From assembly GCF_014170375.1 (NCBI RefSeq), contig NZ_LZZW01000024.1, forward strand, positions 124,001-188,000: a stretch of 64,000 nucleotides of DNA, given 5' to 3'. Shown one piece after another: positions 1 through 64,000 of this stretch. The notes under the pieces are model-generated. The model was given only the letters and a program-made list of their open reading frames with translations. It made no database searches and was not told the origin of the DNA. The stretch is from Variovorax sp. UMC13. Its GTDB lineage: Bacteria; Pseudomonadota; Gammaproteobacteria; Burkholderiales; Burkholderiaceae_C. The translations under genes and the position numbers were made by a program. Positions within the stretch are counted from its first letter, which is position 1. Each line of letters begins with the position of its first letter.

Positions 1-466
1 GCCCGGCTGCAGCGGGCTGGACCTGATCGGGCCGATCCTCGAGCGCTTCAAGTCGCTGCGCATCATCATGCTCAGCATGTACTCCGAGCCGCAGTACGCG
101 GTGCGCGCGCTGCGCAACGGCGCGCACGGCTACGTCGCCAAGGACATGGAGGCGGTCGACCTGATCGCGGCCATCCGCATCGTGAGCCGCGGCCGGCAGT
201 TCGTCGCGCCCTCGATCACGCGCGCGCTGATGGACACCGCGCAGGGCCTGGCGCCCGATCCGCGCCCGCACGAGCGGCTCTCGGCGCGCGAGTCGGAGAT
301 CCTGCGCATGATCGTGGGCGGCGAGTCGCTGACCGCCATCGCCGAGCGGCTCGCGATCAACGTCAAGACGGTCAGCACCTACCGCCGGCGCCTGCTCGAG
401 AAGATGGCGCTGGGCTCGAACGCGCAACTGGTGCAGTACGCGGTGCACCACCGGCTGGTCGACTGA
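1..466 (+). CDS. Response regulator, NarL/LuxR family (3' part only)
   Basis: The reading frame is open from the first bases, so the start and the phospho-acceptor aspartate lie outside the window. What remains is the second half of a receiver domain, including the conserved lysine in GYVAKD, a short linker, and a C-terminal LuxR-type helix-turn-helix over about the last 65 residues (LSARESEILRMIVGG, then VKTVSTYRRRLLEKM). This is the NarL/FixJ architecture of a phosphorylation-controlled DNA-binding regulator. Its sensor kinase and targets are not visible. Confidence 0.9.
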   Translation, partial: PGCSGLDLIGPILERFKSLRIIMLSMYSEPQYAVRALRNGAHGYVAKDMEAVDLIAAIRIVSRGRQFVAPSITRALMDTAQGLAPDPRPHERLSARESEILRMIVGGESLTAIAERLAINVKTVSTYRRRLLEKMALGSNAQLVQYAVHHRLVD

Positions 467-608
467 CCCGACTTCCTGCGCGTCATCGATATCTGACAGC
501 CGATGCCCGGGTGTCTGACTTGTGGCGTGGCCCCCTCCTCCCTAGCATGACTGCGGGCCGCGGGCCTGAAGGCCGCGCCCTGTCAGCACAACAATCGAGG
601 AGACATAC

Positions 609-3041
609 ATGAGTCCATGGAAGCAGATCGCGGTCTGCGCGGCCGGCGCGATCGTGATCGCCGCCTGCGGCGGCGGCAGCGGCAGCAGCAACAACAACAA
701 CAACGGCGGCGGTTCGTCCGTGACGCCACCGACGACCACGCCCCCGGTCACCACGCCCCCGACCGAAGCCACGATCTCGCTGCAGCTGCTGTCGAGCCAG
801 CCCGAGCAGGTGTCGGGCGGCGACGCGCGCATCGCGGTGCTGGCACCGAAGGCCGACCAGGGCCAGATCGAGCTGTGGCTCAACGACAAGCAGATCAGCC
901 CCACGCTGGCCGCGAGCGACGACCGGCTCGAGGGGGTGGTCAGCGGCCTCAAGCTCGGCGCCAACACGCTGTCGCTGCGCCACAAGACGCGCGGCAAGCT
1001 CGACACGCTGACGCTCACCAATCACCCGATCACCGGCCCGATGTTCGCCGGCCCCAAGCAGGAGCCCTTCGTCTGCACGGTGAGCACCGAGCTCGGCAAG
1101 GAGCCGCTGGTCGACACCACCGATCCCAAGTACTACGCGGTCAAGGACGCGGGCGGCGCCACCATCGGCTACAGCCAGCACTGCTCGATCGATTCCTATG
1201 TGCAGTACTACTACATGCCGGTGGGCGGCACCACCCACAGCCACTACCTGCCGCTGCCGACCGACGGGTCGCGCCCGGCCAACATCGCCAAGACCACGCT
1301 GACCGACGGCCGCACGGTCGACTTCATCGTGCGCTGGGAACGCGGCACCATCAACCGCTTCATCTACCAGTACGTGATGCTCGCGCCCTTCGGCGAGGAC
1401 CCCACGAAGCCCGACACCGGGCTGTGGAACAGGAAGCTGGTCTACCACTTCCAGGGCGGCGTGGGCTTCGGCCACTACCAGGGCGGACCGGACAAGCGCG
1501 CCGGCCTGGTCGACGCCATCGGCAAGGGCTACGCCATCGCCTACTCCACCGGCAACCGCACCGGCGAGCACTACGACATGATCCTCGGCGGCGAGACCGC
1601 GCTGATGACCAAGGAGGGCTTCGTCAAGCGCTACGGCGTGCCCAGCTACACCGTGGGCCTGGGCGCCTCGGGCGGCGGCATCCAGCAGTACCTGTATCCG
1701 CAGAACCACCCGGGCCTGCTCGATGCGGCCATCGCGGTGCAGCCCTATCCCGACATGGTGGGCCAGATCCCGCACGTGGGCGACTGCGAGCTGCTCGAGT
1801 ACTACATGGACGTGACCGACCGCGCCAACGGCAAGTGGACCGCGAGCATCAAGAACCGCAGCTGGCTGGTGGGCATGAACGCCGAGGAGAGCGTGGCCAA
1901 CCCCTTCCTCGGACTGCAGCCCTACCTGCCCCACGTGAAGATGGCCACCGGTTCCACCGAATGCCGCAAGGCCTGGATGGGCCTGACGGCCGGCGCGATG
2001 AACCCGCAGTTCGATGCCGACGGCATCCTGGCCAAGGGCGCCGCGCGCATGAACATGGCGGCCTTCGGCACCATCCCGTTCAGCCACTACGACGACGTGC
2101 GCAACGTCTACGGCATAGGCGCCGACGGCTACCCGCGCTCGACCTGGGACAACGTGGGCGTGCAGTATGGCCTGCAGTCGATGAAGGACGGCAGGATCAC
2201 GCCAGCCGAGTTCCTCGACCTCAACCTCAAGGTCGGCGGCTGGAAGCGCATGAGCGAGATGGTGGCCGAAGGCTTCCCCTACAACGGCACCGGCGCGGCC
2301 GAGCAGCAGAAGGCGGCCACCGTGCCCGGCTACTTCGACCCCTGGGGCAGCCGCAACATGAACAGCTGGAACCCGGCCGCCCCCAACGTGCCGGCGCAGC
2401 GCACGCACGGCGACCTGGAAGCGATCCGGGCGGTGCAGCGCTCGGGCCTGGTGTTCACCGGCAAGACCGACATCCCGACCATCGACTGGCATCCCTACCT
2501 GGAGCACAAGCTCGACATGCACAACGTGCACCAGTCCTTCGCCATCCGCCAGCGCATCCGCCACAAGATGGGCAACGCGGACCATCAGGCGATCTGGTTC
2601 ACCGAGACGCGCGGCGCGAGTTCGGCCTTCGACCAGACGCCGATGGCGCTGCAGGTGATGGACGAATGGATGGCCCGCATCCGCGCCACGCCGACCCTGA
2701 GCGTGGCCGCCAACCGGCCCGAGCGCGCGGTCGACAGCTGCTTCGACAAGGACGGCGCGCTGATGGCCAAGGGCGCGGGCGTGTGGGCCGGCGTGCTCGA
2801 CACCCAGCCGCGCGGCGCCTGCACCCAGGCCTTCCCGATGTACGGCACCTCGCGCACCGTCGCGGGCGGTCCGATCGAGGGCGGCATCTTCAAGTGCGCG
2901 CTCAAGCCGGTGGACGCGGCGCTGACCGACGGCACCTACGGCAGCTGGACGCCGAACGCCACGGAAATCCAGAAGCTCCAGGCCATCTTCCCCGAGGGCG
3001 TCTGCGACTTCAGCAAGCCGGGCCAGGGCGCGCCGACCTGA
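609..3041 (+). CDS. DUF6351 family lipoprotein, probable alpha/beta-hydrolase-like secreted enzyme
   Basis: An 810-residue exported protein. The N-terminus is a lipoprotein signal (lipobox IAAC, then a Gly/Ser/Asn-rich and Thr/Pro-rich linker to about residue 50), so it is probably anchored in the outer membrane. The start is supported by GAGGAG six bases upstream. The body resembles the DUF6351 family. Residues 352-356 read GASGG, a GxSxG nucleophile-elbow pattern with Ser354 as candidate nucleophile, which suggests a tannase/esterase-like hydrolase. Substrate unknown. The gene stands alone and ends at a strong terminator. Family assignment is from memory of similar proteins; enzymatic activity is inference. 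Confidence 0.85.
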   Translation: MSPWKQIAVCAAGAIVIAACGGGSGSSNNNNNGGGSSVTPPTTTPPVTTPPTEATISLQLLSSQPEQVSGGDARIAVLAPKADQGQIELWLNDKQISPTLAASDDRLEGVVSGLKLGANTLSLRHKTRGKLDTLTLTNHPITGPMFAGPKQEPFVCTVSTELGKEPLVDTTDPKYYAVKDAGGATIGYSQHCSIDSYVQYYYMPVGGTTHSHYLPLPTDGSRPANIAKTTLTDGRTVDFIVRWERGTINRFIYQYVMLAPFGEDPTKPDTGLWNRKLVYHFQGGVGFGHYQGGPDKRAGLVDAIGKGYAIAYSTGNRTGEHYDMILGGETALMTKEGFVKRYGVPSYTVGLGASGGGIQQYLYPQNHPGLLDAAIAVQPYPDMVGQIPHVGDCELLEYYMDVTDRANGKWTASIKNRSWLVGMNAEESVANPFLGLQPYLPHVKMATGSTECRKAWMGLTAGAMNPQFDADGILAKGAARMNMAAFGTIPFSHYDDVRNVYGIGADGYPRSTWDNVGVQYGLQSMKDGRITPAEFLDLNLKVGGWKRMSEMVAEGFPYNGTGAAEQQKAATVPGYFDPWGSRNMNSWNPAAPNVPAQRTHGDLEAIRAVQRSGLVFTGKTDIPTIDWHPYLEHKLDMHNVHQSFAIRQRIRHKMGNADHQAIWFTETRGASSAFDQTPMALQVMDEWMARIRATPTLSVAANRPERAVDSCFDKDGALMAKGAGVWAGVLDTQPRGACTQAFPMYGTSRTVAGGPIEGGIFKCALKPVDAALTDGTYGSWTPNATEIQKLQAIFPEGVCDFSKPGQGAPT

Positions 3042-3062
3042 GCGCGCGCTGAATCCTTCCCA

Positions 3063-3088
3063 AGCCACCGTTCGCGGTGGCTTTTTTT
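3063..3088 (+). terminator. Rho-independent terminator after the DUF6351 gene
   Basis: Perfect 8-bp stem AGCCACCG/CGGTGGCT closed by a TTCG tetraloop and followed by seven T residues, 20 bases after the stop codon. Confidence 0.93.
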
Positions 3089-3153
3089 ATGGGCACCAGG
3101 GCATAAGCAACTGCGCCCGACGGCATAAGTCTTGCTGGACAATCCCCACACCC

Positions 3154-4059
3154 ATGGGAATCAGTCAATACATCAAGGAAATCGGCCGCGGCGCGCGAGG
3201 CGCCAAGCCGCTCACGCGCGCGCAATCGGCCGATCTGTTCGGCCAGGTGCTCGACGGCACGGTCAGCGACCTCGAGCTCGGCGGGTTCTGCCTGGCCATG
3301 CGCATCAAGGGCGAGACGCCCGAGGAGATGGCCGGCTTCCTCGATGCCACCCATGCGCGGCTGCACCATTTTCCGGTGCCGGGCCGCGCCCTGGTCGTGC
3401 TGCCCAGCTACAACGGCGCGCGCAAGCTGCCGGTGCTCACGCCCCTGCTGGCGCTGCTGCTGGCGCGCGAGGGCCTGCCGGTGCTGGTGCACGGCAGCGC
3501 CAGCGAATCGAGCCGGGTGCTGGCCTCGAACGTGCTGGCCGGGCTCGGCGTGCATGCGCTCGACACGGTGCGGCCCATCGCCGACGGCGAAATCGGCTTC
3601 GCGCCGACCGCGCTGCTCAACCCCGCACTCAAGAAGTTGCTCGACGTGCGCCGCGTGGTCGGCCTGCGCAACCCGGGCCACAGCGTGGTCAAGCTGATGC
3701 GGCCCACGACCGGCCCCTGCGTGGTGGTGGCCAGCTACACCCATCCGGCCTACGCCACGGTGATGGGCGAGACCTTCACGCTCACCGGCACCACCGCCCT
3801 GCTCTCGCGCGGACTCGAGGGCGAGGTGGTCTCGGACCCGCGCCGCACCGCGCAGATCGACGGCTACCTGCGCGGCGAACGCCAGGAACTGCAGGCCCAG
3901 CAGCCCGGCACGCTCAGCGAGGTGCCGGGCCTGCCGGCCGAGATCGACATCGAGACGACCGTGCGCTACACGCAGCGCGTGCTGGCGGGCGAACTGCCGC
4001 TGCCCGAAGCGATCGCGGTACAGGTCGAACACATCAAGACACTGGCAGCCCACGCATGA
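3154..4059 (+). CDS. ybiB: YbiB-like glycosyl transferase family protein
   Basis: A 301-residue protein of the TrpD-like (anthranilate phosphoribosyltransferase fold) YbiB group: an N-terminal helical domain (about residues 1-70) followed by a glycosyl-transferase-family-3 body. E. coli YbiB binds nucleic acid and is not a tryptophan enzyme. The start MGISQYIKEIGRG is typical for the family. The stop overlaps the cobA start as ATGA, so the two genes are translationally coupled. YbiB next to a siroheme methyltransferase is an arrangement I recall from beta-proteobacterial nitrogen/sulfur assimilation regions, but no nitrate or sulfite genes are present here. Confidence 0.85.
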   Translation: MGISQYIKEIGRGARGAKPLTRAQSADLFGQVLDGTVSDLELGGFCLAMRIKGETPEEMAGFLDATHARLHHFPVPGRALVVLPSYNGARKLPVLTPLLALLLAREGLPVLVHGSASESSRVLASNVLAGLGVHALDTVRPIADGEIGFAPTALLNPALKKLLDVRRVVGLRNPGHSVVKLMRPTTGPCVVVASYTHPAYATVMGETFTLTGTTALLSRGLEGEVVSDPRRTAQIDGYLRGERQELQAQQPGTLSEVPGLPAEIDIETTVRYTQRVLAGELPLPEAIAVQVEHIKTLAAHA

Positions 4060-4850
4060 ACTCCCTTCTCACCGGCCGCTGCACCCTGGTCGGCGCCGGC
4101 CCCGGCGACCCCGAACTGCTGACGCTCAAGGCCGTCAAGGCCATCCAGGCCGCGACCGTGCTGTTCGTCGACGACCTGGTGAACGACGCGATCCTGACCC
4201 ATGCGCGGCCGAGCGCGCGCATCGTGCACGTGGGCAAGCGCGGCGGCTGCAAGAGCACGCCGCAGGCCTTCATCGAGAAGCTCATGATCACCGCGGTGCG
4301 CGAAGGCGAGACCGTGGTGCGGCTCAAGGGCGGCGACCCCTTCATCTTCGGCCGCGGCGGCGAGGAGGTGGAGCACCTGCGCGAAGCCGGCATCGAATGC
4401 ACGGTGGTCAACGGCATCACGGCCGGCCTGGCCGCCGTGACCGCGCTGGGCGTGCCGCTGACGCACCGCGACCACGCCCAGGGCGTGGTCTTCGTGACCG
4501 GCCATGCCAAGACCGGTGTCGACGCCCACGACCCGACCGACTGGCGCGGCCTGGCCGCCACCGCGCACAACGCCCGGCTCACGCTGGTGATCTACATGGG
4601 CGTGGCGGGCGCGGCCCACATCGAGCGCGAGCTGCTGCAGGGACTGCCCGCGACCACGCCGGTGGCCGTGATCCAGCATGCAAGCCTGCCCCAGCAGCGC
4701 CACATCGCGACCACGCTCGAGCGGCTGTCGCGCGACATGGCCGATGCGGGCCTGGGCAGCCCGGCGGTGATCGTGGTGGGGGACGTGCTGCAGGGGCTGC
4801 AGGCCGCGGGCATGTCCGCCGACGCGGGACCGCATCGCGGCGTCGGCTGA
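4056..4850 (+). CDS. cobA: Uroporphyrinogen-III C-methyltransferase (SUMT)
   Basis: A 264-residue single-domain S-adenosylmethionine-dependent methylase that converts uroporphyrinogen III to precorrin-2, the branch point to siroheme and cobalamin. The SUMT signatures are clear: VGAGPGDPELLTLKA near residue 10 and RLKGGDPFIFGRGGEE near residue 90. It lacks the CysG dehydrogenase/chelatase domains, so the later siroheme steps are encoded elsewhere. The start ATG overlaps the ybiB stop; no earlier start is in frame with family homology. Confidence 0.95.
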   Translation: MNSLLTGRCTLVGAGPGDPELLTLKAVKAIQAATVLFVDDLVNDAILTHARPSARIVHVGKRGGCKSTPQAFIEKLMITAVREGETVVRLKGGDPFIFGRGGEEVEHLREAGIECTVVNGITAGLAAVTALGVPLTHRDHAQGVVFVTGHAKTGVDAHDPTDWRGLAATAHNARLTLVIYMGVAGAAHIERELLQGLPATTPVAVIQHASLPQQRHIATTLERLSRDMADAGLGSPAVIVVGDVLQGLQAAGMSADAGPHRGVG

Positions 4851-4919
4851 GCATCCGCCCGGCCAGGCCGGCCATCCTAGAATCCGCCCTCTTCCCACAA
4901 CAACAATCCCGGGGGCGAG

Positions 4920-6050
4920 ATGCTGAAACTCGACAAACTCAACGAATTCACCGAAAGCCACGGCCAGCTGCAGCGCGGCCGCGGCCTGGTCACGGGCACC
5001 ATCGCGCTGAGCCTGGGCATCCTGTGCTTCCTGGGCGTGCTGGCCTTCCACTTCCCGCAGTACCTGACCACGCCCGAACTGCGGCGCAGCTACAACGTCG
5101 ACATCATGCGCACCATCCTTTTGGTGGCGATGGTGGTGGCGGGCGGGCTGTCGCTGGTCAACATCGTGTTCAACCGCTCGCGCTGGCTGTCGTCGGCGGC
5201 CTTCCTGCTGATCGTGGCGGCGGCGCTGCTGGGCGGCCACAAGGTGCCGGTCAACGACTTCGCCGACAACACGCCCTACATCGGCCTCGACTGGTTCATC
5301 CTCGACCTGCTGGGCTCGGCGCTGATCTTCATCTTCATCGAGAAGCTGTTCGCGCTGCGCAAGGACCAGCCGGTGTTCCGCGAGGAGTGGCAGACCGACT
5401 TCCACCACTTCGTGGTCAACCACATGATCGTGGGTTTCGTGCTGCTCGCGACCAACCTGCTGGTGCACAAGCTGTTCGGCTGGGCCGCCAACGACGGCAT
5501 CCGCGGCTGGGTCGGCAACCTGCCCTTCTGGGCCGGCATCCTGCTGATCATCCTCGTGGCCGACCTGGTGCAGTACTGGACCCACCGCGCCTACCACGAG
5601 GTGCCGGTGCTCTGGCGCCTGCACGCGGTGCACCACAGCGTGAAGAGCATGGACTGGATGGCCGGCTCGCGCCAGCACATCCTCGAGCTGCTGATCACGC
5701 GCACGCTGGTGCTGGCGCCGATCTACGTGCTGGGCTTCAGCAAGGAAGTGATCGACGCCTACATCGTGGTGGTGGGCTTCCAGGCGGTGTTCAACCACTG
5801 CAACGTGAGCGTGCGACTGGGCCCGCTGCGCTACGTGATCGTCACGCCCAACTTCCACCACTGGCACCACAGCCAGGACGTCGAAGCGCTGGACAAGAAC
5901 TACGCGGCGCACTACGCCTTCCTCGACTACCTGTTCGGCACCGCGGTGAAGAGCACCCGGCTCTGGCCCGAGAAGTACGGCGTGCTGGGCGACTACGTGC
6001 CCAACGGCTTCTTCAAGCAGCTCAAGTTCCCTTTCGTGTGGAAGGGCTGA
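4920..6050 (+). CDS. Sterol desaturase / fatty acid hydroxylase family membrane protein
   Basis: A 376-residue integral membrane protein with about six hydrophobic segments and the histidine clusters of the diiron fatty-acid-hydroxylase superfamily: HRAYHE near residue 222, HAVHH near 235 and HHWHH near 313. Such enzymes insert oxygen or double bonds into lipids using a non-haem diiron centre. A purine-rich GGGGGCGAG lies just before the ATG. The substrate (fatty acid, carotenoid or sterol-like) cannot be read from sequence. The next gene starts four bases after the stop, suggesting co-transcription. Confidence 0.88.
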   Translation: MLKLDKLNEFTESHGQLQRGRGLVTGTIALSLGILCFLGVLAFHFPQYLTTPELRRSYNVDIMRTILLVAMVVAGGLSLVNIVFNRSRWLSSAAFLLIVAAALLGGHKVPVNDFADNTPYIGLDWFILDLLGSALIFIFIEKLFALRKDQPVFREEWQTDFHHFVVNHMIVGFVLLATNLLVHKLFGWAANDGIRGWVGNLPFWAGILLIILVADLVQYWTHRAYHEVPVLWRLHAVHHSVKSMDWMAGSRQHILELLITRTLVLAPIYVLGFSKEVIDAYIVVVGFQAVFNHCNVSVRLGPLRYVIVTPNFHHWHHSQDVEALDKNYAAHYAFLDYLFGTAVKSTRLWPEKYGVLGDYVPNGFFKQLKFPFVWKG

Positions 6051-6054
6051 GCCG

Positions 6055-6837
6055 GTGATCGCCGCTCGCCTGCTCGCCCTTGGGGTCGCGCTGCTGTTGG
6101 CCGGCTGCGCCTCGCGCTTCGAGGCCTCGCCCGACGGCGGCCTGCCGCGGCTCAACGTGCAGAGTTCGGCCATCGCACCGGGCAACGGCGGCGAGCTCGT
6201 CACGCCTGCCGCGCTCGAGCCGGGCGACATCCTGCTGACCTCGGTCGCCACGCTGGGCTCCTTCGGCATCCGCCTGGGCACCTTCTCGCCGGTGAGCCAT
6301 GCGGTGGTCTACCTGGGCGACGGCCGGATCGCCGAAGCGGTGGGCGACGGCGTGCGTTCGCGCTCCATCGCGGAAGTGGTGGACGAAGAGCAGATGGTGG
6401 TCGCCTTCCGCCATCCGGGCATGGACGCCGCGCATGCCGAGCGGCTGCGCGCCTGGGCGATGGCCCAGGTCGGCACCCAGTACAACACCGTCGGCGTGAT
6501 GCTCAACGCGCCCTTCGTGCTGAACCGCCGGATCTGCGAGCTGCCGCTGATCCCGGGCCCGGCGCGCGAGTTCTGCCTGCGCGGCTTCGCGATGGTGCAG
6601 CTCGGCGGCAGCCGCAACGACCAGTTCTTCTGCTCGCAGTTCGTGCTCGAGGCCTACAACCAGGCCGGCCTGCCCGTGACCACGGCCGACCCGCGCTGGG
6701 TCAGCCCGGCCGACCTGCTGCACATGCGCGAGGGCGACGTGCCCTCGATTCCCTCCACCCAACCTTTGCGCTACGTGGGCCACCTCAAATACAACCCGCC
6801 GCCGGTGATCACCGCCGACGGCGCCACCTCCCGTTGA
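6055..6837 (+). CDS. YiiX/YebB-like NlpC/P60-type cysteine hydrolase lipoprotein
   Basis: 260 residues starting at GTG. The N-terminus is a short lipoprotein signal with lipobox LAGC, followed by a domain resembling permuted NlpC/P60 papain-like hydrolases (YiiX/YebB). Candidate catalytic residues are His82 in VSHAVVYLG and Cys193 in FFCSQFV; this His-before-Cys order is the permuted arrangement. A role in cleaving amide bonds at the cell surface is inferred. It sits four bases after the desaturase stop, and its own stop overlaps the next start. Confidence 0.8.
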
Positions 6838-8042
6838 ACTTCTTCGACGCCATCATCATCGGCGCCGGCGCCGCGGGGCTCTTCTGCGCCGCGCAGGCCG
6901 GCCAGCGCGGGCGCCGCGTGCTGCTCATCGACCACAGCGAACGCATCGCCGAGAAGATCCGCATCTCCGGCGGCGGCCGCTGCAACTTCACCAACCGCGA
7001 CCTCGACCCGCGCGCGCCGCAGAAGCATTTCGTGGGCGAGAACCCCAACTTCTGCCGCTCGGCGCTGTCGCGCTACACGCCGCAGCAGTTCGTCGCGCTG
7101 ATCGAGCGCCACGGCATCGCCTACCACGAGAAGCACAAGGGCCAGCTGTTCTGCGACGGGCCCTCGCAGCAGATCATCGACATGCTGCTGGCCGAGTGCG
7201 CTGCCGGCGGCGTCACGCGCTGGCAGCCCTGCGCGGTGCGCGGCGTGACCCACACGCCCGACGACGGCGGACGCTACCGGCTCGAGACCGACCGCGGCCC
7301 GGCCGAGGCGCCGCGCCTGGTCATCGCGACCGGCGGGCTGTCGATCCCGCAGCTGGGCGCGAGCGACTTCGGCTACCGCATCGCGCGCCAGTTCGGCCTG
7401 CGCGTGGTCGATCCGCGGCCGGCGCTGGTGCCGCTGACCTTCGCCGGCGACGGCTGGGCGCCCTACGCCTCGCTGGCCGGCCTGGCGCTGCCGGTGCAGA
7501 TCGAGACCGGCGCGAAGAAGGAACGCATGGTCTTCCTCGAGGACCTGCTGTTCACCCACCGCGGCCTGTCGGGCCCGGCGGTGCTGCAGATCTCCAGCTA
7601 TTGGCGCGAAGGCGCGCCGCTGCGCATCGACTTCGCGCCCGGCACCGACATCGCCGCCGCGCTGGGCGAGGCCAAGGCGCGCTCGCGCAAGCGCATCGCC
7701 AACGAACTGGCCACGCTGGTGCCCTCGCGCCTGGCCGATGCCTGGGTCGGCGACGATCCCGCGCTGCAGCGCCCGGTCAACGAGGCGGCCGACCGCTCGC
7801 TGGCCCAGCTGGCCGAACGCATCGCGCGCTGGCAGATCACGCCCAACGGCACCGAAGGCTACAAGAAGGCCGAGGTCACGGCCGGCGGCGTCGACACGCG
7901 CGCGCTGTCGTCCCAGACCCTGGAATCGAAGCAGCCCGGCCTGCACTTCATCGGCGAGACCGTCGACGTCACCGGCTGGCTGGGCGGTTACAACTTCCAG
8001 TGGGCCTGGGCCAGCGCCAACGCCTGCGCCGAGGCACTCTGA
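6834..8042 (+). CDS. YhiN/HI0933-type FAD-dependent oxidoreductase
   Basis: 402-residue flavoprotein of the HI0933/YhiN family. A Rossmann FAD motif IIGAGAAG lies at residues 9-16, and the family motif GGGRCNFTN follows near residue 46. The C-terminal [16 protein letters not shown] and [16 protein letters not shown] segments are also typical. It starts at TTG within the preceding stop codon region (TTGA overlap). The E. coli homologue has no well-defined substrate. Co-transcription with the upstream lipoprotein is likely. Confidence 0.88.
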
Positions 8043-8071
8043 GCGACACGAGGTGCGCCGAGCCTGGGCAG

Positions 8072-8080
8072 TGCTATAAT
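8072..8080 (+). promoter_or_regulatory. Extended -10 promoter of rpsU
   Basis: TG-C-TATAAT: a consensus -10 hexamer (8075-8080) with the extended TGn element. No good -35 is seen at the usual distance, consistent with an extended -10 promoter. Transcription would begin near 8087, leaving a leader of about 100 nt before rpsU. Confidence 0.7.
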
Positions 8081-8101
8081 TTCCGGCTAACTTTGGCCCT
8101 C

Positions 8102-8147
8102 CCTCAACGGCCGCAAAAACCTTCAGTTGAGGAACCCCGGCCTGGGG
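8102..8147 (+). other. Structured rpsU 5' leader
   Basis: The leader between the promoter and rpsU contains a 7-bp inverted repeat, CCTCAAC (8102-8108) with GTTGAGG (8126-8132), directly followed by a small hairpin CCCC/GGGG (8135-8147). Ribosomal protein leaders often carry autoregulatory structures; that this one does is only a possibility. Confidence 0.4.
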
Positions 8148-8188
8148 CCTCGATCTCCCCCGGCCAATTTCAGTTCAACGATTCATTC

Positions 8189-8401
8189 ATGACCACCATT
8201 CGCGTTAAAGAAAACGAGCCCTTCGACGTCGCCCTGCGTCGCTTCAAGCGCACCATCGAAAAGCTCGGTCTGCTGACCGACCTGCGCGCTCGCGAGTTCT
8301 ACGAGAAGCCGACGGCCGAGCGCAAGCGCAAGAAGGCTGCTGCGGTCAAGCGCCACTACAAGCGCGTGCGCAGCATGCAGCTCCCCAAGAAGCTGTACTA
8401 A
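8189..8401 (+). CDS. rpsU: 30S ribosomal protein S21
   Basis: A 70-residue very basic protein beginning [19 protein letters not shown], with the S21 pattern of an N-terminal strand and two long basic helices ([14 protein letters not shown]) and ending QLPKKLY. S21 is a late-assembling 30S protein near the platform that aids mRNA selection. It starts at the first ATG after the structured leader. In many bacteria rpsU leads the rpsU-dnaG-rpoD operon; here it is followed by yqeY and a NUDIX gene, without dnaG or rpoD. Confidence 0.97.
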
Positions 8402-8431
8402 GCAGCGCTGGCTGGCCACGCCAGCAGCACG

Positions 8432-8468
8432 AGCCGCGCCGGGGAGACCTGCCGCGGCTTTTTGTTTT
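8432..8468 (+). terminator. Terminator between rpsU and yqeY
   Basis: Stem AGCCGCG (8432-8438) with CGCGGCT (8453-8459), a 14-base loop and a T-rich tail (TTTTTGTTTT). It would partly terminate rpsU transcripts before yqeY. Confidence 0.65.
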
Positions 8469-8509
8469 GCCGAACGACGACAACGTCCACGAAAAGAAGG
8501 AAGAACGCC

Positions 8510-8959
8510 ATGAGCCTCAAGGAACAGATCACCGAAGACATGAAGACCGCGATGCGGGCCAAGGACTCCGAACGCCTGGCCACCATCCGCCTGCTGCTGG
8601 CCGCCCTCAAGCAGAAGGAAGTCGACGAGCGCGTGGAACTCGACGACGCCATGGTGGTGGCCATCGTCGACAAGATGGTCAAGCAGCGCAAGGACTCGAT
8701 CGCCGCCTTCACCACCGGCGGCCGCACCGACCTGGCCGACAAGGAAGCCGCCGAGATCAAGGTGCTCGAGGTCTACCTGCCACAGCGCATGAGCGCCGAG
8801 GAAGTCACGGCCGCCGTGAAGGCCATCGTCGACCAGCTGGGTGCCAAGGGCCCTGGCGACATGGGCAAGGTGATGGGCGCCGTGAAGACCCAGCTCGCCG
8901 GCAAGGCCGACATGGGCCAGGTCAGCGCCGCGGTCAAGGCCGCACTGGCCGGCGCCTGA
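8510..8959 (+). CDS. GatB/YqeY domain-containing protein
   Basis: A 149-residue all-helical protein of the YqeY family, related to the C-terminal tRNA-binding domain of the GatB amidotransferase subunit. It begins MSLKEQITEDMKTAMRAKD and contains the family pattern EVYLPQRMSAEEV and GPGDMGKVMGAV. The start is chosen for GAAGGAAG eight bases upstream and alignment with family N-termini; an in-frame ATG at 8462 would lie within the terminator. A translation-related role is suggested by family and neighbour rpsU, but the exact function is not established. Confidence 0.93.
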   Translation: MSLKEQITEDMKTAMRAKDSERLATIRLLLAALKQKEVDERVELDDAMVVAIVDKMVKQRKDSIAAFTTGGRTDLADKEAAEIKVLEVYLPQRMSAEEVTAAVKAIVDQLGAKGPGDMGKVMGAVKTQLAGKADMGQVSAAVKAALAGA

Positions 8960-8961
8960 AC

Positions 8962-9429
8962 ATGCCCAGCCGCCGCGCCCCGATTCCCAAGGCCTGCGCC
9001 TGCCTGGTCGACGCACGGGGCCGGCTGCTGGTGTTCCGCCATCCCGAGGACGGCAACATGCAGTTGCCCAAGGGCACGATCGAGCCCGGCGAATCGCCCG
9101 AGCTGGCGGTGCGGCGCGAACTGCTCGAGGAATCGGGCATCGATTTCAGCGGCGCGCTGGAATCGCTGGGCACGCTGGCGCGCCGCTGCGAAGCCGGCGT
9201 CGAAGGCAACACCCACCGCCACGCGCAGCTCTGGCACCTGTTCCTGATGCGCGCCGAGCAGCCGCTGCCCGAGACCTTCGAACACACGGCCAGCGGCAGC
9301 CCCGAGGAAGACGGCCTGGTGTTCGCCTTCCGCTGGCTCGCGGCCGAGGACACGCTCGAGCGCTTCGCCCTGCCCTACCGCCAGACCATCGAGCGCGTGC
9401 GCGCCGCGCTGCTGCAGCCCGCCGCCTGA
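8962..9429 (+). CDS. NUDIX hydrolase
   Basis: 155 residues. The NUDIX box occupies residues 38-60 (G, five residues, E, seven residues, then RELLEESGI), which binds Mg2+ and cleaves nucleoside-diphosphate-linked substrates. The protein ends with RERVRA-type helices after a PYRQTIE segment. It starts two bases after the yqeY stop, so it is likely co-translated. Substrate (oxidised nucleotide, Ap4A-like or NDP-sugar) cannot be assigned. Confidence 0.92.
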   Translation: MPSRRAPIPKACACLVDARGRLLVFRHPEDGNMQLPKGTIEPGESPELAVRRELLEESGIDFSGALESLGTLARRCEAGVEGNTHRHAQLWHLFLMRAEQPLPETFEHTASGSPEEDGLVFAFRWLAAEDTLERFALPYRQTIERVRAALLQPAA

Positions 9430-9435
9430 AGCCCA

Positions 9436-10194
9436 TCAGGCCATGGCGCGCAGCGCCATGTAGAGCCCCAGCAGCGCCAGCCCGATCAGGAAGCAGCGCT
9501 TGAACAGCGTCACCGACAGGCGCTTGCGCAGCCAGGTGCCCAGCACCATGCCGACGATGGCCGGCACCAGCATCGCGAAGGAGCCGCCCAGCGCGGCCAC
9601 CGGCAGCCCGCCATTGCCCGCCAGCCCGATGGCCAGCACCACGGTCGAGGTGCTGAAGGAAATGCCCATCGCCTGGATCAGCGAATCGCGCTCGAAGCCC
9701 AGCGCCTGCAGATAGGGCACGGCCGGCACCGCGAACACGCCGGTCAGCGAGGTCACGACGCCCGTGACCACCCCCACCAGCGGCCCCAGCCAGCGCGCCT
9801 GTGCCGGGCTCACATGCAGCTGGCGCCCCGTGAGGCCCCAGAGCGCATAGACCATCAGCGCCACGCCCAGCGCCAGCGAAGCCCAGGCGCCGGCCGGCAC
9901 GCCGAAGTACAGCGAGCCGCCCAGGGTGCCTACCACCACGCCCGCCTGCATGCCGGCGATGCGGCGCCACACCGCCCTGAAGCTCTCGCGCGGCCTGGTC
10001 TGCCAGAGGTTGGTGAGCAGCGAGGGCACCACCAGCAGCGCGGCCGCGCGCACCGGCGCCATCCACAGCGCGAGCAGCGCCATCGACACGGTCGGCAACC
10101 CGAGCCCGACCACGCCCTTGATCGCACCGGCCGCCAGGAACACGGCCGCGGTGGCCGCCCAATGGCCCAAGGCCAGTTCGTTTGGAATCGTCAT
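9436..10194 (-). CDS. Sulfite exporter TauE/SafE family membrane protein
   Basis: 252 residues with about eight hydrophobic segments, two of them glycine-rich (AAGAIKGVVGLGLPTVSMALL and GVVTSLTGVFAVPAVPYL), as in the TauE/SafE permease family, which is implicated in export or uptake of organosulfonates, sulfite and related anions. It reads away from a LysR regulator, from which it is separated by a 91-bp divergent region. Its stop is only six bases from the NUDIX stop on the other strand. Confidence 0.87.
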   Translation of the reverse strand: MTIPNELALGHWAATAAVFLAAGAIKGVVGLGLPTVSMALLALWMAPVRAAALLVVPSLLTNLWQTRPRESFRAVWRRIAGMQAGVVVGTLGGSLYFGVPAGAWASLALGVALMVYALWGLTGRQLHVSPAQARWLGPLVGVVTGVVTSLTGVFAVPAVPYLQALGFERDSLIQAMGISFSTSTVVLAIGLAGNGGLPVAALGGSFAMLVPAIVGMVLGTWLRKRLSVTLFKRCFLIGLALLGLYMALRAMA

Positions 10195-10285
10195 GCCGCG
10201 CAGTCTGCCGGCTGGCGCGGCGGTTGAAAATGCGGCTCTTGCGCACCCGGCCTCAGGCACAGACTGAGGCCCCTCCGGAGTTTTC

Positions 10286-11188
10286 ATGCGATTCGACCTG
10301 ACCGACCTGCAGCTCTTCCTCCACGTGGTCGAGGCCGGCAGCCTGACGGCCGGCGCCGAGCGCTCGCACATGACGCTGGCCTCGGCCAGCCAGCGCGTGC
10401 GCGGCATGGAAGCGGTGCTGGGCACGCCGCTGCTGACACGCCATGCGCAGGGCGTGCGCCCCACCGAGGCCGGCCGCACGCTGCTGCACCATGCGCGCGT
10501 CGTGTTGCAGCAGATGGCCCGGCTGCGCGGCGAACTGGGCGAGTACGGCCAGGGCCTCAAGGGCCATGTGCGCCTGATGTGCGGCACCTCGGCACTCAGC
10601 GAACACCTGCCCGAGGTGCTGAGCCGCTTCCTCGCACAGCATCCGCGCATCTCGGTGGACCTCGAGGAACGGCCCAGCCCCGAGGCCGTCGACGGGCTGC
10701 GCGCGGGGCTGTGCGACATCGGCATCGTCTCGGACGCGATCGACACCGAGGGCCTCGAATGCCACCCCTTCCGCCGCGACGACCTGGTGCTGGTGATGCC
10801 ACCCGGCCACGCGCTGGCCCGGCGCAAGCGGGTGCAGCTGGCCGAGGTGGTCGACAGCGAATTCGTGGGCCTGCCCGCCGACAGCGCGCTCACGCAACTG
10901 GTCACGCTGCATGCGCGCGCGCTCGGCAAGCACCTGGCCTACCGGGTGCGCGCGGGCCACTTCGAGGCGGTGTGCCGCATGGTGGCCTACGGCATCGGCG
11001 TGGGCATCGTGCCGCAGGCCGCGGCCGAGCGCTGCGCGCGCACGATAAAGATCGCCCATGCCGCGCTGGCCGAGCCCTGGGCCGAGCGCACGCTGATGGC
11101 CTGCGTGCGCTCGTCGCAGGACCTGCCGCTCAACGCGCGGCGCATGCTCGAGCACCTGATCGCGCCGCCGCCGGCCGCTACGCCCTGA
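10286..11188 (+). CDS. LysR family transcriptional regulator
   Basis: 300 residues: an N-terminal winged helix-turn-helix (residues 1-60, MRFDLTDLQLFLHVVEAGSL through ERSHMTLASASQRVRGME) and a type-2 periplasmic-binding-like effector domain. It is divergent from the TauE/SafE exporter and is therefore the likely regulator of that gene, following the usual LysR arrangement. The effector is unknown. Its 3' end overlaps the convergent epimerase gene by 11 bases. Confidence 0.93.
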   Translation: MRFDLTDLQLFLHVVEAGSLTAGAERSHMTLASASQRVRGMEAVLGTPLLTRHAQGVRPTEAGRTLLHHARVVLQQMARLRGELGEYGQGLKGHVRLMCGTSALSEHLPEVLSRFLAQHPRISVDLEERPSPEAVDGLRAGLCDIGIVSDAIDTEGLECHPFRRDDLVLVMPPGHALARRKRVQLAEVVDSEFVGLPADSALTQLVTLHARALGKHLAYRVRAGHFEAVCRMVAYGIGVGIVPQAAAERCARTIKIAHAALAEPWAERTLMACVRSSQDLPLNARRMLEHLIAPPPAATP

Positions 11189-12173
11189 TGACCGGCCACC
11201 CCTGGCGCGCGCGCGCCGCCACGAAGGCGTCGAAGGCCTCGGCGCTGGTCTTGCGCGGCACATAGCCGAAGCGCTGCTTGAGCGCGCTGTTGCGCAGCAC
11301 CGGCCGGTAGCGCAGGAAGTCGAGCTGCTCGGGCCCGTAGCGGCTGACGCCGAGCGCCGAGCCCACGGCCAGCGCGGCCTGGAGCACACCGGCTGGCCAG
11401 TCGATCGCGCGCTTGCCCAGCCGGGCCGCGATCTCGTGGATCGTGAGCGCGCCGTCGCCCGCGAGGTTGTAGCAACCGGGCGGCGCCCCTCGCAGTGCAT
11501 GCGTGATGGCGCCGGTCACGTCCTCGTCCCAGACGAAGACGAAGGGGCTGGCGCTGCCGCGGATCGCGATCAGCCGCTTCTTCTCGAACAGCGCGGTGAT
11601 CTGGTTGTCGACCCGCTCGCCCAGGATGGTGCCGATGCGCAGCACGGTCTGCGCGAGCGCGGGATGCTGCACGCGCGCCTCGGCCAGCAGTTCCTCGACC
11701 TGCCGCTTGTGGTCGGCATAGGCGAACACCGGGTTGCCGCGCAGCGGCTGCGACTCGTCGATCCAGTCCGGGTTGTCGGCGTGGTAGCCATAGGCCGCGC
11801 CGCTCGACGACACCACCAGGTGCCGCACGCCCTGCGCCACGCAGGCCGCGAGCACGTTGCGCGTGCCGCCCACGTCCACCGAATGCTCGAAGGCCCGGTT
11901 CGAGCCCTGCCCCGGCGTGACGATGGAGGCCAGATGCACGACCGTGTCGATGGCATGCGCGGCCAGCGTATCGGCGATCCCCAGGTCGCGCACGTCCTGC
12001 TGCAGGTAGCGCACGCCCGTCCGTCGGCGCTCGGCCGGCACCTCGCGCACGTCCAGCGCGACCAGGCATTCGAGCGAAGCCCCGGCGAGCGCGGCCAGCA
12101 CACCGCGGCCGAGGAAACCGTCGCCGCCCGTCACGAGCACGCGCCGGGCGATCCAGCCTTCTGCGTCGCTCAT
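11178..12173 (-). CDS. NAD-dependent epimerase/dehydratase (extended SDR)
   Basis: 331 residues. An N-terminal Rossmann motif VTGGDGFLG near residue 13, a serine-rich strand SSSGAAYG and the YADHK (YxxxK) catalytic pair place it in the extended short-chain dehydrogenase family with nucleotide-sugar epimerases and hydroxysteroid-dehydrogenase-like enzymes. The start codon overlaps the stop of the BASS symporter gene as ATGA. It is the last of four tightly packed minus-strand genes (SDR, FMO, symporter, epimerase). Substrate unknown. Confidence 0.88.
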   Translation of the reverse strand: MSDAEGWIARRVLVTGGDGFLGRGVLAALAGASLECLVALDVREVPAERRRTGVRYLQQDVRDLGIADTLAAHAIDTVVHLASIVTPGQGSNRAFEHSVDVGGTRNVLAACVAQGVRHLVVSSSGAAYGYHADNPDWIDESQPLRGNPVFAYADHKRQVEELLAEARVQHPALAQTVLRIGTILGERVDNQITALFEKKRLIAIRGSASPFVFVWDEDVTGAITHALRGAPPGCYNLAGDGALTIHEIAARLGKRAIDWPAGVLQAALAVGSALGVSRYGPEQLDFLRYRPVLRNSALKQRFGYVPRKTSAEAFDAFVAARARQGWPVIRA

Positions 12174-13072
12174 GGCTGCACCGGCTTGCGCCCCCACCAG
12201 CTCGCGAGCGCCAGGCCCGCGATGATGTCCCAGAAGCCCCAGACGCCGGCCACCACCGCCATGCCGCCCAGGCCGCCGAAGAAGCTGAAGATCAGCACCA
12301 GCCCGAGCCCCGCGTTGCGGATGCCGACCTCGATCGCCACCGCGCGCCGGTCGTAGTCGCCCAGGCCCGAGAGCCGGGCGCAAAGGTAGCCGGTGCCGAA
12401 GGCCAGGGCGTCGTGGATCACCACCGCCAGCAGCACCAGCCCCACGTAGTCGAGGAAGTAGCGCCAGTTGCCCGCGATCGCGCCCACGATGAAGGCGATC
12501 AGCGCCAGGAAGCTCAGGAGGCGCGCCGGCTTCTTGATCCGCGCGGTGAGCGCGGGAAAGCGGTGCGCGCAGGCCACGCCCAGCACGAAGGGGATGCCGA
12601 TGATCATCACGATGTGGCCCAGCATGTCCAGGGGATCGAGCGCGATGGTCCTGAGCAGCGCCGAGGCCGTGGGATGCAGGCCGCCCCAGAACGCGAAGTT
12701 GAGCGGCATCAGCACGATCGACAGCGCGTTCGAGATCGCGGTCATCGACACCGACAGCGCCACGTTGCCGCCCGCGCGGTGGGTGAGGATCTGCGAGATG
12801 TTGCCCGGCGGGCAGCAGGCCACCAGGATCATGCCCAGCGCGATGCTGGGCCCGGGCTGCAGCAGCAGCGTGAGCGCGAAGGTCACGGCCGGCAGCACGA
12901 GGAACTGCGCGCCGATGCCCACCGCCATCGCGCCGGGCATGCGCGCCACGCGTTTGAAATCCTCGATGCGGGTGTCCAGTGCGATGCCGAACATCAGGAA
13001 GCCCAGCACCGCGTTGAGCAGCACCAGCGAGGCGGGGTTGAAGTTCAGGCGGATCTCGTCGACGGGCAGCAT
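12170..13072 (-). CDS. Bile acid:sodium symporter (BASS) family transporter
   Basis: 300 residues with about nine or ten hydrophobic segments. The conserved region around MILVACCPPGNISQILTHRA matches the cation-binding part of BASS/SBF transporters (ASBT and bacterial homologues), which couple Na+ to uptake of organic anions such as steroids or short acids. The start MLPVDEIRLNF is chosen seven bases after the FMO stop; an upstream in-frame ATG would run into the FMO gene. Its position between oxidoreductase genes suggests import or export of their substrate. Confidence 0.88.
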   Translation of the reverse strand: MLPVDEIRLNFNPASLVLLNAVLGFLMFGIALDTRIEDFKRVARMPGAMAVGIGAQFLVLPAVTFALTLLLQPGPSIALGMILVACCPPGNISQILTHRAGGNVALSVSMTAISNALSIVLMPLNFAFWGGLHPTASALLRTIALDPLDMLGHIVMIIGIPFVLGVACAHRFPALTARIKKPARLLSFLALIAFIVGAIAGNWRYFLDYVGLVLLAVVIHDALAFGTGYLCARLSGLGDYDRRAVAIEVGIRNAGLGLVLIFSFFGGLGGMAVVAGVWGFWDIIAGLALASWWGRKPVQP

Positions 13073-13079
13073 GGCGTCC

Positions 13080-14408
13080 TCACTCCGGCAGGGCGAGCAT
13101 CGCCGAGGCATTGCGCACGGCCGCGCGGTAGGTGTCCTTGTGCACGTAGTACGCCATGCGCTCGAGCTGCAGGTACTTGAAGCCGCCCGACAGGTCGGGT
13201 GGCGGCCCCTGCACCGCCGCGCGCAGGGTGCAGGCCTTGGGCGAGTCCGCGGCGCGGGCGCGGAACCAGCGCGCCACCAGCTCGGCCTGCTCGTAGCGCC
13301 CCTGCCAGCCGATGCCGCTGGCCTCGATCATGCCGAGCACCGCGATGTTCTCGAAGCGCGGCGAGAAGATGTTGAGGTACAGCCGGGGCGCCATGCCCTG
13401 CCACTCGAGCAGCTCGCGCTTGATGAAGGGATAGTGCAGCGCATAGCCGGTGGCTGCGAGGATCAGGTCGTAGTCGCGCGCGCTGCCGTCCTTGAAATGC
13501 ACCGTGCGGCCGGCCAGCCGCGCGACGTCGGCGCGCACGCCGATGTCGCCATGGCCCACGTGGTGCAGCACCAGCGAGTTCACCACCGGATGCGACTCGT
13601 ACATCCGGTAGTCGGGCTTGGGAAAGCCGAAGCGCACCGGGTCGCCAGTGAACCACTTGAGCACGGTGGCGTCGACCTTCTGCTTGAGCCACGCGGGCAG
13701 CGGGCGCTTGCCGCCCAGCGTGTCGGCCGGCTTGCCGAACACGTACTTGGGCACGAAGTAGTAGCCGCGCCGTACCGACAGGTCGACGCTGTGGGCGTAG
13801 TGCACCGCATCGACCGCGATGTCGCAGCCCGAGTTGCCGGCGCCCACGATCAGCACGCGCTTGCCCTTGAACAGCTCGGGATGCTTGTAGTCGCTGGTGT
13901 GCAGCAGTTCGCCGTCGAAGCGGCCCTCGAACTTCGGCCGCTTGGGTTCGGCCAGTGTGCCATTGGCGATCACCACGCCCTTGTACTCGGCGGTCTCGAC
14001 CCGGCCGTCGCCCGCGTCCACGCTCACGCGCCAGCGGGTGTCGGGCGCCTCGCTCACGGGTTCGACGTTGAGCACGCGGGTGTTGAAGCGGAAACGCTCG
14101 CGCAGCTCGAAGCGGTCGGCGAAGTCGCTGAAGTAGCGCCGCAGCTCGCGGTGGCTGGGGTAGTCGGCCACGCCGTCGGCCATCGGGAACTCGGCGAACT
14201 CGGTGGTGCGCTTGCTCGAGATCAGGTGGGCCGAGTGGTAGACCGTGGAGCGCGGATTGTCGATGTCCCAGAGGCCGCCGACGTCGCTGTGGGCTTCGAA
14301 GCCCTGGAAGGGCACGCCGTGTTTCTGGAGGTTGCGTGCCCCGGCCAGGCCCGAGGGGCCGGCGCCGATCAGCGCGATCTGTTCATGGGTCGGTTCGGTG
14401 GCGGACAT
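13080..14408 (-). CDS. Flavin-containing monooxygenase (class B)
   Basis: 442 residues. FAD motif GAGPSG at residues 15-20, the FMO signature FxGxxxHxxxY at 164-174 (FDGELLHTSDY), and the NADP motif GAGNSG at 189-194. The signature ends in Y rather than the WP/WD of Baeyer-Villiger enzymes, which favours an N/S-oxygenating FMO; that is a family-level inference. It overlaps the upstream SDR gene as ATGA and is followed seven bases later by the BASS gene. Confidence 0.93.
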   Translation of the reverse strand: MSATEPTHEQIALIGAGPSGLAGARNLQKHGVPFQGFEAHSDVGGLWDIDNPRSTVYHSAHLISSKRTTEFAEFPMADGVADYPSHRELRRYFSDFADRFELRERFRFNTRVLNVEPVSEAPDTRWRVSVDAGDGRVETAEYKGVVIANGTLAEPKRPKFEGRFDGELLHTSDYKHPELFKGKRVLIVGAGNSGCDIAVDAVHYAHSVDLSVRRGYYFVPKYVFGKPADTLGGKRPLPAWLKQKVDATVLKWFTGDPVRFGFPKPDYRMYESHPVVNSLVLHHVGHGDIGVRADVARLAGRTVHFKDGSARDYDLILAATGYALHYPFIKRELLEWQGMAPRLYLNIFSPRFENIAVLGMIEASGIGWQGRYEQAELVARWFRARAADSPKACTLRAAVQGPPPDLSGGFKYLQLERMAYYVHKDTYRAAVRNASAMLALPE

Positions 14409-15235
14409 CAGGGCGGAGTTTCCTTCGAGAGACCCGGGATGGCGGTGGCGCCGGCCTCGCCCACGCGGGGCTTGCGCGGCTGGGCCCGCAGCAGGCGGTC
14501 GTGCAGGGTGTCGGGCAGCAGGTCCAGCGCGCGTGACAGCCAGCCGATGCGGCGCGGCAGCACGATCTGCTCGCGGCCCGCGCGCAGGCCGGCCAGCAGT
14601 TGCCGCGCGGCCGTGTCGGCTTCGAGCAAGCCGGGCATTGCGAAGCGGTTGCCGGCCGTGAGCGCGGTGCGGATGTAGCCGGGGCTGACGGTGTGCACCG
14701 AGACGCCCGTGCCCCGCAGTTCGGCGCGCAGGCTCTCGAGGTAGCGGATCAGGCCGGCCTTGCTCGCGCAGTAGGCGCCGTTGCCCGGCATGCCGCGCCA
14801 GCCCGCGATGCTGGCCACGCCGACCAGCGCGCCGCGCCGCTGCGCGCGCATCGCGGACAAGAAAGGCTGGAAGGTGGCGGCCGCGCCCAGCAGGTTGATC
14901 TCCAGCATGCGGCGCAGCACGGCCAGGTCCTCGGCCTGCGCGGTGTCGTAGCCGCCCGCCACTCCGGCATTGGCGATCACCAGCTCGGGCACGCCATGGC
15001 GCCCCATCCAGTCGGCGGCCATGGCCTGCATGGCCTCGCCCTGCGACACGTCGGGTGTGTAGGCCGCGCAGCGTTCGGGCGCCAGCGCGGCCAGCGCCGC
15101 CAGCCGGCCCGCATCGAGACCGACCAGCGCGACCTGCGCGCCGCTGGCGATCAGCTCACGCGCCAGGGCCTGGCCCAGGCCTCCGCAGGCCCCCGTGAGA
15201 ACAACGTTGCGAAACGGCGGCGGTGGCGAAGTCAC
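14408..15235 (-). CDS. Short-chain dehydrogenase/reductase (SDR)
   Basis: 275 residues, first gene of the four-gene minus-strand cluster. Cofactor motif TGACGGLG at residues 14-21, NAG motif (ANAGVAGG), active-site serine in GVASIAG and YCASK (YxxxK) catalytic pair. It would oxidise or reduce an alcohol/ketone. The extra C-terminal helix-rich tail (about 40 residues) resembles membrane-associated SDRs of lipid or steroid metabolism. Its stop overlaps the FMO start. Confidence 0.9.
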   Translation of the reverse strand: MTSPPPPFRNVVLTGACGGLGQALARELIASGAQVALVGLDAGRLAALAALAPERCAAYTPDVSQGEAMQAMAADWMGRHGVPELVIANAGVAGGYDTAQAEDLAVLRRMLEINLLGAAATFQPFLSAMRAQRRGALVGVASIAGWRGMPGNGAYCASKAGLIRYLESLRAELRGTGVSVHTVSPGYIRTALTAGNRFAMPGLLEADTAARQLLAGLRAGREQIVLPRRIGWLSRALDLLPDTLHDRLLRAQPRKPRVGEAGATAIPGLSKETPP

Positions 15236-15385
15236 AGGCGGGCGGCGCGGGCGCCGAGTGGCGAAGACCGAATCACTTTAGCCGCGGCGATGCAGTGCAA
15301 CCCCTGGCATTTCCCCTTGCTGGCGCGTCCCGTCGAAACGAGCGGATCGCGCGGCGCCCGCATGGGACCACGGATGCGCGCATGC

Positions 15386-15408
15386 GCAAACAAGGCCAGC
15401 GTGTTTGC
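15386..15408 (-). terminator. Possible hairpin terminator downstream of pmbA
   Basis: Inverted repeat GCAAACA/TGTTTGC with a nine-base loop, extendable by flanking GCAT/ATGC. It lies 39 bases after the pmbA stop but has no T-run, so it may be an mRNA-stabilising hairpin rather than an intrinsic terminator. The rest of the 211-bp gap between 15236 and 15446 shows nothing clear. Confidence 0.3.
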
Positions 15409-15446
15409 TTATGCTGTGTGGCGCGTGCCGGCGCGCCCGGGCCCGT

Positions 15447-16817
15447 TCAGGCGCCGGCGATCTTCATCCGGTTGATCAGCAGCGAGCCCGTGGTCTTGGC
15501 ACCGTAGTTGTAGGTGTCGGCGCCCACGGCCTGGATGCCCATCAGCATGTCCTTGAGGTTGCCGGCGATGGTGATCTCCTGCACCGGGAACGCGATGCGG
15601 CCCTTCTCGACCCAGAAGCCGCTGGCGCCGCGCGAGTAGTCGCCGGTCACGTAGTTCACGCCCTGGCCCATGAGTTCGATCACGAACAGGCCGGTGCCCA
15701 GCTTGCGCAGCATCTCGTCGAGGTCGTCGCCGGCCTTGGTCAGGCGCGAGCTCAACACCAGGTTGTGCGAGCCGCCGGCGTTGCCGGTGGTCTTCATGCC
15801 CAGCTTGCGCGCCGAGTAGGTGCTGAGGAAGTAGCCTTCGAGCCGGCCGGCGTCGACCACCTTGCGCGCCCGGGTGGTCACGCCCTCGTCGTCGAAGGGG
15901 GCGCTGCCCTTGCCGCGCAGCAGGTGCGGGTCTTCGGACACGTCGATGTGATCGGGCAGCACCGGCTTGCCCAGCGAATCGACCAGGAAGGTGCTCTTGC
16001 GGTAGAGCGCGCCGCCGCTGGTGGCCTGCACCAGGCCGCCCAGCAGGCCGGCCGCGAGTGGCGATTCGAACAGCACCGGGCACTCGGTGGTCTTGATCTT
16101 GCGCGACTTCAGGCGCGACAGCGCGCGTTCGGCCGCATAGCGGCCCACGGCCTGCGGGCTGGCCAGTTCGTCGGCCGAGCGCATCGAGCTGTACCAGGCG
16201 TCGCGCTGCATGTCGTTGCCCTTGCCAGCGATGGGCGCCACCGAGATCGAGTGGCGCGAGCTGGCATAGCCGCCCCGGAAGCCGTGGGTGTGGGCGCTGA
16301 AGAAGTGGCTCTGCTGGGCCGAGACGCCCGCGCCTTCGCTGTTGGTGATGCGCTTGTCGGTCGACAGGGCGGCGGCCTCGCACTCGAGCGCCAGCCTGGC
16401 GGCCCCTTCGCTGTCGATGTCCCAGGGGTGGAACAGGTCGAGGTCGGGCTGTTCGCGCACGATGTCGGCCTCGTCGGGCAGGCCGGCGACCGGGTCTTCG
16501 GCGGTGAAGCGCGCGATGTCGTAGGCCGCCTGCACCGTCTGCTCGATGGCGGCGCCGGAAAAGTCGGAGGTGCTGGCGTTGCCGCGGCGGTTGCCGACGT
16601 AGACGGTGATGCCCAGGGATTTGTCGCGGTTGCGCTCGACGTTCTCGAGTTCGCCCTTGCGCACCGAGACGCTCAGGCCGCAGCCTTCGGAGGCTTCCGC
16701 CCCGGCGTTGGTGGCGCCGAGCTTCTTGGCATGGGCCAAGGCCGAGTCGACCAGGTCTTCGAAGAAGGAGCGGCTGTAGGCAAAGCCGGACGCGGGGCGC
16801 GTGGAGGATGTCGTCAT
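15447..16817 (-). CDS. pmbA: Metalloprotease PmbA/TldE
   Basis: 456 residues of the TldD/PmbA family. TldD and PmbA form a heterodimeric protease that processes peptides such as microcin B17 precursor and degrades antitoxins; TldD carries the zinc HExxxH motif, and PmbA, as here, does not. Family landmarks include GNRRGNASTSDFS near residue 77 and the C-terminal GAKTTGSLLINRMKIAG. tldD is not in the window. The gene is divergent from darP with a 69-bp shared region; this pmbA-darP pairing is common in beta- and gammaproteobacteria. Confidence 0.94.
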   Translation of the reverse strand: MTTSSTRPASGFAYSRSFFEDLVDSALAHAKKLGATNAGAEASEGCGLSVSVRKGELENVERNRDKSLGITVYVGNRRGNASTSDFSGAAIEQTVQAAYDIARFTAEDPVAGLPDEADIVREQPDLDLFHPWDIDSEGAARLALECEAAALSTDKRITNSEGAGVSAQQSHFFSAHTHGFRGGYASSRHSISVAPIAGKGNDMQRDAWYSSMRSADELASPQAVGRYAAERALSRLKSRKIKTTECPVLFESPLAAGLLGGLVQATSGGALYRKSTFLVDSLGKPVLPDHIDVSEDPHLLRGKGSAPFDDEGVTTRARKVVDAGRLEGYFLSTYSARKLGMKTTGNAGGSHNLVLSSRLTKAGDDLDEMLRKLGTGLFVIELMGQGVNYVTGDYSRGASGFWVEKGRIAFPVQEITIAGNLKDMLMGIQAVGADTYNYGAKTTGSLLINRMKIAGA

Positions 16818-16886
16818 GTGTTGGCTATGATACTTGTCGCCCCCAGTTTTCTTATCGCGCGGTCCTTTGCGGCCCAGGATTCACGC

Positions 16887-17543
16887 ATGTCCCGCAAACC
16901 CAAAAAAGGCTATTTCGTCCGTGGAGAGTTCGTTGCAGAAGGCAGCGAGCTCGATCTTCAGCTCAAACGCGAGCTCAAGGGCACCGACGACGCCAGCAAG
17001 ACCGACCTCAAGCGTGAAAGCGCCGAGCTGCAGAAGCTCGGCGAAGACCTGCTCGACCTGCGCGCCGGCCTGTTCGACAAGCTCCCGATCGGCGAAAAGC
17101 TGCGCGACGCCGTCATCGAGGCCCGCCGTATCACCAATTTCGAAGGCAAGCGCCGCCAGATGCAGTTCATCGGCAAGCTGATGCGCCTGCAGGACGCCGG
17201 CGTGCTCGACGCCGTGCGCGCCGCGCTCGACGAGCAGCACCGCGGCCCGGCCGAGGACATCGCCGTGCTGCACGAGGCCGAGCGCTGGCGCGACCAGCTG
17301 ATCGCAGACGACGACTCCTTGGGCGGCTGGATCGAGACCCACCCCGACACCGACAGCCAGCAGCTGCGCGCCCTGGTGCGCCAGGCCCGCAAGGACCTCA
17401 AGGCCGGCAAGCCCGGCGAGGCGCCGCGCCAGGGCAAGGCCTACCGCGAGATCTTCCAGCTGGTGCGCGCCCAGCTGTCCGTCCATGGCGGCGACGACCG
17501 CGCCACCGAAGCCGGCGAGGAATCGCAGGCGCGCGACGCATGA
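16887..17543 (+). CDS. darP: Ribosome biogenesis factor DarP/YjgA (DUF615)
   Basis: 218 residues beginning MSRKPKKGYFVRGEF, highly charged and helical, matching the YjgA/DUF615 family (renamed DarP in E. coli, a 50S assembly factor that binds late pre-50S particles). Family segments KRESAELQKLGEDL, RRQMQFIGKLMR and EAERWRDQLI are present. The C-terminus is extended by a lysine/alanine tail. The stop overlaps the mog start as ATGA. Confidence 0.94.
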   Translation: MSRKPKKGYFVRGEFVAEGSELDLQLKRELKGTDDASKTDLKRESAELQKLGEDLLDLRAGLFDKLPIGEKLRDAVIEARRITNFEGKRRQMQFIGKLMRLQDAGVLDAVRAALDEQHRGPAEDIAVLHEAERWRDQLIADDDSLGGWIETHPDTDSQQLRALVRQARKDLKAGKPGEAPRQGKAYREIFQLVRAQLSVHGGDDRATEAGEESQARDA

Positions 17544-18145
17544 CCGACAGCACGGCCCTGGCGCCGGTGCGCATCGGCATCGTCTCGGTCAGCGACCGCG
17601 CCTCGGGCGGCGTCTACGAGGACAAGGGCCTGCCGGCGCTGAAAGACTGGCTGAGCCGCGCGCTGCGCAACCCGATCGACTTCGAGGCCCGGCTGATCCC
17701 CGACGAGCAGGCCGGCATCAGCGCCACGCTGATCGAGCTGGTCGACGCCGGCTGTTCGCTGGTGCTGACCACCGGCGGCACCGGCCCCGCGCTGCGCGAC
17801 GTCACGCCCGAGGCCACGCTGGCGGTGGCGCACAAGGAAATGCCCGGCTTCGGCGAGCAGATGCGCCAGATCAGCCTGCGCTTCGTGCCGACCGCGATCC
17901 TCTCGCGCCAGGTTGCCGTGATCCGTGAGCGCAGCCTGATCCTCAACCTGCCCGGCCAGCCCAAGGCCATCGCCGAGACCCTCGAGGGCCTGAAGAACGC
18001 CGACGGCTCGCAGGCCGTGCCCGGCATCTTCGCGGCCGTGCCCTACTGCATCGACCTGATCGGCGGCCCGTACCTGGAAACCGACGACACGGTGTGCAAG
18101 GCCTTCCGGCCCAAATCGGCGATCCGGCCCGCGCGCGCGGCCTGA
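17540..18145 (+). CDS. mog: Molybdopterin adenylyltransferase
   Basis: 201 residues of the MogA/MoaB fold. The conserved TTGGTGPALRDVTPEAT segment binds molybdopterin/ATP. Mog adenylates molybdopterin before molybdate insertion. Length and sequence fit Mog rather than MoaB (PEATLAVAHKEMPGFGEQMRQ and the C-terminal LIGGPYLE region). Coupled to darP by an ATGA overlap, though the two functions are unrelated. Confidence 0.93.
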   Translation: MTDSTALAPVRIGIVSVSDRASGGVYEDKGLPALKDWLSRALRNPIDFEARLIPDEQAGISATLIELVDAGCSLVLTTGGTGPALRDVTPEATLAVAHKEMPGFGEQMRQISLRFVPTAILSRQVAVIRERSLILNLPGQPKAIAETLEGLKNADGSQAVPGIFAAVPYCIDLIGGPYLETDDTVCKAFRPKSAIRPARAA

Positions 18146-18287
18146 ACTGTCTCCAAGGCGCCTGCAAAGGTGTCTTCTCCCCGTACAAATCCCGACGCTG
18201 CAGTGCAGCAGCGTGCGGCATAGTCGTTGCTTGTCTGCACACCGGGAGCGCCCCGTCCTGCAGTCTTTCAATCACAGGAGACACCGC

Positions 18288-19259
18288 ATGAAGTTGACCC
18301 GACTGGCCGCCGGCCTGGTCCTGGGAATGGGCATGGCCTGCGCCGCGTTCGCACAGTCCACGATGAAGATCAGCATCTCGACGGCACAGAACTCGCACCA
18401 GGGCGTGGCGATCGACACCTTCGCCAAGGAAGTCGCGGCCCGCACCAACGGCCGCTACAAGGTCGAGACCTTCTACAACGGCTCGCTGGGCGGCGAGCGC
18501 GAGTCGATCGAGGCGGTGCAGCTCGGCACGCAGGAACTGGCCTTCTCGTCGACCGGTCCGGTGCCCAACTTCGTGCCCGAGACCAAGATCCTCGATGTGC
18601 CCTTCCTGTTCCGCGACAAGGCGCATGCGCGCGCCGTGCTCGACGGCCCGATCGGCCAGGACCTGCTCGGCAAGTTCGACGCCAAGGGCTTCAAGGCGCT
18701 GGCATGGGCCGAGAACGGCTTCCGCCACATGACCAACAGCAAGCGTGACGTGAAGGCGCCCGAGGACCTCAAGGGCCTGAAGATGCGCACCATGGAGAAC
18801 CCGGTGCACATCGCCGCGTACAAGGGCCTGGGCATCATCACCACGCCGATGGCCTTCCCCGAGGTCTTCACCGCGCTGCAGCAGGGCACGGTCGACGGCC
18901 AGGAGAACCCGCTGCCGGTGATCATGTCGGCCAAGTTCTCGCAGGTGCAGAAGCACCTGACGCTGACCGGCCATGTCTACTCGCCCTGCATCTTTGTGAT
19001 GAACAAGGCCGCCTTCGACAAGCTCGGCGCCGCCGACAAGACCGCCTTCCTCGAAGCCGCCAAGGTGGCCGTCAAGGCCAACCGCGACCGCGTCGACCAG
19101 GACGACGCCAACGGCGTGAAGGAACTCCGCGCCCAGGGCATGACCGTGATCGACAACATCGACAAGGCGAAGTTCGTCGCGATGCTGGCACCGGTCAATG
19201 CCGACTTCGAGAAGCAGTTCGGCAAGGCCAACCTCGACAAGATTCGCAACGTGCAGTGA
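18288..19259 (+). CDS. TRAP transporter substrate-binding protein (DctP family)
   Basis: 323 residues. A Sec signal peptide (MKLTRLAAGLVLG...AAFAQS, cleavage after AFA) precedes a DctP-type periplasmic binding domain; ETKILDVPFLFRD, RTMENPVHI and GTVDGQENPL are family landmarks, and the conserved arginine in KMRTMENP would bind a carboxylate. AGGAG lies seven bases before the ATG. It is followed by a terminator and then the DctQ and DctM membrane genes. The ligand is probably an organic acid; which one is unknown. Confidence 0.93.
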   Translation: MKLTRLAAGLVLGMGMACAAFAQSTMKISISTAQNSHQGVAIDTFAKEVAARTNGRYKVETFYNGSLGGERESIEAVQLGTQELAFSSTGPVPNFVPETKILDVPFLFRDKAHARAVLDGPIGQDLLGKFDAKGFKALAWAENGFRHMTNSKRDVKAPEDLKGLKMRTMENPVHIAAYKGLGIITTPMAFPEVFTALQQGTVDGQENPLPVIMSAKFSQVQKHLTLTGHVYSPCIFVMNKAAFDKLGAADKTAFLEAAKVAVKANRDRVDQDDANGVKELRAQGMTVIDNIDKAKFVAMLAPVNADFEKQFGKANLDKIRNVQ

Positions 19260-19295
19260 CGCTCGGGCAGCCGTCCCCTGCGGGGATGGTCGGGG

Positions 19296-19325
19296 GCCCG
19301 CCGCTCGATCGGCGGGCTTTTTTTT
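19296..19325 (+). terminator. Terminator between dctP-like and dctQ-like genes
   Basis: Perfect 8-bp stem GCCCGCCG/CGGCGGGC with loop CTCGAT and eight T residues, 21 bases before the DctQ start. In a TRAP operon such an element gives more binding protein than permease. Confidence 0.9.
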
Positions 19326-19346
19326 GGTTTCTCGAACGGCTTTGAG

Positions 19347-19841
19347 ATGAAAGAAAAATTCCTTGGATTGGAGCGCTGGACGACGACGGCGTCGATGGTG
19401 CTCGCCTGCCTGATGCTGGTGGTCGCCTCGGCACTGGGCGTGTTCCAGATCGTCACGCGCTTCGTGCTCGAACAACCCGCCGAATGGAGCGAGATCCTGA
19501 TCCGGGTGAGCCTGATCTGGATGGTCTTCCTCGGCATTCCCATGGCCTTCCGCCAGGGTGCGATGGTGAGCGTGGACGTGCTCTACCGCTGGAGCCCGCC
19601 GCGCTTTCGCCGCGTGCTCGATGCGGTCGTGAGCATCGCCGCCCTGACGCTGATGCTGGTGATCCTCTGGTATGGCTGGGACTACGCGATGCGCGGTCGC
19701 GTACAGACCATGGCCGGGCTGGAGAGCCTGTCGATGGTCTGGGCCTACCTCGCGCTGCCGGTCGGCGCCGTCTTTTCCCTGTTCGGCATCGCCGGCAATT
19801 TCCTCGACCCGAAGCGGCTCGAGCTGGAGACCGCGCAATGA
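19347..19841 (+). CDS. TRAP transporter small permease (DctQ family)
   Basis: 164 residues with four predicted transmembrane segments, the usual DctQ topology. The EWSEILIRVSLIWMVFLG segment in the second helix region is characteristic. It forms the permease with DctM and uses the DctP protein as ligand receptor. Its stop overlaps (ATGA) the start of a 24-codon ORF leading into the DctM gene. Confidence 0.92.
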   Translation: MKEKFLGLERWTTTASMVLACLMLVVASALGVFQIVTRFVLEQPAEWSEILIRVSLIWMVFLGIPMAFRQGAMVSVDVLYRWSPPRFRRVLDAVVSIAALTLMLVILWYGWDYAMRGRVQTMAGLESLSMVWAYLALPVGAVFSLFGIAGNFLDPKRLELETAQ

Positions 19842-19912
19842 GCACAGCGACGAACCGGTCCCTCGCAGCGCGGCACGCGCACCCGGCGCCACGCCTGGGG
19901 GTGAAATCATGA
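19838..19912 (+). CDS. 24-codon mini-ORF bridging dctQ and dctM
   Basis: Starts at ATG overlapping the dctQ stop (ATGA at 19838-19841) and ends at a TGA overlapping the dctM start (ATGA at 19909-19912). The peptide would be MSTATNRSLAARHAHPAPRL plus four residues. Without it, ribosomes leaving dctQ would face a 67-base gap. It may serve translational coupling rather than make a functional peptide; chance cannot be excluded. Confidence 0.35.
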   Translation: MSTATNRSLAARHAHPAPRLGVKS

Positions 19913-21186
19913 CGCCAGTGATGGTGATGACGATGGTGCTTTGCTTCGCACTGTCGGTTTCGGTGGCGGTGTCCATCGGCCTGGCTTCGGTGGTGGGCAT
20001 CCAGGTGTCGGGCGCCAACATGCTGATCTCCGCCAAGGAGATCTTCAGCTCGATCAACAAGTTTCCGCTGGCGGCGATCCCCTTCTTCATCCTCGCGGGC
20101 AACCTGATGGAGACCGGCGGCATCTCGCGCCGGCTGGTGGAGTTCGCCAAGAGCATCGTGGGCGGCGTGCAGGGCGGCCTGCCGATGACCTGCGTGCTGA
20201 CCTGCATGATCTTCGCGGCGGTCTCGGGCTCGTCGGTGGCGACCACCTTCGCGATCGGCGCGATCCTGATTCCGGCGCTCATCAAGCACGGCTACCCGAC
20301 TTCGTATGCGGCGGCCTTGCAGGCCACCAGCGCGGAGCTGGGCGTGATCATTCCGCCGTCGATCCCGATGATCCTCTACGGCGTGAGCGCCGAGGTCTCG
20401 ATCGGCGAACTGTTCATCGCGGGCTTCGGCCCGGGCATCCTGATCAGCCTCGCACTGATGCTCTTCGTCTGGATCTACTGCAAGTGGAAGGGCTGGGGCA
20501 AGAACGACGGCGAAGGCCGCATGCCCTTCGGCCGCGCGCTGTGGCAGGCCGGCTGGGCCCTGCTGATGCCGGTGATCATCCTGGGCGGCATCTACGGCGG
20601 CATCTTCACGCCGACCGAAGCCTCGGCCGTGGCGGTGTTCTATGCGCTGGTCGTGGGCGTGGTGATCTACCGCGAAATCAAGCTCACCGACCTCTACGTG
20701 ATCCTGCGCAAGTCGGTGCTGTCGTCGGCGGTGATCATGTTCATCATCGCCAACGCGGGGCTGTTCGCCTTCCTGATCACGCGCGCCGGCGTGCCCGACG
20801 CCATCGGCCACTGGCTGCAGGAAGTGCTCAAGTCGCCGGCCATGTTCCTGCTGGGCGTGAACGCGGCGCTGTTCATCATCGGCATGTTCATCGAGACCAG
20901 CGCGGCCATCATCGTGCTGGCGCCGATCCTCGCGCCGGTGGCGGTGCACTTCGGCATCGACCCGGTGCACTTCGGGCTGATCATGGTGGTCAACCTCGCG
21001 CTCGGCATGATCACGCCGCCCTTCGGCGTGAACCTGTTCGCGGCCTGCACGGTGGCGCGCATCTCGCTCGACCGCATCGTGAGGCACCTGATCCCCTTCG
21101 TGCTGGTGATCCTGGCCTGCCTGATGGTGATCACCTACGTGCCCTGGGTCTCGCTGGCCCTGCGCGACCTGGTCTACGCCAGGTAG
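19909..21186 (+). CDS. TRAP transporter large permease (DctM family)
   Basis: 425 residues with about 11-12 hydrophobic segments, the DctM transport subunit. Family motifs include NKFPLAAIPFFILAGNLM near residue 44, SGSSVATTFAIG near 104 and AFGVNLF-like PPFGVNLFAACTVARI near the C-terminus. It carries the Na+-coupled transport activity. The last 13 bases overlap the convergent AraC gene. Confidence 0.94.
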   Translation: MTPVMVMTMVLCFALSVSVAVSIGLASVVGIQVSGANMLISAKEIFSSINKFPLAAIPFFILAGNLMETGGISRRLVEFAKSIVGGVQGGLPMTCVLTCMIFAAVSGSSVATTFAIGAILIPALIKHGYPTSYAAALQATSAELGVIIPPSIPMILYGVSAEVSIGELFIAGFGPGILISLALMLFVWIYCKWKGWGKNDGEGRMPFGRALWQAGWALLMPVIILGGIYGGIFTPTEASAVAVFYALVVGVVIYREIKLTDLYVILRKSVLSSAVIMFIIANAGLFAFLITRAGVPDAIGHWLQEVLKSPAMFLLGVNAALFIIGMFIETSAAIIVLAPILAPVAVHFGIDPVHFGLIMVVNLALGMITPPFGVNLFAACTVARISLDRIVRHLIPFVLVILACLMVITYVPWVSLALRDLVYAR

Positions 21187-21971
21187 TCGCGGCGCAGGTA
21201 CGCGCTCGGCGGCACGCCGAGCGTGCGCCGAAACATCGCCGTGAAGGCGCTCGGGCTCTCGTAGCCGTGGGCCAGCGCCACCGCCAGGATCGACGCCCCG
21301 CCCGCCAGCTTCGGCAGGCTCAGCAGCAGCCGCGCCTGGCGGCACCAGGCGCCGAAGTTCATGCCGGTCTCGCGCTGGAACAGCCGCGCCAGCGTGCGGG
21401 GGTTCATGTGCAGCCGCAGCGCCCAGTCGTCGAGCGTGGCGGGCAGCGAAGGATCGCGCACCAGTTCTTCGCACAGCCCGGCCAGGCGCGCATGGCGTGG
21501 CATGGGCACGTGCAGCGACAGGGCGGGCGCGGCCTCGATCTCGTCGAGCATCAGTTCCATCACGCGCTCGTCGCGGCCGCCCGGCGCGTAGTCCAGCGGC
21601 AGCGCGGCGGCCGTGACGATCAGCGTGCGCAGCAGTTCGCCGACCTCGATCACGCGGCAGTGGCGGCCCAGGTCCGCGCGCATGCCGGGCTCGACGAAGA
21701 CGGTGCGCATGCGCACCTGGCCCGCCATCCGGATCTGGTGTTCCATGCCGCCCGGCACCCACACGCCGCGCCCCGTGGGCACCACCCAGCTGCCGGCCGC
21801 GGCGCTCACCAGCATCACGCCCGAGATGGCATGGATCAGCTGTCCGCGCCGGTGCGTGTGCGGCGGGATGAAGGCGTCGCCGTCGGGATCGGTGGCCAGC
21901 ACCGCGACGGCACGCGGGGTCGACTCGCCCTCTTCGGGGCGCAGGTTGAGCGGCGGGATCGCTTTGTCCAT
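21174..21971 (-). CDS. AraC family transcriptional regulator
   Basis: 265 residues from the start used here: an N-terminal cupin sensor domain (PPHTHRRGQLIHAISGVMLV with metal-type His pattern) and a C-terminal pair of helix-turn-helix motifs (LDDWALRLHMNPRTLARLFQ and AVALAHGYESPSAFTAMFRR). The start is uncertain: in-frame ATGs at 22007 and 22049 would lengthen it to 277 or 291 residues, and none has a clear ribosome-binding site. It is divergent from the MFS gene at 22067, which is its most likely target. Confidence 0.9.
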   Translation of the reverse strand: MDKAIPPLNLRPEEGESTPRAVAVLATDPDGDAFIPPHTHRRGQLIHAISGVMLVSAAAGSWVVPTGRGVWVPGGMEHQIRMAGQVRMRTVFVEPGMRADLGRHCRVIEVGELLRTLIVTAAALPLDYAPGGRDERVMELMLDEIEAAPALSLHVPMPRHARLAGLCEELVRDPSLPATLDDWALRLHMNPRTLARLFQRETGMNFGAWCRQARLLLSLPKLAGGASILAVALAHGYESPSAFTAMFRRTLGVPPSAYLRRDYLA

Positions 21972-22066
21972 TTCGCGACGATTCTTGCCGATTCGTAGCG
22001 AGATCATCTTTCCATCGCTTTCTACGATGCCTTTTTCCCTCAGGCACACATGAAAGAAGCGATCGA

Positions 22067-23251
22067 ATGAACAAGCGCCGACTCGGGCTGCTCACCGGCA
22101 CCCATGCCGTCAATGACCTCTACCAGGGCCTGGTGCCCGCGCTGCTGCCCTTCATGGTGCTGGAGCGCGGCTACAGCTACACGGCCGTGAGCGGCCTGAT
22201 GCTCGCGGCCACCGGCCTGTCGAGCGTGGTGCAGCCGCTGTTCGGCCTCTATGCCGACCGCCATCCGCGCAGCTGGCTGGTGCCCACCGGCTTCCTGGTG
22301 GCCGCGCTGGGCCTGGTGTTGGCGGGCCTGAGCCAGAGCTACCTGCTGACCTGGATCGCCATGGTGCTGTGCGGACTGGGCATCGCGGCCTACCATCCGC
22401 CGGCCACCGTGGCCGCGCGCGCGGCCGGCGGCGCCTCGCAGAAGGCGATGAGCGTGTTCTCGGTCGGCGGCACCATCGGCGCTTCCTTCGCGCCGGTGCT
22501 GGCCGCCACGGTGGTCGGCGGCGGCGGCCTGTCGCGCAGCTACCTGCTGGGCCTGCCCGCGCTGGCGATGGGCATCGTGTGGATGGTCGCCAATGCCGGC
22601 CGCGGTGCCGCGTCCGCGGCCAAGGCCGCCGCAGCGCGCCAGGCCGGCAGCCATCTGCTGAAGCCGCACAACGACTGGCGCGCCTTCAGCCTGCTGGTGG
22701 CCACCATCGTGGGCTGGTCGATCCCCTATGTCACGGTGCTGTCGATGCTGTCGCTGCGCATCACGCGCGACCTGCACGGCACCAGCTTCCAGGGCGCGGC
22801 CGCCCTGACCGGCTTCACGGCCGCGGGCGCGGCGGGCGTGCTGCTGGGCGGCTGGCTCGGCGACCGCATCGGCCGCATGGGCACCATCCGCACCGGCTAC
22901 CTGCTCGCGCTGCCTTCGCTTGCCGGCCTGGTGCTGGCACCGACGGCCGGCTGGGCCCTGGCCTGCACCGGGCTGCTGGGCATGAGCATGTTCCTGCCCT
23001 TCGCGGCGCAGGTCACGCTGGCGCAGGACTACCTGCCGCGCAATCCGGCCACGGCCAGCGGCATCACGCTGGGGCTGGCGCTGTCGGTGGGCGGGCTGGT
23101 GTCGCCGCTGTTCGGCATGCTGTCGGATGCGCGCGGCCTCGGCGTCACGCTGACCGCGGTGCTGGGCGTGCTCTGCGTCGCGACCGTGCTGGCGCTGCGC
23201 ATGCGCAACCGGACGCCGCAAACGATCGCGCCCGAAGCCGCCGCGGCCTGA
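22067..23251 (+). CDS. MFS transporter, fosmidomycin-resistance (Fsr) type
   Basis: 394 residues, about 12 transmembrane segments. The opening RRLGLLTGTHAVNDLYQGLVPALLPFM and the GIAAYHPPATVAAR segment are typical of the Fsr group of drug efflux proteins. The divergent AraC-type regulator likely controls it. Exported compound unknown; the family name does not prove fosmidomycin resistance. Confidence 0.9.
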   Translation: MNKRRLGLLTGTHAVNDLYQGLVPALLPFMVLERGYSYTAVSGLMLAATGLSSVVQPLFGLYADRHPRSWLVPTGFLVAALGLVLAGLSQSYLLTWIAMVLCGLGIAAYHPPATVAARAAGGASQKAMSVFSVGGTIGASFAPVLAATVVGGGGLSRSYLLGLPALAMGIVWMVANAGRGAASAAKAAAARQAGSHLLKPHNDWRAFSLLVATIVGWSIPYVTVLSMLSLRITRDLHGTSFQGAAALTGFTAAGAAGVLLGGWLGDRIGRMGTIRTGYLLALPSLAGLVLAPTAGWALACTGLLGMSMFLPFAAQVTLAQDYLPRNPATASGITLGLALSVGGLVSPLFGMLSDARGLGVTLTAVLGVLCVATVLALRMRNRTPQTIAPEAAAA

Positions 23252-23336
23252 GGCGACGGGTGCCGCGGGACATTCACGAGGATGTCACCGCGGCGGGCGA
23301 TGCTGCGCTCCCTGCTCTCCCGAGGCCGTGGCTGCC

Positions 23337-23840
23337 ATGTTCCCCACCAAGACCGACAAGGCGCGCGACGAACTGCATGGCGGGCGGCGCACCCTGAGCC
23401 AGCGCGAGCGCGCACTCCTGCTGATGGCCGACGGCCGGCGCACGCTGAGCGACTTCAGCTCGCTGTTCAGCAACCGGGACGAGGCCGCGCAGGCGATCGA
23501 GGCGCTGGTGCAGAGGGGCTACCTGCAGGCGCCGGAGGCGCCACCCGTGGCGGTGCCGCTGCCGCCGGCCAACGCGGCCGACACCTTCGACGGCAAGCGC
23601 TCGCTGGCCACCACGCGCATGTTCCTGTTCGACATCTGCGAACGCATGTTCGTGCGCCGCGACCCGGCGCTCGCGCAGCAGATCCGCGACGCGCTGCGCG
23701 AGGCGCGCGACCGCGAGTCGATGCTGGAGATCGCCGCGCTGATGCTGGCCGAGGTCGAGAAGAGCGCGGGCGCGGAACGCGCCGACTCGCTGCGCGAGCG
23801 CATCGACCGGCTGCTGCCGCTCACCGACATCGTTCACTGA
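23337..23840 (+). CDS. Conserved hypothetical protein
   Basis: 167 residues from ATG 23337; a GTG nine bases earlier (23328) is possible. An N-terminal winged-helix-like segment (LSQRERALLLMADGRRTLSDFSSLFS...AIEALVQRGYL) is followed by a Pro-rich linker and a helical C-terminal half rich in Arg and Glu. I do not recognise a named family; the N-terminus could be a DNA-binding or partner-binding domain. It lies 85 bases after the MFS gene on the same strand. Confidence 0.75.
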   Translation: MFPTKTDKARDELHGGRRTLSQRERALLLMADGRRTLSDFSSLFSNRDEAAQAIEALVQRGYLQAPEAPPVAVPLPPANAADTFDGKRSLATTRMFLFDICERMFVRRDPALAQQIRDALREARDRESMLEIAALMLAEVEKSAGAERADSLRERIDRLLPLTDIVH

Positions 23841-23882
23841 CCCGCCGCCGGGCCCCGGCGATCCACTACACTCGCGGGGTCA

Positions 23883-24084
23883 GGAGAGAGCCCCGCGCGA
23901 CGGGGCCGCCGAAGGCGCAGGGGGTTTCCCCGAACGCTCAGGCAAAAGGACTGACGAGGCGCCGGTGACCACCGGCGTTTCCTTGCTGGAGAGAGGCCGC
24001 CGTACCGGAAACGATGCAGCGGCCCACCGAAGGAGCAAACCCCGATCGTGGGGCGAATCTCTCAGGTAAAGCGGACAGCAGGGG
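23883..24084 (+). promoter_or_regulatory. Tandem glycine riboswitch (gcvT type)
   Basis: Two glycine aptamers in series ahead of gcvT. Aptamer 1 spans about 23883-23954 (GGAGAG at 23883, then GCCGAAGGCGCAGGGG and the conserved CTCAGGCAAAAGGACTGA). Aptamer 2 spans about 23986-24084 (CTGGAGAGAGGCC, then ACCGAAGGAGCAAACCCC and CTCTCAGGTAAAGCGGACAG). Glycine binding to such tandem aptamers usually turns on the gcv operon. The expression platform must lie in the roughly 50 bases before the GTG start of gcvT. Confidence 0.95.
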
Positions 24085-24134
24085 TGGCCCGTGGCATTGC
24101 GCCATGGATTTCGACTGCCCCTTTGGAGTGCCCC

Positions 24135-25301
24135 GTGGCTGCTTCCTCCGACATCCAGCTTCTCAAGACGCCCCTGTACGACCTCCACGTCGAACTCGGC
24201 GCTCGCATGGTGCCCTTCGCCGGCTATTCGATGCCGGTGCAGTACCCGGCCGGCCTGATGGCCGAACACAAACACACGCGCACCGCCGCCGGCCTGTTCG
24301 ACATCTCGCACATGGGCCAGCTGCGCCTGGTCGGCCCCGACGCCGCGGCCGCCTTCGAGACCCTGATGCCGGTCGACGTGGTCGACCTGGCGCCGGGCAA
24401 GCAGCGCTACGGCCTGCTGCTCGACGACGAGGGCGGCATCCTCGACGACCTGATGTTCTTCAACGAAGGCCACGATTCGCTCTTCGTGATCGTCAACGGC
24501 GCCTGCAAGGTGGCCGACATCGCCCACATCCGGCAGCGGATCGGTGCGCGCTGCGCGGTGCAGCCCCTGCCCGAGCACGCGCTGCTCGCCCTGCAGGGCC
24601 CGCAGGCCGCGGCCACGCTGGCGCGGCTGTCGCCGGGCATCGAGCGATTCGTGTTCATGACCGGCGGCGCGGTGCAGATCGGCGGCATCGCGGCCTTCGT
24701 CACGCGCAGCGGCTACACCGGCGAGGACGGCTTCGAGATCTCGGTGGCCGCCCAGGACGCCGAAGCCCTGGCCCGCCTGCTGCTGGCCCAGCCCGAGGTC
24801 CAGCCCATCGGCCTGGGCGCGCGCAACTCGCTGCGGCTCGAGGCCGGCCTGTGCCTCTACGGCAACGACATCGACACCACGACCACACCGGTCGAGGCCT
24901 CGCTCAACTGGGCGATCCAGAAGGTGCGCCGCGCGGGCGGTGCGCGTGCCGGCGGCTTCCCGGGTGCCGACCGGATCCTGGCCCAGCTCGCCGCCGCCAC
25001 GACCGGCGCCGCAGGCCACACCGACCACCACACCTTGAAGCGCAAGCGCGTGGGCCTGGTCGCGCTGGAACGCATTCCGGTGCGCGACGGCACGCTGCTG
25101 CAGTCCTTCGAGGGCCACGACATCGGCAGCGTCACCAGCGGCCTGCTCGGCCCCACGGCCGACCGCTGCATCGCCATGGGCTACGTCGCCACCGCCTTTG
25201 CCGAGCCCGGCACGCGCGTGCAGGCCATCGTGCGCGGCAAGCCGGTGCCGATGGAAGTCTCGACGCTGCCTTTCGTTCCGACCCGCTACTTCCGCGGCTG
25301 A
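24135..25301 (+). CDS. gcvT: Glycine cleavage system aminomethyltransferase (T protein)
   Basis: 388 residues. GcvT takes the aminomethyl group from the lipoyl arm of GcvH and passes the C1 unit to tetrahydrofolate, releasing ammonia. Landmarks: LFDISHMGQLRL near residue 56, SGYTGEDGFEI near 195 and GLGARNSLRLEAGLCLYG near 230. GTG 24135 is chosen because GGAG lies six bases upstream and the protein then begins just before the family N-terminus (LKTPLYDLHVELGARMVPFAGYSMPVQY region). First gene after the glycine riboswitch. Confidence 0.95.
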   Translation: MAASSDIQLLKTPLYDLHVELGARMVPFAGYSMPVQYPAGLMAEHKHTRTAAGLFDISHMGQLRLVGPDAAAAFETLMPVDVVDLAPGKQRYGLLLDDEGGILDDLMFFNEGHDSLFVIVNGACKVADIAHIRQRIGARCAVQPLPEHALLALQGPQAAATLARLSPGIERFVFMTGGAVQIGGIAAFVTRSGYTGEDGFEISVAAQDAEALARLLLAQPEVQPIGLGARNSLRLEAGLCLYGNDIDTTTTPVEASLNWAIQKVRRAGGARAGGFPGADRILAQLAAATTGAAGHTDHHTLKRKRVGLVALERIPVRDGTLLQSFEGHDIGSVTSGLLGPTADRCIAMGYVATAFAEPGTRVQAIVRGKPVPMEVSTLPFVPTRYFRG

Positions 25302-25364
25302 AGCCCGCGGAGCCGGCTAGGCTCTGCACCCCTGAACATTTTTTCCACGAGGAGTCTTTTCACC

Positions 25365-25736
25365 ATGAGCATCAAGTACACCAAGGACCACGAATGGGTC
25401 GCGGCCGAAGGCGATGCCGCCACCGTCGGCATCACCGTGCACGCACAGGACGCGCTGGGCGACGTGGTCTTCGTCGACCTGCCCGAGGTCGGCAAGACCT
25501 TTGCGCAGGGCGAAGTCGCCGGCGTCGTCGAGTCGGTCAAGGCCGCGGCCGACGTGTTCATGCCCGTGTCGGGCGAGATCACCGAAGTCAACGAAGCGCT
25601 GCGCGCCGACCCCTCGCTGGCCAACAGCGACCCGCTGGCCAGCGGCTGGTTCTTCAAGGTCAAGCTCAGCGAACCGGCGCAGCTCGATGCGCTGCTGGAA
25701 GCGGCCGACTACGACAAGTTCGCCGCCGAATCCTGA
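25365..25736 (+). CDS. gcvH: Glycine cleavage system H protein
   Basis: 123-residue lipoyl carrier. The lipoylation lysine is in VVESVKAAADVFMP near residue 59. GcvH shuttles the aminomethyl group between GcvP, GcvT and lipoamide dehydrogenase. It follows gcvT by 63 bases. Between it and gcvP lies a long-hairpin repeat (25751-25863). Confidence 0.97.
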   Translation: MSIKYTKDHEWVAAEGDAATVGITVHAQDALGDVVFVDLPEVGKTFAQGEVAGVVESVKAAADVFMPVSGEITEVNEALRADPSLANSDPLASGWFFKVKLSEPAQLDALLEAADYDKFAAES

Positions 25737-25750
25737 TGCGCCGCTGAAAG

Positions 25751-25863
25751 CGGACATCCGGACGCAGAGGACGCAAAGATTGCGCAGAGGACGCAGAAAA
25801 ATCCGAAGAGGAATTTGGTATTTCTTTTGCGCCTTCTGCGAAACCTCCGCGTCCTCTGCGTCC
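25751..25863. repeat. Long imperfect-palindrome repeat, copy A
   Basis: Fills most of the gcvH-gcvP gap. Outer arms GGACGCAGAGGACGC (25760-25774) and GCGTCCTCTGCGTCC (25849-25863) are perfect reverse complements over 15 bp; inner CGCAGAA/TTCTGCG segments extend the hairpin. Its left edge CGGACATCCGGACGCAGA matches, with one change, the left edge of copy B at 58467. As RNA it would form a long stem between two operon genes. No coding sequence or transposase is present. Confidence 0.8.
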
Positions 25864-25903
25864 TGTACCCGTACCCGTCCCCTCCCGTCTTCCTCCCACC
25901 GCC

Positions 25904-28804
<2,901 letters not shown>

Positions 28805-28815
28805 GCGCCGGCACA

Positions 28816-28850
28816 ATCGATGTTTCCTGCAATCACACGGAGACATCGAT
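28816..28850 (+). other. Inverted repeat covering the start of the SDR gene
   Basis: ATCGATGT (28816-28823) and ACATCGAT (28843-28850) are perfect reverse complements separated by 19 bases. The right arm includes the first two bases of the SDR start codon and the loop holds the CGGAG ribosome-binding site, so the hairpin could hide the start site. It has no T-run. Confidence 0.4.
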
Positions 28851-29634
28851 GAGTCAAAGCAAGCAGCCACTCGACGGACAGATCGCCTGGGTCACGGGGG
28901 GCGGCAGCGGCATCGGCCTGGCCGGCGCCATCGACCTCGCGAAGGCGGGTTGCCGCGTCGTGATCTCCGGGCGCGATGCCGCCAAGCTCGAGGCCGCGGT
29001 GGCCGAGGCCGAAGCCAAGGGCGCGCCGCAGGGCCGCATCAGCGCCATGCCGCTCGATGTGGGCGACCGGCCCGCCGTCGACAAGGTCGCGGCCGCCATC
29101 GAGGCCGAACACGGCGGCGTCGACATCCTGGTCAACAGCGCGGGCGTCAATTTCCCCAAGCGCTTCTGGAGCGAGACCGACGGCGACACCTTCGCCAAGG
29201 TGGTGAACATCAACCTCAACGGCGTCACCTTCTGCACGCTGGCGGTGCTCAAGGGCATGCAGGCGCGGCGCCGCGGCACGGTGATCAACATCGCGTCCTT
29301 CGCAGGCTGGCACCAGAGCTTCCTCACCGGCCCGGCCTACGTGGCGAGCAAGGCCGGCCTGATCGCGATGACGCACAACTTCAACATCGAGCAGTGCGTG
29401 CACGGCCTGCGCGCCACCTCGGTGTGCCCGGGCGAGGTCGCCACGCCGATCCTCAAGAACCGGCCGGTGGAGCCGAGCGCGGAGGACAAGGCGCTGATGC
29501 TGCAGGAAGAAGACCTGGGCCGCACCATCCGCTTCATCGCCGAGATGCCGCCGCACGTGTGCATCAACGAACTCGTGATCGCGCCGGTCCACAACCGGAT
29601 CTTCATGGGCGGCAGCGAACTGCAGCGGCGCTGA
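28849..29634 (+). CDS. SDR family NAD(P)-dependent oxidoreductase
   Basis: 261 residues. Cofactor motif TGGGSGIG near residue 17, NSAG (residues about 97-100), active-site serine in NIASFAG and YVASK (YxxxK). CGGAG lies upstream of the ATG. It follows gcvP by 45 bases on the same strand but has no evident link to glycine metabolism. Substrate unknown. Confidence 0.9.
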   Translation: MSQSKQPLDGQIAWVTGGGSGIGLAGAIDLAKAGCRVVISGRDAAKLEAAVAEAEAKGAPQGRISAMPLDVGDRPAVDKVAAAIEAEHGGVDILVNSAGVNFPKRFWSETDGDTFAKVVNINLNGVTFCTLAVLKGMQARRRGTVINIASFAGWHQSFLTGPAYVASKAGLIAMTHNFNIEQCVHGLRATSVCPGEVATPILKNRPVEPSAEDKALMLQEEDLGRTIRFIAEMPPHVCINELVIAPVHNRIFMGGSELQRR

Positions 29635-29637
29635 GCC

Positions 29638-31209
29638 TTAGGCCGGCGCGGCCTCGCCCGCGTCGCCGCGCCCGATGCGCCGGACCTCCAGCTGGCGGAT
29701 GCGCTGCGCATCGGCGTCGGTCACGGCGAACTCGAACACGCCGTGGCGCAGCGTTTCGCCCACCACCGGCACCCGCCCCAGCTGCGCCAGCAGGAAGCCC
29801 GCGGCCGAGCTGTAGCTGTCGTCCTCGCTCACCAGCCCCTCGGTCCCGAGCATGCGTTCGAGCTGGTGCAGGTCGGCCGCGCCGGCCACGCGCCAGAGGT
29901 CCGGGCCCATGGCCTGGATCTCCAGCGCCTCGTCCTCGTCGGGGAACTCGCCCGCGATCGCCTCCAGCACGTCGATGGGCGTGACGATGCCCTGCAGGGT
30001 GCCGTACTCGTCGTGCACCAGCGCGACCTGGCCGCGCGCATTGCGAAGGGTGTCGATCAGGCCCATCACCGGCCCGCTCTCGGGCACGTAGATCGGCTGG
30101 CGCAGGTCGGTCAGCGGGTCGATGCGGCCGTGCGCGAGCAGCGCGCCCAGCAGGTCCTTGGCGCGCGCGATGCCCAGCACCTCGTCGAGCGAGCCGCGGC
30201 AGACCGGGAACATGCCGTGCGGCGTGTCGAGCAGCTGCTGGCGGATCGCCTCGGAGGGATCGTCGAGGTCGACCCAGGAGATGTCCGAGCGCAGCGTCAT
30301 GATGGAGCTGACCTTGCGCTGCGCGAGCTTGAGCACGCCGCTGACCATGTCGCGCTCTTCGGGGGCGAACACCGCTTCGTCGCTGGCGACGGCCGTGTTC
30401 GACTCGGCACCCTCCGCCGCCCCCCGCCGCTGGCCGCCCAGCAGCCGTAGCACCGATTCGGCCGTGCGTTCGCGCAGCGGCCGGCGCGCCTGCTGCTTGG
30501 CGTAGTTGCGGCGCGCGAGCTGGTTGAAGAACTCGATCACGATCGAGAAGCCGATGGCCGCGTAGAGGTAGCCCTTGGGCAGGTGGAAGCCCAGGCCCTC
30601 GGCGACCAGGCTCAGGCCGATCATCAGGAGGAAGCTCAGGCACAGCACCACCACGGTCGGGTGCGCGTTGACGAAGCGCGTGAGCGGCTTGGACGCCAGC
30701 AGCATGATGCCGATCGAGATCACCACCGCCGCCATCATCACCGGCAGGTCGTTGACCATGCCCACCGCGGTGATCACCGCGTCGAGCGAGAACACCGCGT
30801 CGAGCACCACGATCTGCGCCACCACCAGCGAGAAGCCCGCATAGACCGGCGAGGCGGTGGCCGCGTGCGTCACGCCCTCGAGCCGCTCGTGCAGTTCGGT
30901 GGTGGCCTTGAACAGCAGGAACAGGCCGCCGCCCAGCAGGATCAGGTCGCGCCCCGAGAAGCCGTGGCCCCAGACCGAGAACAGCGGCGCGGTCAGCGTG
31001 ACCAGCCACGAGATCACCGACAGCAGCGCCAGCCGCATCAGCAGCGCCAGGCTCAGGCCGATCACGCGCGCCCGGTCTCGCTGGTGCGGCGGCAGCTTCT
31101 CCGCCAGGATGGCGATGAAGATCAGGTTGTCGATGCCGAGCACGATCTCGAGCACGACCAGCGTGAGAAGACCGACCCAGGTGGCCGGGTTGGAAAGAAG
31201 TTCGATCAT
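29638..31209 (-). CDS. TerC family membrane protein with CBS and CorC/HlyC domains
   Basis: 523 residues. The N-terminal half has about seven transmembrane segments of the TerC family ([20 protein letters not shown] with the acidic intramembrane motif). It continues into two CBS repeats (about residues 290-410) and a C-terminal CorC/HlyC transporter-associated domain ([17 protein letters not shown]). This is the YoaE/YegH architecture, thought to work in metal (Mn2+ or similar) export or sensing. The start [11 protein letters not shown] is preferred over an upstream ATG that adds an Arg-rich stretch. Its stop faces the SDR stop four bases away. Confidence 0.9.
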
Positions 31210-31499
31210 GGAAGAAGAGAAGACAGCGCGGCGCAGGAGGCGACGCACGAACGGCGGCGGCCCGGGATGGAGGATTCCATGCCGGGCGCGGGGAAGAACG
31301 GGGGAAAGGACGCGGGGGAAGGCGCTTGCAGGAGGCGATGCGGCGATCGCATCGCGTCAGGAGAAAGACGGGGGTCGCTGGCTCGGGCCAGCGCCGTACT
31401 GGGCGGCTCTGAAAGAGATGTCACCCGGAAAGTCTAGGGGCATTCCCCCCGCGACCAGAAAAGGCCCCGCATCACCCAAGGCCAAGGGCCGCCGGCCGC

Positions 31500-32390
31500 T
31501 CAGCGCTTGGTCGCGATCTCGCCGGTCGCGACCTGCGCCCGGAAGCGCTTGAGCACGGCCTTGAGCCGCCGCTCGTGGGCCACGCCCATGCGCACCATCA
31601 TCTTCTGCCCGCTCGACAGCGATTCGAGCGCGGGATCGGCGAACTCGTAGCGCGTCCAGGGCCGGGTCGCGGTGAACTCGCCGCGCACCTCGGTCAGCTG
31701 GACGGGGACCGGGCCGCTGGGCTCGGGCGCGGCCAGCAGATGGTCGATGGTCGCCACCAGCCGGTCGTTGAAGTAGCGCCCCGGATAGCCCAGCTCCTCG
31801 TAGGCCTGCTGGAACAGGGGGTACAGGCGCGCGTAGAGCGCGGCCACGCGCTCCGCGTCGAGGGCCTCGGCCAGGGCCACGATGGCGTCGTAGCGCGCCG
31901 CATTGGCGGCGTCGATGTGCTGCGTCGGCCCGGCCGCACCCGTCACGCTGAAGTGCTCGGGCGTGGGCTGCACCGGCCACAGGCGCGACGGCGTCTGGGC
32001 CCGTGGCAGGTTGTCGACCGTGGCCACCACGCGGCGCACGAAGCCGTCGACGTTGAGCATCGCGGCCACGCGCTTGGCGCCCAGCCAGCCGTTGAGCGCC
32101 GAGGTGATCTGCGCGTCGGAGCCGGCCAGCGTGGGCAGCACCGCATCGGGCTCGGCCAGCGCGTCGATCGGGTTCTGGGGCTCGGTGGCGGCCGGCGGCG
32201 GCGGGGGCGCTGGCACATCGGCGGGTGCCGCGGCCGCGACCGGCGGTGGCGCGGGCGGCGGCTCGGCACGCTGCTGCCACCAGTACCAGCCACCACCCGC
32301 GGCGGCGATGGCGAGCAGCACCAGGATGACGATCTTCGAGGCCGAGCTCTCGCGCGCGGGCCGGAAGTCGGAAGGTTCGCGTTCGGGCAT
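31500..32390 (-). CDS. DUF3014 domain-containing protein
   Basis: 296 residues with one N-terminal transmembrane segment (IVILVLLAIAAAGGGWYWW, about residues 20-38), a Pro/Ala-rich linker to about residue 80 and a soluble periplasmic domain that matches DUF3014. The domain is rich in charged residues with FVRRVVATVDNLPR and YPLFQQAYEELGYP segments. Function unknown. The start MPEREPSDFRP is preferred to an earlier in-frame ATG because it sits just before the membrane anchor. The 290 bases between it and the TerC gene (31210-31499) hold no gene I can support. Confidence 0.8.
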   Translation of the reverse strand: MPEREPSDFRPARESSASKIVILVLLAIAAAGGGWYWWQQRAEPPPAPPPVAAAAPADVPAPPPPPAATEPQNPIDALAEPDAVLPTLAGSDAQITSALNGWLGAKRVAAMLNVDGFVRRVVATVDNLPRAQTPSRLWPVQPTPEHFSVTGAAGPTQHIDAANAARYDAIVALAEALDAERVAALYARLYPLFQQAYEELGYPGRYFNDRLVATIDHLLAAPEPSGPVPVQLTEVRGEFTATRPWTRYEFADPALESLSSGQKMMVRMGVAHERRLKAVLKRFRAQVATGEIATKR

Positions 32391-32608
32391 GAGGCAGTTC
32401 CTTGGTTCCATCGCCGCAGGCGCGGCAATGCAGTTCATTGGAAACCCTGCCTCGCCGCGGTGGCGTAACGCCGTGTGTAAGCCGCGGGCAACGCAGGGCA
32501 TGGGCCTCGCCCTCCCATGGCCTACATGCTAGCGCCGTGAAGCGAGGGTCGGGCAAGACCATGACAAGGGTACGATGGCGGCCGGAAAGTTCCCTCCCCC
32601 CTGCTGCC

Positions 32609-34027
32609 ATGAACCCTGCGAAGACCGGTCCGCTGTCCGCATGGGACCCCGCGGCGGACATCCCCCTGTACCGCCAGATCTACGAGCGCTTTCGCGGCGC
32701 GATCGCGAGCGGCCTGCTCAAGCCCGGCGACCGCATCCCCTCCGCGCGCGCGCTGACCCAGGAACTGGGCCTGGCACGCGGCACGATCGAAGCCGCCTAC
32801 GCGCTGCTGGCGGCCGAGGGCTACACCCAGGCCCGCGGCCAGGCCGGGACCGTCGTCACGCCAGGGCTGAAGCCGCGCACCCCGCCTTCGCCCGAGGTGG
32901 CCGCCGCGCGCCATACGCCCGCGCTCGGTTTCCGTCCCGATACCGTGCTGCCCTTCCAGATGGGCCTGCCCGCGCTGGATGCCTTTCCGCGCAAGATCTG
33001 GGCGCGCCTGGGCGCGCGCTGCGTGCGCGCGATGCAGCCGATCGACATGGCGCATCCCAGCGTCTACGGCCTGCCCGCGCTGCGCGCCGAGATCGCGTCC
33101 TACCTGCAGGTGTCGCGGGGCATCCAGTGCGCGCCCTCGCAGGTCTTCCTGACCTCGGGCTACCGCCACAGCATCGAACTGATCGGGCTGGCCCTGCTCA
33201 AGGCCGGCGACCGCGTCTGGCTCGAAGACCCCGGCTACCCGCCGACCAAGGCCTTGCTGCAGCACCTGCGCATGGCCTGCGTGCCGGTGCCGGTCGATGC
33301 CGACGGCCTGGTCGTGTCCGAAGGCCTGCGCCTCGCGCCGCGGGCGCGCGCGGCGGTGGTCACGCCCGCGCACCAGAGCCCGCTGTGCGTGTCGCTGTCG
33401 CTGCCCCGGCGCATGGCGCTGCTGGACTGGGCCGCGCGCAACGAGGCCTGGATCATCGAAGACGACTACGACGGCGAGTACCGCTACGCGAGCCGCCCGC
33501 TGCCCGCGCTCAAGAGCCTGGACCGCGAGGGGCGCGTGCTCTATGCGGGCACCTTCAGCAAGGTGCTGTTCCCGAGCATCCGGCTGGCCTACCTGGTGGT
33601 GCCGCAGCCCCAGGTCGAGCGCTTCGAGCAGCTGCTCCAGACCTTCGCCGGCGGCAGCCCCGCGCTGACGCAGGCCATCGTCACGGCCTTCATCACCGAA
33701 GGCCACTTCGCCCGCCACATCCAGCGCATGCGCAAGCTCTACGCGGAGCGCCGCGACGCGGCCCGCGCGGGGCTGGAAAGCGTGCTCGGGTCGCGCATGC
33801 GCATCGATTCGCCGCCCGGCGGCATGCACCTGATCCTGCGTCTGCAGGGCCGGCGCTCGGACCGCAAGCTGGCGGCGCGCATGCGCGAGGCCGGCCTCTA
33901 TGCGGAAGCGCTGACCCACTGGACCCAGGACCACCAGGGCAGCCCGGCCCTGCTGCTGGGCTTCACCAACATCGAATCGCGGCAGGCCGCGGAAGCGCTC
34001 GGGCGACGCATCCTGGACCTGATGTGA
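32609..34027 (+). CDS. MocR/PdxR-type regulator with aminotransferase domain
   Basis: 472 residues: an N-terminal GntR winged helix (DIPLYRQIYERFRGAIASGLL...DRIPSARALTQELGLARGTIEAAY, residues about 12-80), a linker and a fold-type-I PLP aminotransferase-like domain containing EDDYDGEYRY and the PLP-lysine region YAGTFSKVLFPSIRLAYLVVP. MocR proteins sense PLP or related amines and control nearby genes. Earlier in-frame starts exist, but this one matches the family N-terminus. Its likely target is the carboxymuconolactone-decarboxylase-like gene 105 bases downstream, across a perfect palindrome. Confidence 0.9.
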   Translation: MNPAKTGPLSAWDPAADIPLYRQIYERFRGAIASGLLKPGDRIPSARALTQELGLARGTIEAAYALLAAEGYTQARGQAGTVVTPGLKPRTPPSPEVAAARHTPALGFRPDTVLPFQMGLPALDAFPRKIWARLGARCVRAMQPIDMAHPSVYGLPALRAEIASYLQVSRGIQCAPSQVFLTSGYRHSIELIGLALLKAGDRVWLEDPGYPPTKALLQHLRMACVPVPVDADGLVVSEGLRLAPRARAAVVTPAHQSPLCVSLSLPRRMALLDWAARNEAWIIEDDYDGEYRYASRPLPALKSLDREGRVLYAGTFSKVLFPSIRLAYLVVPQPQVERFEQLLQTFAGGSPALTQAIVTAFITEGHFARHIQRMRKLYAERRDAARAGLESVLGSRMRIDSPPGGMHLILRLQGRRSDRKLAARMREAGLYAEALTHWTQDHQGSPALLLGFTNIESRQAAEALGRRILDLM

Positions 34028-34068
34028 GGGCCCTCATGGCCCAACTGCAAACATCGATCATGGCTCTT

Positions 34069-34082
34069 TTGGCCTAGGCCAA
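34069..34082. promoter_or_regulatory. Perfect 14-bp palindrome, candidate operator
   Basis: TTGGCCTAGGCCAA, perfectly symmetric, 50 bases before the ATG at 34132. A 14-bp perfect palindrome in a 104-bp gap next to a regulator gene suggests an operator for the MocR protein. Chance occurrence is possible in GC-rich DNA. Confidence 0.35.
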
Positions 34083-34131
34083 GATTACGCACCATGGAGT
34101 CCTTTCCAACCGTCAAACACAAGGACTTTCC

Positions 34132-34599
34132 ATGACGACCTCTCGCATCGACTACACCACTGTCTCGCCCGACATCTACAGGGCCTTCGGCGCCGTGCAC
34201 ACCGCCGTCCACAAGGGCAGCCTGCCCAAGGCGCTGATCGACCTGGTCTACCTGCGCGTGTCGCAGATCAACGGCTGCGCCTTCTGCATCGACATGCACT
34301 CCCGCGACCTGCTCAAGGCCGGCCTCGCGGTCGACAAGCTGGTGCTGGTGCCGGTGTGGCAGGAAGCCGGCGCGGTCTTCAGCGCCCGCGAACGTGCTGC
34401 GCTGGCCTGGGCCGAAAGCGTGACGCGCGTGGCCGACACCGGCGTGCCCGATGCGGACTACGCGGCGGCCGCGGCCGCCTTCGACAACAAGGAGCTGGCC
34501 GACCTGAGCTATGCGATCGCCTTGATGAACGCCTTCAACCGCTTCGGCGTTTCCTTCCGCATGGCGCCCGCTGCGGCCGTCGCAGCCGCCAGCGCCTGA
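34132..34599 (+). CDS. Carboxymuconolactone decarboxylase / AhpD-like protein
   Basis: 155-residue helical protein of the CMD/AhpD family. It has the redox CxxC with downstream His in GCAFCIDMH near residue 45, typical of AhpD-like peroxidase partners rather than true 4-carboxymuconolactone decarboxylases. The end is Ala-rich. It follows the MocR regulator. Likely role in oxidative or alkylperoxide defence; inferred from family. Confidence 0.9.
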   Translation: MTTSRIDYTTVSPDIYRAFGAVHTAVHKGSLPKALIDLVYLRVSQINGCAFCIDMHSRDLLKAGLAVDKLVLVPVWQEAGAVFSARERAALAWAESVTRVADTGVPDADYAAAAAAFDNKELADLSYAIALMNAFNRFGVSFRMAPAAAVAAASA

Positions 34600-34677
34600 G
34601 GCCGGAAGGCCACGGCGGCACCGAAAGTGCTTGGGGCTTGGCGGCACAATGCCCGCAACCCCTTCGCACCCGCCGCC

Positions 34678-35316
34678 ATGGACATCGACTTCTCCCAGCT
34701 CACCGAGTACCAGCGCTACAAGCTCATGGCCAGCCTGATCGTGCCGCGGCCGATCGCGCTGGTCACCACGCTCGGGCCCGACGGCACCGTCAATGCCGCC
34801 CCCTTCAGCATGTTCAACATGGTCGGCGAGGAGCCGCCGATCGTGATGATCAGCCTCAACCGGCGCGACGACGCCTCGCTCAAGGACACGGCGCTCAACA
34901 TCGTGCGCACCGGCGAGTTCGTGGTGCACATGGCCGACGAAGCCATCGCCGCGCAGATGCACCGCTGTGGCGAGCACCACCCGCCCCATGTGAGCGAGCT
35001 CGACGTGGTCGGCTTCACCGCGCTGCCCAGCAAGGTGGTCGCGCCGCCGCGCATCGCCGAGGCGCCGGTGGCCTTCGAGTGCACGCTGTTCGAGACCATG
35101 GAGACCGCGAGCCGTCAGGTCTTCATCGGCCAGGTGCGCTGGATGCATGCGCGCGACGAACTGATCGACACCGACACCTGGCGCGTGCGGCTCGAGCACT
35201 ACCTGCCGGTGGCGCGCTTCGGTGCGAGTTTCTACACGCGCACGCGCGAGCGTTTTGCGATCGAGGACATCGCCAGCGCCCCCGGCACCGCGGTGGCGCC
35301 GATGGACCCCGTCTGA
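34678..35316 (+). CDS. Flavin reductase family protein
   Basis: 212 residues of the flavin reductase-like FMN-binding split-barrel family. Landmarks are PRPIALVTTLGPDGTVNAAPFSMFNMVG near residue 18 and a C-terminal GASFYTRTRERFAIE. Such proteins supply reduced FMN to monooxygenases or are FMN enzymes themselves. The start MDIDFSQLTEYQRYKLMASL matches the family; an upstream ATG would add an unrelated stretch. Partner not visible. Confidence 0.88.
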   Translation: MDIDFSQLTEYQRYKLMASLIVPRPIALVTTLGPDGTVNAAPFSMFNMVGEEPPIVMISLNRRDDASLKDTALNIVRTGEFVVHMADEAIAAQMHRCGEHHPPHVSELDVVGFTALPSKVVAPPRIAEAPVAFECTLFETMETASRQVFIGQVRWMHARDELIDTDTWRVRLEHYLPVARFGASFYTRTRERFAIEDIASAPGTAVAPMDPV

Positions 35317-35351
35317 CAAGGCGCCCGGGCCGCTGCCGCTAGCATCGGGCC

Positions 35352-36530
35352 ATGCATTCCTCTTCCGCCTGCCGTGCGCCCGCGCACCGTCCGTGGGGCA
35401 CGCCAGCCGGCATGGCCTTGTCCTTGCTGCTCGCCCTGTGCGTGTGGGTGCTGCCCTTGCCGGCTGCGGCCAAGCGCATCGCGGTGCCGGCGCGGCAGTC
35501 GCTGGTGACCGACCTCACGGGCACGCTGAACCCGAACCAGGTCGCCGCGCTGCGAGAGAAGCTCGATGACTTCCAACGTGACCACCAGGCCCAGCTCGCG
35601 GTGCTGGTGGTGCCGACCACCGGCGAGGACAGCATCGAGTCCTTCGCCACCCGCGTGTTCGACAGCTGGAAGCTGGGCAGCGCCAAGGACAACGACGGCC
35701 TGCTGCTGCTGGTCGCCTTGAAGGACCGGCGCATGCGCATCGAGGTCGGCCAGGGGCTCGAGGGCCAGGTGCCCGACGTGCTGGCGGGCCGCATCGTCGA
35801 CCAGCAGATGATGCCGCGCTTCAAGCAGCAGGATTACTACGGCGGCATCGACGGCGCCGTCGATGCACTCATCGAGCGTCTGGGCGGCGGCTTCGTGGTG
35901 CCGCCCTCGGCCATGGGCCAGGACCCGCAGCTCGGCGAGGTGATCGACACACCGGGCGAGCCCTACGAGGTCGAGGTCGAGACCCGCTCGGGCGTCACGC
36001 CCTTCGGCTGGGCCTTCATCGCGGTGCTGCTCACCGCCATCGGCGCGGCCAGTTGGCGCTGGCGTTTCGCGCGGCGCCTCTTCGCGGGCCTCGGCCTGCT
36101 CGCCGGCGTGATCACCGCATCGGTGATGCACTTCGGCGGCAGCGAGACGCTGACCGGCATCGGCGTGGTGCTGGGCAGCGCCGTCGCGCTGTTCCTGCTG
36201 ACCCTGGTCGCCGTGGGCATGCGCATGGCTTGGCGCCAGGGCTTCGCTTCCTTCGCCATCCGCTGGGCGATCGTGCTGGGCCTGACCGCCTACGTCGCCT
36301 GGGAGAACCCCGGCGAGTGGATTCCGGCGGCGATGGCCTTCGGCATCTCGATGCTGTTCGCCTTCTTTCCGGGCAGCGTCGGCGGCAGCAGCGACGGCGA
36401 CGACGATTCCGACAGCGGCTGGAGCAGCTCCAGTTCGTCCAGCTCCTCCTCGTCCAGCAGCAGCTCGTCGAGCAGCAGCAGCAGCAGTGGCGGCTCGAGC
36501 AGCGGCGGCGGCGCGTCGGGCAGCTGGTAG
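35352..36530 (+). CDS. TPM-domain (YgcG-type) membrane protein with polyserine tail
   Basis: 392 residues. A signal peptide (residues 20-40, LLLALCVWVLPLPAAA) precedes a TPM/YgcG phosphatase-like domain (VTDLTGTLNPNQVAALREKL through LAGRIVDQQMMPRF). Three or four transmembrane segments follow. The C-terminus holds Asp/Ser-rich sequence and then more than 20 consecutive serines ending GGGASGSW. The serine run uses mixed AGC, TCC and TCG codons, so it is not a simple nucleotide repeat. TPM proteins have been linked to photosystem repair in plants and membrane integrity in bacteria. Confidence 0.85.
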   Translation: MHSSSACRAPAHRPWGTPAGMALSLLLALCVWVLPLPAAAKRIAVPARQSLVTDLTGTLNPNQVAALREKLDDFQRDHQAQLAVLVVPTTGEDSIESFATRVFDSWKLGSAKDNDGLLLLVALKDRRMRIEVGQGLEGQVPDVLAGRIVDQQMMPRFKQQDYYGGIDGAVDALIERLGGGFVVPPSAMGQDPQLGEVIDTPGEPYEVEVETRSGVTPFGWAFIAVLLTAIGAASWRWRFARRLFAGLGLLAGVITASVMHFGGSETLTGIGVVLGSAVALFLLTLVAVGMRMAWRQGFASFAIRWAIVLGLTAYVAWENPGEWIPAAMAFGISMLFAFFPGSVGGSSDGDDDSDSGWSSSSSSSSSSSSSSSSSSSSSSGGSSSGGGASGSW

Positions 36531-36545
36531 ACCGCGGCCGCCGGA

Positions 36546-37772
36546 TCAGACCAGCCGCAGGTCCTTCGCGCTCACGCCGCCGAACACATGGTCGAGCTGC
36601 GCGGGCGACAGCCCGTACATGCGCGCGAACAGGCCGGCGAAGACCGCGCGGTACTCGTTGAGCACCGGGTGGTCGCGGTTCTGGAACAGCGCCGCGGGCT
36701 GCGTGAGCGCGAGCTGTTCGCCCACCACGCGGCCGCCCGCCTGTGCATCCAGCCCGCCGCCCAGCACCCAGTAGACCGTGCCGTGCCCGTGGTCGGTGCC
36801 CTTGTTGCCGTTCTCGCGGAAGGTGCGGCCGAACTCGCTGATCACCACCACCACGGTGTCGCGCCAGGCGCTCTCGCCCATCGCATCGGCAAAACCGGCC
36901 AGGCCGCGGCCCAGTTCCTCGAAGCGGTTGGCGAGGTAGCCGGTGCCCGCGCCCTGCCCCACGTGCGTGTCCCAGCCGCCGACGTCGACGAAGCCGAGGT
37001 CGAAGCGCTCCTGCATCAAGCGCGCCATGCGCTGGGCCACGAGTTCGAAGCCCTTGGCCGTCATCGCATTGCGGCTGGCCGCGTCCATCTCGGCCTTGAC
37101 CGCGCGCAGCACCTCGTCGCGCACCGCGAAGCCCTCGGCCACGGGCTGGGCAAGCGCGGTGCCGCGGTACATCGATTCGATCACCTGGCTCTGGCGCGCG
37201 TCGATGCCCTGGCGGCCGACGTTGCCCAGCGCCATGTTGGCGGCCTGCGCATCGCCGCGCAGCGAGATCGGCAACTGGTCGGTGAAGGCGATGGGCGACA
37301 CCGCCGTGAGCGGGCCCGCGCCCAGCACGCCGGCCAGCCGGTTGAGGAAGCCCGAGCGGTAGTCGCGACGGCGGTCGAGCGCCTGGCCGAGCTCGATCGA
37401 ATCCTGCGTCTCGAAGTGGCTGCGCGTGAGGTCGTCGGTGCCGGCAAAGGGAATGAAGGCCGCCTGCTTCTTCTGGAACAGCGGCATCACGCTGGACGCC
37501 AGCGCGGGGTGCAGGCCCCAGTCGGCGTCGAGCGCCAGCGCGCCGTTGGCCTCGCCCGGCCGCGGCACCGCAATGCCGGGGCGCGAAGCGCGGTAGAAGT
37601 CGCCGGCCGCGCCCGAGATCGGCACCAGCAGGTTGGCGCAGTCGTAGGCGCCGCGCAGGAACACCACCAGCAGCTTGGCGCCCTCCGCCGCGGGCGCGGC
37701 CATCAGGCGGCCCGCGCCACCGGCCAGCGGTGCGGCGGCGGCCAGCATCTTCAACAGATCACGGCGTTGCAT
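36546..37772 (-). CDS. DUF1501 domain-containing protein
   Basis: 408 residues. The N-terminus MQRRDLLKMLAAAAPLAGGAG is a Tat-like twin-arginine signal, so the protein is probably exported folded. The body matches DUF1501, an alkaline-phosphatase-superfamily-like (sulfatase-fold) domain, with SEFGRTFRENGNKGTDHGHG near the C-terminus as the family motif. Start is eleven bases after the DUF1800 stop. DUF1501 and DUF1800 genes commonly occur as pairs; function unknown. Confidence 0.9.
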   Translation of the reverse strand: MQRRDLLKMLAAAAPLAGGAGRLMAAPAAEGAKLLVVFLRGAYDCANLLVPISGAAGDFYRASRPGIAVPRPGEANGALALDADWGLHPALASSVMPLFQKKQAAFIPFAGTDDLTRSHFETQDSIELGQALDRRRDYRSGFLNRLAGVLGAGPLTAVSPIAFTDQLPISLRGDAQAANMALGNVGRQGIDARQSQVIESMYRGTALAQPVAEGFAVRDEVLRAVKAEMDAASRNAMTAKGFELVAQRMARLMQERFDLGFVDVGGWDTHVGQGAGTGYLANRFEELGRGLAGFADAMGESAWRDTVVVVISEFGRTFRENGNKGTDHGHGTVYWVLGGGLDAQAGGRVVGEQLALTQPAALFQNRDHPVLNEYRAVFAGLFARMYGLSPAQLDHVFGGVSAKDLRLV

Positions 37773-37783
37773 GGCGAGTCCTT

Positions 37784-39337
<1,554 letters not shown>

Positions 39338-39421
39338 GCCGTACTCAACCTTTCGCACATCGCTCAGGTTGACACGGCCATGTCAACGCCCGGTGAAGCC
39401 CGGTGACAAGCCGTCGCCGGC

Positions 39422-40099
39422 TCAGGCCTGCAGGGTCTTGTGCGCCGTCGCCTCGCCGGCGATCTGCCGCAGCGCGCGCTCGAACACCTCGACCGGCTGG
39501 CCGCCCGAGATCAGGTGCTGGTCATTGATGATGATCGCGGGCACCGAGCGGATGCCGGCCTCGGTGTAGAGCTGCTCGCGCTGGCGGGTTTCCTCGGCGT
39601 ATTCGTCGCTCTCGAGGATCGCGCGGGCGCGCACCGGGTCGAGGCCGACCTCGGTCACGGCGCGCAGCAGCACCTCGATGTCGGAAGGGTTCTCGCCATC
39701 GGTGAAGTAGGCCTGCAGCAGCCGCTTCTTGAGCGCCTTCTGCTGCGCTTCGCCCTCGAGCTCGGCCCAGTGCAGCAGCCGGTGCGCGTCGAAGGTGTTC
39801 CAGATGCGCTTGCGCTTGCCCTGGCCGAAGGTGAAGCCGACCGCGGCGCCGCGTTGGCGGATCGCCTCGGCGTTGGTCTGCGCCTGCTCGGCCGAGATGC
39901 CGTACTTGCGCGTCAGGTGCTCGATGGTGTCCTCACCCTCGCGCGCCATCTGCGGGTTGAGCTCGAAAGGCTGGAAATGCAGTTCGGCCGTGACCTCGGG
40001 CGCGACCCGCGCCAGCGCGCTTTCCAGCGCGGTCAGGCCGATGGCGCACCAGGGGCAGGACACATCGGAAACGAAATCGATCTTGAGGCGGGCGGTCAT
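39422..40099 (-). CDS. DsbA family oxidoreductase (FrnE-like)
   Basis: 225 residues. Active-site motif CPWC near residue 15 (DFVSDVSCPWCAIG) in a DsbA/2-hydroxychromene-isomerase-like thioredoxin fold with helical insert. Cytoplasmic, as no signal peptide is present. FrnE-like members act as thiol-disulfide oxidoreductases under stress. The start MTARLKIDF is at the fold start. The gaps on both sides hold no gene. Confidence 0.92.
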   Translation of the reverse strand: MTARLKIDFVSDVSCPWCAIGLTALESALARVAPEVTAELHFQPFELNPQMAREGEDTIEHLTRKYGISAEQAQTNAEAIRQRGAAVGFTFGQGKRKRIWNTFDAHRLLHWAELEGEAQQKALKKRLLQAYFTDGENPSDIEVLLRAVTEVGLDPVRARAILESDEYAEETRQREQLYTEAGIRSVPAIIINDQHLISGGQPVEVFERALRQIAGEATAHKTLQA

Positions 40100-40195
40100 C
40101 GGCGGGCTCTTCCAGGCAGGGACAAGCCGCCATGATGGCGCGAGGTACGCCGCCGCTGCCGGGGGCCCGGGCGATCACCCCACCGCCGCAGCGGG

Positions 40196-41494
40196 TCATT
40201 CCTCGCTGGTCCACTCCACCTGCACGCCCAGGCTGCGCAGGTTCTCGACGAAATGCGGGTGGGCGCGGCGGATCGGCGTGGCGTTGCGGATCTCGGAGCG
40301 GCCCTCGATGCTGGCGGCCACCATGAACAGCGCGATCGCCACCCGGATGATGTAGGGGCTCTCGACCACCGCCGGCGTCAGCGGTCCGCCGCCGAAGGTG
40401 ATGAGCCGGTGCGGGTCGGACGAGAACACATGGGCACCGAACTTCGACAGCTCGCCGGTCCAGCCCAGCGCGCCGTCGTAGACCTTGTTCCAGAACATCG
40501 CGTTGCCCTGCGCCCGCACGCCCAGCGCGATGAAGATCGGCAGCAGGTCGACCGGGAAGTAGGGCCAGGGCGCGGCCTCGACCTTGGTCAGCACGTTGCT
40601 GGTGAAGGGCGTCTGCACGCGCAGCGCGCCCGGCGTGCTGGCGCGCGACCAGCCGTCTTCATGGGTGATCTTGACGCCGAACTTGGCGAAGGTGCGGTCG
40701 ATCAGCGGGAAGTTGCCGGGCGCGGTATTGCGCACCACCACATCGCCGCCGGTGATTGCGCCCAGCGCGAGGAAGGTGGTGATCTCGTGGAAGTCCTCGT
40801 CGAAGCGGAACTCGCCGCCGCCCAGCCGGACCCCTCCATGCACGGTGAGCCGCGAGGTGCCGATGCCCTCGATGCGCGCGCCGAGCGCGACCATGAAGCG
40901 GCAGAACTCCTGCACATGCGGCTCGGACGCGGCGTTGGTCAGCGTCGAGGTGCCCTCGGCCGCCGAGGCGCAGAGCACGAAGTTCTCGGTGGTGGTGACC
41001 GAGGCGTAGTCGAGCCAGTGGTCCACCGGCCGCAGCGGCCCCGCGCGCACGATCAGCGAACCGTCGGCGCGCTCGACCTCGGCACCGAAGTGCCGGAACA
41101 CCTCGACGTGCGGATCGATCTCGCGCACGCCCAGCGTGCAGCCCTTGACGTTGTCCTCGAGCCGCGCCACGCCGAAGCGTGCCAGCAACGGCGGCACCAG
41201 CATGATCGACGAGCGCATCTCCTCGGGCAGCCGGTGGCGCACCGCATCGAAGGTGGTCTCGCGATGGTGCAGCTGCAGCGTGCCGCTCGCATGGTCCATC
41301 TCGACCTGGCTGCCCAGCGTGCGGAAGATGTCGAGGATCTTGCGCACGTCGGTGATGTCGGGCACGCCCAGCAGCCGCAGCGGCTCGGTGCTGAGCAAGG
41401 TGGCGCAGAGCACCGGCAGCACGGCGTTCTTGTTGGCCGAGGGCGTGATGCGGCCGCTGAGCGGGCGGCCGCCGTGGACGATGAGGTTGGACAT
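40196..41494 (-). CDS. UDP-N-acetylglucosamine 1-carboxyvinyltransferase-like (MurA family)
   Basis: 432 residues of the EPSP synthase/MurA fold. Lys22-Asn23 (SANKNAVLP), Cys119 in KGCTLGVREIDPH (equivalent to the fosfomycin-sensitive Cys115 of E. coli MurA), Arg124, and Asp in YFPVDLL are conserved, so it should be catalytically competent. It diverges from textbook MurA in the loop after the Asp (LLPIFIALGVRAQGN, not the usual MQAQF). It sits 31 bases downstream of pcaD and far from hisG or other cell-wall genes, so it may be a second MurA paralogue; a different enolpyruvyl substrate is possible. Confidence 0.85.
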   Translation of the reverse strand: MSNLIVHGGRPLSGRITPSANKNAVLPVLCATLLSTEPLRLLGVPDITDVRKILDIFRTLGSQVEMDHASGTLQLHHRETTFDAVRHRLPEEMRSSIMLVPPLLARFGVARLEDNVKGCTLGVREIDPHVEVFRHFGAEVERADGSLIVRAGPLRPVDHWLDYASVTTTENFVLCASAAEGTSTLTNAASEPHVQEFCRFMVALGARIEGIGTSRLTVHGGVRLGGGEFRFDEDFHEITTFLALGAITGGDVVVRNTAPGNFPLIDRTFAKFGVKITHEDGWSRASTPGALRVQTPFTSNVLTKVEAAPWPYFPVDLLPIFIALGVRAQGNAMFWNKVYDGALGWTGELSKFGAHVFSSDPHRLITFGGGPLTPAVVESPYIIRVAIALFMVAASIEGRSEIRNATPIRRAHPHFVENLRSLGVQVEWTSEE

Positions 41495-41525
41495 GGGACT
41501 AAGGGAAAAGTGAAGGCGCGCCGGC

Positions 41526-42290
41526 TCAGAGGCTGCGCCAGAAATCGGTCAGAAGGGTCACGAACTCGACGGGCTTTTCGACCGCGCTCACATGCGCCGC
41601 ATCGATGCTCGCGCGCTTCGCGTGCGGGATGGCTTCGGCGATCTGCGCCGACATCGCGGGCGGCGTGGCCAGGTCCTGCGCGCCGTCGATCACCAGCGTC
41701 GGCACCGTGATGCGGCGGTTGCTGGCACGGAAGTCGATGCCGGCCACGGCCTTGCAGCTCTCGACGTAGCCGGCCGCATCGGTGGCCACCAGCATGCTGC
41801 GCAGCGCGGCGGCCGCGGCCGTGCCTTCGGGCGTGGCGCGCCAGGCGGGCGTGAGCCAGCGCTCGACCGCGCCGTCGGCGATGTCCTGCACGCCGTGGGC
41901 CTGCACGCGCGCCACGCGGGCCTGCCAGGTCGAGACGTCGGGATAGTGCGCGCTCGAGTTCGCGATGACCACGTCGCGCAGCAGCTCGGGCCGCTGCAGG
42001 GCCAGCGCCTGCGCGGTCATGCCGCCCATCGACAGGCCGACGAAATGCACCGGCTCGCCGCCGGCCTCGCGCTCGATCAGCGCGGCCGCGTCGTCGGCCA
42101 GGGCCTCGACGGAGAACGGCGCCGCCGGTGAGGCCGAGCCGCCGTGGTGGCGGTGGTCGTAGCGGATCACGGTGTGGGCACGCGCCAGCAGCGCGGCCAC
42201 GCCGTCCCACATGTGCAGGTTGCAGCCGAGCGCATGGCTCAGCACGACGATCGGGCCTTCGCCTTCGCGCAGGACATTCAATGGAATCAT
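41526..42290 (-). CDS. pcaD: 3-oxoadipate enol-lactonase
   Basis: 254-residue alpha/beta hydrolase. Oxyanion region SHALGCNLHMW, nucleophile Ser87 in GLSMGG, acid in VIDGAQDLATP and His in DAAHVSAVEKP. PcaD hydrolyses 3-oxoadipate enol-lactone to 3-oxoadipate in the protocatechuate branch of the beta-ketoadipate pathway. The context pcaB-pcaC-MFS-pcaD makes this assignment strong. Its start overlaps the MFS stop as ATGA. Confidence 0.93.
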   Translation of the reverse strand: MIPLNVLREGEGPIVVLSHALGCNLHMWDGVAALLARAHTVIRYDHRHHGGSASPAAPFSVEALADDAAALIEREAGGEPVHFVGLSMGGMTAQALALQRPELLRDVVIANSSAHYPDVSTWQARVARVQAHGVQDIADGAVERWLTPAWRATPEGTAAAAALRSMLVATDAAGYVESCKAVAGIDFRASNRRITVPTLVIDGAQDLATPPAMSAQIAEAIPHAKRASIDAAHVSAVEKPVEFVTLLTDFWRSL

Positions 42291-43522
42291 GGTGCGATCT
42301 CTTTACGGACGGAGGTGACAGGCAGCCGGGGCAGCCAGAAGAAGGCGATGAGCATCAGCGAGGCGCCGGCCAGCGCCATCGGCACCACCATCGGCCAGGC
42401 GCCGTTGGACGAGGCCGGGTCGATGAAGGTGGCGGCGGTCTGCCCGACCACGAAACCCGCCACCATCATGCCGAAGCCCGACCACGACACCGCGCGCCCG
42501 GCCAGGTGCGGCAGGTCGCCCACCGCGCCGGCCTGGCCGCAGGGTTGATGGATGCCGTGGCCCAGGCAATAGACGCCGTGGCCCAGCAGCAGCGGCCAGA
42601 CCGACAGCGGCAGCAGCCAGCAGCCCAGCGCCGCCAGCAGCGGGCCGGCCAGGCTCAGCGTGGCGCCCAGTTGCACGGTGCGCACCGCGCCGCGCCGGCG
42701 CAGCAGGCGTCGGCACATCGTGGTGCTGAAGATGTAGACCAGCGAGCCGCCCGCGGGGATCCAGCCGTACTGGATCGGCGTGAGCCCGAGGTAGCCGATG
42801 TAGACCATGGGCGACAGCAGCAGGAAGGAGAAGATGCCCGCGTAGGTGCTGGCCGCGACCGAGGCCCAGGCGCGAAAGCTTGCGCTGGCGAACACCTCGC
42901 GCAGGCTTCCCTTGGGCGCGGCGGCCGCCCCGGCCACCGGGGGCCGCAGCGTCTCGCCGAACCAGCGGTGGCACATCGCCCACAGCACCAGCGCATAGAC
43001 GGCCATGCCGCCCAGCACCCAGCGCCAGCCCAGTTCCTCGACCGCGAAGGCGCCCATCACCGGCGCGAACAGCGCGACGATGCCCAGGCCCGTGAGGCCG
43101 CGCGCCATGATGTGCGGGCCCTCGTGCGCCGGGTACAGGTCGCGCACCGCGGCGCGCGCGCAGACCAGGATCGCGGCCATCGCGAAGCCGTGCAGCACGC
43201 GCAGCGCCACCAGCCAGGCCATGCTGGGCGCGAACACGCCGCCGGCCGAGGCCAGCGCGTAGAGGGCAAGGCCGCCCAGCAGCACCGGCCGGCGACCGAT
43301 GCGGTCGGCCAGCGGGCCGCAGGCCAGCTGCGCGAAGCCGAAGGCCAGCACGAAGGCGGTCAGGCTGGCGCTGGCCGAGCCCAGGTCGCGCGCGATCTCG
43401 GGCAGGGCCGGCAGGTAGCTGTCGGTGGCCACGGGCTGGGCCGCGAGCAGCAGCGGCAGCAGCAGCGCGAAGGAGATCGCCGGCGATGGCGCCGAAGGGG
43501 GGGCGCCCGCGGCCGCACTCAC
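42287..43522 (-). CDS. MFS transporter within the pca operon (Bcr/CflA-like)
   Basis: 411 residues starting at GTG that overlaps the pcaC stop (GTGA). About 12 transmembrane segments with Bcr/CflA-like features (PVATDSYLPALPEIARDLG near residue 25, LADRIGRRPVLLGGL near 65). Placement between pcaC and pcaD suggests transport of an aromatic acid or its lactone, though the family is better known for drug efflux; PcaK belongs to a different MFS group. Confidence 0.88.
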   Translation of the reverse strand: MSAAAGAPPSAPSPAISFALLLPLLLAAQPVATDSYLPALPEIARDLGSASASLTAFVLAFGFAQLACGPLADRIGRRPVLLGGLALYALASAGGVFAPSMAWLVALRVLHGFAMAAILVCARAAVRDLYPAHEGPHIMARGLTGLGIVALFAPVMGAFAVEELGWRWVLGGMAVYALVLWAMCHRWFGETLRPPVAGAAAAPKGSLREVFASASFRAWASVAASTYAGIFSFLLLSPMVYIGYLGLTPIQYGWIPAGGSLVYIFSTTMCRRLLRRRGAVRTVQLGATLSLAGPLLAALGCWLLPLSVWPLLLGHGVYCLGHGIHQPCGQAGAVGDLPHLAGRAVSWSGFGMMVAGFVVGQTAATFIDPASSNGAWPMVVPMALAGASLMLIAFFWLPRLPVTSVRKEIAP

Positions 43523-43956
43523 TTCGGCAGGTCCGAGAGCAGGCCTTTTTCGCGCAGGATCGCGGTCGCGATGCCGAAGCCATGGTTGGCCACCGGCACG
43601 CCGCAGTAGATGGCCGCCATCATCAGCACTTCCTTGATGTCGTCGGGCGTGAGCCGCGACTCGGGCGGGCCGTCGAGCGCGGAGCGCACGTGCATCGCGA
43701 ACTCCTCGTAGGCATGGGTGCCCAGCATCATCGACAGCACCATGTAGCGGCGCGTCTTGTCGCCCAGCGCGGGCCGGCCCCAGATGTCGTTCCAGGCATG
43801 GCGCGTGATGAGTTCCTGGAACTCGGCGTTGAAGTCGGTGCGCTTGGCCAGCGACTGGTCGACCCAGGCATCGCCCAGCACGCGGCGGCGCTGCAGCAGG
43901 CCGCGCTCGTAGTCGCTCGGCGCGGAAGAAGGGGAAGAGATGCTGTCGTCGCTCAT
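43519..43956 (-). CDS. pcaC: 4-carboxymuconolactone decarboxylase
   Basis: 145-residue CMD-family protein. It decarboxylates 4-carboxymuconolactone to 3-oxoadipate enol-lactone. It has the pcaC pattern GTHAYEEFAMHVRSAL and LMMAAIYCGVPVANHGF, lacks the AhpD CxxC motif and has a short disordered Ser-rich N-terminus. The start overlaps the pcaB stop as ATGA. Confidence 0.94.
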   Translation of the reverse strand: MSDDSISSPSSAPSDYERGLLQRRRVLGDAWVDQSLAKRTDFNAEFQELITRHAWNDIWGRPALGDKTRRYMVLSMMLGTHAYEEFAMHVRSALDGPPESRLTPDDIKEVLMMAAIYCGVPVANHGFGIATAILREKGLLSDLPK

Positions 43957-45182
43957 GGCGAAACGTCCTTGGAAGTGGGTGCGCGAAGGGTGTCGAGGCG
44001 GCCCCGCAGGTCCTGCAGCTGCGCGCGGGCGATCTCGGCGGCGCCCTCGGCCAGCGCCGGGTCGAACCATTCGTCGGCGGCCTCGGGCGGGAGTTCGGCG
44101 CGCAGCCGGTCGATCTGGGCGCGCATCCGCGCGGCATCGACCTGCAGCCGCGGCAGCGCGCCGGCCAGGGCGCGAGTTGCGCCCTGCACCGTGGTCCAGA
44201 GCTGCGGCCAGGCCGCCAGTTCGGCCTGCCAGGGGCCCAGCGCGCGCTGGTGCTGCTGCGACATCGCGGCCAGCAGCGCCGCGACCTGCTGCGGCGCGCG
44301 TTGCGCGGCGGCCAGCGCGACCATCGAGGCCACGGGATTGCGCTTGTGCGGCATGGCCGAGGAGCCGCCACGGCCTGGCTCGCTGCCTTCGGTGACCTCG
44401 CCGACCTCGTACTGGCCCAGCAGCGACAGGTCGAGCGCGATCTTGCCCAGGCTGCCGGCCAGCAGGCCCAGTTCGCAGCCCAATGCCACCGCCTCGTCGC
44501 GCTGGGTGTGCCAGGTGGCGCCGGGGTCGCGCAGCTGCAGCGCGGCGGCGAGGCGGGCCCGCACCGCGGCGCCCTGCCCTTTCATCTGTGCCAGCGTGCC
44601 GACCGCGCCGCCCAGCTGCAGCTGCAGCGCGCGCGCCGCGATCTCCTGCAAGCGCTCGCGGCTGCGCAGCAGCGGCGCCGCCCACTGCGCGCACACCAGG
44701 CCGAAGCTGGTGACCGAGGCCGGCTGCATCAGCGTGCGCGCCAGCATGGGTGTGGCGGCATGGGTGTGCGCGTGATCGAGCAAGGCCGCGATCGCGGCAT
44801 CGAGATCGGTTTCCAGCAGCGCCAGCGCCTCGCGCATCGTCAGCGCCAGCGCGGTGTCGATCACGTCCTGGCTGGTGCCGCCCAGGTGCACGAAGGGCAA
44901 GGCCTCGGGATGGCGCTCGGCCACCCGGGCCTTGAGCGCCAGCACCAGCGGGATCGCGAGGCTGCCGGCGCGGCCGCTGTCGCGCGCGATCTGCGCGGGG
45001 TCGAACAGCGCGGGGTCGCAGCAGGCGGCGATGGCTTCGGCCGCGGCCGCGGGGACCAGGCCCACGCCCGCTTGCGCGCGCGCCAGTTCGGCCTCGAAGC
45101 GCAGCATCGCGCCGACGACCGAAGGGCCCTCGAAGACCGCCTGGATCTCGGGGTTGGACAGAAGGGCGTCGAAGATGCTCAT
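43953..45182 (-). CDS. pcaB: 3-carboxy-cis,cis-muconate cycloisomerase
   Basis: 409 residues of the fumarase/aspartase superfamily, with signature GGSSAMPHKRNPVASM near residue 268. PcaB converts 3-carboxy-cis,cis-muconate to 4-carboxymuconolactone. First gene of the minus-strand operon pcaB-pcaC-MFS-pcaD. The start MSIFDALLSNPEIQAV matches PcaB proteins; an ATG 27 bases earlier is less likely. The dioxygenase genes pcaGH and the final CoA steps (pcaIJ, pcaF) are not in the window. Confidence 0.95.
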   Translation of the reverse strand: MSIFDALLSNPEIQAVFEGPSVVGAMLRFEAELARAQAGVGLVPAAAAEAIAACCDPALFDPAQIARDSGRAGSLAIPLVLALKARVAERHPEALPFVHLGGTSQDVIDTALALTMREALALLETDLDAAIAALLDHAHTHAATPMLARTLMQPASVTSFGLVCAQWAAPLLRSRERLQEIAARALQLQLGGAVGTLAQMKGQGAAVRARLAAALQLRDPGATWHTQRDEAVALGCELGLLAGSLGKIALDLSLLGQYEVGEVTEGSEPGRGGSSAMPHKRNPVASMVALAAAQRAPQQVAALLAAMSQQHQRALGPWQAELAAWPQLWTTVQGATRALAGALPRLQVDAARMRAQIDRLRAELPPEAADEWFDPALAEGAAEIARAQLQDLRGRLDTLRAPTSKDVSP

Positions 45183-45235
45183 GGAAGAAGGCGTTTCGGG
45201 TGCCCGCATTGTGAACGCGGGCCGCCGCCCCCTGC

Positions 45236-45829
45236 TCAGCGTCGGGTACCGAAAGGAATCTGGCCGCGCCAGTAGCGCAGCGTGAGCCAGCCGCCCAGGA
45301 TGCCGCCCAGGTGCGCGAAATGCGCCACGCCGCTCATGCTGCCGGTCACGCCCAGGAACAGTTCGATCAGGCCGTAGAGCAGCACGAACAGCCAGGCCGG
45401 CATCGGGATCGGCGGGATCAGCGGCACGATGCGGCGGTGGGGGAACAGCATCGCGAAGCCCAGCAGCAGGCCGAACAGGCCGCCCGAGGCGCCCACCGTG
45501 GGCGCGCCGCTGCCGCTCCAGGCCGCGACCGCGAGCTGGGCCAGCGCGGCGAACAGCACGCTCACGAAGTAGAAGACCAGGAAGCGCTTCGGGCCCCAGA
45601 CGCGCTCGAGCTCGGCGCCGAACATGAACAGGCCGAACATGTTGAACACCAGGTGCGACATGCCGCCGTGCAGGAAGGCGTAGCTCAGCACCTGCCAGGG
45701 CATGAAGCCGCCCGAATCGACGGGCCACAGCGCGAACATCGCCAGGCCGTCGACGCCGAGCGACTGCATCAGGAAAACGACCACGCAGCTGAGGATCAGC
45801 GCCTGGGTGGCGGGCGGCATGGCAAACAT
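45236..45829 (-). CDS. Rhomboid family intramembrane serine protease
   Basis: 197 residues with six transmembrane segments. Catalytic Ser115 in GASGGLFG and His173 in AHFAHLGG; His59/Asn63 in HLVFNMFG complete the oxyanion region. Substrates unknown. The gap of about 53 bases to pcaB suggests an independent gene. The 57 bases between it and the MFS gene hold nothing. Confidence 0.93.
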   Translation of the reverse strand: MFAMPPATQALILSCVVVFLMQSLGVDGLAMFALWPVDSGGFMPWQVLSYAFLHGGMSHLVFNMFGLFMFGAELERVWGPKRFLVFYFVSVLFAALAQLAVAAWSGSGAPTVGASGGLFGLLLGFAMLFPHRRIVPLIPPIPMPAWLFVLLYGLIELFLGVTGSMSGVAHFAHLGGILGGWLTLRYWRGQIPFGTRR

Positions 45830-45886
45830 CGGGGCTCCGTTTCTGGGGTCTGGGTCTGGATCAGGGAAGAAGGCGCACGGTGCGAC

Positions 45887-47107
45887 TCAGGCCGCGGCGC
45901 GAGGTTCCGGCGCCGGGCCCGAAGTGCCCGCCTCGGCCAGCACCATGCGCCAGGCGCACAGCGTGCCCAGCACCGCGAGCACCGAGGCGGCCGCGAACAT
46001 CGCGCCGAAGCCGAAGCGGCTGGCCAGCGCCCCGCCGGCCAGCACGCCGGCCACGCCGCCGATGCCGTAGCCGACCACGGTGAACAGCGCCTGGCCGCGG
46101 CCGCGCAGCCGGCCCGGAAAATGGCGCGTGACCAGCGCGATGCAGGTCGTGTGATGGGCCGCGAAGCTCAGGCCGTGCAACAGCTGCGCGACCACAATGG
46201 CCCACAGCCACTGCCCCGCCGCCCCGGTGAGGGCCATGCGCGCGATCGCCACCACGCTGCAGATCAGCAGCCAGCGCGCCATCGGGAAGCGGCCGATGAT
46301 CCGGCCCTGCACGAAGAACCAGCCGACCTCGGTCACGATCGACAGCGCCCACAGCGCGCCGATCACGCCCTTGCCGTAGCCCAGCGAATCGAGGTAGAGC
46401 GAGAGAAAGCCGTAGATCGAGAAATGCGCCGTGATGTGCAGGCACAGCGAGGCCAGGAACCAGCGCACCGCGGGCTGGCGCAGCACCGGGCCGACCGGCA
46501 TGCGCGCCTCGTCGTGCGCGGCCGGCGGCTCGCGCACGTCGGGCAGGCGCCAGGCGGCCCACAGCACCAGCGCCAGCGTGATCGCGGCCCAGGCGGGGAA
46601 GTGGCCCATGCCGAAGCGATCGAACCATTCGCCCGCGACCGAGACCGTGAGCAGGAAGCCGGCCGAGCCCCAGAGTCGGATCCGGCCATAGCGCCCCCAA
46701 TCGCCCGCCACCAGCTGCGCCATCGCGGCTTCGGTCAGCCCCATCATCGAACTGGTGTGGGTGAACAGCAGCAGCAGCACGAAGCCGATCCACCAGGCAT
46801 TGCCCGGCACCCAGAGGCCGAAGGACACGGCCAGCGCGATCGCCGCGCTGATGCGCAGCAGCCGCACGCGCTCGCCGGTGTGGTCGCTCAGCGCGCCCCA
46901 GGCATAGGGCGCGAACACGCGGGTGAAGGACTGCACCGCCGCCAGCAGGCTGATGGTGAAGATCGGCAGCCCCTGGTCCTTGAGCCACAGCGGCAGGTAG
47001 GGGTTGAAGAAGCCGATGTGCGCGAAATAGCTCGCCGACAGCGCGGCGAACGCCAGCAGGTGACCGCGGCCCCCCGCGGGGGACGGCGGGGGTGGCGCGG
47101 TGGCCAC
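45887..47107 (-). CDS. MFS transporter, HcaT/nucleoside-permease-like
   Basis: 406 residues starting at GTG, which shares one base with the aroC stop. About 12 transmembrane segments in the pattern of 3-phenylpropionate (HcaT)-like permeases (NPYLPLWLKDQGLPIFTISLL, and RIRLWGSAGFLLTV). N-terminal Pro-rich stretch of about 12 residues precedes the first helix. Function by family only; an aromatic acid would fit the neighbouring pca genes. Confidence 0.87.
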   Translation of the reverse strand: MATAPPPPSPAGGRGHLLAFAALSASYFAHIGFFNPYLPLWLKDQGLPIFTISLLAAVQSFTRVFAPYAWGALSDHTGERVRLLRISAAIALAVSFGLWVPGNAWWIGFVLLLLFTHTSSMMGLTEAAMAQLVAGDWGRYGRIRLWGSAGFLLTVSVAGEWFDRFGMGHFPAWAAITLALVLWAAWRLPDVREPPAAHDEARMPVGPVLRQPAVRWFLASLCLHITAHFSIYGFLSLYLDSLGYGKGVIGALWALSIVTEVGWFFVQGRIIGRFPMARWLLICSVVAIARMALTGAAGQWLWAIVVAQLLHGLSFAAHHTTCIALVTRHFPGRLRGRGQALFTVVGYGIGGVAGVLAGGALASRFGFGAMFAAASVLAVLGTLCAWRMVLAEAGTSGPAPEPRAAA

Positions 47108-48219
47108 TAGAGGAAGGAGGCCTGCAGCGGTGCCGCGGGTGCTTCGGTGTCGGCCGGGGCCTTTTCGCCGTTCTGTGCGCGCTGGCGCAGCGCATGTTCC
47201 ATCACCACCAGCGCCAGCATCGCCTCGGCGATCGGCGTGGCGCGGATGCCCACGCAGGGGTCGTGCCGGCCCTTGGTCACGACCTCGACCGGCTGGTTGT
47301 TCACGTCGATGGACTGGCGCGGGCTGATGATCGAGCTGGTCGGCTTGATCGCGATGCTCACCTCCAGGTCCTGCCCGGTGCTGATGCCGCCGAGCACGCC
47401 GCCTGCGTTGTTGCTCGCGAAGCCGTCGGGCCGGATCGAATCGCCGTGCGTGGTGCCGCGCTGCGCGACGCTGGCGAAGCCGGCGCCGATCTCCACGCCC
47501 TTGACCGCGTTGATGCCCATCATCGCGAAGGCGATGTCGGCATCGAGCTTGTCGAACAGCGGCTCGCCCAGGCCGACCGGCACCTTCGAGGCGGTCACGC
47601 GGATGCGTGCGCCGCAGGAGTCGCCGGCCTTGCGCAGCGCGTCCATGTAGGCCTCGAGCGCCGACACGTCGGCCACGGGCGCGAAGAAGGGGTTGTTGGG
47701 CACGTGCTGCCAGTCCTCGAAGGGAATCACGGTCTCGCCGATCTGCGTCATGCAGCCGCGGAACACCGTGCCGTACTTCTCGAACAGCCATTTTTTGGCC
47801 ACCGCGCCGGCCGCCACCATCGGCGCCGTGAGCCGGGCCGAGGAGCGCCCACCGCCGCGCGGATCGCGGATGCCGTACTTCTTCCAGTAAGTGAAGTCGG
47901 CATGGCCGGGCCGGAACTGCTCGGCGATGGCGCCGTAGTCCTTGCTGCGCTGGTCGGTGTTCTGGATCAGCAGCGCGATCGGCGTGCCGGTGGTCTTGCC
48001 CTGGTAGACGCCCGACAGGATCTGCACCGCGTCGGGCTCGTTGCGCTGCGTGACGTGGCGGCTGGTGCCGGGGCGGCGACGGTCGAGGTCGCCCTGGATG
48101 TCGGCCTCGGTCAGGGCCATGCCGGGGGGACAGCCGTCGATCACGCAGCCGATGGCCGGGCCGTGCGACTCACCGAAGTTGGTGACCGCGAAGAGATTGC
48201 CGAAAGTGTTGCCGCTCAT
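47107..48219 (-). CDS. aroC: Chorismate synthase
   Basis: 370 residues. AroC makes chorismate from EPSP with reduced FMN. The three signatures are present: [18 protein letters not shown] near residue 15, [17 protein letters not shown] near 45 and [12 protein letters not shown] near 125. The last 15-20 residues form a charged Ala/Glu-rich tail. The stop meets the MFS start. Confidence 0.97.
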
Positions 48220-48251
48220 GGCGGAGGATTATCCCCACAATGGCGCGCACT

Positions 48252-48437
48252 TCAGCCGACCCGCGCATCCATCCGCTGGATCAGCTCGCCTATTTGCAGG
48301 TCGATGGCGAACAGCCGCTCGTTGAGGATCGCGGTCTGCAGCCGCAGCGCTTCGACGATGGCGCGGGTCTGCGGGTCGGGCGCGTTGTCGACCAGCACCG
48401 ACAGTTCGTGCAGCTTCTTGCGCAATTCGTTGCTCAT
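48252..48437 (-). CDS. Small conserved-looking hypothetical protein
   Basis: 61 residues, MSNELRKKLHELSVLVDNAP start, mostly helical with heptad-like Leu/Ile spacing (LRLQTAILNERLFAIDLQIGELIQRMD), suggesting a coiled coil. Codon usage fits neighbouring genes. No named family recognised. It lies 32 bases upstream of the aroC start on the same strand. Confidence 0.65.
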   Translation of the reverse strand: MSNELRKKLHELSVLVDNAPDPQTRAIVEALRLQTAILNERLFAIDLQIGELIQRMDARVG

Positions 48438-48502
48438 GCAATGCCTTTCGTGGGGGCTGGATGTGGCGACCAGTATCGGTGCGGCGCGAAACGCAGGTCA
48501 AT

Positions 48503-48547
48503 CCGGAAGCACCCCGGAAGCACCCTGGAAACTGGAAACGTGGAAAC
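48503..48547. repeat. Short tandem repeats upstream of the GbsR/MarR gene
   Basis: Two adjacent exact copies of CCGGAAGCACC (48503-48513 and 48514-48524) run into three copies of TGGAAAC (48526-48532, 48533-48539 and 48541-48547). All share a GGAA core on one face. Confidence 0.8.
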
Positions 48548-48562
48548 GCCAGAATTTCAGAA

Positions 48563-48578
48563 CTTCTTGAAGCTTCAG
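48563..48578. promoter_or_regulatory. Candidate operator of the GbsR/MarR gene
   Basis: CTTCTTGAAG (48563-48572) and the overlapping perfect palindrome TGAAGCTTCA (48568-48577), preceded by TTTCAG at 48555-48560. The TTTCAG, ACTTC and GAAG blocks recur upstream of cydD at 57234-57264, suggesting binding by one regulator. It is 24-40 bases before the ATG. Confidence 0.5.
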
Positions 48579-48601
48579 CACCAACGCGCAACAATCACGG
48601 C

Positions 48602-49195
48602 ATGCCCAGCACCAGCAGCCCTCCCCTCGAGCTCCCGCCCCTCAACCGCCAGTTCGTCGCCCACTTCGGCGAGATGGGCAGCAAGTGGGGCATCAACCGC
48701 ACCGTTGGCCAGATCTATGCGCTGATCTTTTTATCGGAGCGTGCGCTCAACGCCGACGAGATCTCCGAGCTGCTGGCCTTCTCGCGCTCCAACGTGAGCA
48801 TGGGTTTGAAGGAACTGCAGGCCTGGCGGCTGGTGCGCCTGCGCCATCAGTCCGGCGACCGCCGCGAGTACTTCGAAGCGCCGTCGGATGTCTGGGAGAT
48901 CTTCCGCGTGCTCGCCGAGGAGCGCCGCCGCCGCGAGATCGAACCCACGCTGTCGATGCTGCGCATGGCGCTGCTCGAGGAACCCACCTCGGCCGAGGAG
49001 CGCCATGCCCAGCAGCGCATGCGCGAGATGCACGACCTGATCGACCGGCTGATGAAGTGGTTCGACGACGTGCAGCGCCTGGCGCCCGAGACCGCCATGC
49101 AGCTCATGGGCATGGGCGCGACCGTGACCAAGGTGCTGGGGCTCAAGGACCGGTTGACGGGCGGGGGCAAGCGGGGGAAGGCGGCCGAGAAGTAG
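48602..49195 (+). CDS. GbsR/MarR family transcriptional regulator
   Basis: 197 residues: an N-terminal winged helix-turn-helix of GbsR type (GINRTVGQIYALIFLSERALNADEI, SRSNVSMGLKELQAWRLVR, GDRREYFEA wing) and a C-terminal helical dimerisation region ending in a Lys-rich tail. Such proteins are repressors or activators of envelope or respiratory genes. Probable link to cydDCABX (convergent, 1.5 kb away) rests on similar palindromes upstream of both genes; inference. The start ATG 48602 lies just after the palindromes. Confidence 0.88.
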   Translation: MPSTSSPPLELPPLNRQFVAHFGEMGSKWGINRTVGQIYALIFLSERALNADEISELLAFSRSNVSMGLKELQAWRLVRLRHQSGDRREYFEAPSDVWEIFRVLAEERRRREIEPTLSMLRMALLEEPTSAEERHAQQRMREMHDLIDRLMKWFDDVQRLAPETAMQLMGMGATVTKVLGLKDRLTGGGKRGKAAEK

Positions 49196-49347
49196 GCTGC
49201 GCGCCGCAGGGGTCCACTTCCGCGACGCGCCAAAAGCTGACGCCGTCATGGCGATCGAGCCGGCAATCAACAGCAGCCGGACGGGTAGAAGCGGCCTGGC
49301 CGGTACGCGTTGTTTGCATGCGTCGGCCGAACACAGGAGCGTTTTGA

Positions 49348-49731
49348 ATGTCCGAGACCCACAAGGCAATTCTGCAGAAGGCCAATGCGGCCATCACCCG
49401 AGGCGACTGCGAGGGCTTCCTCGCCCTCTGCACCGAGGACACGACCTGGACCTTCGTCGGCGACAGGACACTGCGCGGCAAGCAGGCCGTGCGCGAGTGG
49501 ATGGCCATCGCCTACAAGGAGCCGCCCCGCTTCGAGGTGCATCGCCTGATCGCCGAGGGCGACGCGCTCGCGGCTCTCGGGGATATCCTGCTGAAGGACG
49601 AAGAAGGCAAGACCAGCCGCCACGCGTATTGCGATGTCTGGCGCTTTCGCGACGGCAAGATGGCCGACCTGCAAGCCTTCGTGATCGAGGCCCGTCTGGA
49701 AGAAGGCGATGAACTCGCGCAAGGGGGCTGA
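49348..49731 (+). CDS. SnoaL-like / NTF2 family protein
   Basis: 127 residues of the nuclear-transport-factor-2/SnoaL-like cone fold (ILQKANAAITRGDCEGFLALC, TWTFVGDRTLRGKQAVREW, YCDVWRFRDGKMADLQAF). Members range from ketosteroid isomerase-like enzymes to ligand-binding proteins. No operon partner. The 152 bases before it hold no clear promoter. Confidence 0.85.
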   Translation: MSETHKAILQKANAAITRGDCEGFLALCTEDTTWTFVGDRTLRGKQAVREWMAIAYKEPPRFEVHRLIAEGDALAALGDILLKDEEGKTSRHAYCDVWRFRDGKMADLQAFVIEARLEEGDELAQGG

Positions 49732-49793
49732 CAACCCGGTACACGCGCCACGCGCCACGCGGCAGGCCCCGGCTCGGCGCGGAAGCGCCCGAC

Positions 49794-50098
49794 TCACTGG
49801 ATGACGGCGAAGAACTGACCCGAGGACCCCCAGCTCATACCGTCATTTGTAATAGCCACATCGATGAAGCAACCGTAGGGGCCCGTCAGTGCCGGCGTAC
49901 CGGAGAGGATGCCGGTGGCGGTGTTCAGACCATGCCAGGTGGCAGATCGCACTGTCCGGCCCGCGCCGCGTAAGACTTGGCATCGAGAAACGGCTCCAGT
50001 TTGAATGGCTGGCTGACGTAGGCAGCCTGGTAGGAATTGCTCGACCCCGAGCCGCCCGTGTTCAGGTAACTGAAGCTCGCAACGCTGACGTTCGCGCG
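49794..50098 (-). pseudogene. Frameshifted remnant of a putative Ig-domain protein
   Basis: Two reading frames join into one protein-like sequence. The upstream frame reads SYQAAYVSQPFKLEPFLDAK and onward to CDLPPGM, then stops. The other frame continues GLNTATGILSGTPALTGPYG and ends WGSSGQFFAVIQ. LPPG-LNTATG-I-SGTP is the typical sequence of a bacterial putative Ig (He_PIG) domain, broken by a one-base indel near 49925-49932. No intact start or signal remains. This remnant accounts for most of the gap 49732-50281; nothing else is seen there. Confidence 0.7.
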
Positions 50099-50281
50099 GC
50101 GCGGCGCCCACACTGCTCGAATGGCGCCTCGTCCGTTTCTTGCGGATGGCATGCGATGCAGACATTCCAGCCAGGAGCACACCGTGGACAGAGAGGCAAG
50201 GGGTGTCCGTTCGACGACCATGACGCAGGTGGCGAGTGGCCTCGGCCCCCCACGCGTATCGGCCCGGTCGGCGGCCCCGCG

Positions 50282-50632
50282 ATGATGCGGAACGGCGAGC
50301 TTCGCGTCCTGGCCACCTTCATCGGCTGGCGCGGGCTGCCGTGGGTCGCACTGGCCAGCAACAGCCTGAATCCGGTCTTTCGCCTTGAAAGCGGGCAGTT
50401 GGTGTTCCGCGTGCTGCGCCTGCGGCAGCGGCCTCATGCGGAGGTGCGCGAAGTCGATGTGCGCTCGACCCACGGCACCTTCAATCTGATCTTCACGTTC
50501 CGCGACGCGCGCCTGACCTTCGTGGGCAACGTCGGCACCGCCGCCCGCGGCGCGGCCGCCTTGGCACGGCTGCCCGCCAGCGTCCCTCTGTCCGAGCGTG
50601 CGCGTGCTGCGCTGCAGCCGCCACCGGCTTGA
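50282..50632 (+). CDS. Hypothetical protein
   Basis: 116 residues from ATG 50282 (a second ATG follows at 50285). Beta-strand-rich sequence with a balanced hydrophobic pattern (RVLATFIGWRGLPWVALASN, FNLIFTFRDARLTFVGNVG) and a C-terminal helix. No family recognised. Codon use is like that of neighbouring genes, supporting a real gene. Isolated, and convergent with the cyd operon. Confidence 0.6.
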   Translation: MMRNGELRVLATFIGWRGLPWVALASNSLNPVFRLESGQLVFRVLRLRQRPHAEVREVDVRSTHGTFNLIFTFRDARLTFVGNVGTAARGAAALARLPASVPLSERARAALQPPPA

Positions 50633-50651
50633 CCGGTCCGTCAACAGCCGG

Positions 50652-50801
50652 CTACAAGCGCTCCTGATTCCGGGACGGTTCAGGCGTCTCGAACTTGTCG
50701 CGGCGAATCGCTTCGTCGTCCATCAGCTCGTACCACATCGCATTGAGCACCGCGAAGGTGGCTGCCAGCGGCAGCCCCAGGATCCAGGCGAAGTACCACA
50801 T
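50652..50801 (-). CDS. cydX: Cytochrome bd oxidase small subunit CydX
   Basis: 49 residues beginning MWYFAWILGLPLAATFAVLN, with a single transmembrane helix followed by a charged tail (MDDEAIRRDKFETPEPSRNQ). The N-terminal MWYFAWILG is shared with E. coli CydX (37 residues), and Glu25 falls at the same position as its conserved Glu25. CydX stabilises the haem centres of CydAB. It is the last gene of cydDCABX, separated from cydB by 152 bases that contain a repeat. Confidence 0.93.
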   Translation of the reverse strand: MWYFAWILGLPLAATFAVLNAMWYELMDDEAIRRDKFETPEPSRNQERL

Positions 50802-50844
50802 CTGTCAGTCCTTTCCGAACCTCTCGGTTCTCGTTGCATTCCAT

Positions 50845-50954
50845 CGGGGGTGGGCCAGTGACACCGCGGAACCGGCTTTGCCGGGCCGCTGGTGTCGCCC
50901 CCTCGAGGGGGAAGCCGAAGCGACACGCAGTGCGCGAGGCCTCGGGGGTGGGCC
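50845..50954. repeat. Direct-repeat-flanked palindromic element between cydB and cydX
   Basis: Bounded by 12-bp direct repeats CGGGGGTGGGCC (50845-50856 and 50943-50954). It contains a hairpin CCGGCTTTGCCGG and the perfect 14-bp palindrome CCCCCTCGAGGGGG (50898-50911). The GACACCGCGGAACCGGCTTTGC and CCCCCTCGAGGGGG blocks resemble a dispersed intergenic repeat I recall from Comamonadaceae genomes. The right copy of the repeat reaches the cydB stop codon. Confidence 0.75.
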
Positions 50955-52108
50955 TAGTACGCGTGTCCGCGCTCATCTCGAATGGCTTCGGCATCCACCT
51001 TGCCCCACAGCACGTGGTAGACCCAGGTGGTGTAGGCCACGATGATCGGCAGGAAGATCGCGGTCGCGACCAGCATGTTGAACAGCGTCAGGTGGCTCGA
51101 GGACGAGTCCCACACCATCAGGCTGGCGCGCGGGTCAATCGACGAGGGCAGGATGAAGGGGAACATCGACGCGCCCACGCTGAGCACGATGCCCGCGATC
51201 GACAGGCCGCTGGCCAACAGCGTGGCCACCTCGCGCCGCAGGCGCAGGCCGATCAGCGCCAGCAATGCGCCCGCGAGACCCAGCACCGGTGCCGCCCACA
51301 GCCAGGGCTTGGCCGCGTAGTTGAGGAACCAGGCGCCGGCGTGCAGTTCGGCGGTCTTGAGCATCGGGTTCGACGGGCCGGTGGTCGGCAGCGCGCTGGT
51401 CACGCGGTAACCGTCGATCCAGGTCCAGAGCGCGAAGCCGGCCAGCGTGTAGAGCAGCAGCGTGGCGATGGCGGCCCAGCTGCCGTAAGTGCGTGCGCGT
51501 TCGGCCACGGCGCTGTCGGTCTTGAGCTGCAGCCAGGCCGCGCCGTGCATCAGCATCATCGCGACCGACACCAGGCCGCACAGCAGCGCGAAGGGGTTCA
51601 GCAGGCCGAAGAACGTGCCGTCGTAGAAGATGCGCATGTCGCTGGCAAAACGGAAGGGCACGCCCTGCAGCACGTTGCCCACGGCCACGCCGTAGATCAG
51701 CGCCGGCACCAGGCCGCTGGCGAACAGCACCGCGTCCCAGCGCGCGCGCCAGGCCGGCTCCTCGCGCTTGCTGCGGAACTTGAAGGCCACGGGCCGCAGG
51801 ATCAGCGCGACCAGGATCACGAACATCGCGAGGTAGAAGCCCGAGAAGGACACCGCGTAGAGCTGCGGCCAGGCCGCGAAAACCGCCCCGCCGCCCAGGA
51901 TCAGCCAGACCTGGTTGCCTTCCCAGACCGGGCCGACGCTGTTGATGATCACGCGGCGCTCGTTGTCGTTGCGCCCCGCGAAGGGCAGCAGCATGCCGGC
52001 GCCGAGGTCGAAGCCGTCGGTGACCGCATAGGCGACCAGCAGCACGCCGATCAGCAGCCACCAGACCATGCGCAGGGTTTCGTAGGAGATCAGTTCGTTC
52101 AGGACCAT
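50954..52108 (-). CDS. cydB: Cytochrome d ubiquinol oxidase subunit II
   Basis: 384 residues, about nine transmembrane segments, with the family motif GFDLGAGMLLPF near residue 31. CydB pairs with CydA to form the high-affinity, proton-motive-force-generating terminal oxidase, which resists cyanide and nitric oxide. It follows cydA by 16 bases. The stop lies in the right copy of a 12-bp repeat. Confidence 0.97.
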   Translation of the reverse strand: MVLNELISYETLRMVWWLLIGVLLVAYAVTDGFDLGAGMLLPFAGRNDNERRVIINSVGPVWEGNQVWLILGGGAVFAAWPQLYAVSFSGFYLAMFVILVALILRPVAFKFRSKREEPAWRARWDAVLFASGLVPALIYGVAVGNVLQGVPFRFASDMRIFYDGTFFGLLNPFALLCGLVSVAMMLMHGAAWLQLKTDSAVAERARTYGSWAAIATLLLYTLAGFALWTWIDGYRVTSALPTTGPSNPMLKTAELHAGAWFLNYAAKPWLWAAPVLGLAGALLALIGLRLRREVATLLASGLSIAGIVLSVGASMFPFILPSSIDPRASLMVWDSSSSHLTLFNMLVATAIFLPIIVAYTTWVYHVLWGKVDAEAIRDERGHAY

Positions 52109-52124
52109 GGTGTGTGCTCCTCGG

Positions 52125-53738
52125 TTATTCGGCGGCGCCGGTCAGGGGGCGCGGCGAGGCGCGCAGCTCGGGTGCGGCACCGGCGCGGTAGAGCGCGGGC
52201 GGCGGCACGGGATGCTCCTCGGGCCCCTTGCGGATGGCCTTGAGCATCAGCTTCATCTCGATCACGAACAGCGTGGTGTAGATCGCCACGAAGCCCACGA
52301 TGGTGATCAGCAAGGTGGTCACGCCCAGGTTCGACACCGCCACGGCCGTTGGCAGCACGCCTTCGATCACCCAGGGCTGGCGGCCGACCTCGGCCACGAT
52401 CCAGCCGCACTCGGCGGCGATCCACGGCAGCGGGATCGCGAACACCGCGACCTTGAGCAGCCACGGGTGCGCATCGAGCCGGCGCCGCGTCGACAGCACG
52501 AAGAAGGTGGCGGTGAGCAGGATGAAGAACATGCCCAGCCCGACCATGATGCGGAAGGACCAGTAGAGCGGCGCCACCGCGGGGACCGTGTCCCAGGCGG
52601 CCTTCTGGATCTGCTCGGGCGTGGCCTGGCGCGGGTCGTCGACATAGCGCTTGAGCAGCAAGGCGTAGCCCATCGACTGTCCGTTGGCCTCGAAGGCCTC
52701 GCGCGCGGCGGCCGGCACCGCGGCATCGCTGCCGGCCGCGCGGATGGTCTGCAGCGCGTCGTAGGCCTTGATGCCCGCGTGGATATGCTCCTCGGCGCGC
52801 TCGACCAGTTCCTCGATGCCGGGGATCACGGTGTCGAGCGAGCGGGTGCCGATCAGGCCCATCACGGCCGGGATGTGGATCGCATAGTGCGTCTCGCGCG
52901 CGGCCTGGTCGGGGAAGCCGAAGGCGGTGAAGGCGGCCGGCGCGGGCTCGGTCTTCCACATGGCCTCGATCGAGGCCAGCTTCATCTTCTGGTGCTCGGT
53001 CGAGAGGTAGCCGCTCTCGTCGCCCAGCACCACCACCGACAGCGAGGCCGCGAGGCCGAAGGACGCGGCCACGGTCATCGAGCGCTTGGCGAGTTCCAGG
53101 TGCCGGCCCTTGAGCACATACCAGGCCGACACGCCCAGCACGAAGATCGCCGCCACCGTGTAGCCGGCCGACACCGTGTGCACGAACTTGGCCTGCGCCA
53201 CCGGGTTGGTCAGCACGGCGAAGAAATCGGTGACCTCCATGCGCATGGTCTGCGGGTTGAAGGCCGAGCCCACCGGGTTCTGCATCCAGCCGTTGGCGAT
53301 CAGGATCCACAGCGCCGAGAAGTTGGAGCCGATGGCCACGGCCCATGTGGTCATCAGATGGCCGACCTTGCTGAGCTTGTCCCAGCCGAAGAAGAACAGG
53401 CCGACGAAGGTGGCTTCGAGGAAGAAGGCCATCAGGCCTTCGATGGCCAGCGGCGCGCCGAAGACGTCGCCCACGTAGTGGCTGTAGTAGCTCCAGTTCA
53501 TGCCGAACTGGAACTCCATCACGATGCCGGTGGCCACGCCCATCGCGAAGTTGATGCCGAAGAGCACGCCCCAGAACTTGGTCATGTCGCGCCAGACCGT
53601 GCGCCCGGTCATCACGTAGACCGTCTCCATGATGGCGACGATCACCGCGAGACCGATGGTCAGCGGCACGAAAAGGAAGTGGTACAGCGCCGTGAGGGCG
53701 AACTGCAATCGGGAGAGAGCGACGATGTCGAGGTCCAT
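52125..53738 (-). CDS. cydA: Cytochrome d ubiquinol oxidase subunit I
   Basis: 537 residues, about nine transmembrane segments. His20 (LYHFLF) corresponds to haem ligand His19 of E. coli; a conserved His lies in AKFVHTVSAGY, and the Met ligand is in FRIMVGLGM. The periplasmic Q-loop (GYLSTEHQKMKLASIEAMW onward) is long, so this is the L-subfamily of bd oxidases. The conserved GRQPWVIEGVLPT quinol-side segment is near residue 440. Confidence 0.97.
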   Translation of the reverse strand: MDLDIVALSRLQFALTALYHFLFVPLTIGLAVIVAIMETVYVMTGRTVWRDMTKFWGVLFGINFAMGVATGIVMEFQFGMNWSYYSHYVGDVFGAPLAIEGLMAFFLEATFVGLFFFGWDKLSKVGHLMTTWAVAIGSNFSALWILIANGWMQNPVGSAFNPQTMRMEVTDFFAVLTNPVAQAKFVHTVSAGYTVAAIFVLGVSAWYVLKGRHLELAKRSMTVAASFGLAASLSVVVLGDESGYLSTEHQKMKLASIEAMWKTEPAPAAFTAFGFPDQAARETHYAIHIPAVMGLIGTRSLDTVIPGIEELVERAEEHIHAGIKAYDALQTIRAAGSDAAVPAAAREAFEANGQSMGYALLLKRYVDDPRQATPEQIQKAAWDTVPAVAPLYWSFRIMVGLGMFFILLTATFFVLSTRRRLDAHPWLLKVAVFAIPLPWIAAECGWIVAEVGRQPWVIEGVLPTAVAVSNLGVTTLLITIVGFVAIYTTLFVIEMKLMLKAIRKGPEEHPVPPPALYRAGAAPELRASPRPLTGAAE

Positions 53739-53786
53739 GGGGAGGTTCCTTTCGTTTCTTCTTCGGTCGTGGCGTCGTGTGTGGCG

Positions 53787-55535
53787 TCAGTCGGGGCGCA
53801 GGGTGCGCAGCGCGGCCTCGAAGGCCGGGGTGCCGCGCGCGAGCTCGGCCGTGAGGCGGCCGTCGTCGAGGCACAGCAGCCGGTCGGCCAGCGCGGCCTC
53901 GCGGCGCAGGTGGGTGGCGATCAGCAGCGTGCGGCCCGTCGCCGCGGCGGCCAGGCGCTGCAGCACGTCGTGGGCCGTGGCGGTGTCGAGCGCTTCGGTG
54001 GCCTCGTCCAGCAGCCAGAAGGAGGCGTCGCGCAGCAGCAGCCGCGCGAGCGCGAGCCGGCGCAGCTGGCCGCCCGACAGGCCCAGCCCGCCCTCGCCCA
54101 GCGCGGTGTCGAGCCCGACCGCGGTGGCGCGCACCTCGGCCGCCAGGCCCGCGGCCTCGAGCACCGACCAGAGCCGCGCATCGTCGGCCGAAGGGTCGGC
54201 CAGCCGCAGGTTGTCGCGCAGGTCGTCCTGGAACAGCTCGGTGCGCTGCGTGAGCAGGCAGTGCGGCGGCACGCGCAGTTCGCCCTGCGTGGGCGCGAGT
54301 TCGCCGGCCAGCACCGAGAGCAGCGTGGACTTGCCAGCGCCGCTGGGGCCGATCAGCGCCACGCGCTCGCCGGGCGCGATCGTGAAAGAGAGGCCGTGCA
54401 ACGCCTGCACCGCGCTGCCTTCGTAGCCCGCGACGATGTCGTGCAGGCGGACGTCCTCGGAGGCGGCGGCCGGCACCGGTGGCGCGCTGTCGTGCATGCG
54501 CGGCGCGAGGCGGCGCACCGCGAGCCAGGTGCGGCCGGCCTCGAGTGCGCCGCGGCGCAAGGCGGCGAAGGGCTCCGTGGCCGTGAGCGCCAGCAGCAGG
54601 GCCAGCGCCGCGGCCGGCGCGCCGATCGCGCCCTCGCCCGCCAGCGCGCCCACCCCCAGCAGCACCGCGACCAGGGTCAGCGTGCCCGCCAAGCCATAGC
54701 CCATGCCGGCGCGCAGTTCGAGGCGGTTGAGCGCCAGGTCGGCGCGCGCGAGCCGGCGGTCGGCCGCGGCCAATGCCTCGCATTGCGCATCGAGCCGGCC
54801 CGCCATCGCGAGCTCGGTCTGGCCGGCCACGAGGTCGACCGCGCGGGCACGCAAGGCTTCCATCGCCTGGGCGCGCCGCATCGCATGCGGCTTGGCGCGC
54901 TGCGCCACGACCCAGGCCATGCCCCAGCCGAAGGCGATCAGCCAGCCGGTCAGCGCCACGCCCATGCCGATGTGCATGAAGCCCAGCACCGTGCCCGCCA
55001 GCAGCGCCGCGCCGAGGGCCGCGAGGGCCGGCACGATCAGGCGCAGGTAGAGCGATTCGAGCGCGTCGATGTCGGCCGTGAGCCGGAACAGCAGCCGGGC
55101 CGGCCGGGCCTGCAGCCGCCGCGCCGCCTCGGGCCGGGCCCAGCCGCGGAACAGGCGTTCGCGCAGGTCGGCCAGCGCGGCGAAGGTGGCGTCGTGCGTC
55201 ACCAGGCGCTCGCCGTAGCGCGCGCCGGTGCGGCCCAGCGCCAGCAGCCGGATGCCGGCCGAGGGCGCGAACACGTCGAACACCAGCGCGGTGCTGGCGC
55301 TCAGGCCGGCCAGCGCGGTGGCGGTGATGAACCAGCCCGACAGGCCCAGCAGCGCCATGCCCATCAGCACGGTGAGCGCGGCCAGCGCGGCGCCCAGCGC
55401 GAGCCGGCGCGGGGCGGTGGCGAGCAAGGGGCGCAGGACGGTGCGCAACTCGCTGGCGGCACGGCTCGGCGGCACGACCCGTCCGCGGAAACCGGGGCGG
55501 CGACGACGCGTCTTCAGGGGAATGCTCGTGCTCAT
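53787..55535 (-). CDS. cydC: Thiol reductant ABC exporter subunit CydC
   Basis: 582 residues: six transmembrane segments, then an ABC ATPase domain (Walker A GPSGAGKST near residue 385, signature LSGGQ, Walker B LLDEATEALD). CydDC exports glutathione/cysteine and is needed to assemble cytochrome bd. The N-terminus carries an extra Arg-rich stretch (LKTRRRRPGFRGR). It overlaps cydD by four bases (ATGA). Confidence 0.95.
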   Translation of the reverse strand: MSTSIPLKTRRRRPGFRGRVVPPSRAASELRTVLRPLLATAPRRLALGAALAALTVLMGMALLGLSGWFITATALAGLSASTALVFDVFAPSAGIRLLALGRTGARYGERLVTHDATFAALADLRERLFRGWARPEAARRLQARPARLLFRLTADIDALESLYLRLIVPALAALGAALLAGTVLGFMHIGMGVALTGWLIAFGWGMAWVVAQRAKPHAMRRAQAMEALRARAVDLVAGQTELAMAGRLDAQCEALAAADRRLARADLALNRLELRAGMGYGLAGTLTLVAVLLGVGALAGEGAIGAPAAALALLLALTATEPFAALRRGALEAGRTWLAVRRLAPRMHDSAPPVPAAASEDVRLHDIVAGYEGSAVQALHGLSFTIAPGERVALIGPSGAGKSTLLSVLAGELAPTQGELRVPPHCLLTQRTELFQDDLRDNLRLADPSADDARLWSVLEAAGLAAEVRATAVGLDTALGEGGLGLSGGQLRRLALARLLLRDASFWLLDEATEALDTATAHDVLQRLAAAATGRTLLIATHLRREAALADRLLCLDDGRLTAELARGTPAFEAALRTLRPD

Positions 55536-57229
55536 AGCTGAATGACGCGGTTCATGCGCGCGGCCAGGACGGGGTCGTGCGTCACGGCGATCAACGTCTT
55601 GCCGTGCGCCAGTTCCATCAGGGCATCCGCCACGCGCTCGGCCGTTTCGCAGTCGAGGTGCGCGGTGGGCTCGTCGACCAGCAGCAGGTCGGCCGCGGGC
55701 TGGGCCGCGATGCGCGCCAGCGCGAGCCGCACGGCCTCGCCGCCCGACAGGCCGCTGCCGCCTTCGCCCAGCGCGGTGGCGGGATGGGCCTGCGCCACGC
55801 CGCCCAGGGCGGCGAAGCGCATCGCCTGTTCGACCTGCGGGCCGTGCACGCCCTCGCGCCCCAGCGCCACGTTGGCTTGCACCGATCCCGCGAACACATG
55901 GGGGCGCTGGCCCATCCAGCCGATGCGGCGGCGCAGGCCGGCGGCGCTCGCGTCGTCCAGCGCGACGCCGCCGATGGCGATCTCACCCGAATCGGCCGGC
56001 ACCAGGCCCGCGATCAGGCTCAGCAGCGCGGTCTTGCCGGCGCCGCTCGCGCCCATCAGCGCGACGTGTTCGCCGGGCGCGATGCGCAGGTCGAAGCCTT
56101 GCAGCACCGGCGCTTCGCCGGCATGGCCGAAGTGCAGGTCGCTGATCCGGACCGAGGGTGCGCCGACGCGCTCGCCCACGGCCGCCTCGCCCTGTGCGCC
56201 CGGCAGCGGCACGCCGCCCTCGGCCAGCCCGTCGAGCGCGTCGAGCGCCGCCTCGCCAGCCGCGCGGTCGTGCCACACGGCCGACAGCTCGCGCAGCGGC
56301 TCGTAGAAGGCCGGCGCCAGCAGCAGCACGAACAGACCTTCGCCCAGCGTGAGGCGCGTGCCCCAGCTGCCGAATTCCAGCGTGCCCAGCAGATGGAAGC
56401 CGACATAGACCGCGACCATCGCCACGCCCAGCGCAGCGAACAGCTCCAGCACCGCGGACGACAGGAAGGCGATGCGCAGCACGGCCATGGTGCGGCGACG
56501 CAGCGACTGCGCGGCCTCGCCCAGCCGGCGCGCGGTGGCGTCGACCGCGCCCAGCGCGCGCAGCGTGGCCAGACCGCGCAGCCGGTCGAGCAGGAAGGCG
56601 TTCATGCCGCCCATCGCCACCATCTGCTCGCGGCTCGCGGCCTGCGCGCGCCAGCCCACGATGGCCATGAACAGCGGGATCAGCGGGGCCGTGACCAGCA
56701 GGACCAGCGCCGCCACCCAGGAGAACCAGGCCACCAGCGGCAGGATGCACAAGGGCACCAGCACCGCGCGCCAGCGCGCGGGCTGGTAGCGCGCCAAGTA
56801 GGGCACCACCGCCTCGGCCTGCTCGGCGATCGCGCTGGCCGCCAGGCCCGAGGCCGGCCGGCGCGCATCGAGCGGCGAGCGGGCCGCCAGCGCGCGCGCC
56901 ACCTGCGCGCGCAAGGCCGAGAGCTGGGTCCGCACCTCGGCGAACACGCGGCGCGCGCCCCAGGCCTCACAGGCCGCGCGCGCCACGCCCAGCAGCAACA
57001 CGCCCAGCGCCGGCAGCCACACCGCGGCCATGCCCTCGCCCGCGCCCAGCCCCTGCACCGCCCAGGCCAGCAGGCCCGCCTGCGGCAACCAGAACAGCGC
57101 CGCGGCGCCCTGCACCAGGCTGCCGAGGCCCGGGGCCGCCAGGGCGCGCAAGGCATCGGTCGACCGGCCGACGGCCTCGGGCGATGGCGTGGTGTGGGAA
57201 GGCGACGAAGACATCTTTGTGGGATTCAT
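55532..57229 (-). CDS. cydD: Thiol reductant ABC exporter subunit CydD
   Basis: 565 residues: six transmembrane segments, then an ABC ATPase with Walker A GASGAGKTA (Ala in place of the usual Ser/Thr), signature LSGGE and Walker B LLLVDEPTAHLD. Partner of CydC. First gene of cydDCABX. The start ATG lies just downstream (in transcription) of palindromes at 57234-57264. Confidence 0.94.
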   Translation of the reverse strand: MNPTKMSSSPSHTTPSPEAVGRSTDALRALAAPGLGSLVQGAAALFWLPQAGLLAWAVQGLGAGEGMAAVWLPALGVLLLGVARAACEAWGARRVFAEVRTQLSALRAQVARALAARSPLDARRPASGLAASAIAEQAEAVVPYLARYQPARWRAVLVPLCILPLVAWFSWVAALVLLVTAPLIPLFMAIVGWRAQAASREQMVAMGGMNAFLLDRLRGLATLRALGAVDATARRLGEAAQSLRRRTMAVLRIAFLSSAVLELFAALGVAMVAVYVGFHLLGTLEFGSWGTRLTLGEGLFVLLLAPAFYEPLRELSAVWHDRAAGEAALDALDGLAEGGVPLPGAQGEAAVGERVGAPSVRISDLHFGHAGEAPVLQGFDLRIAPGEHVALMGASGAGKTALLSLIAGLVPADSGEIAIGGVALDDASAAGLRRRIGWMGQRPHVFAGSVQANVALGREGVHGPQVEQAMRFAALGGVAQAHPATALGEGGSGLSGGEAVRLALARIAAQPAADLLLVDEPTAHLDCETAERVADALMELAHGKTLIAVTHDPVLAARMNRVIQL

Positions 57230-57233
57230 GTAA

Positions 57234-57264
57234 TTTCAGTATTTACTGAAACTTCCTGAAGTTT
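57234..57264. promoter_or_regulatory. Overlapping palindromes, candidate operator of cydDCABX
   Basis: TTTCAGTA-TT-TACTGAAA (57234-57251) is a perfect 8-bp-arm palindrome. It overlaps AAACTTC-CT-GAAGTTT (57249-57264), a perfect 7-bp-arm palindrome. They end five bases before the cydD ATG and probably cover the promoter. Similar TTTCAG and ACTTC/GAAG blocks precede the GbsR/MarR gene (48555-48578). The rest of the gap to 57468 shows nothing clear. Confidence 0.6.
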
Positions 57265-57468
57265 AAAGGATGTGCGCTGCGTTTGCACGGCGCATGATGA
57301 CCGCGATACGTGAAATGGCCAAAGACAGGCGCGCGCGGCTGCGCGGCCACGGGCTCTCGCGAGGTGGCGGCGGGGTCGCAGCAAGGGATTTTTTCGAGCG
57401 GCGCTGGACGCGCCGTCGTTCACCGCCCAGGCACTGGGCGGGGGGTCAGCCGGCCGAGAGGAAGCGGA

Positions 57469-58431
57469 TCAGAGCGCCAGCCGCGCGCGCGCCGCGAGGT
57501 ACTCGCGCTTGAGCTTCTCGACGAAGGCCGCGGTGCTGGTCACCTCGGTGATCGCGCCGATGCCCTGGCCCGAGCCCCAGATGTCCTTCCAAGCCTTGGC
57601 CTTGCTGCCGTCACCCGAGGCGAAGTTCATGGTCTTGAGGTCGCCCTGGGGCAGGTTCGCGGGGTCCATGCCGGCCGCGACGATGCTGGGCGCGAGGTAG
57701 TTGCCGTGCACGCCGGTGAACAGGTTCGAGTAGACGATGTCGTCGGAGCTGCCGTCGACGATGGCCTGCTTGTAGGCCTCGCTGGCGCGGGCTTCCTCGG
57801 TCGCGATGAAGGCGGTGCCGATGTAGGCGAAGTCGGCGCCCATGGCCTGCGCCGCCAGCACCGCGTCGCCGCTGGCGATCGAGCCCGACAGCGCGATCGG
57901 GCCGTCGAACCACTGGCGGATCTCCTGGATCAGCGCGAACGGGCTCTTCACGCCCGCATGGCCGCCGGCGCCGGCCGCCACGGCGATGATGCCGTCGGCG
58001 CCCTTCTCGATCGCCTTCTTGGCGTACTTGTTGTCGATGATATCGTGCAGCGTCACGCCGCCGTAGCTGTGCACCGCTTCGTTGACGTCGACGCGCGCGC
58101 CCAGCGAGGTGATGACGATCGGCACCTTGTACTTCACGACCATCTCCATGTCGTGCTCGAGCCGGTCGTTGCTCTTGTGCACGATCTGGTTGATGGCAAA
58201 GGGCGCGGCCGGCTTGTCGGGGTTGGCCTTGTTGTAGGCCGCGAGTTCCTCGGTGATTTCGATCAGCCACTCCTCCAGCTGCGCGGCCGGCCGCGCGTTG
58301 AGCGCCGGCATCGCGCCGACCACGCCGGCCTTGCACTGGGCGATCACCAGCTTGGGGTTGCTGATGATGAAGAGCGGCGAGCCGATGATGGGCAGCGGCA
58401 GGTTCGCGAGCACGGAGGGGAGCTTGGACAT
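57469..58431 (-). CDS. NAD(P)H-dependent flavin oxidoreductase / nitronate monooxygenase family
   Basis: 320 residues, FMN-binding TIM-barrel family (2-nitropropane dioxygenase/enoyl-reductase FabK type). Landmarks: PIIGSPLFIISNPKLVIAQC near residue 14, GAGGHAG near 165, and MGADFAYIGTAFIATEEA near 215. Predicted to oxidise nitronates or reduce enoyl-type substrates. The start MSKLPSVLANLPLP follows the family; an earlier ATG extends into a repeat. It is downstream of the acyl-CoA dehydrogenase. Confidence 0.9.
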   Translation of the reverse strand: MSKLPSVLANLPLPIIGSPLFIISNPKLVIAQCKAGVVGAMPALNARPAAQLEEWLIEITEELAAYNKANPDKPAAPFAINQIVHKSNDRLEHDMEMVVKYKVPIVITSLGARVDVNEAVHSYGGVTLHDIIDNKYAKKAIEKGADGIIAVAAGAGGHAGVKSPFALIQEIRQWFDGPIALSGSIASGDAVLAAQAMGADFAYIGTAFIATEEARASEAYKQAIVDGSSDDIVYSNLFTGVHGNYLAPSIVAAGMDPANLPQGDLKTMNFASGDGSKAKAWKDIWGSGQGIGAITEVTSTAAFVEKLKREYLAARARLAL

Positions 58432-58466
58432 GGTGCTTGTCTCAGGAAAGTTGAGGGATGCGGGAT

Positions 58467-58591
58467 CGGACTTCCGGACGCAGAAGGAAGACAAAAGTGA
58501 CGCAGAGGACGCAGAAGAGACCGAAGACAAATTTTGATTTTTCTTCTGCGACTTCTGCGTAACCTTTGCGACTTCTGCGTCCGGAAGTCCG
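58467..58591. repeat. Long palindrome repeat, copy B
   Basis: Perfect 20-bp terminal inverted repeats: left CGGACTTCCGGACGCAGAAG (58467-58486), right its exact reverse complement (58572-58591). Internal GACGCAGAGGACGCAGAAG recurs from copy A at 25751-25863. The element begins five bases after the acyl-CoA dehydrogenase stop and lies 35 bases before the NMO gene start in transcription order. No coding potential. Confidence 0.85.
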
Positions 58592-58595
58592 TGTT

Positions 58596-60386
58596 TCAGA
58601 AGGCGTCGAGCGCCAACGCAGTGACGCTCTCGGCGCCGTCGACGATGCTGTCGCGCAGGCCCGGCGCCTTGTTGAGGATGTGCTCGGCATAGAAGCGCGC
58701 GGTCGCGACCTTGGCCTGCATGAAGGCCACTTCGTGGCCGGCCCGGGCCTGTTCCTCGGCGATCAGCAGCGAGCGCGCCAGCTGCCAGCCGGCCACCAGG
58801 TTGCCCGCGAGCATCAGGTAGGGCACGCTGCCCGCGAACACCGCATTGGGCGAGGCCTTGGTCTGGCCGGCGACGAAGTTCACCACGTCGACGAAGGCTT
58901 CGCGCGCGGCCTTCAGGCGCTTCTGCACCGCGCGCGCATCGGCACTGTCGCGCTTGGCGAGTTCGGCTTCGGTGGTTTCGATCTGCGCGGCGATGGCCTT
59001 GGCGGTCTGGCCGCCGTCGCGCGCGGTCTTGCGGCCCACGAGGTCGTTGGCCTGGATCGCGGTCGTGCCTTCGTAGATGGTCAGGATCTTCGCGTCGCGG
59101 TAGTACTGCGCCGCGCCGGTCTCCTCGATGAAGCCCATGCCGCCGTGCACCTGCACGCCCAGCGAGGTCACTTCCAGGCTCATCTCGGTGCTGTAGCCCT
59201 TGACCAGCGGCACCATGAATTCGTAGAAGGCCTGGTTCTGCTTGCGCGCGTCGGCATCGGGATGGTGGTGCGAGGCGTCGTAGGCCGCGGCGGCCACCGA
59301 GGCCATCGCGCGGCAGCCTTCGGTGTAGGCGCGCATCGTCATCAGCATGCGCTTGACGTCGGGGTGGTGAATGATCGCCGCGCTGCCGTTGATCGAGCCG
59401 TCGACCGGGCGGCTCTGCACGCGGTCCTTGGCGTAGGCCACGGCGTGCTGGTAGGCGCGCTCGGCGATTGCGATGCCCTGCATGCCCACCGCATAGCGGG
59501 CCGAGTTCATCATGATGAACATGTACTCGAGGCCGCGGTTCTCCTGGCCCACGAGGTAGCCGACGGCACCGCCATGGTCGCCGTACTGCAGCACGGCCGT
59601 GGGCGAGGCCTTGATGCCCATCTTGTGTTCGATGCTCACGCAGTGCACGTCGTTGCGCGCGCCCAGCGAGCCATCCTTCTCGACCATGAACTTGGGCACC
59701 ACGAACAGGCTGATGCCCTTCACGCCCTCGGGCGCGCCGCTCACGCGGGCCAGCACCAGGTGCACGATGTTCTCGGCCATGTCGTGCTCACCGTAGGTGA
59801 TGAAGATCTTGGTGCCGAAGACCTTGTAGGTGCCGTCGGGCTGCGGTTCGGCACGGCTGCGCACCAGCGCGAGGTCGCTGCCGGCCTGCGGCTCGGTGAG
59901 GTTCATCGTGCCGGTCCACTGGCCGCTCACCAGCTTCTCGAGGTACACCGCCTTGAGTTCGTCCGAGCCCGCCGTGAGCAGCGCCTCGATCGCGCCGTCG
60001 CTGAGCAGCGGGCACAGCGCGAAGCTCATGTTGGCCGAGTTCAGCATTTCGCCGCAGGCCGCGCCGATGGTCTTGGGCAGGCCCTGGCCGCCAAAGTCCG
60101 CGGGGTGCTGCAGGCCCTGCCAGCCGCCCGACACGTACTGCGCGAAGGCGTCCTTGAAGCCCTTGCTGGTGGTGACTTCGCCGTCCTTGAAGGACGAGGG
60201 GTTGCGGTCGCCTTCGACGTTGAGCGGTGCCACCACGTCCTGGTTGAAGCGTGCGCACTCCTCGAGCACGGCCTGTGCGGTGTCGAGGCCGGCTTCCTCG
60301 AAGCCGGGCAGCTTGGCGATCTCGCCGATGTGGGCCAGGTGCTCGATGTCAAACAGCATGTCCTTGAGGGGGGCGGTGTAGCTCAT
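58596..60386 (-). CDS. Acyl-CoA dehydrogenase with C-terminal extension
   Basis: 596 residues, longer than typical (~380) acyl-CoA dehydrogenases. Middle domains carry TEPQAGSDLALVRSRAEP, and a C-terminal region contains YRDAKILTIYEGTTAIQANDLVGRK (FAD/acyl-CoA site). Extra N-terminal and C-terminal domains fit the DmdC-like (3-methylmercaptopropionyl-CoA dehydrogenase) group. FADH2 electrons would go to the EtfBA encoded just upstream. Substrate chain uncertain. Confidence 0.93.
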   Translation of the reverse strand: MSYTAPLKDMLFDIEHLAHIGEIAKLPGFEEAGLDTAQAVLEECARFNQDVVAPLNVEGDRNPSSFKDGEVTTSKGFKDAFAQYVSGGWQGLQHPADFGGQGLPKTIGAACGEMLNSANMSFALCPLLSDGAIEALLTAGSDELKAVYLEKLVSGQWTGTMNLTEPQAGSDLALVRSRAEPQPDGTYKVFGTKIFITYGEHDMAENIVHLVLARVSGAPEGVKGISLFVVPKFMVEKDGSLGARNDVHCVSIEHKMGIKASPTAVLQYGDHGGAVGYLVGQENRGLEYMFIMMNSARYAVGMQGIAIAERAYQHAVAYAKDRVQSRPVDGSINGSAAIIHHPDVKRMLMTMRAYTEGCRAMASVAAAAYDASHHHPDADARKQNQAFYEFMVPLVKGYSTEMSLEVTSLGVQVHGGMGFIEETGAAQYYRDAKILTIYEGTTAIQANDLVGRKTARDGGQTAKAIAAQIETTEAELAKRDSADARAVQKRLKAAREAFVDVVNFVAGQTKASPNAVFAGSVPYLMLAGNLVAGWQLARSLLIAEEQARAGHEVAFMQAKVATARFYAEHILNKAPGLRDSIVDGAESVTALALDAF

Positions 60387-60432
60387 GGGGTGTCTCCAGG
60401 GGGCAGCCGCATCGACAGCGGCTGCAGATATG

Positions 60433-60455
60433 AAAAAGGCATCGCGAACGATGCC
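60433..60455 (-). terminator. Intrinsic terminator downstream of etfBA
   Basis: Minus-strand stem GGCATCG/CGATGCC with TTCG tetraloop, then five T residues, 26 bases after the etfA stop. Separates etfBA from the acyl-CoA dehydrogenase gene. Confidence 0.9.
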
Positions 60456-60480
60456 CTCTTGTCCAGTCGTCGAAGGCCGA

Positions 60481-61413
60481 TCAGAGCGCCTTGACGAGCT
60501 CCGGCACGGCGACGAACAGGTCCGCCACCAGGCCGTAGTCGGCCACCGAGAAGATCGGTGCCTCTTCGTCCTTGTTGATCGCCACGATCACCTTGGAGTC
60601 CTTCATGCCCGCCAGATGCTGGATCGCGCCCGAGATGCCGGCCGCGATGTACAGCTGCGGCGCCACGATCTTGCCGGTCTGGCCCACTTGCCAGTCGTTC
60701 GGGGCGTAGCCCGCGTCGACGGCCGCACGCGATGCACCCAGGCCCGCGTTGAGCTTGTCCGCCAGCGGTGCCATCACCTCTTGGAACTTCTCGGCGCTGC
60801 CCAGCGCGCGGCCACCCGAGACGATGATCTTGGCGGCCGTCAGTTCGGGGCGCTCGCTCTTCGTGACCTCGCGGCCCACGAAGGCGCTCTTGCCGCTGTC
60901 GGCCACGCCTTCGGCGGTTTCGACCGAAGCCGAACCACCCGTTGCGGCTGCCGCATCGAAGCCGGTGGTGCGCACCGTGATGACCTTGGTCGCATCGCCG
61001 CTCTGCACGGTGGCGATCGCGTTGCCGGCGTAGATCGGACGCTCGAAGGTGTCGGCGCTCACCACGGCCGTGATGTCGCTGATCTGTGCCACGTCCAGCT
61101 TGGCGGCCACGCGCGGTGCGACGTTCTTGCCGTTGGCGGTCGAGGGGAACAGGATGTGGCTGTAGTTGCCGGCGATCGCCAGCACCTGCGCGGCCACGTT
61201 TTCAGCCAAGTTCTCGGCCAGGCTCGGGCTGTCGGCCACGATGACCTTGGTGACGCCGGCGATCTGCGCGGCGGCCTTGCCGGCTTCGGCGGCATTGGCG
61301 CCAGCGACCAGCACATGGACTTCACCGCCGCAGGCGATGGCTGCGGTCACGGTGTTGAGGGTGGCGGGCTTGACCGTGGCGTGGTCGTGTTCAGCAATGA
61401 CAAGTGCGCTCAT
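60481..61413 (-). other. etfA: Internal start for EtfA (alpha subunit) within the fused frame
   Basis: ATG 61413 begins a complete 310-residue EtfA with its own possible ribosome-binding site (GAAGG). If the stop is restored, this would be a separate etfA gene and etfB would be 61417-62166. Confidence 0.6.
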
Positions 61414-62166
61414 GTTCCAGATCACCTTCGCTTCGTTCTTCAGTTTGTCCACCAGGGTCGCGACGTCGGGCACCTTGATGCCGGCACCGCGCTTGGGCGG
61501 CTCGCTGACCTTGAGGGTCTTCAGGCGCGGCTTGACGTCCACGCCCAGGTCCTCGGGCTTGAAGGTGTCGAGCTGCTTCTTCTTCGCCTTCATGATGTTG
61601 GGCAGCGTCACGTAGCGCGGCTCGTTCAGGCGCAGGTCGGTCGTGATCACGGCCGGCAGCGTGAGCGTCAGCGTCTCCATGCCGCCGTCGACTTCGCGCG
61701 AGACGGTGGCCTTGTCGCCGGCCACTTCGACCTTCGAGGCGAAGGTGGCTTGCGGCAGGTCGGCCAGCGCGGCCAGCATCTGGCCGGTCTGGTTGGCGTC
61801 GTCGTCGATGGCCTGCTTGCCCAGGATGATCAGCTGGGGCTGTTCCTTGTCGACCAGCGCCTTGAGCAGCTTGGCGACGGCCAGGGGCTGCAGCTCTTCG
61901 GTGGTCTCGACCAGGATGCCGCGGTCGGCGCCGATGGCCATCGCGGTGCGCAGGGTTTCCTGGCACTTCGCGTCGCCGCAGGAGACGGCGATGACCTCGG
62001 TCACCACGCCCTTCTCCTTCAGGCGCACCGCCTCTTCGACGGCGATCTCGTCGAAGGGGTTCATGCTCATCTTGACGTTGGCGATGTCGACGCCCGTGCC
62101 GTCGCTCTTCACACGGACCTTGACGTTGTAGTCGACGACCCGTTTGACTGGGACCAGAACCTTCAT
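60481..62166 (-). CDS. etfBA: Electron transfer flavoprotein, beta and alpha subunits read as one fused frame
   Basis: 561 residues in one open frame. Residues 1-249 are a complete EtfB ([20 protein letters not shown] through KNEAKVI); residues 252-561 are a complete EtfA ([20 protein letters not shown], and C-terminal FAD motif [20 protein letters not shown]). They join through W250-N251, where the last EtfB codon ATC is followed by TGG AAC ATG. In a normal operon a stop such as TGA would follow ATC here. One base (TGG vs TGA, or one inserted G) thus removes the stop. GAAGG 11 bases upstream of the EtfA ATG could still allow separate initiation. ETF carries electrons from acyl-CoA dehydrogenases to ETF:quinone oxidoreductase. 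A sequencing error is the main alternative. Confidence 0.9.
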
Positions 62167-62318
62167 GGGTATGACTCCGTAGGATTGCAAAACTGAGTGA
62201 ATTCGGGGTAGCCAATCATTCTAGGGCGAGGGCTTCGTGGGCCCTGTCCGTTTCGGTCACCGCCGAGGCAGGCCGATTCCGACTGGCGGAAAAGAACGAT
62301 CGTGCTTTTTTAGGGAAA

Positions 62319-62324
62319 ATTATA
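62319..62324 (-). promoter_or_regulatory. Candidate -10 of the etfBA promoter
   Basis: Consensus TATAAT on the minus strand at the end of the mechanosensitive channel gene, 150 bases before the etfB start; no clear -35. The 153-bp gap 62167-62319 otherwise holds only leader sequence. Confidence 0.35.
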
Positions 62325-63603
62325 CGGGAGGTGCCATCGGCGCCTGCTGAAAACCCTCGGGCAGGGATGCGACCCGCAGCACGCGCTGTGGATAGGGAAT
62401 GTCGATGCCCGCGGCGCGCAGGCCCTCGAGGATCGCGATGTTGATGGCCGAACGCAGGTTGTCCCGGCCCTTTTCCGGGTCGGTGACCCAGAAATGCAGC
62501 GTGAACTCCAGGCCGTCGGGCGCGAAGTTGGTCAAGTAGGCGATGGGCGACGGGTCGGTCATGACCCGCGCCTGGGCCTTGGCCGCCTCGACCAGGATCG
62601 ACTGCACCTGCGCCACGCTGCTCTCGTAGCCGACCACGATGGCGGTCGTGATGTTGAACTTGCGGTCGGAGATCGACAGGTTCTCGACCCGGCTGGTGAT
62701 CAGCGATTCGTTGGGCACGATGGCCTCGCGCCCGTTGCCCGCGCGGATCAGGGTGTAGCGGGTCTTGATGTCGGTGATCCGGCCCTCGAAGCTGTCGACC
62801 TTGACGTTGTCGCCGATGCGGATCGAGCGCTCGAGCAGGATCACGAAGCCGCTCACGTAGTTGGCCGCCAGCTTCTGCAACCCGAAGCCCAGGCCCACGC
62901 CCAGCGCGCCGCCCAGCACCGACAGCGCGGTGAGGTCCACGCCCACGGCCGACAGCGCGAACAGCAGGCCGATCAGCAGCAGGATCGCGCGGATCGCGTT
63001 CGAGGCCACCTTGCGCATCGAGAGGTCGGTCACGGCCTCGCGCAGGATGCGCTTCTCGATCGTGCTGGAGATCCAGAGCGCCACCACCAGCACCAGGCCG
63101 GCCGAGAGCGTGCCCTGGAAGAAGGTCAGCAGGCTGACCCGGGTCTTGCCGAAGGCCAGCGTGATGTCGTCGAGCTCGGCCAGCACCGGCGGCAGCAGGC
63201 CGACGATCCATAGCACCGCGCCGGCCCAGGCCGCCCACGACACGGTGCGCTCGACCAGCCGCACCAGCGTCGAGGCCGGGAACACCGCGCGCAGCACCCG
63301 CGCGATCAGCCGGATCGCGGCCAGCGACACGAACACCGAGACCGCGATGCGCAGCACCACCACCACCTGGAAGTCGTGCACCACGCGCCGCGCCAACTCG
63401 GTGAACACCAGCGCCAGCAGCGGGAACAGCAGGCCGTCGAAGGTGCGCGCGCCGAACCAGATCGAGTCGCTGGGCTGGTCGCGGCCGAACCAGCGGCTCA
63501 CGCCCCAGGCCAGCGCCACGCAGGCCACCAGCGCCGCCAGCTCGATCCAGAGGCCGCGCGCCTGGACCTGGGCCAGCCGCGCCATGAAGTCGTCGAGGTT
63601 CAT
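62320..63603 (-). CDS. Mechanosensitive ion channel family protein (MscS type)
   Basis: 427 residues, about five N-terminal transmembrane segments followed by the MscS pore/beta domain (LSVLGGALGVGLGFGLQKLAANYVSGFVILLERSIRIGD near residues 240-280) and the C-terminal alpha/beta domain. It lacks the extra periplasmic domain of the giant KefA type. It releases solutes on osmotic downshift. Starts one base after the HDAC-family stop, so likely co-transcribed with it. Confidence 0.93.
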   Translation of the reverse strand: MNLDDFMARLAQVQARGLWIELAALVACVALAWGVSRWFGRDQPSDSIWFGARTFDGLLFPLLALVFTELARRVVHDFQVVVVLRIAVSVFVSLAAIRLIARVLRAVFPASTLVRLVERTVSWAAWAGAVLWIVGLLPPVLAELDDITLAFGKTRVSLLTFFQGTLSAGLVLVVALWISSTIEKRILREAVTDLSMRKVASNAIRAILLLIGLLFALSAVGVDLTALSVLGGALGVGLGFGLQKLAANYVSGFVILLERSIRIGDNVKVDSFEGRITDIKTRYTLIRAGNGREAIVPNESLITSRVENLSISDRKFNITTAIVVGYESSVAQVQSILVEAAKAQARVMTDPSPIAYLTNFAPDGLEFTLHFWVTDPEKGRDNLRSAINIAILEGLRAAGIDIPYPQRVLRVASLPEGFQQAPMAPPV

Positions 63604-63604
63604 C

Positions 63605-64000
63605 TCAGCGCAGGTCTGCGAGCACCCGGATGTGGGCCTCCACGCTCTGGGCCAGCGCGTCGAGGTTGTAGCCGCCCTCGAGCAGCGACACGATGCGCCC
63701 GCGCGCATGGCGCCGCGCCACCTCGTGCACCCGCTCGGTGATCCAGGCGAAGTCGTTCTCGTTGAGCCGCAGCTGGCCCATCTCGTCGTCGCGGTGGGCG
63801 TCGAAGCCGGCGCTCACGAAGATCATCTGGGGCTTGAAGGCGTCCAGCCGCGGCAGCCACATCATGTCGATCAGCTCGCGGATGTCCATGCCCTTGGTGT
63901 AGGCCGGCACCGGCAGGTTGAGCATGTTCGCCGCCGGATGGTCGACGTTGCTGAAAGGATAGAAGGGATGCTGGAAGAAGCCGACCATCAGCACGCGCGG
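63605..64000 (-). CDS. Histone deacetylase family protein (C-terminal part)
   Basis: The frame is open to the window edge; the start lies outside. The 132 residues seen contain the zinc and active-site regions of the arginase/deacetylase fold: SNVDHP near the visible N-terminus, SAGFDAHRDDEMGQLRLNE and LEGGYN. Bacterial members deacetylate polyamines, acetoin-related proteins or amides. Substrate cannot be read from this part. Confidence 0.9.
   Translation of the reverse strand, partial: PRVLMVGFFQHPFYPFSNVDHPAANMLNLPVPAYTKGMDIRELIDMMWLPRLDAFKPQMIFVSAGFDAHRDDEMGQLRLNENDFAWITERVHEVARRHARGRIVSLLEGGYNLDALAQSVEAHIRVLADLR

Follow-up and report, generated by a model that had tools for sequence, protein, structure and literature searches.

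Cytochrome bd sustains respiration under low oxygen and under cyanide, sulfide and metal stress. In Escherichia coli, cydAB is controlled by FNR and ArcA; to our knowledge, the control of cytochrome bd outside E. coli has been little studied.

The closest described regulator is CydE of Alishewanella sp. WH16-1, which is of the GbsR type and represses cydEAB (Xia et al. 2018, PMC6096048). As described in the available part of that report, a DNase I footprint defined a first protected site, TATTTCAGAAATTTCTGAAAGTTCA, which contains TTTCAG-AAATTT-CTGAAA. A synthetic copy of this site was bound by CydE in EMSA, a second, unlike sequence was likewise protected, and DNA binding was lost in the presence of sulfate. 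CioR is a GbsR-type repressor of cioAB in Chromobacterium violaceum; according to the accessible sections of the paper, it no longer binds DNA in the presence of Zn or Fe, an effect reversed by EDTA and not by DTT (PMC11837568). A further study, available in part, places 34 CydE-like genes beside cyd clusters, the majority in Alpha- and Betaproteobacteria (PMC6207618), and in the accessible portion of PMC13038864 the CydE work appears only in the reference list. A search of the open-access literature for the TTTCAG-N6-CTGAAA motif found the Alishewanella footprint alone. CydE-type repression is already known; the palindrome described below is almost certainly a binding site of this type and would extend such repression to a new bacterial group.

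The cydDCABX locus and a neighbouring GbsR-type regulator

The window, by which we mean the whole 64-kb stretch of DNA analysed (70% G+C, from a 7.1 Mb genome), carries a cydDCABX operon on the minus strand, comprising cydD (55532..57229), cydC (53787..55535), cydA (52125..53738), cydB (50954..52108) and cydX (50652..50801). On the plus strand and converging on the operon lies gbsR (or cydE; 48602..49195), a separate gene 1.5 kb beyond cydX. It encodes a GbsR-type regulator of the MarR family, 197 amino acids long, which matches MarR_2 (PF12802) above the cut-off. The closest structures to its predicted fold are 1KU9, 5JBR and 4NB5, with MJ223 (1KU9) top by E-value in both sequence-profile and predicted-fold searches, and its score against the NCBIfam CudC model (56 bits) falls far below the cut-off of 218. 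Judged by its sequence, the product fits the CydE type, a winged helix protein of the GbsR/MarR kind whose gene lies close to those of cytochrome bd; its best named matches are mostly from Variovorax, at 88–92% identity. A SnoaL-like gene with no evident cytochrome bd link lies between gbsR and cydX (49348-49731). In two congeners (G581 and G651) no match was seen to cydD (E ≤ 1e-100) or to CydE (E ≤ 1e-60), as though the operon and the regulator had been lost or gained jointly.

As in Alishewanella, a GbsR-type regulator adjoins the cytochrome bd genes, but the Alishewanella cydE shares a transcript with cydA and cydB, as far as the available text describes it, whereas the window gene is separate and convergent and its own site is degenerate. 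CioR differs in its oxidase, which is CIO-type with a short Q-loop where the window cydDCABX is CydA-type, and in having one cysteine where the window CydE has none; cydD goes without mention in the accessible text on CioR, which defines no binding site either (PMC11837568). Bacillus GbsR/OpuAR shares its fold family with the window CydE but is described, in the part of the source available, as acting on osmoprotectant genes with choline-type inducers (PMC6207618).

The probable operator core and its dependence on the presence of CydE

Two perfect palindromes, overlapping by three bases at the start of cydD, had been reported by an earlier, sequence-only reading of this DNA, and re-reading found them exact. 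They make up the sequence TTTCAGTATTTACTGAAACTTCCTGAAGTTT at 57234-57264. The first, TTTCAG-TATTTA-CTGAAA (57234-57251), has 8-bp arms and a 2-nt loop; the second, AAACTTC-CT-GAAGTTT (57249-57264), has 7-bp arms and a 2-nt loop, and bases 57249-57251 are common to both. Written in the direction of cydD, the promoter sequence is ...CATCCTTTAAACTTCAGGAAG-TTTCAGTAAATACTGAAA-TTAC-ATG, with 4 nt between the first palindrome, hereafter the core, and the annotated cydD ATG (57229, minus strand). Both palindromes lie inside 57208-57267, the most A+T-rich 60-mer of the window, and are its most A+T-rich perfect palindromes (arms of at least 7, loops up to 4). When the 60-mer 57220-57279 was shuffled 2000 times with its dinucleotides preserved, arms of at least 8 with a loop of at most 2 arose 6 times, and TTTCAGTAAATACTGAAA, with up to three mismatches allowed, has no second place in the window (shuffle mean 0.00, n = 100).

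The core has the same 12 arm bases and the same 6-bp spacer length as the published Alishewanella site, so far as that site is given in the available text. That Alishewanella CydE protects a second, unlike sequence as well (PMC6096048) is a point against a full correspondence. Taken with the comparisons below, the match to the first site makes it very probable that the GbsR-type protein encoded at 48602-49195, related to CydE and CioR, has its operator at 57234-57251.

We compared the presence of the core with that of CydE in a first sample of 200 family genomes, 20 of which have cydD (21 loci). Where a CydE ortholog is present (11 loci), 10 loci have the core (up to one mismatch, in the 500 bp preceding cydD), and where it is absent (10 loci), none do; in the eleventh of the former (G078), gbsR heads gbsR-cydDCAB and an exact core precedes gbsR. 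Two cydD genomes without a CydE ortholog (G086 and G126) have the sister protein only. In four genomes (G022, G150, G177 and G188) gbsR is on a different contig from the operon, and the cydD site is nonetheless kept. A second sample of 399 genomes, larger than the first and overlapping with it, contributed 19 new cydD genomes, for which predictions were fixed before reading. The site was seen in 9 of the 10 genomes where it was predicted and was absent from 8 of the 9 where it was not. The prediction as written failed in 2 of the 19, both explained only afterwards: G752 has a one-mismatch site between divergent gbsR and cydD, ~620 bp from the cydD match where 460 were searched, and in G744 cydE is present but cut by a contig edge (residues 93-186, 87% identity). 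Scored strictly over both samples (at most one mismatch, in the ~500 bp preceding cydD, G744 counted as CydE-bearing), 20/22 loci with CydE have the site versus 0/18 without (Fisher p = 3e-9, a value that overstates independence because the genomes are related, although both states occur in several genera). Scored by promoter region, the 40 cydD loci divide into 22/22 with CydE, 20 at cydD and 2 in a linked gbsR region, versus 0/18. The sequence-only reading had named, as an outcome that would refute it, close relatives with both genes but no motif; none were seen, as all 22 keep the motif.

Further sites came from a named set of 80 loci that was retrieved by CydE and hence has no negative class. 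Among its 22 loci with cydD, one (L204) was dropped with the cydD start cut off, and the core is present in all 21 assessable cydD promoters, exact in 18 and with one mismatch in 3; an identical TTTCAGTAAATACTGAAA recurs in 14 of the 21. The core is also found in gbsR-cioAB promoters (60/61 and 47/48 in overlapping samples). Among the genomes examined, the operator follows the presence of the regulator: it is found with CydE and not elsewhere.

A 40-bp weight matrix was built from 60 gbsR-cioAB promoters, all taken from other genomes, with no cydD site and no site of the source genome. Run blind over the 64-kb window, it ranked the cydD site first (53.4) and 48555-48572, upstream of gbsR, second (26.8), while the next non-overlapping places scored 0.2 or less. 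In five cydDCAB loci that lack CydE, the highest score over 76,810 positions was 8.7. Nine sister-clade loci gave scores of up to 37.5, exceeding the window gbsR site; the matrix null set contained nine paralog loci, and all 14 of its best places fell there, mostly on or beside TTTCTG-type operators. In the source genome (G000), the core with up to one mismatch occurs at 6 places, 3 of them exact, in a search that degenerate sites such as that of gbsR escape. The two exact places other than cydD, on contig 38 (9717-9734 and 9803-9820; L083, L084), are identical copies of TTTCAGCAAGGTCTGAAA, 86 bases apart in a longer repeat. These GC-spacer repeats overlap open frames, score −4.2 with the matrix, were rejected as candidates, and are probably unrelated to CydE sites. 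A one-mismatch site with an AT-rich spacer on contig 10 (362167-362184; L086, L293) scores 13.3 and lies ~80 bp upstream of an ORF (start L293:1264) resembling, by eye, a nucleobase permease.

The palindromes could instead serve another regulator, of FNR/ANR type or an unknown dimer, with the link to gbsR coincidental. FNR-like boxes do occur upstream of cydD besides the CydE site in some relatives (exact in G162 (L066) and L244, exact or near-exact also in L192 and L251), and other regulators may also act there. The core itself does not have the form of an FNR box, nor does the window promoter contain one: the best match to TTGAT-N4-ATCAA within 57230-57700 has 4 of 10 bases wrong, which bears out the earlier remark that no FNR-type site is visible at cydD and sets this promoter apart from E. 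coli cydAB, where FNR and ArcA control the same kind of oxidase. Given also that the core tracks CydE in the genome comparison, agrees with the CydE footprint and recurs in front of cydE, we regard control by another regulator as very improbable.

Promoter geometry and the second palindrome

Of the 31 distinct cydD sites available, 21 come from the named set, many of these from Variovorax. A −10-like hexamer, most commonly TATGAT, starts at precisely 14 nt upstream of the core in 25 of the 31. Among the ten sites from outside the named set, a looser TANNNT match lies at −14 in 7, at −17 in 2 and is missing in 1. At this offset, taken from the relatives, the window has the weak hexamer TAAACT (57260..57265, minus strand), a candidate −10 element; a scan for consensus sigma-70 promoters found none. 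In gbsR-cioAB promoters no fixed −10 position was seen, and offsets scatter. With the fixed −14 position, the core would span roughly +1 to +18 of the transcript, so that blocked initiation is the simplest reading of how repression would work. We propose that TTTCAG-N6-CTGAAA, lying immediately after the −10 element where the cydDCABX transcript begins, is bound by a CydE dimer, which would block RNA polymerase there and repress cydDCABX until an effector releases it from the operator.

A palindrome at or just after the predicted start of the cydD transcript could also form an RNA hairpin in a very short leader. We consider this barely credible, since the arms are nearly invariant across sites and the AT spacer is conserved as well, the distance from the core to the gene varies from ~17 to 114 nt in gbsR promoters, and the presence of the palindrome depends on CydE.

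Many cores are flanked by outer half-sites. Scored at 4 or more of 5 bases, the 107 gbsR-cioAB sites have a left CTGAA in 55 and a right TTCAG in 66, where CTGAA elsewhere upstream averages 1.5; the 31 cydD sites have 7 and 17, versus 0.3. The right flank TTCA of the Alishewanella site, as printed in the available text, fits this outer half-site.

The second palindrome (57249-57264) covers the place of the TATGAT −10 box in related promoters. An exact ACTTCNNGAAG lies beside the core in one of the 31 distinct cydD sites, that of the window, and in 0/107 cio-type sites. A congener outside that set, G713, has the second palindrome at the same place, its two arms unaltered but a loop base different, and is the only other genome with AAACTTCNNGAAGTTT among the loci examined. 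Over 33 bases the window and G713 differ only at 2 loop or spacer bases, while their flanks agree at 8/12 bases on the left and 4/12 on the right. L251 matches the whole second palindrome with no more than 2 mismatches, and the congener G122 has none beside its core. On this comparison, the second palindrome is a sublineage feature, an extension over the −10 place that does not belong to the general operator.

Conservation of the arms in G713 while the flanks diverge would fit an independent second operator, bound by another CydE dimer and giving tighter repression in this sublineage. We hold this to be possible but somewhat doubtful: the half-site spacing is unlike that of the core, the narrow distribution described above includes a congener without it, and the second palindrome may merely reflect a −10 element (TAAACT) fused to an outer half-site.

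Probable autoregulation, a possible operator code and the signal

The sequence-only reading had noted TTTCAG, ACTTC and GAAG blocks common to the cydD and gbsR regions. They are present as described in TTTCAGAACTTCTTGAAGCTTCAG (48555-48578), but in a different register: at gbsR, ACTTC and GAAG provide the spacer and the right arm in a degenerate copy of TTTCAG-N6-CTGAAA (48555..48572, 2/12 arm bases off consensus), whereas at cydD they fall outside the core. An outer half-site TTCAG (48574..48578, plus strand) follows at an offset frequent in other CydE sites. When a CioA-type oxidase is linked (102 loci), the own site of gbsR is exact in 69, with one mismatch in 31 and two in 2; when a CydA-type is linked (31 loci, G078 left out), 1, 7, 13, 5, 3 and 2 loci have 0 to 5 mismatches, respectively (p = 4e-16, inflated by related genomes). 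The window gbsR site, the second-best window place by matrix, is off consensus like most CydA-type loci. Autoregulation is less certain because the site departs from consensus and CydA-type loci range over 0–5 mismatches; gbsR is probably weakly autorepressed through this degenerate site, a weaker copy that would allow mild autorepression. That the regulator controls both itself and cydDCABX, as first suggested, thus looks strong for cydDCABX and weaker for itself, judging from the comparison and the CydE footprint.

Sister GbsR paralogs (L168-L186, L271-L292) share 42–49% identity with CydE. TTTCTG-N6-CAGAAA, with up to one mismatch, lies upstream in 19/20 family paralog loci (20 of 37 paralogs and all 72 orthologs were examined), and the TTTCAG form in 2/20. 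Their neighbours in three loci, by Pfam, include DCC1-like (3/3), epimerase (2/3) and DoxX-like (1/3) proteins. In other families of the class (25 loci), the TTTCAG form precedes 7/8 bd-linked genes and the TTTCTG form 14/17 unlinked ones; in three of the 14, the TTTCAG form fits as well if one mismatch is allowed. Residues 60, 61, 67 and 68 around the recognition helix split the clades (FSRSNVSMG in CydE, VARSNVSTS in the sister group), although many other residues do so too because the groups are largely two clades, and sites in this residue comparison were classed by the better of two patterns, which favours a clean split; the counts for the 20 family and 25 other-family loci above were made free of that choice. 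Four bd-linked loci were classed as TTTCTG-type: L105 and L158 have one one-mismatch site of each type, L165 holds a paralog that happens to sit near cydDCAB, and L256, with an exact TTTCTG-type site overlapping a one-mismatch TTTCAG-type site, speaks against a clean split. We lean, with reservations, towards a scheme in which CydE and sister operators differ by one symmetric base that tracks residues 60/61/67/68, and in which CydE moved between CioAB and CydDCABX with its operator, its own site decaying once uncoupled.

Oxygen or redox control through this regulator, also proposed in the sequence-only reading, is not borne out. The window CydE contains no cysteine, 129/147 bd-linked or same-operator relatives have none either, and a shared cysteine column occurs in at most 14/147. 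We reject direct redox sensing by cysteine or an Fe-S cluster given this absence of conserved cysteine, and oxygen is unsupported as the direct CydE signal. The published homologues answer sulfate, Zn or Fe, and cyanide indirectly, according to the available parts of the reports (PMC6096048, PMC11837568). Among the histidines, H21 and H82 are conserved in both the bd and sister clades, and H144 occurs in 134/147 bd-type proteins versus 1/28 sister-clade proteins.

These findings argue against a cysteine redox switch and shift attention to the conserved histidines, H144 in particular. Beyond a well-defined CydE operator, they offer a testable operator code (TTTCAG versus TTTCTG), and the operator together with the clade comparison points to residues that may contact DNA. 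An operator defined this precisely would make the CydE regulon predictable from sequence across the Burkholderiales.
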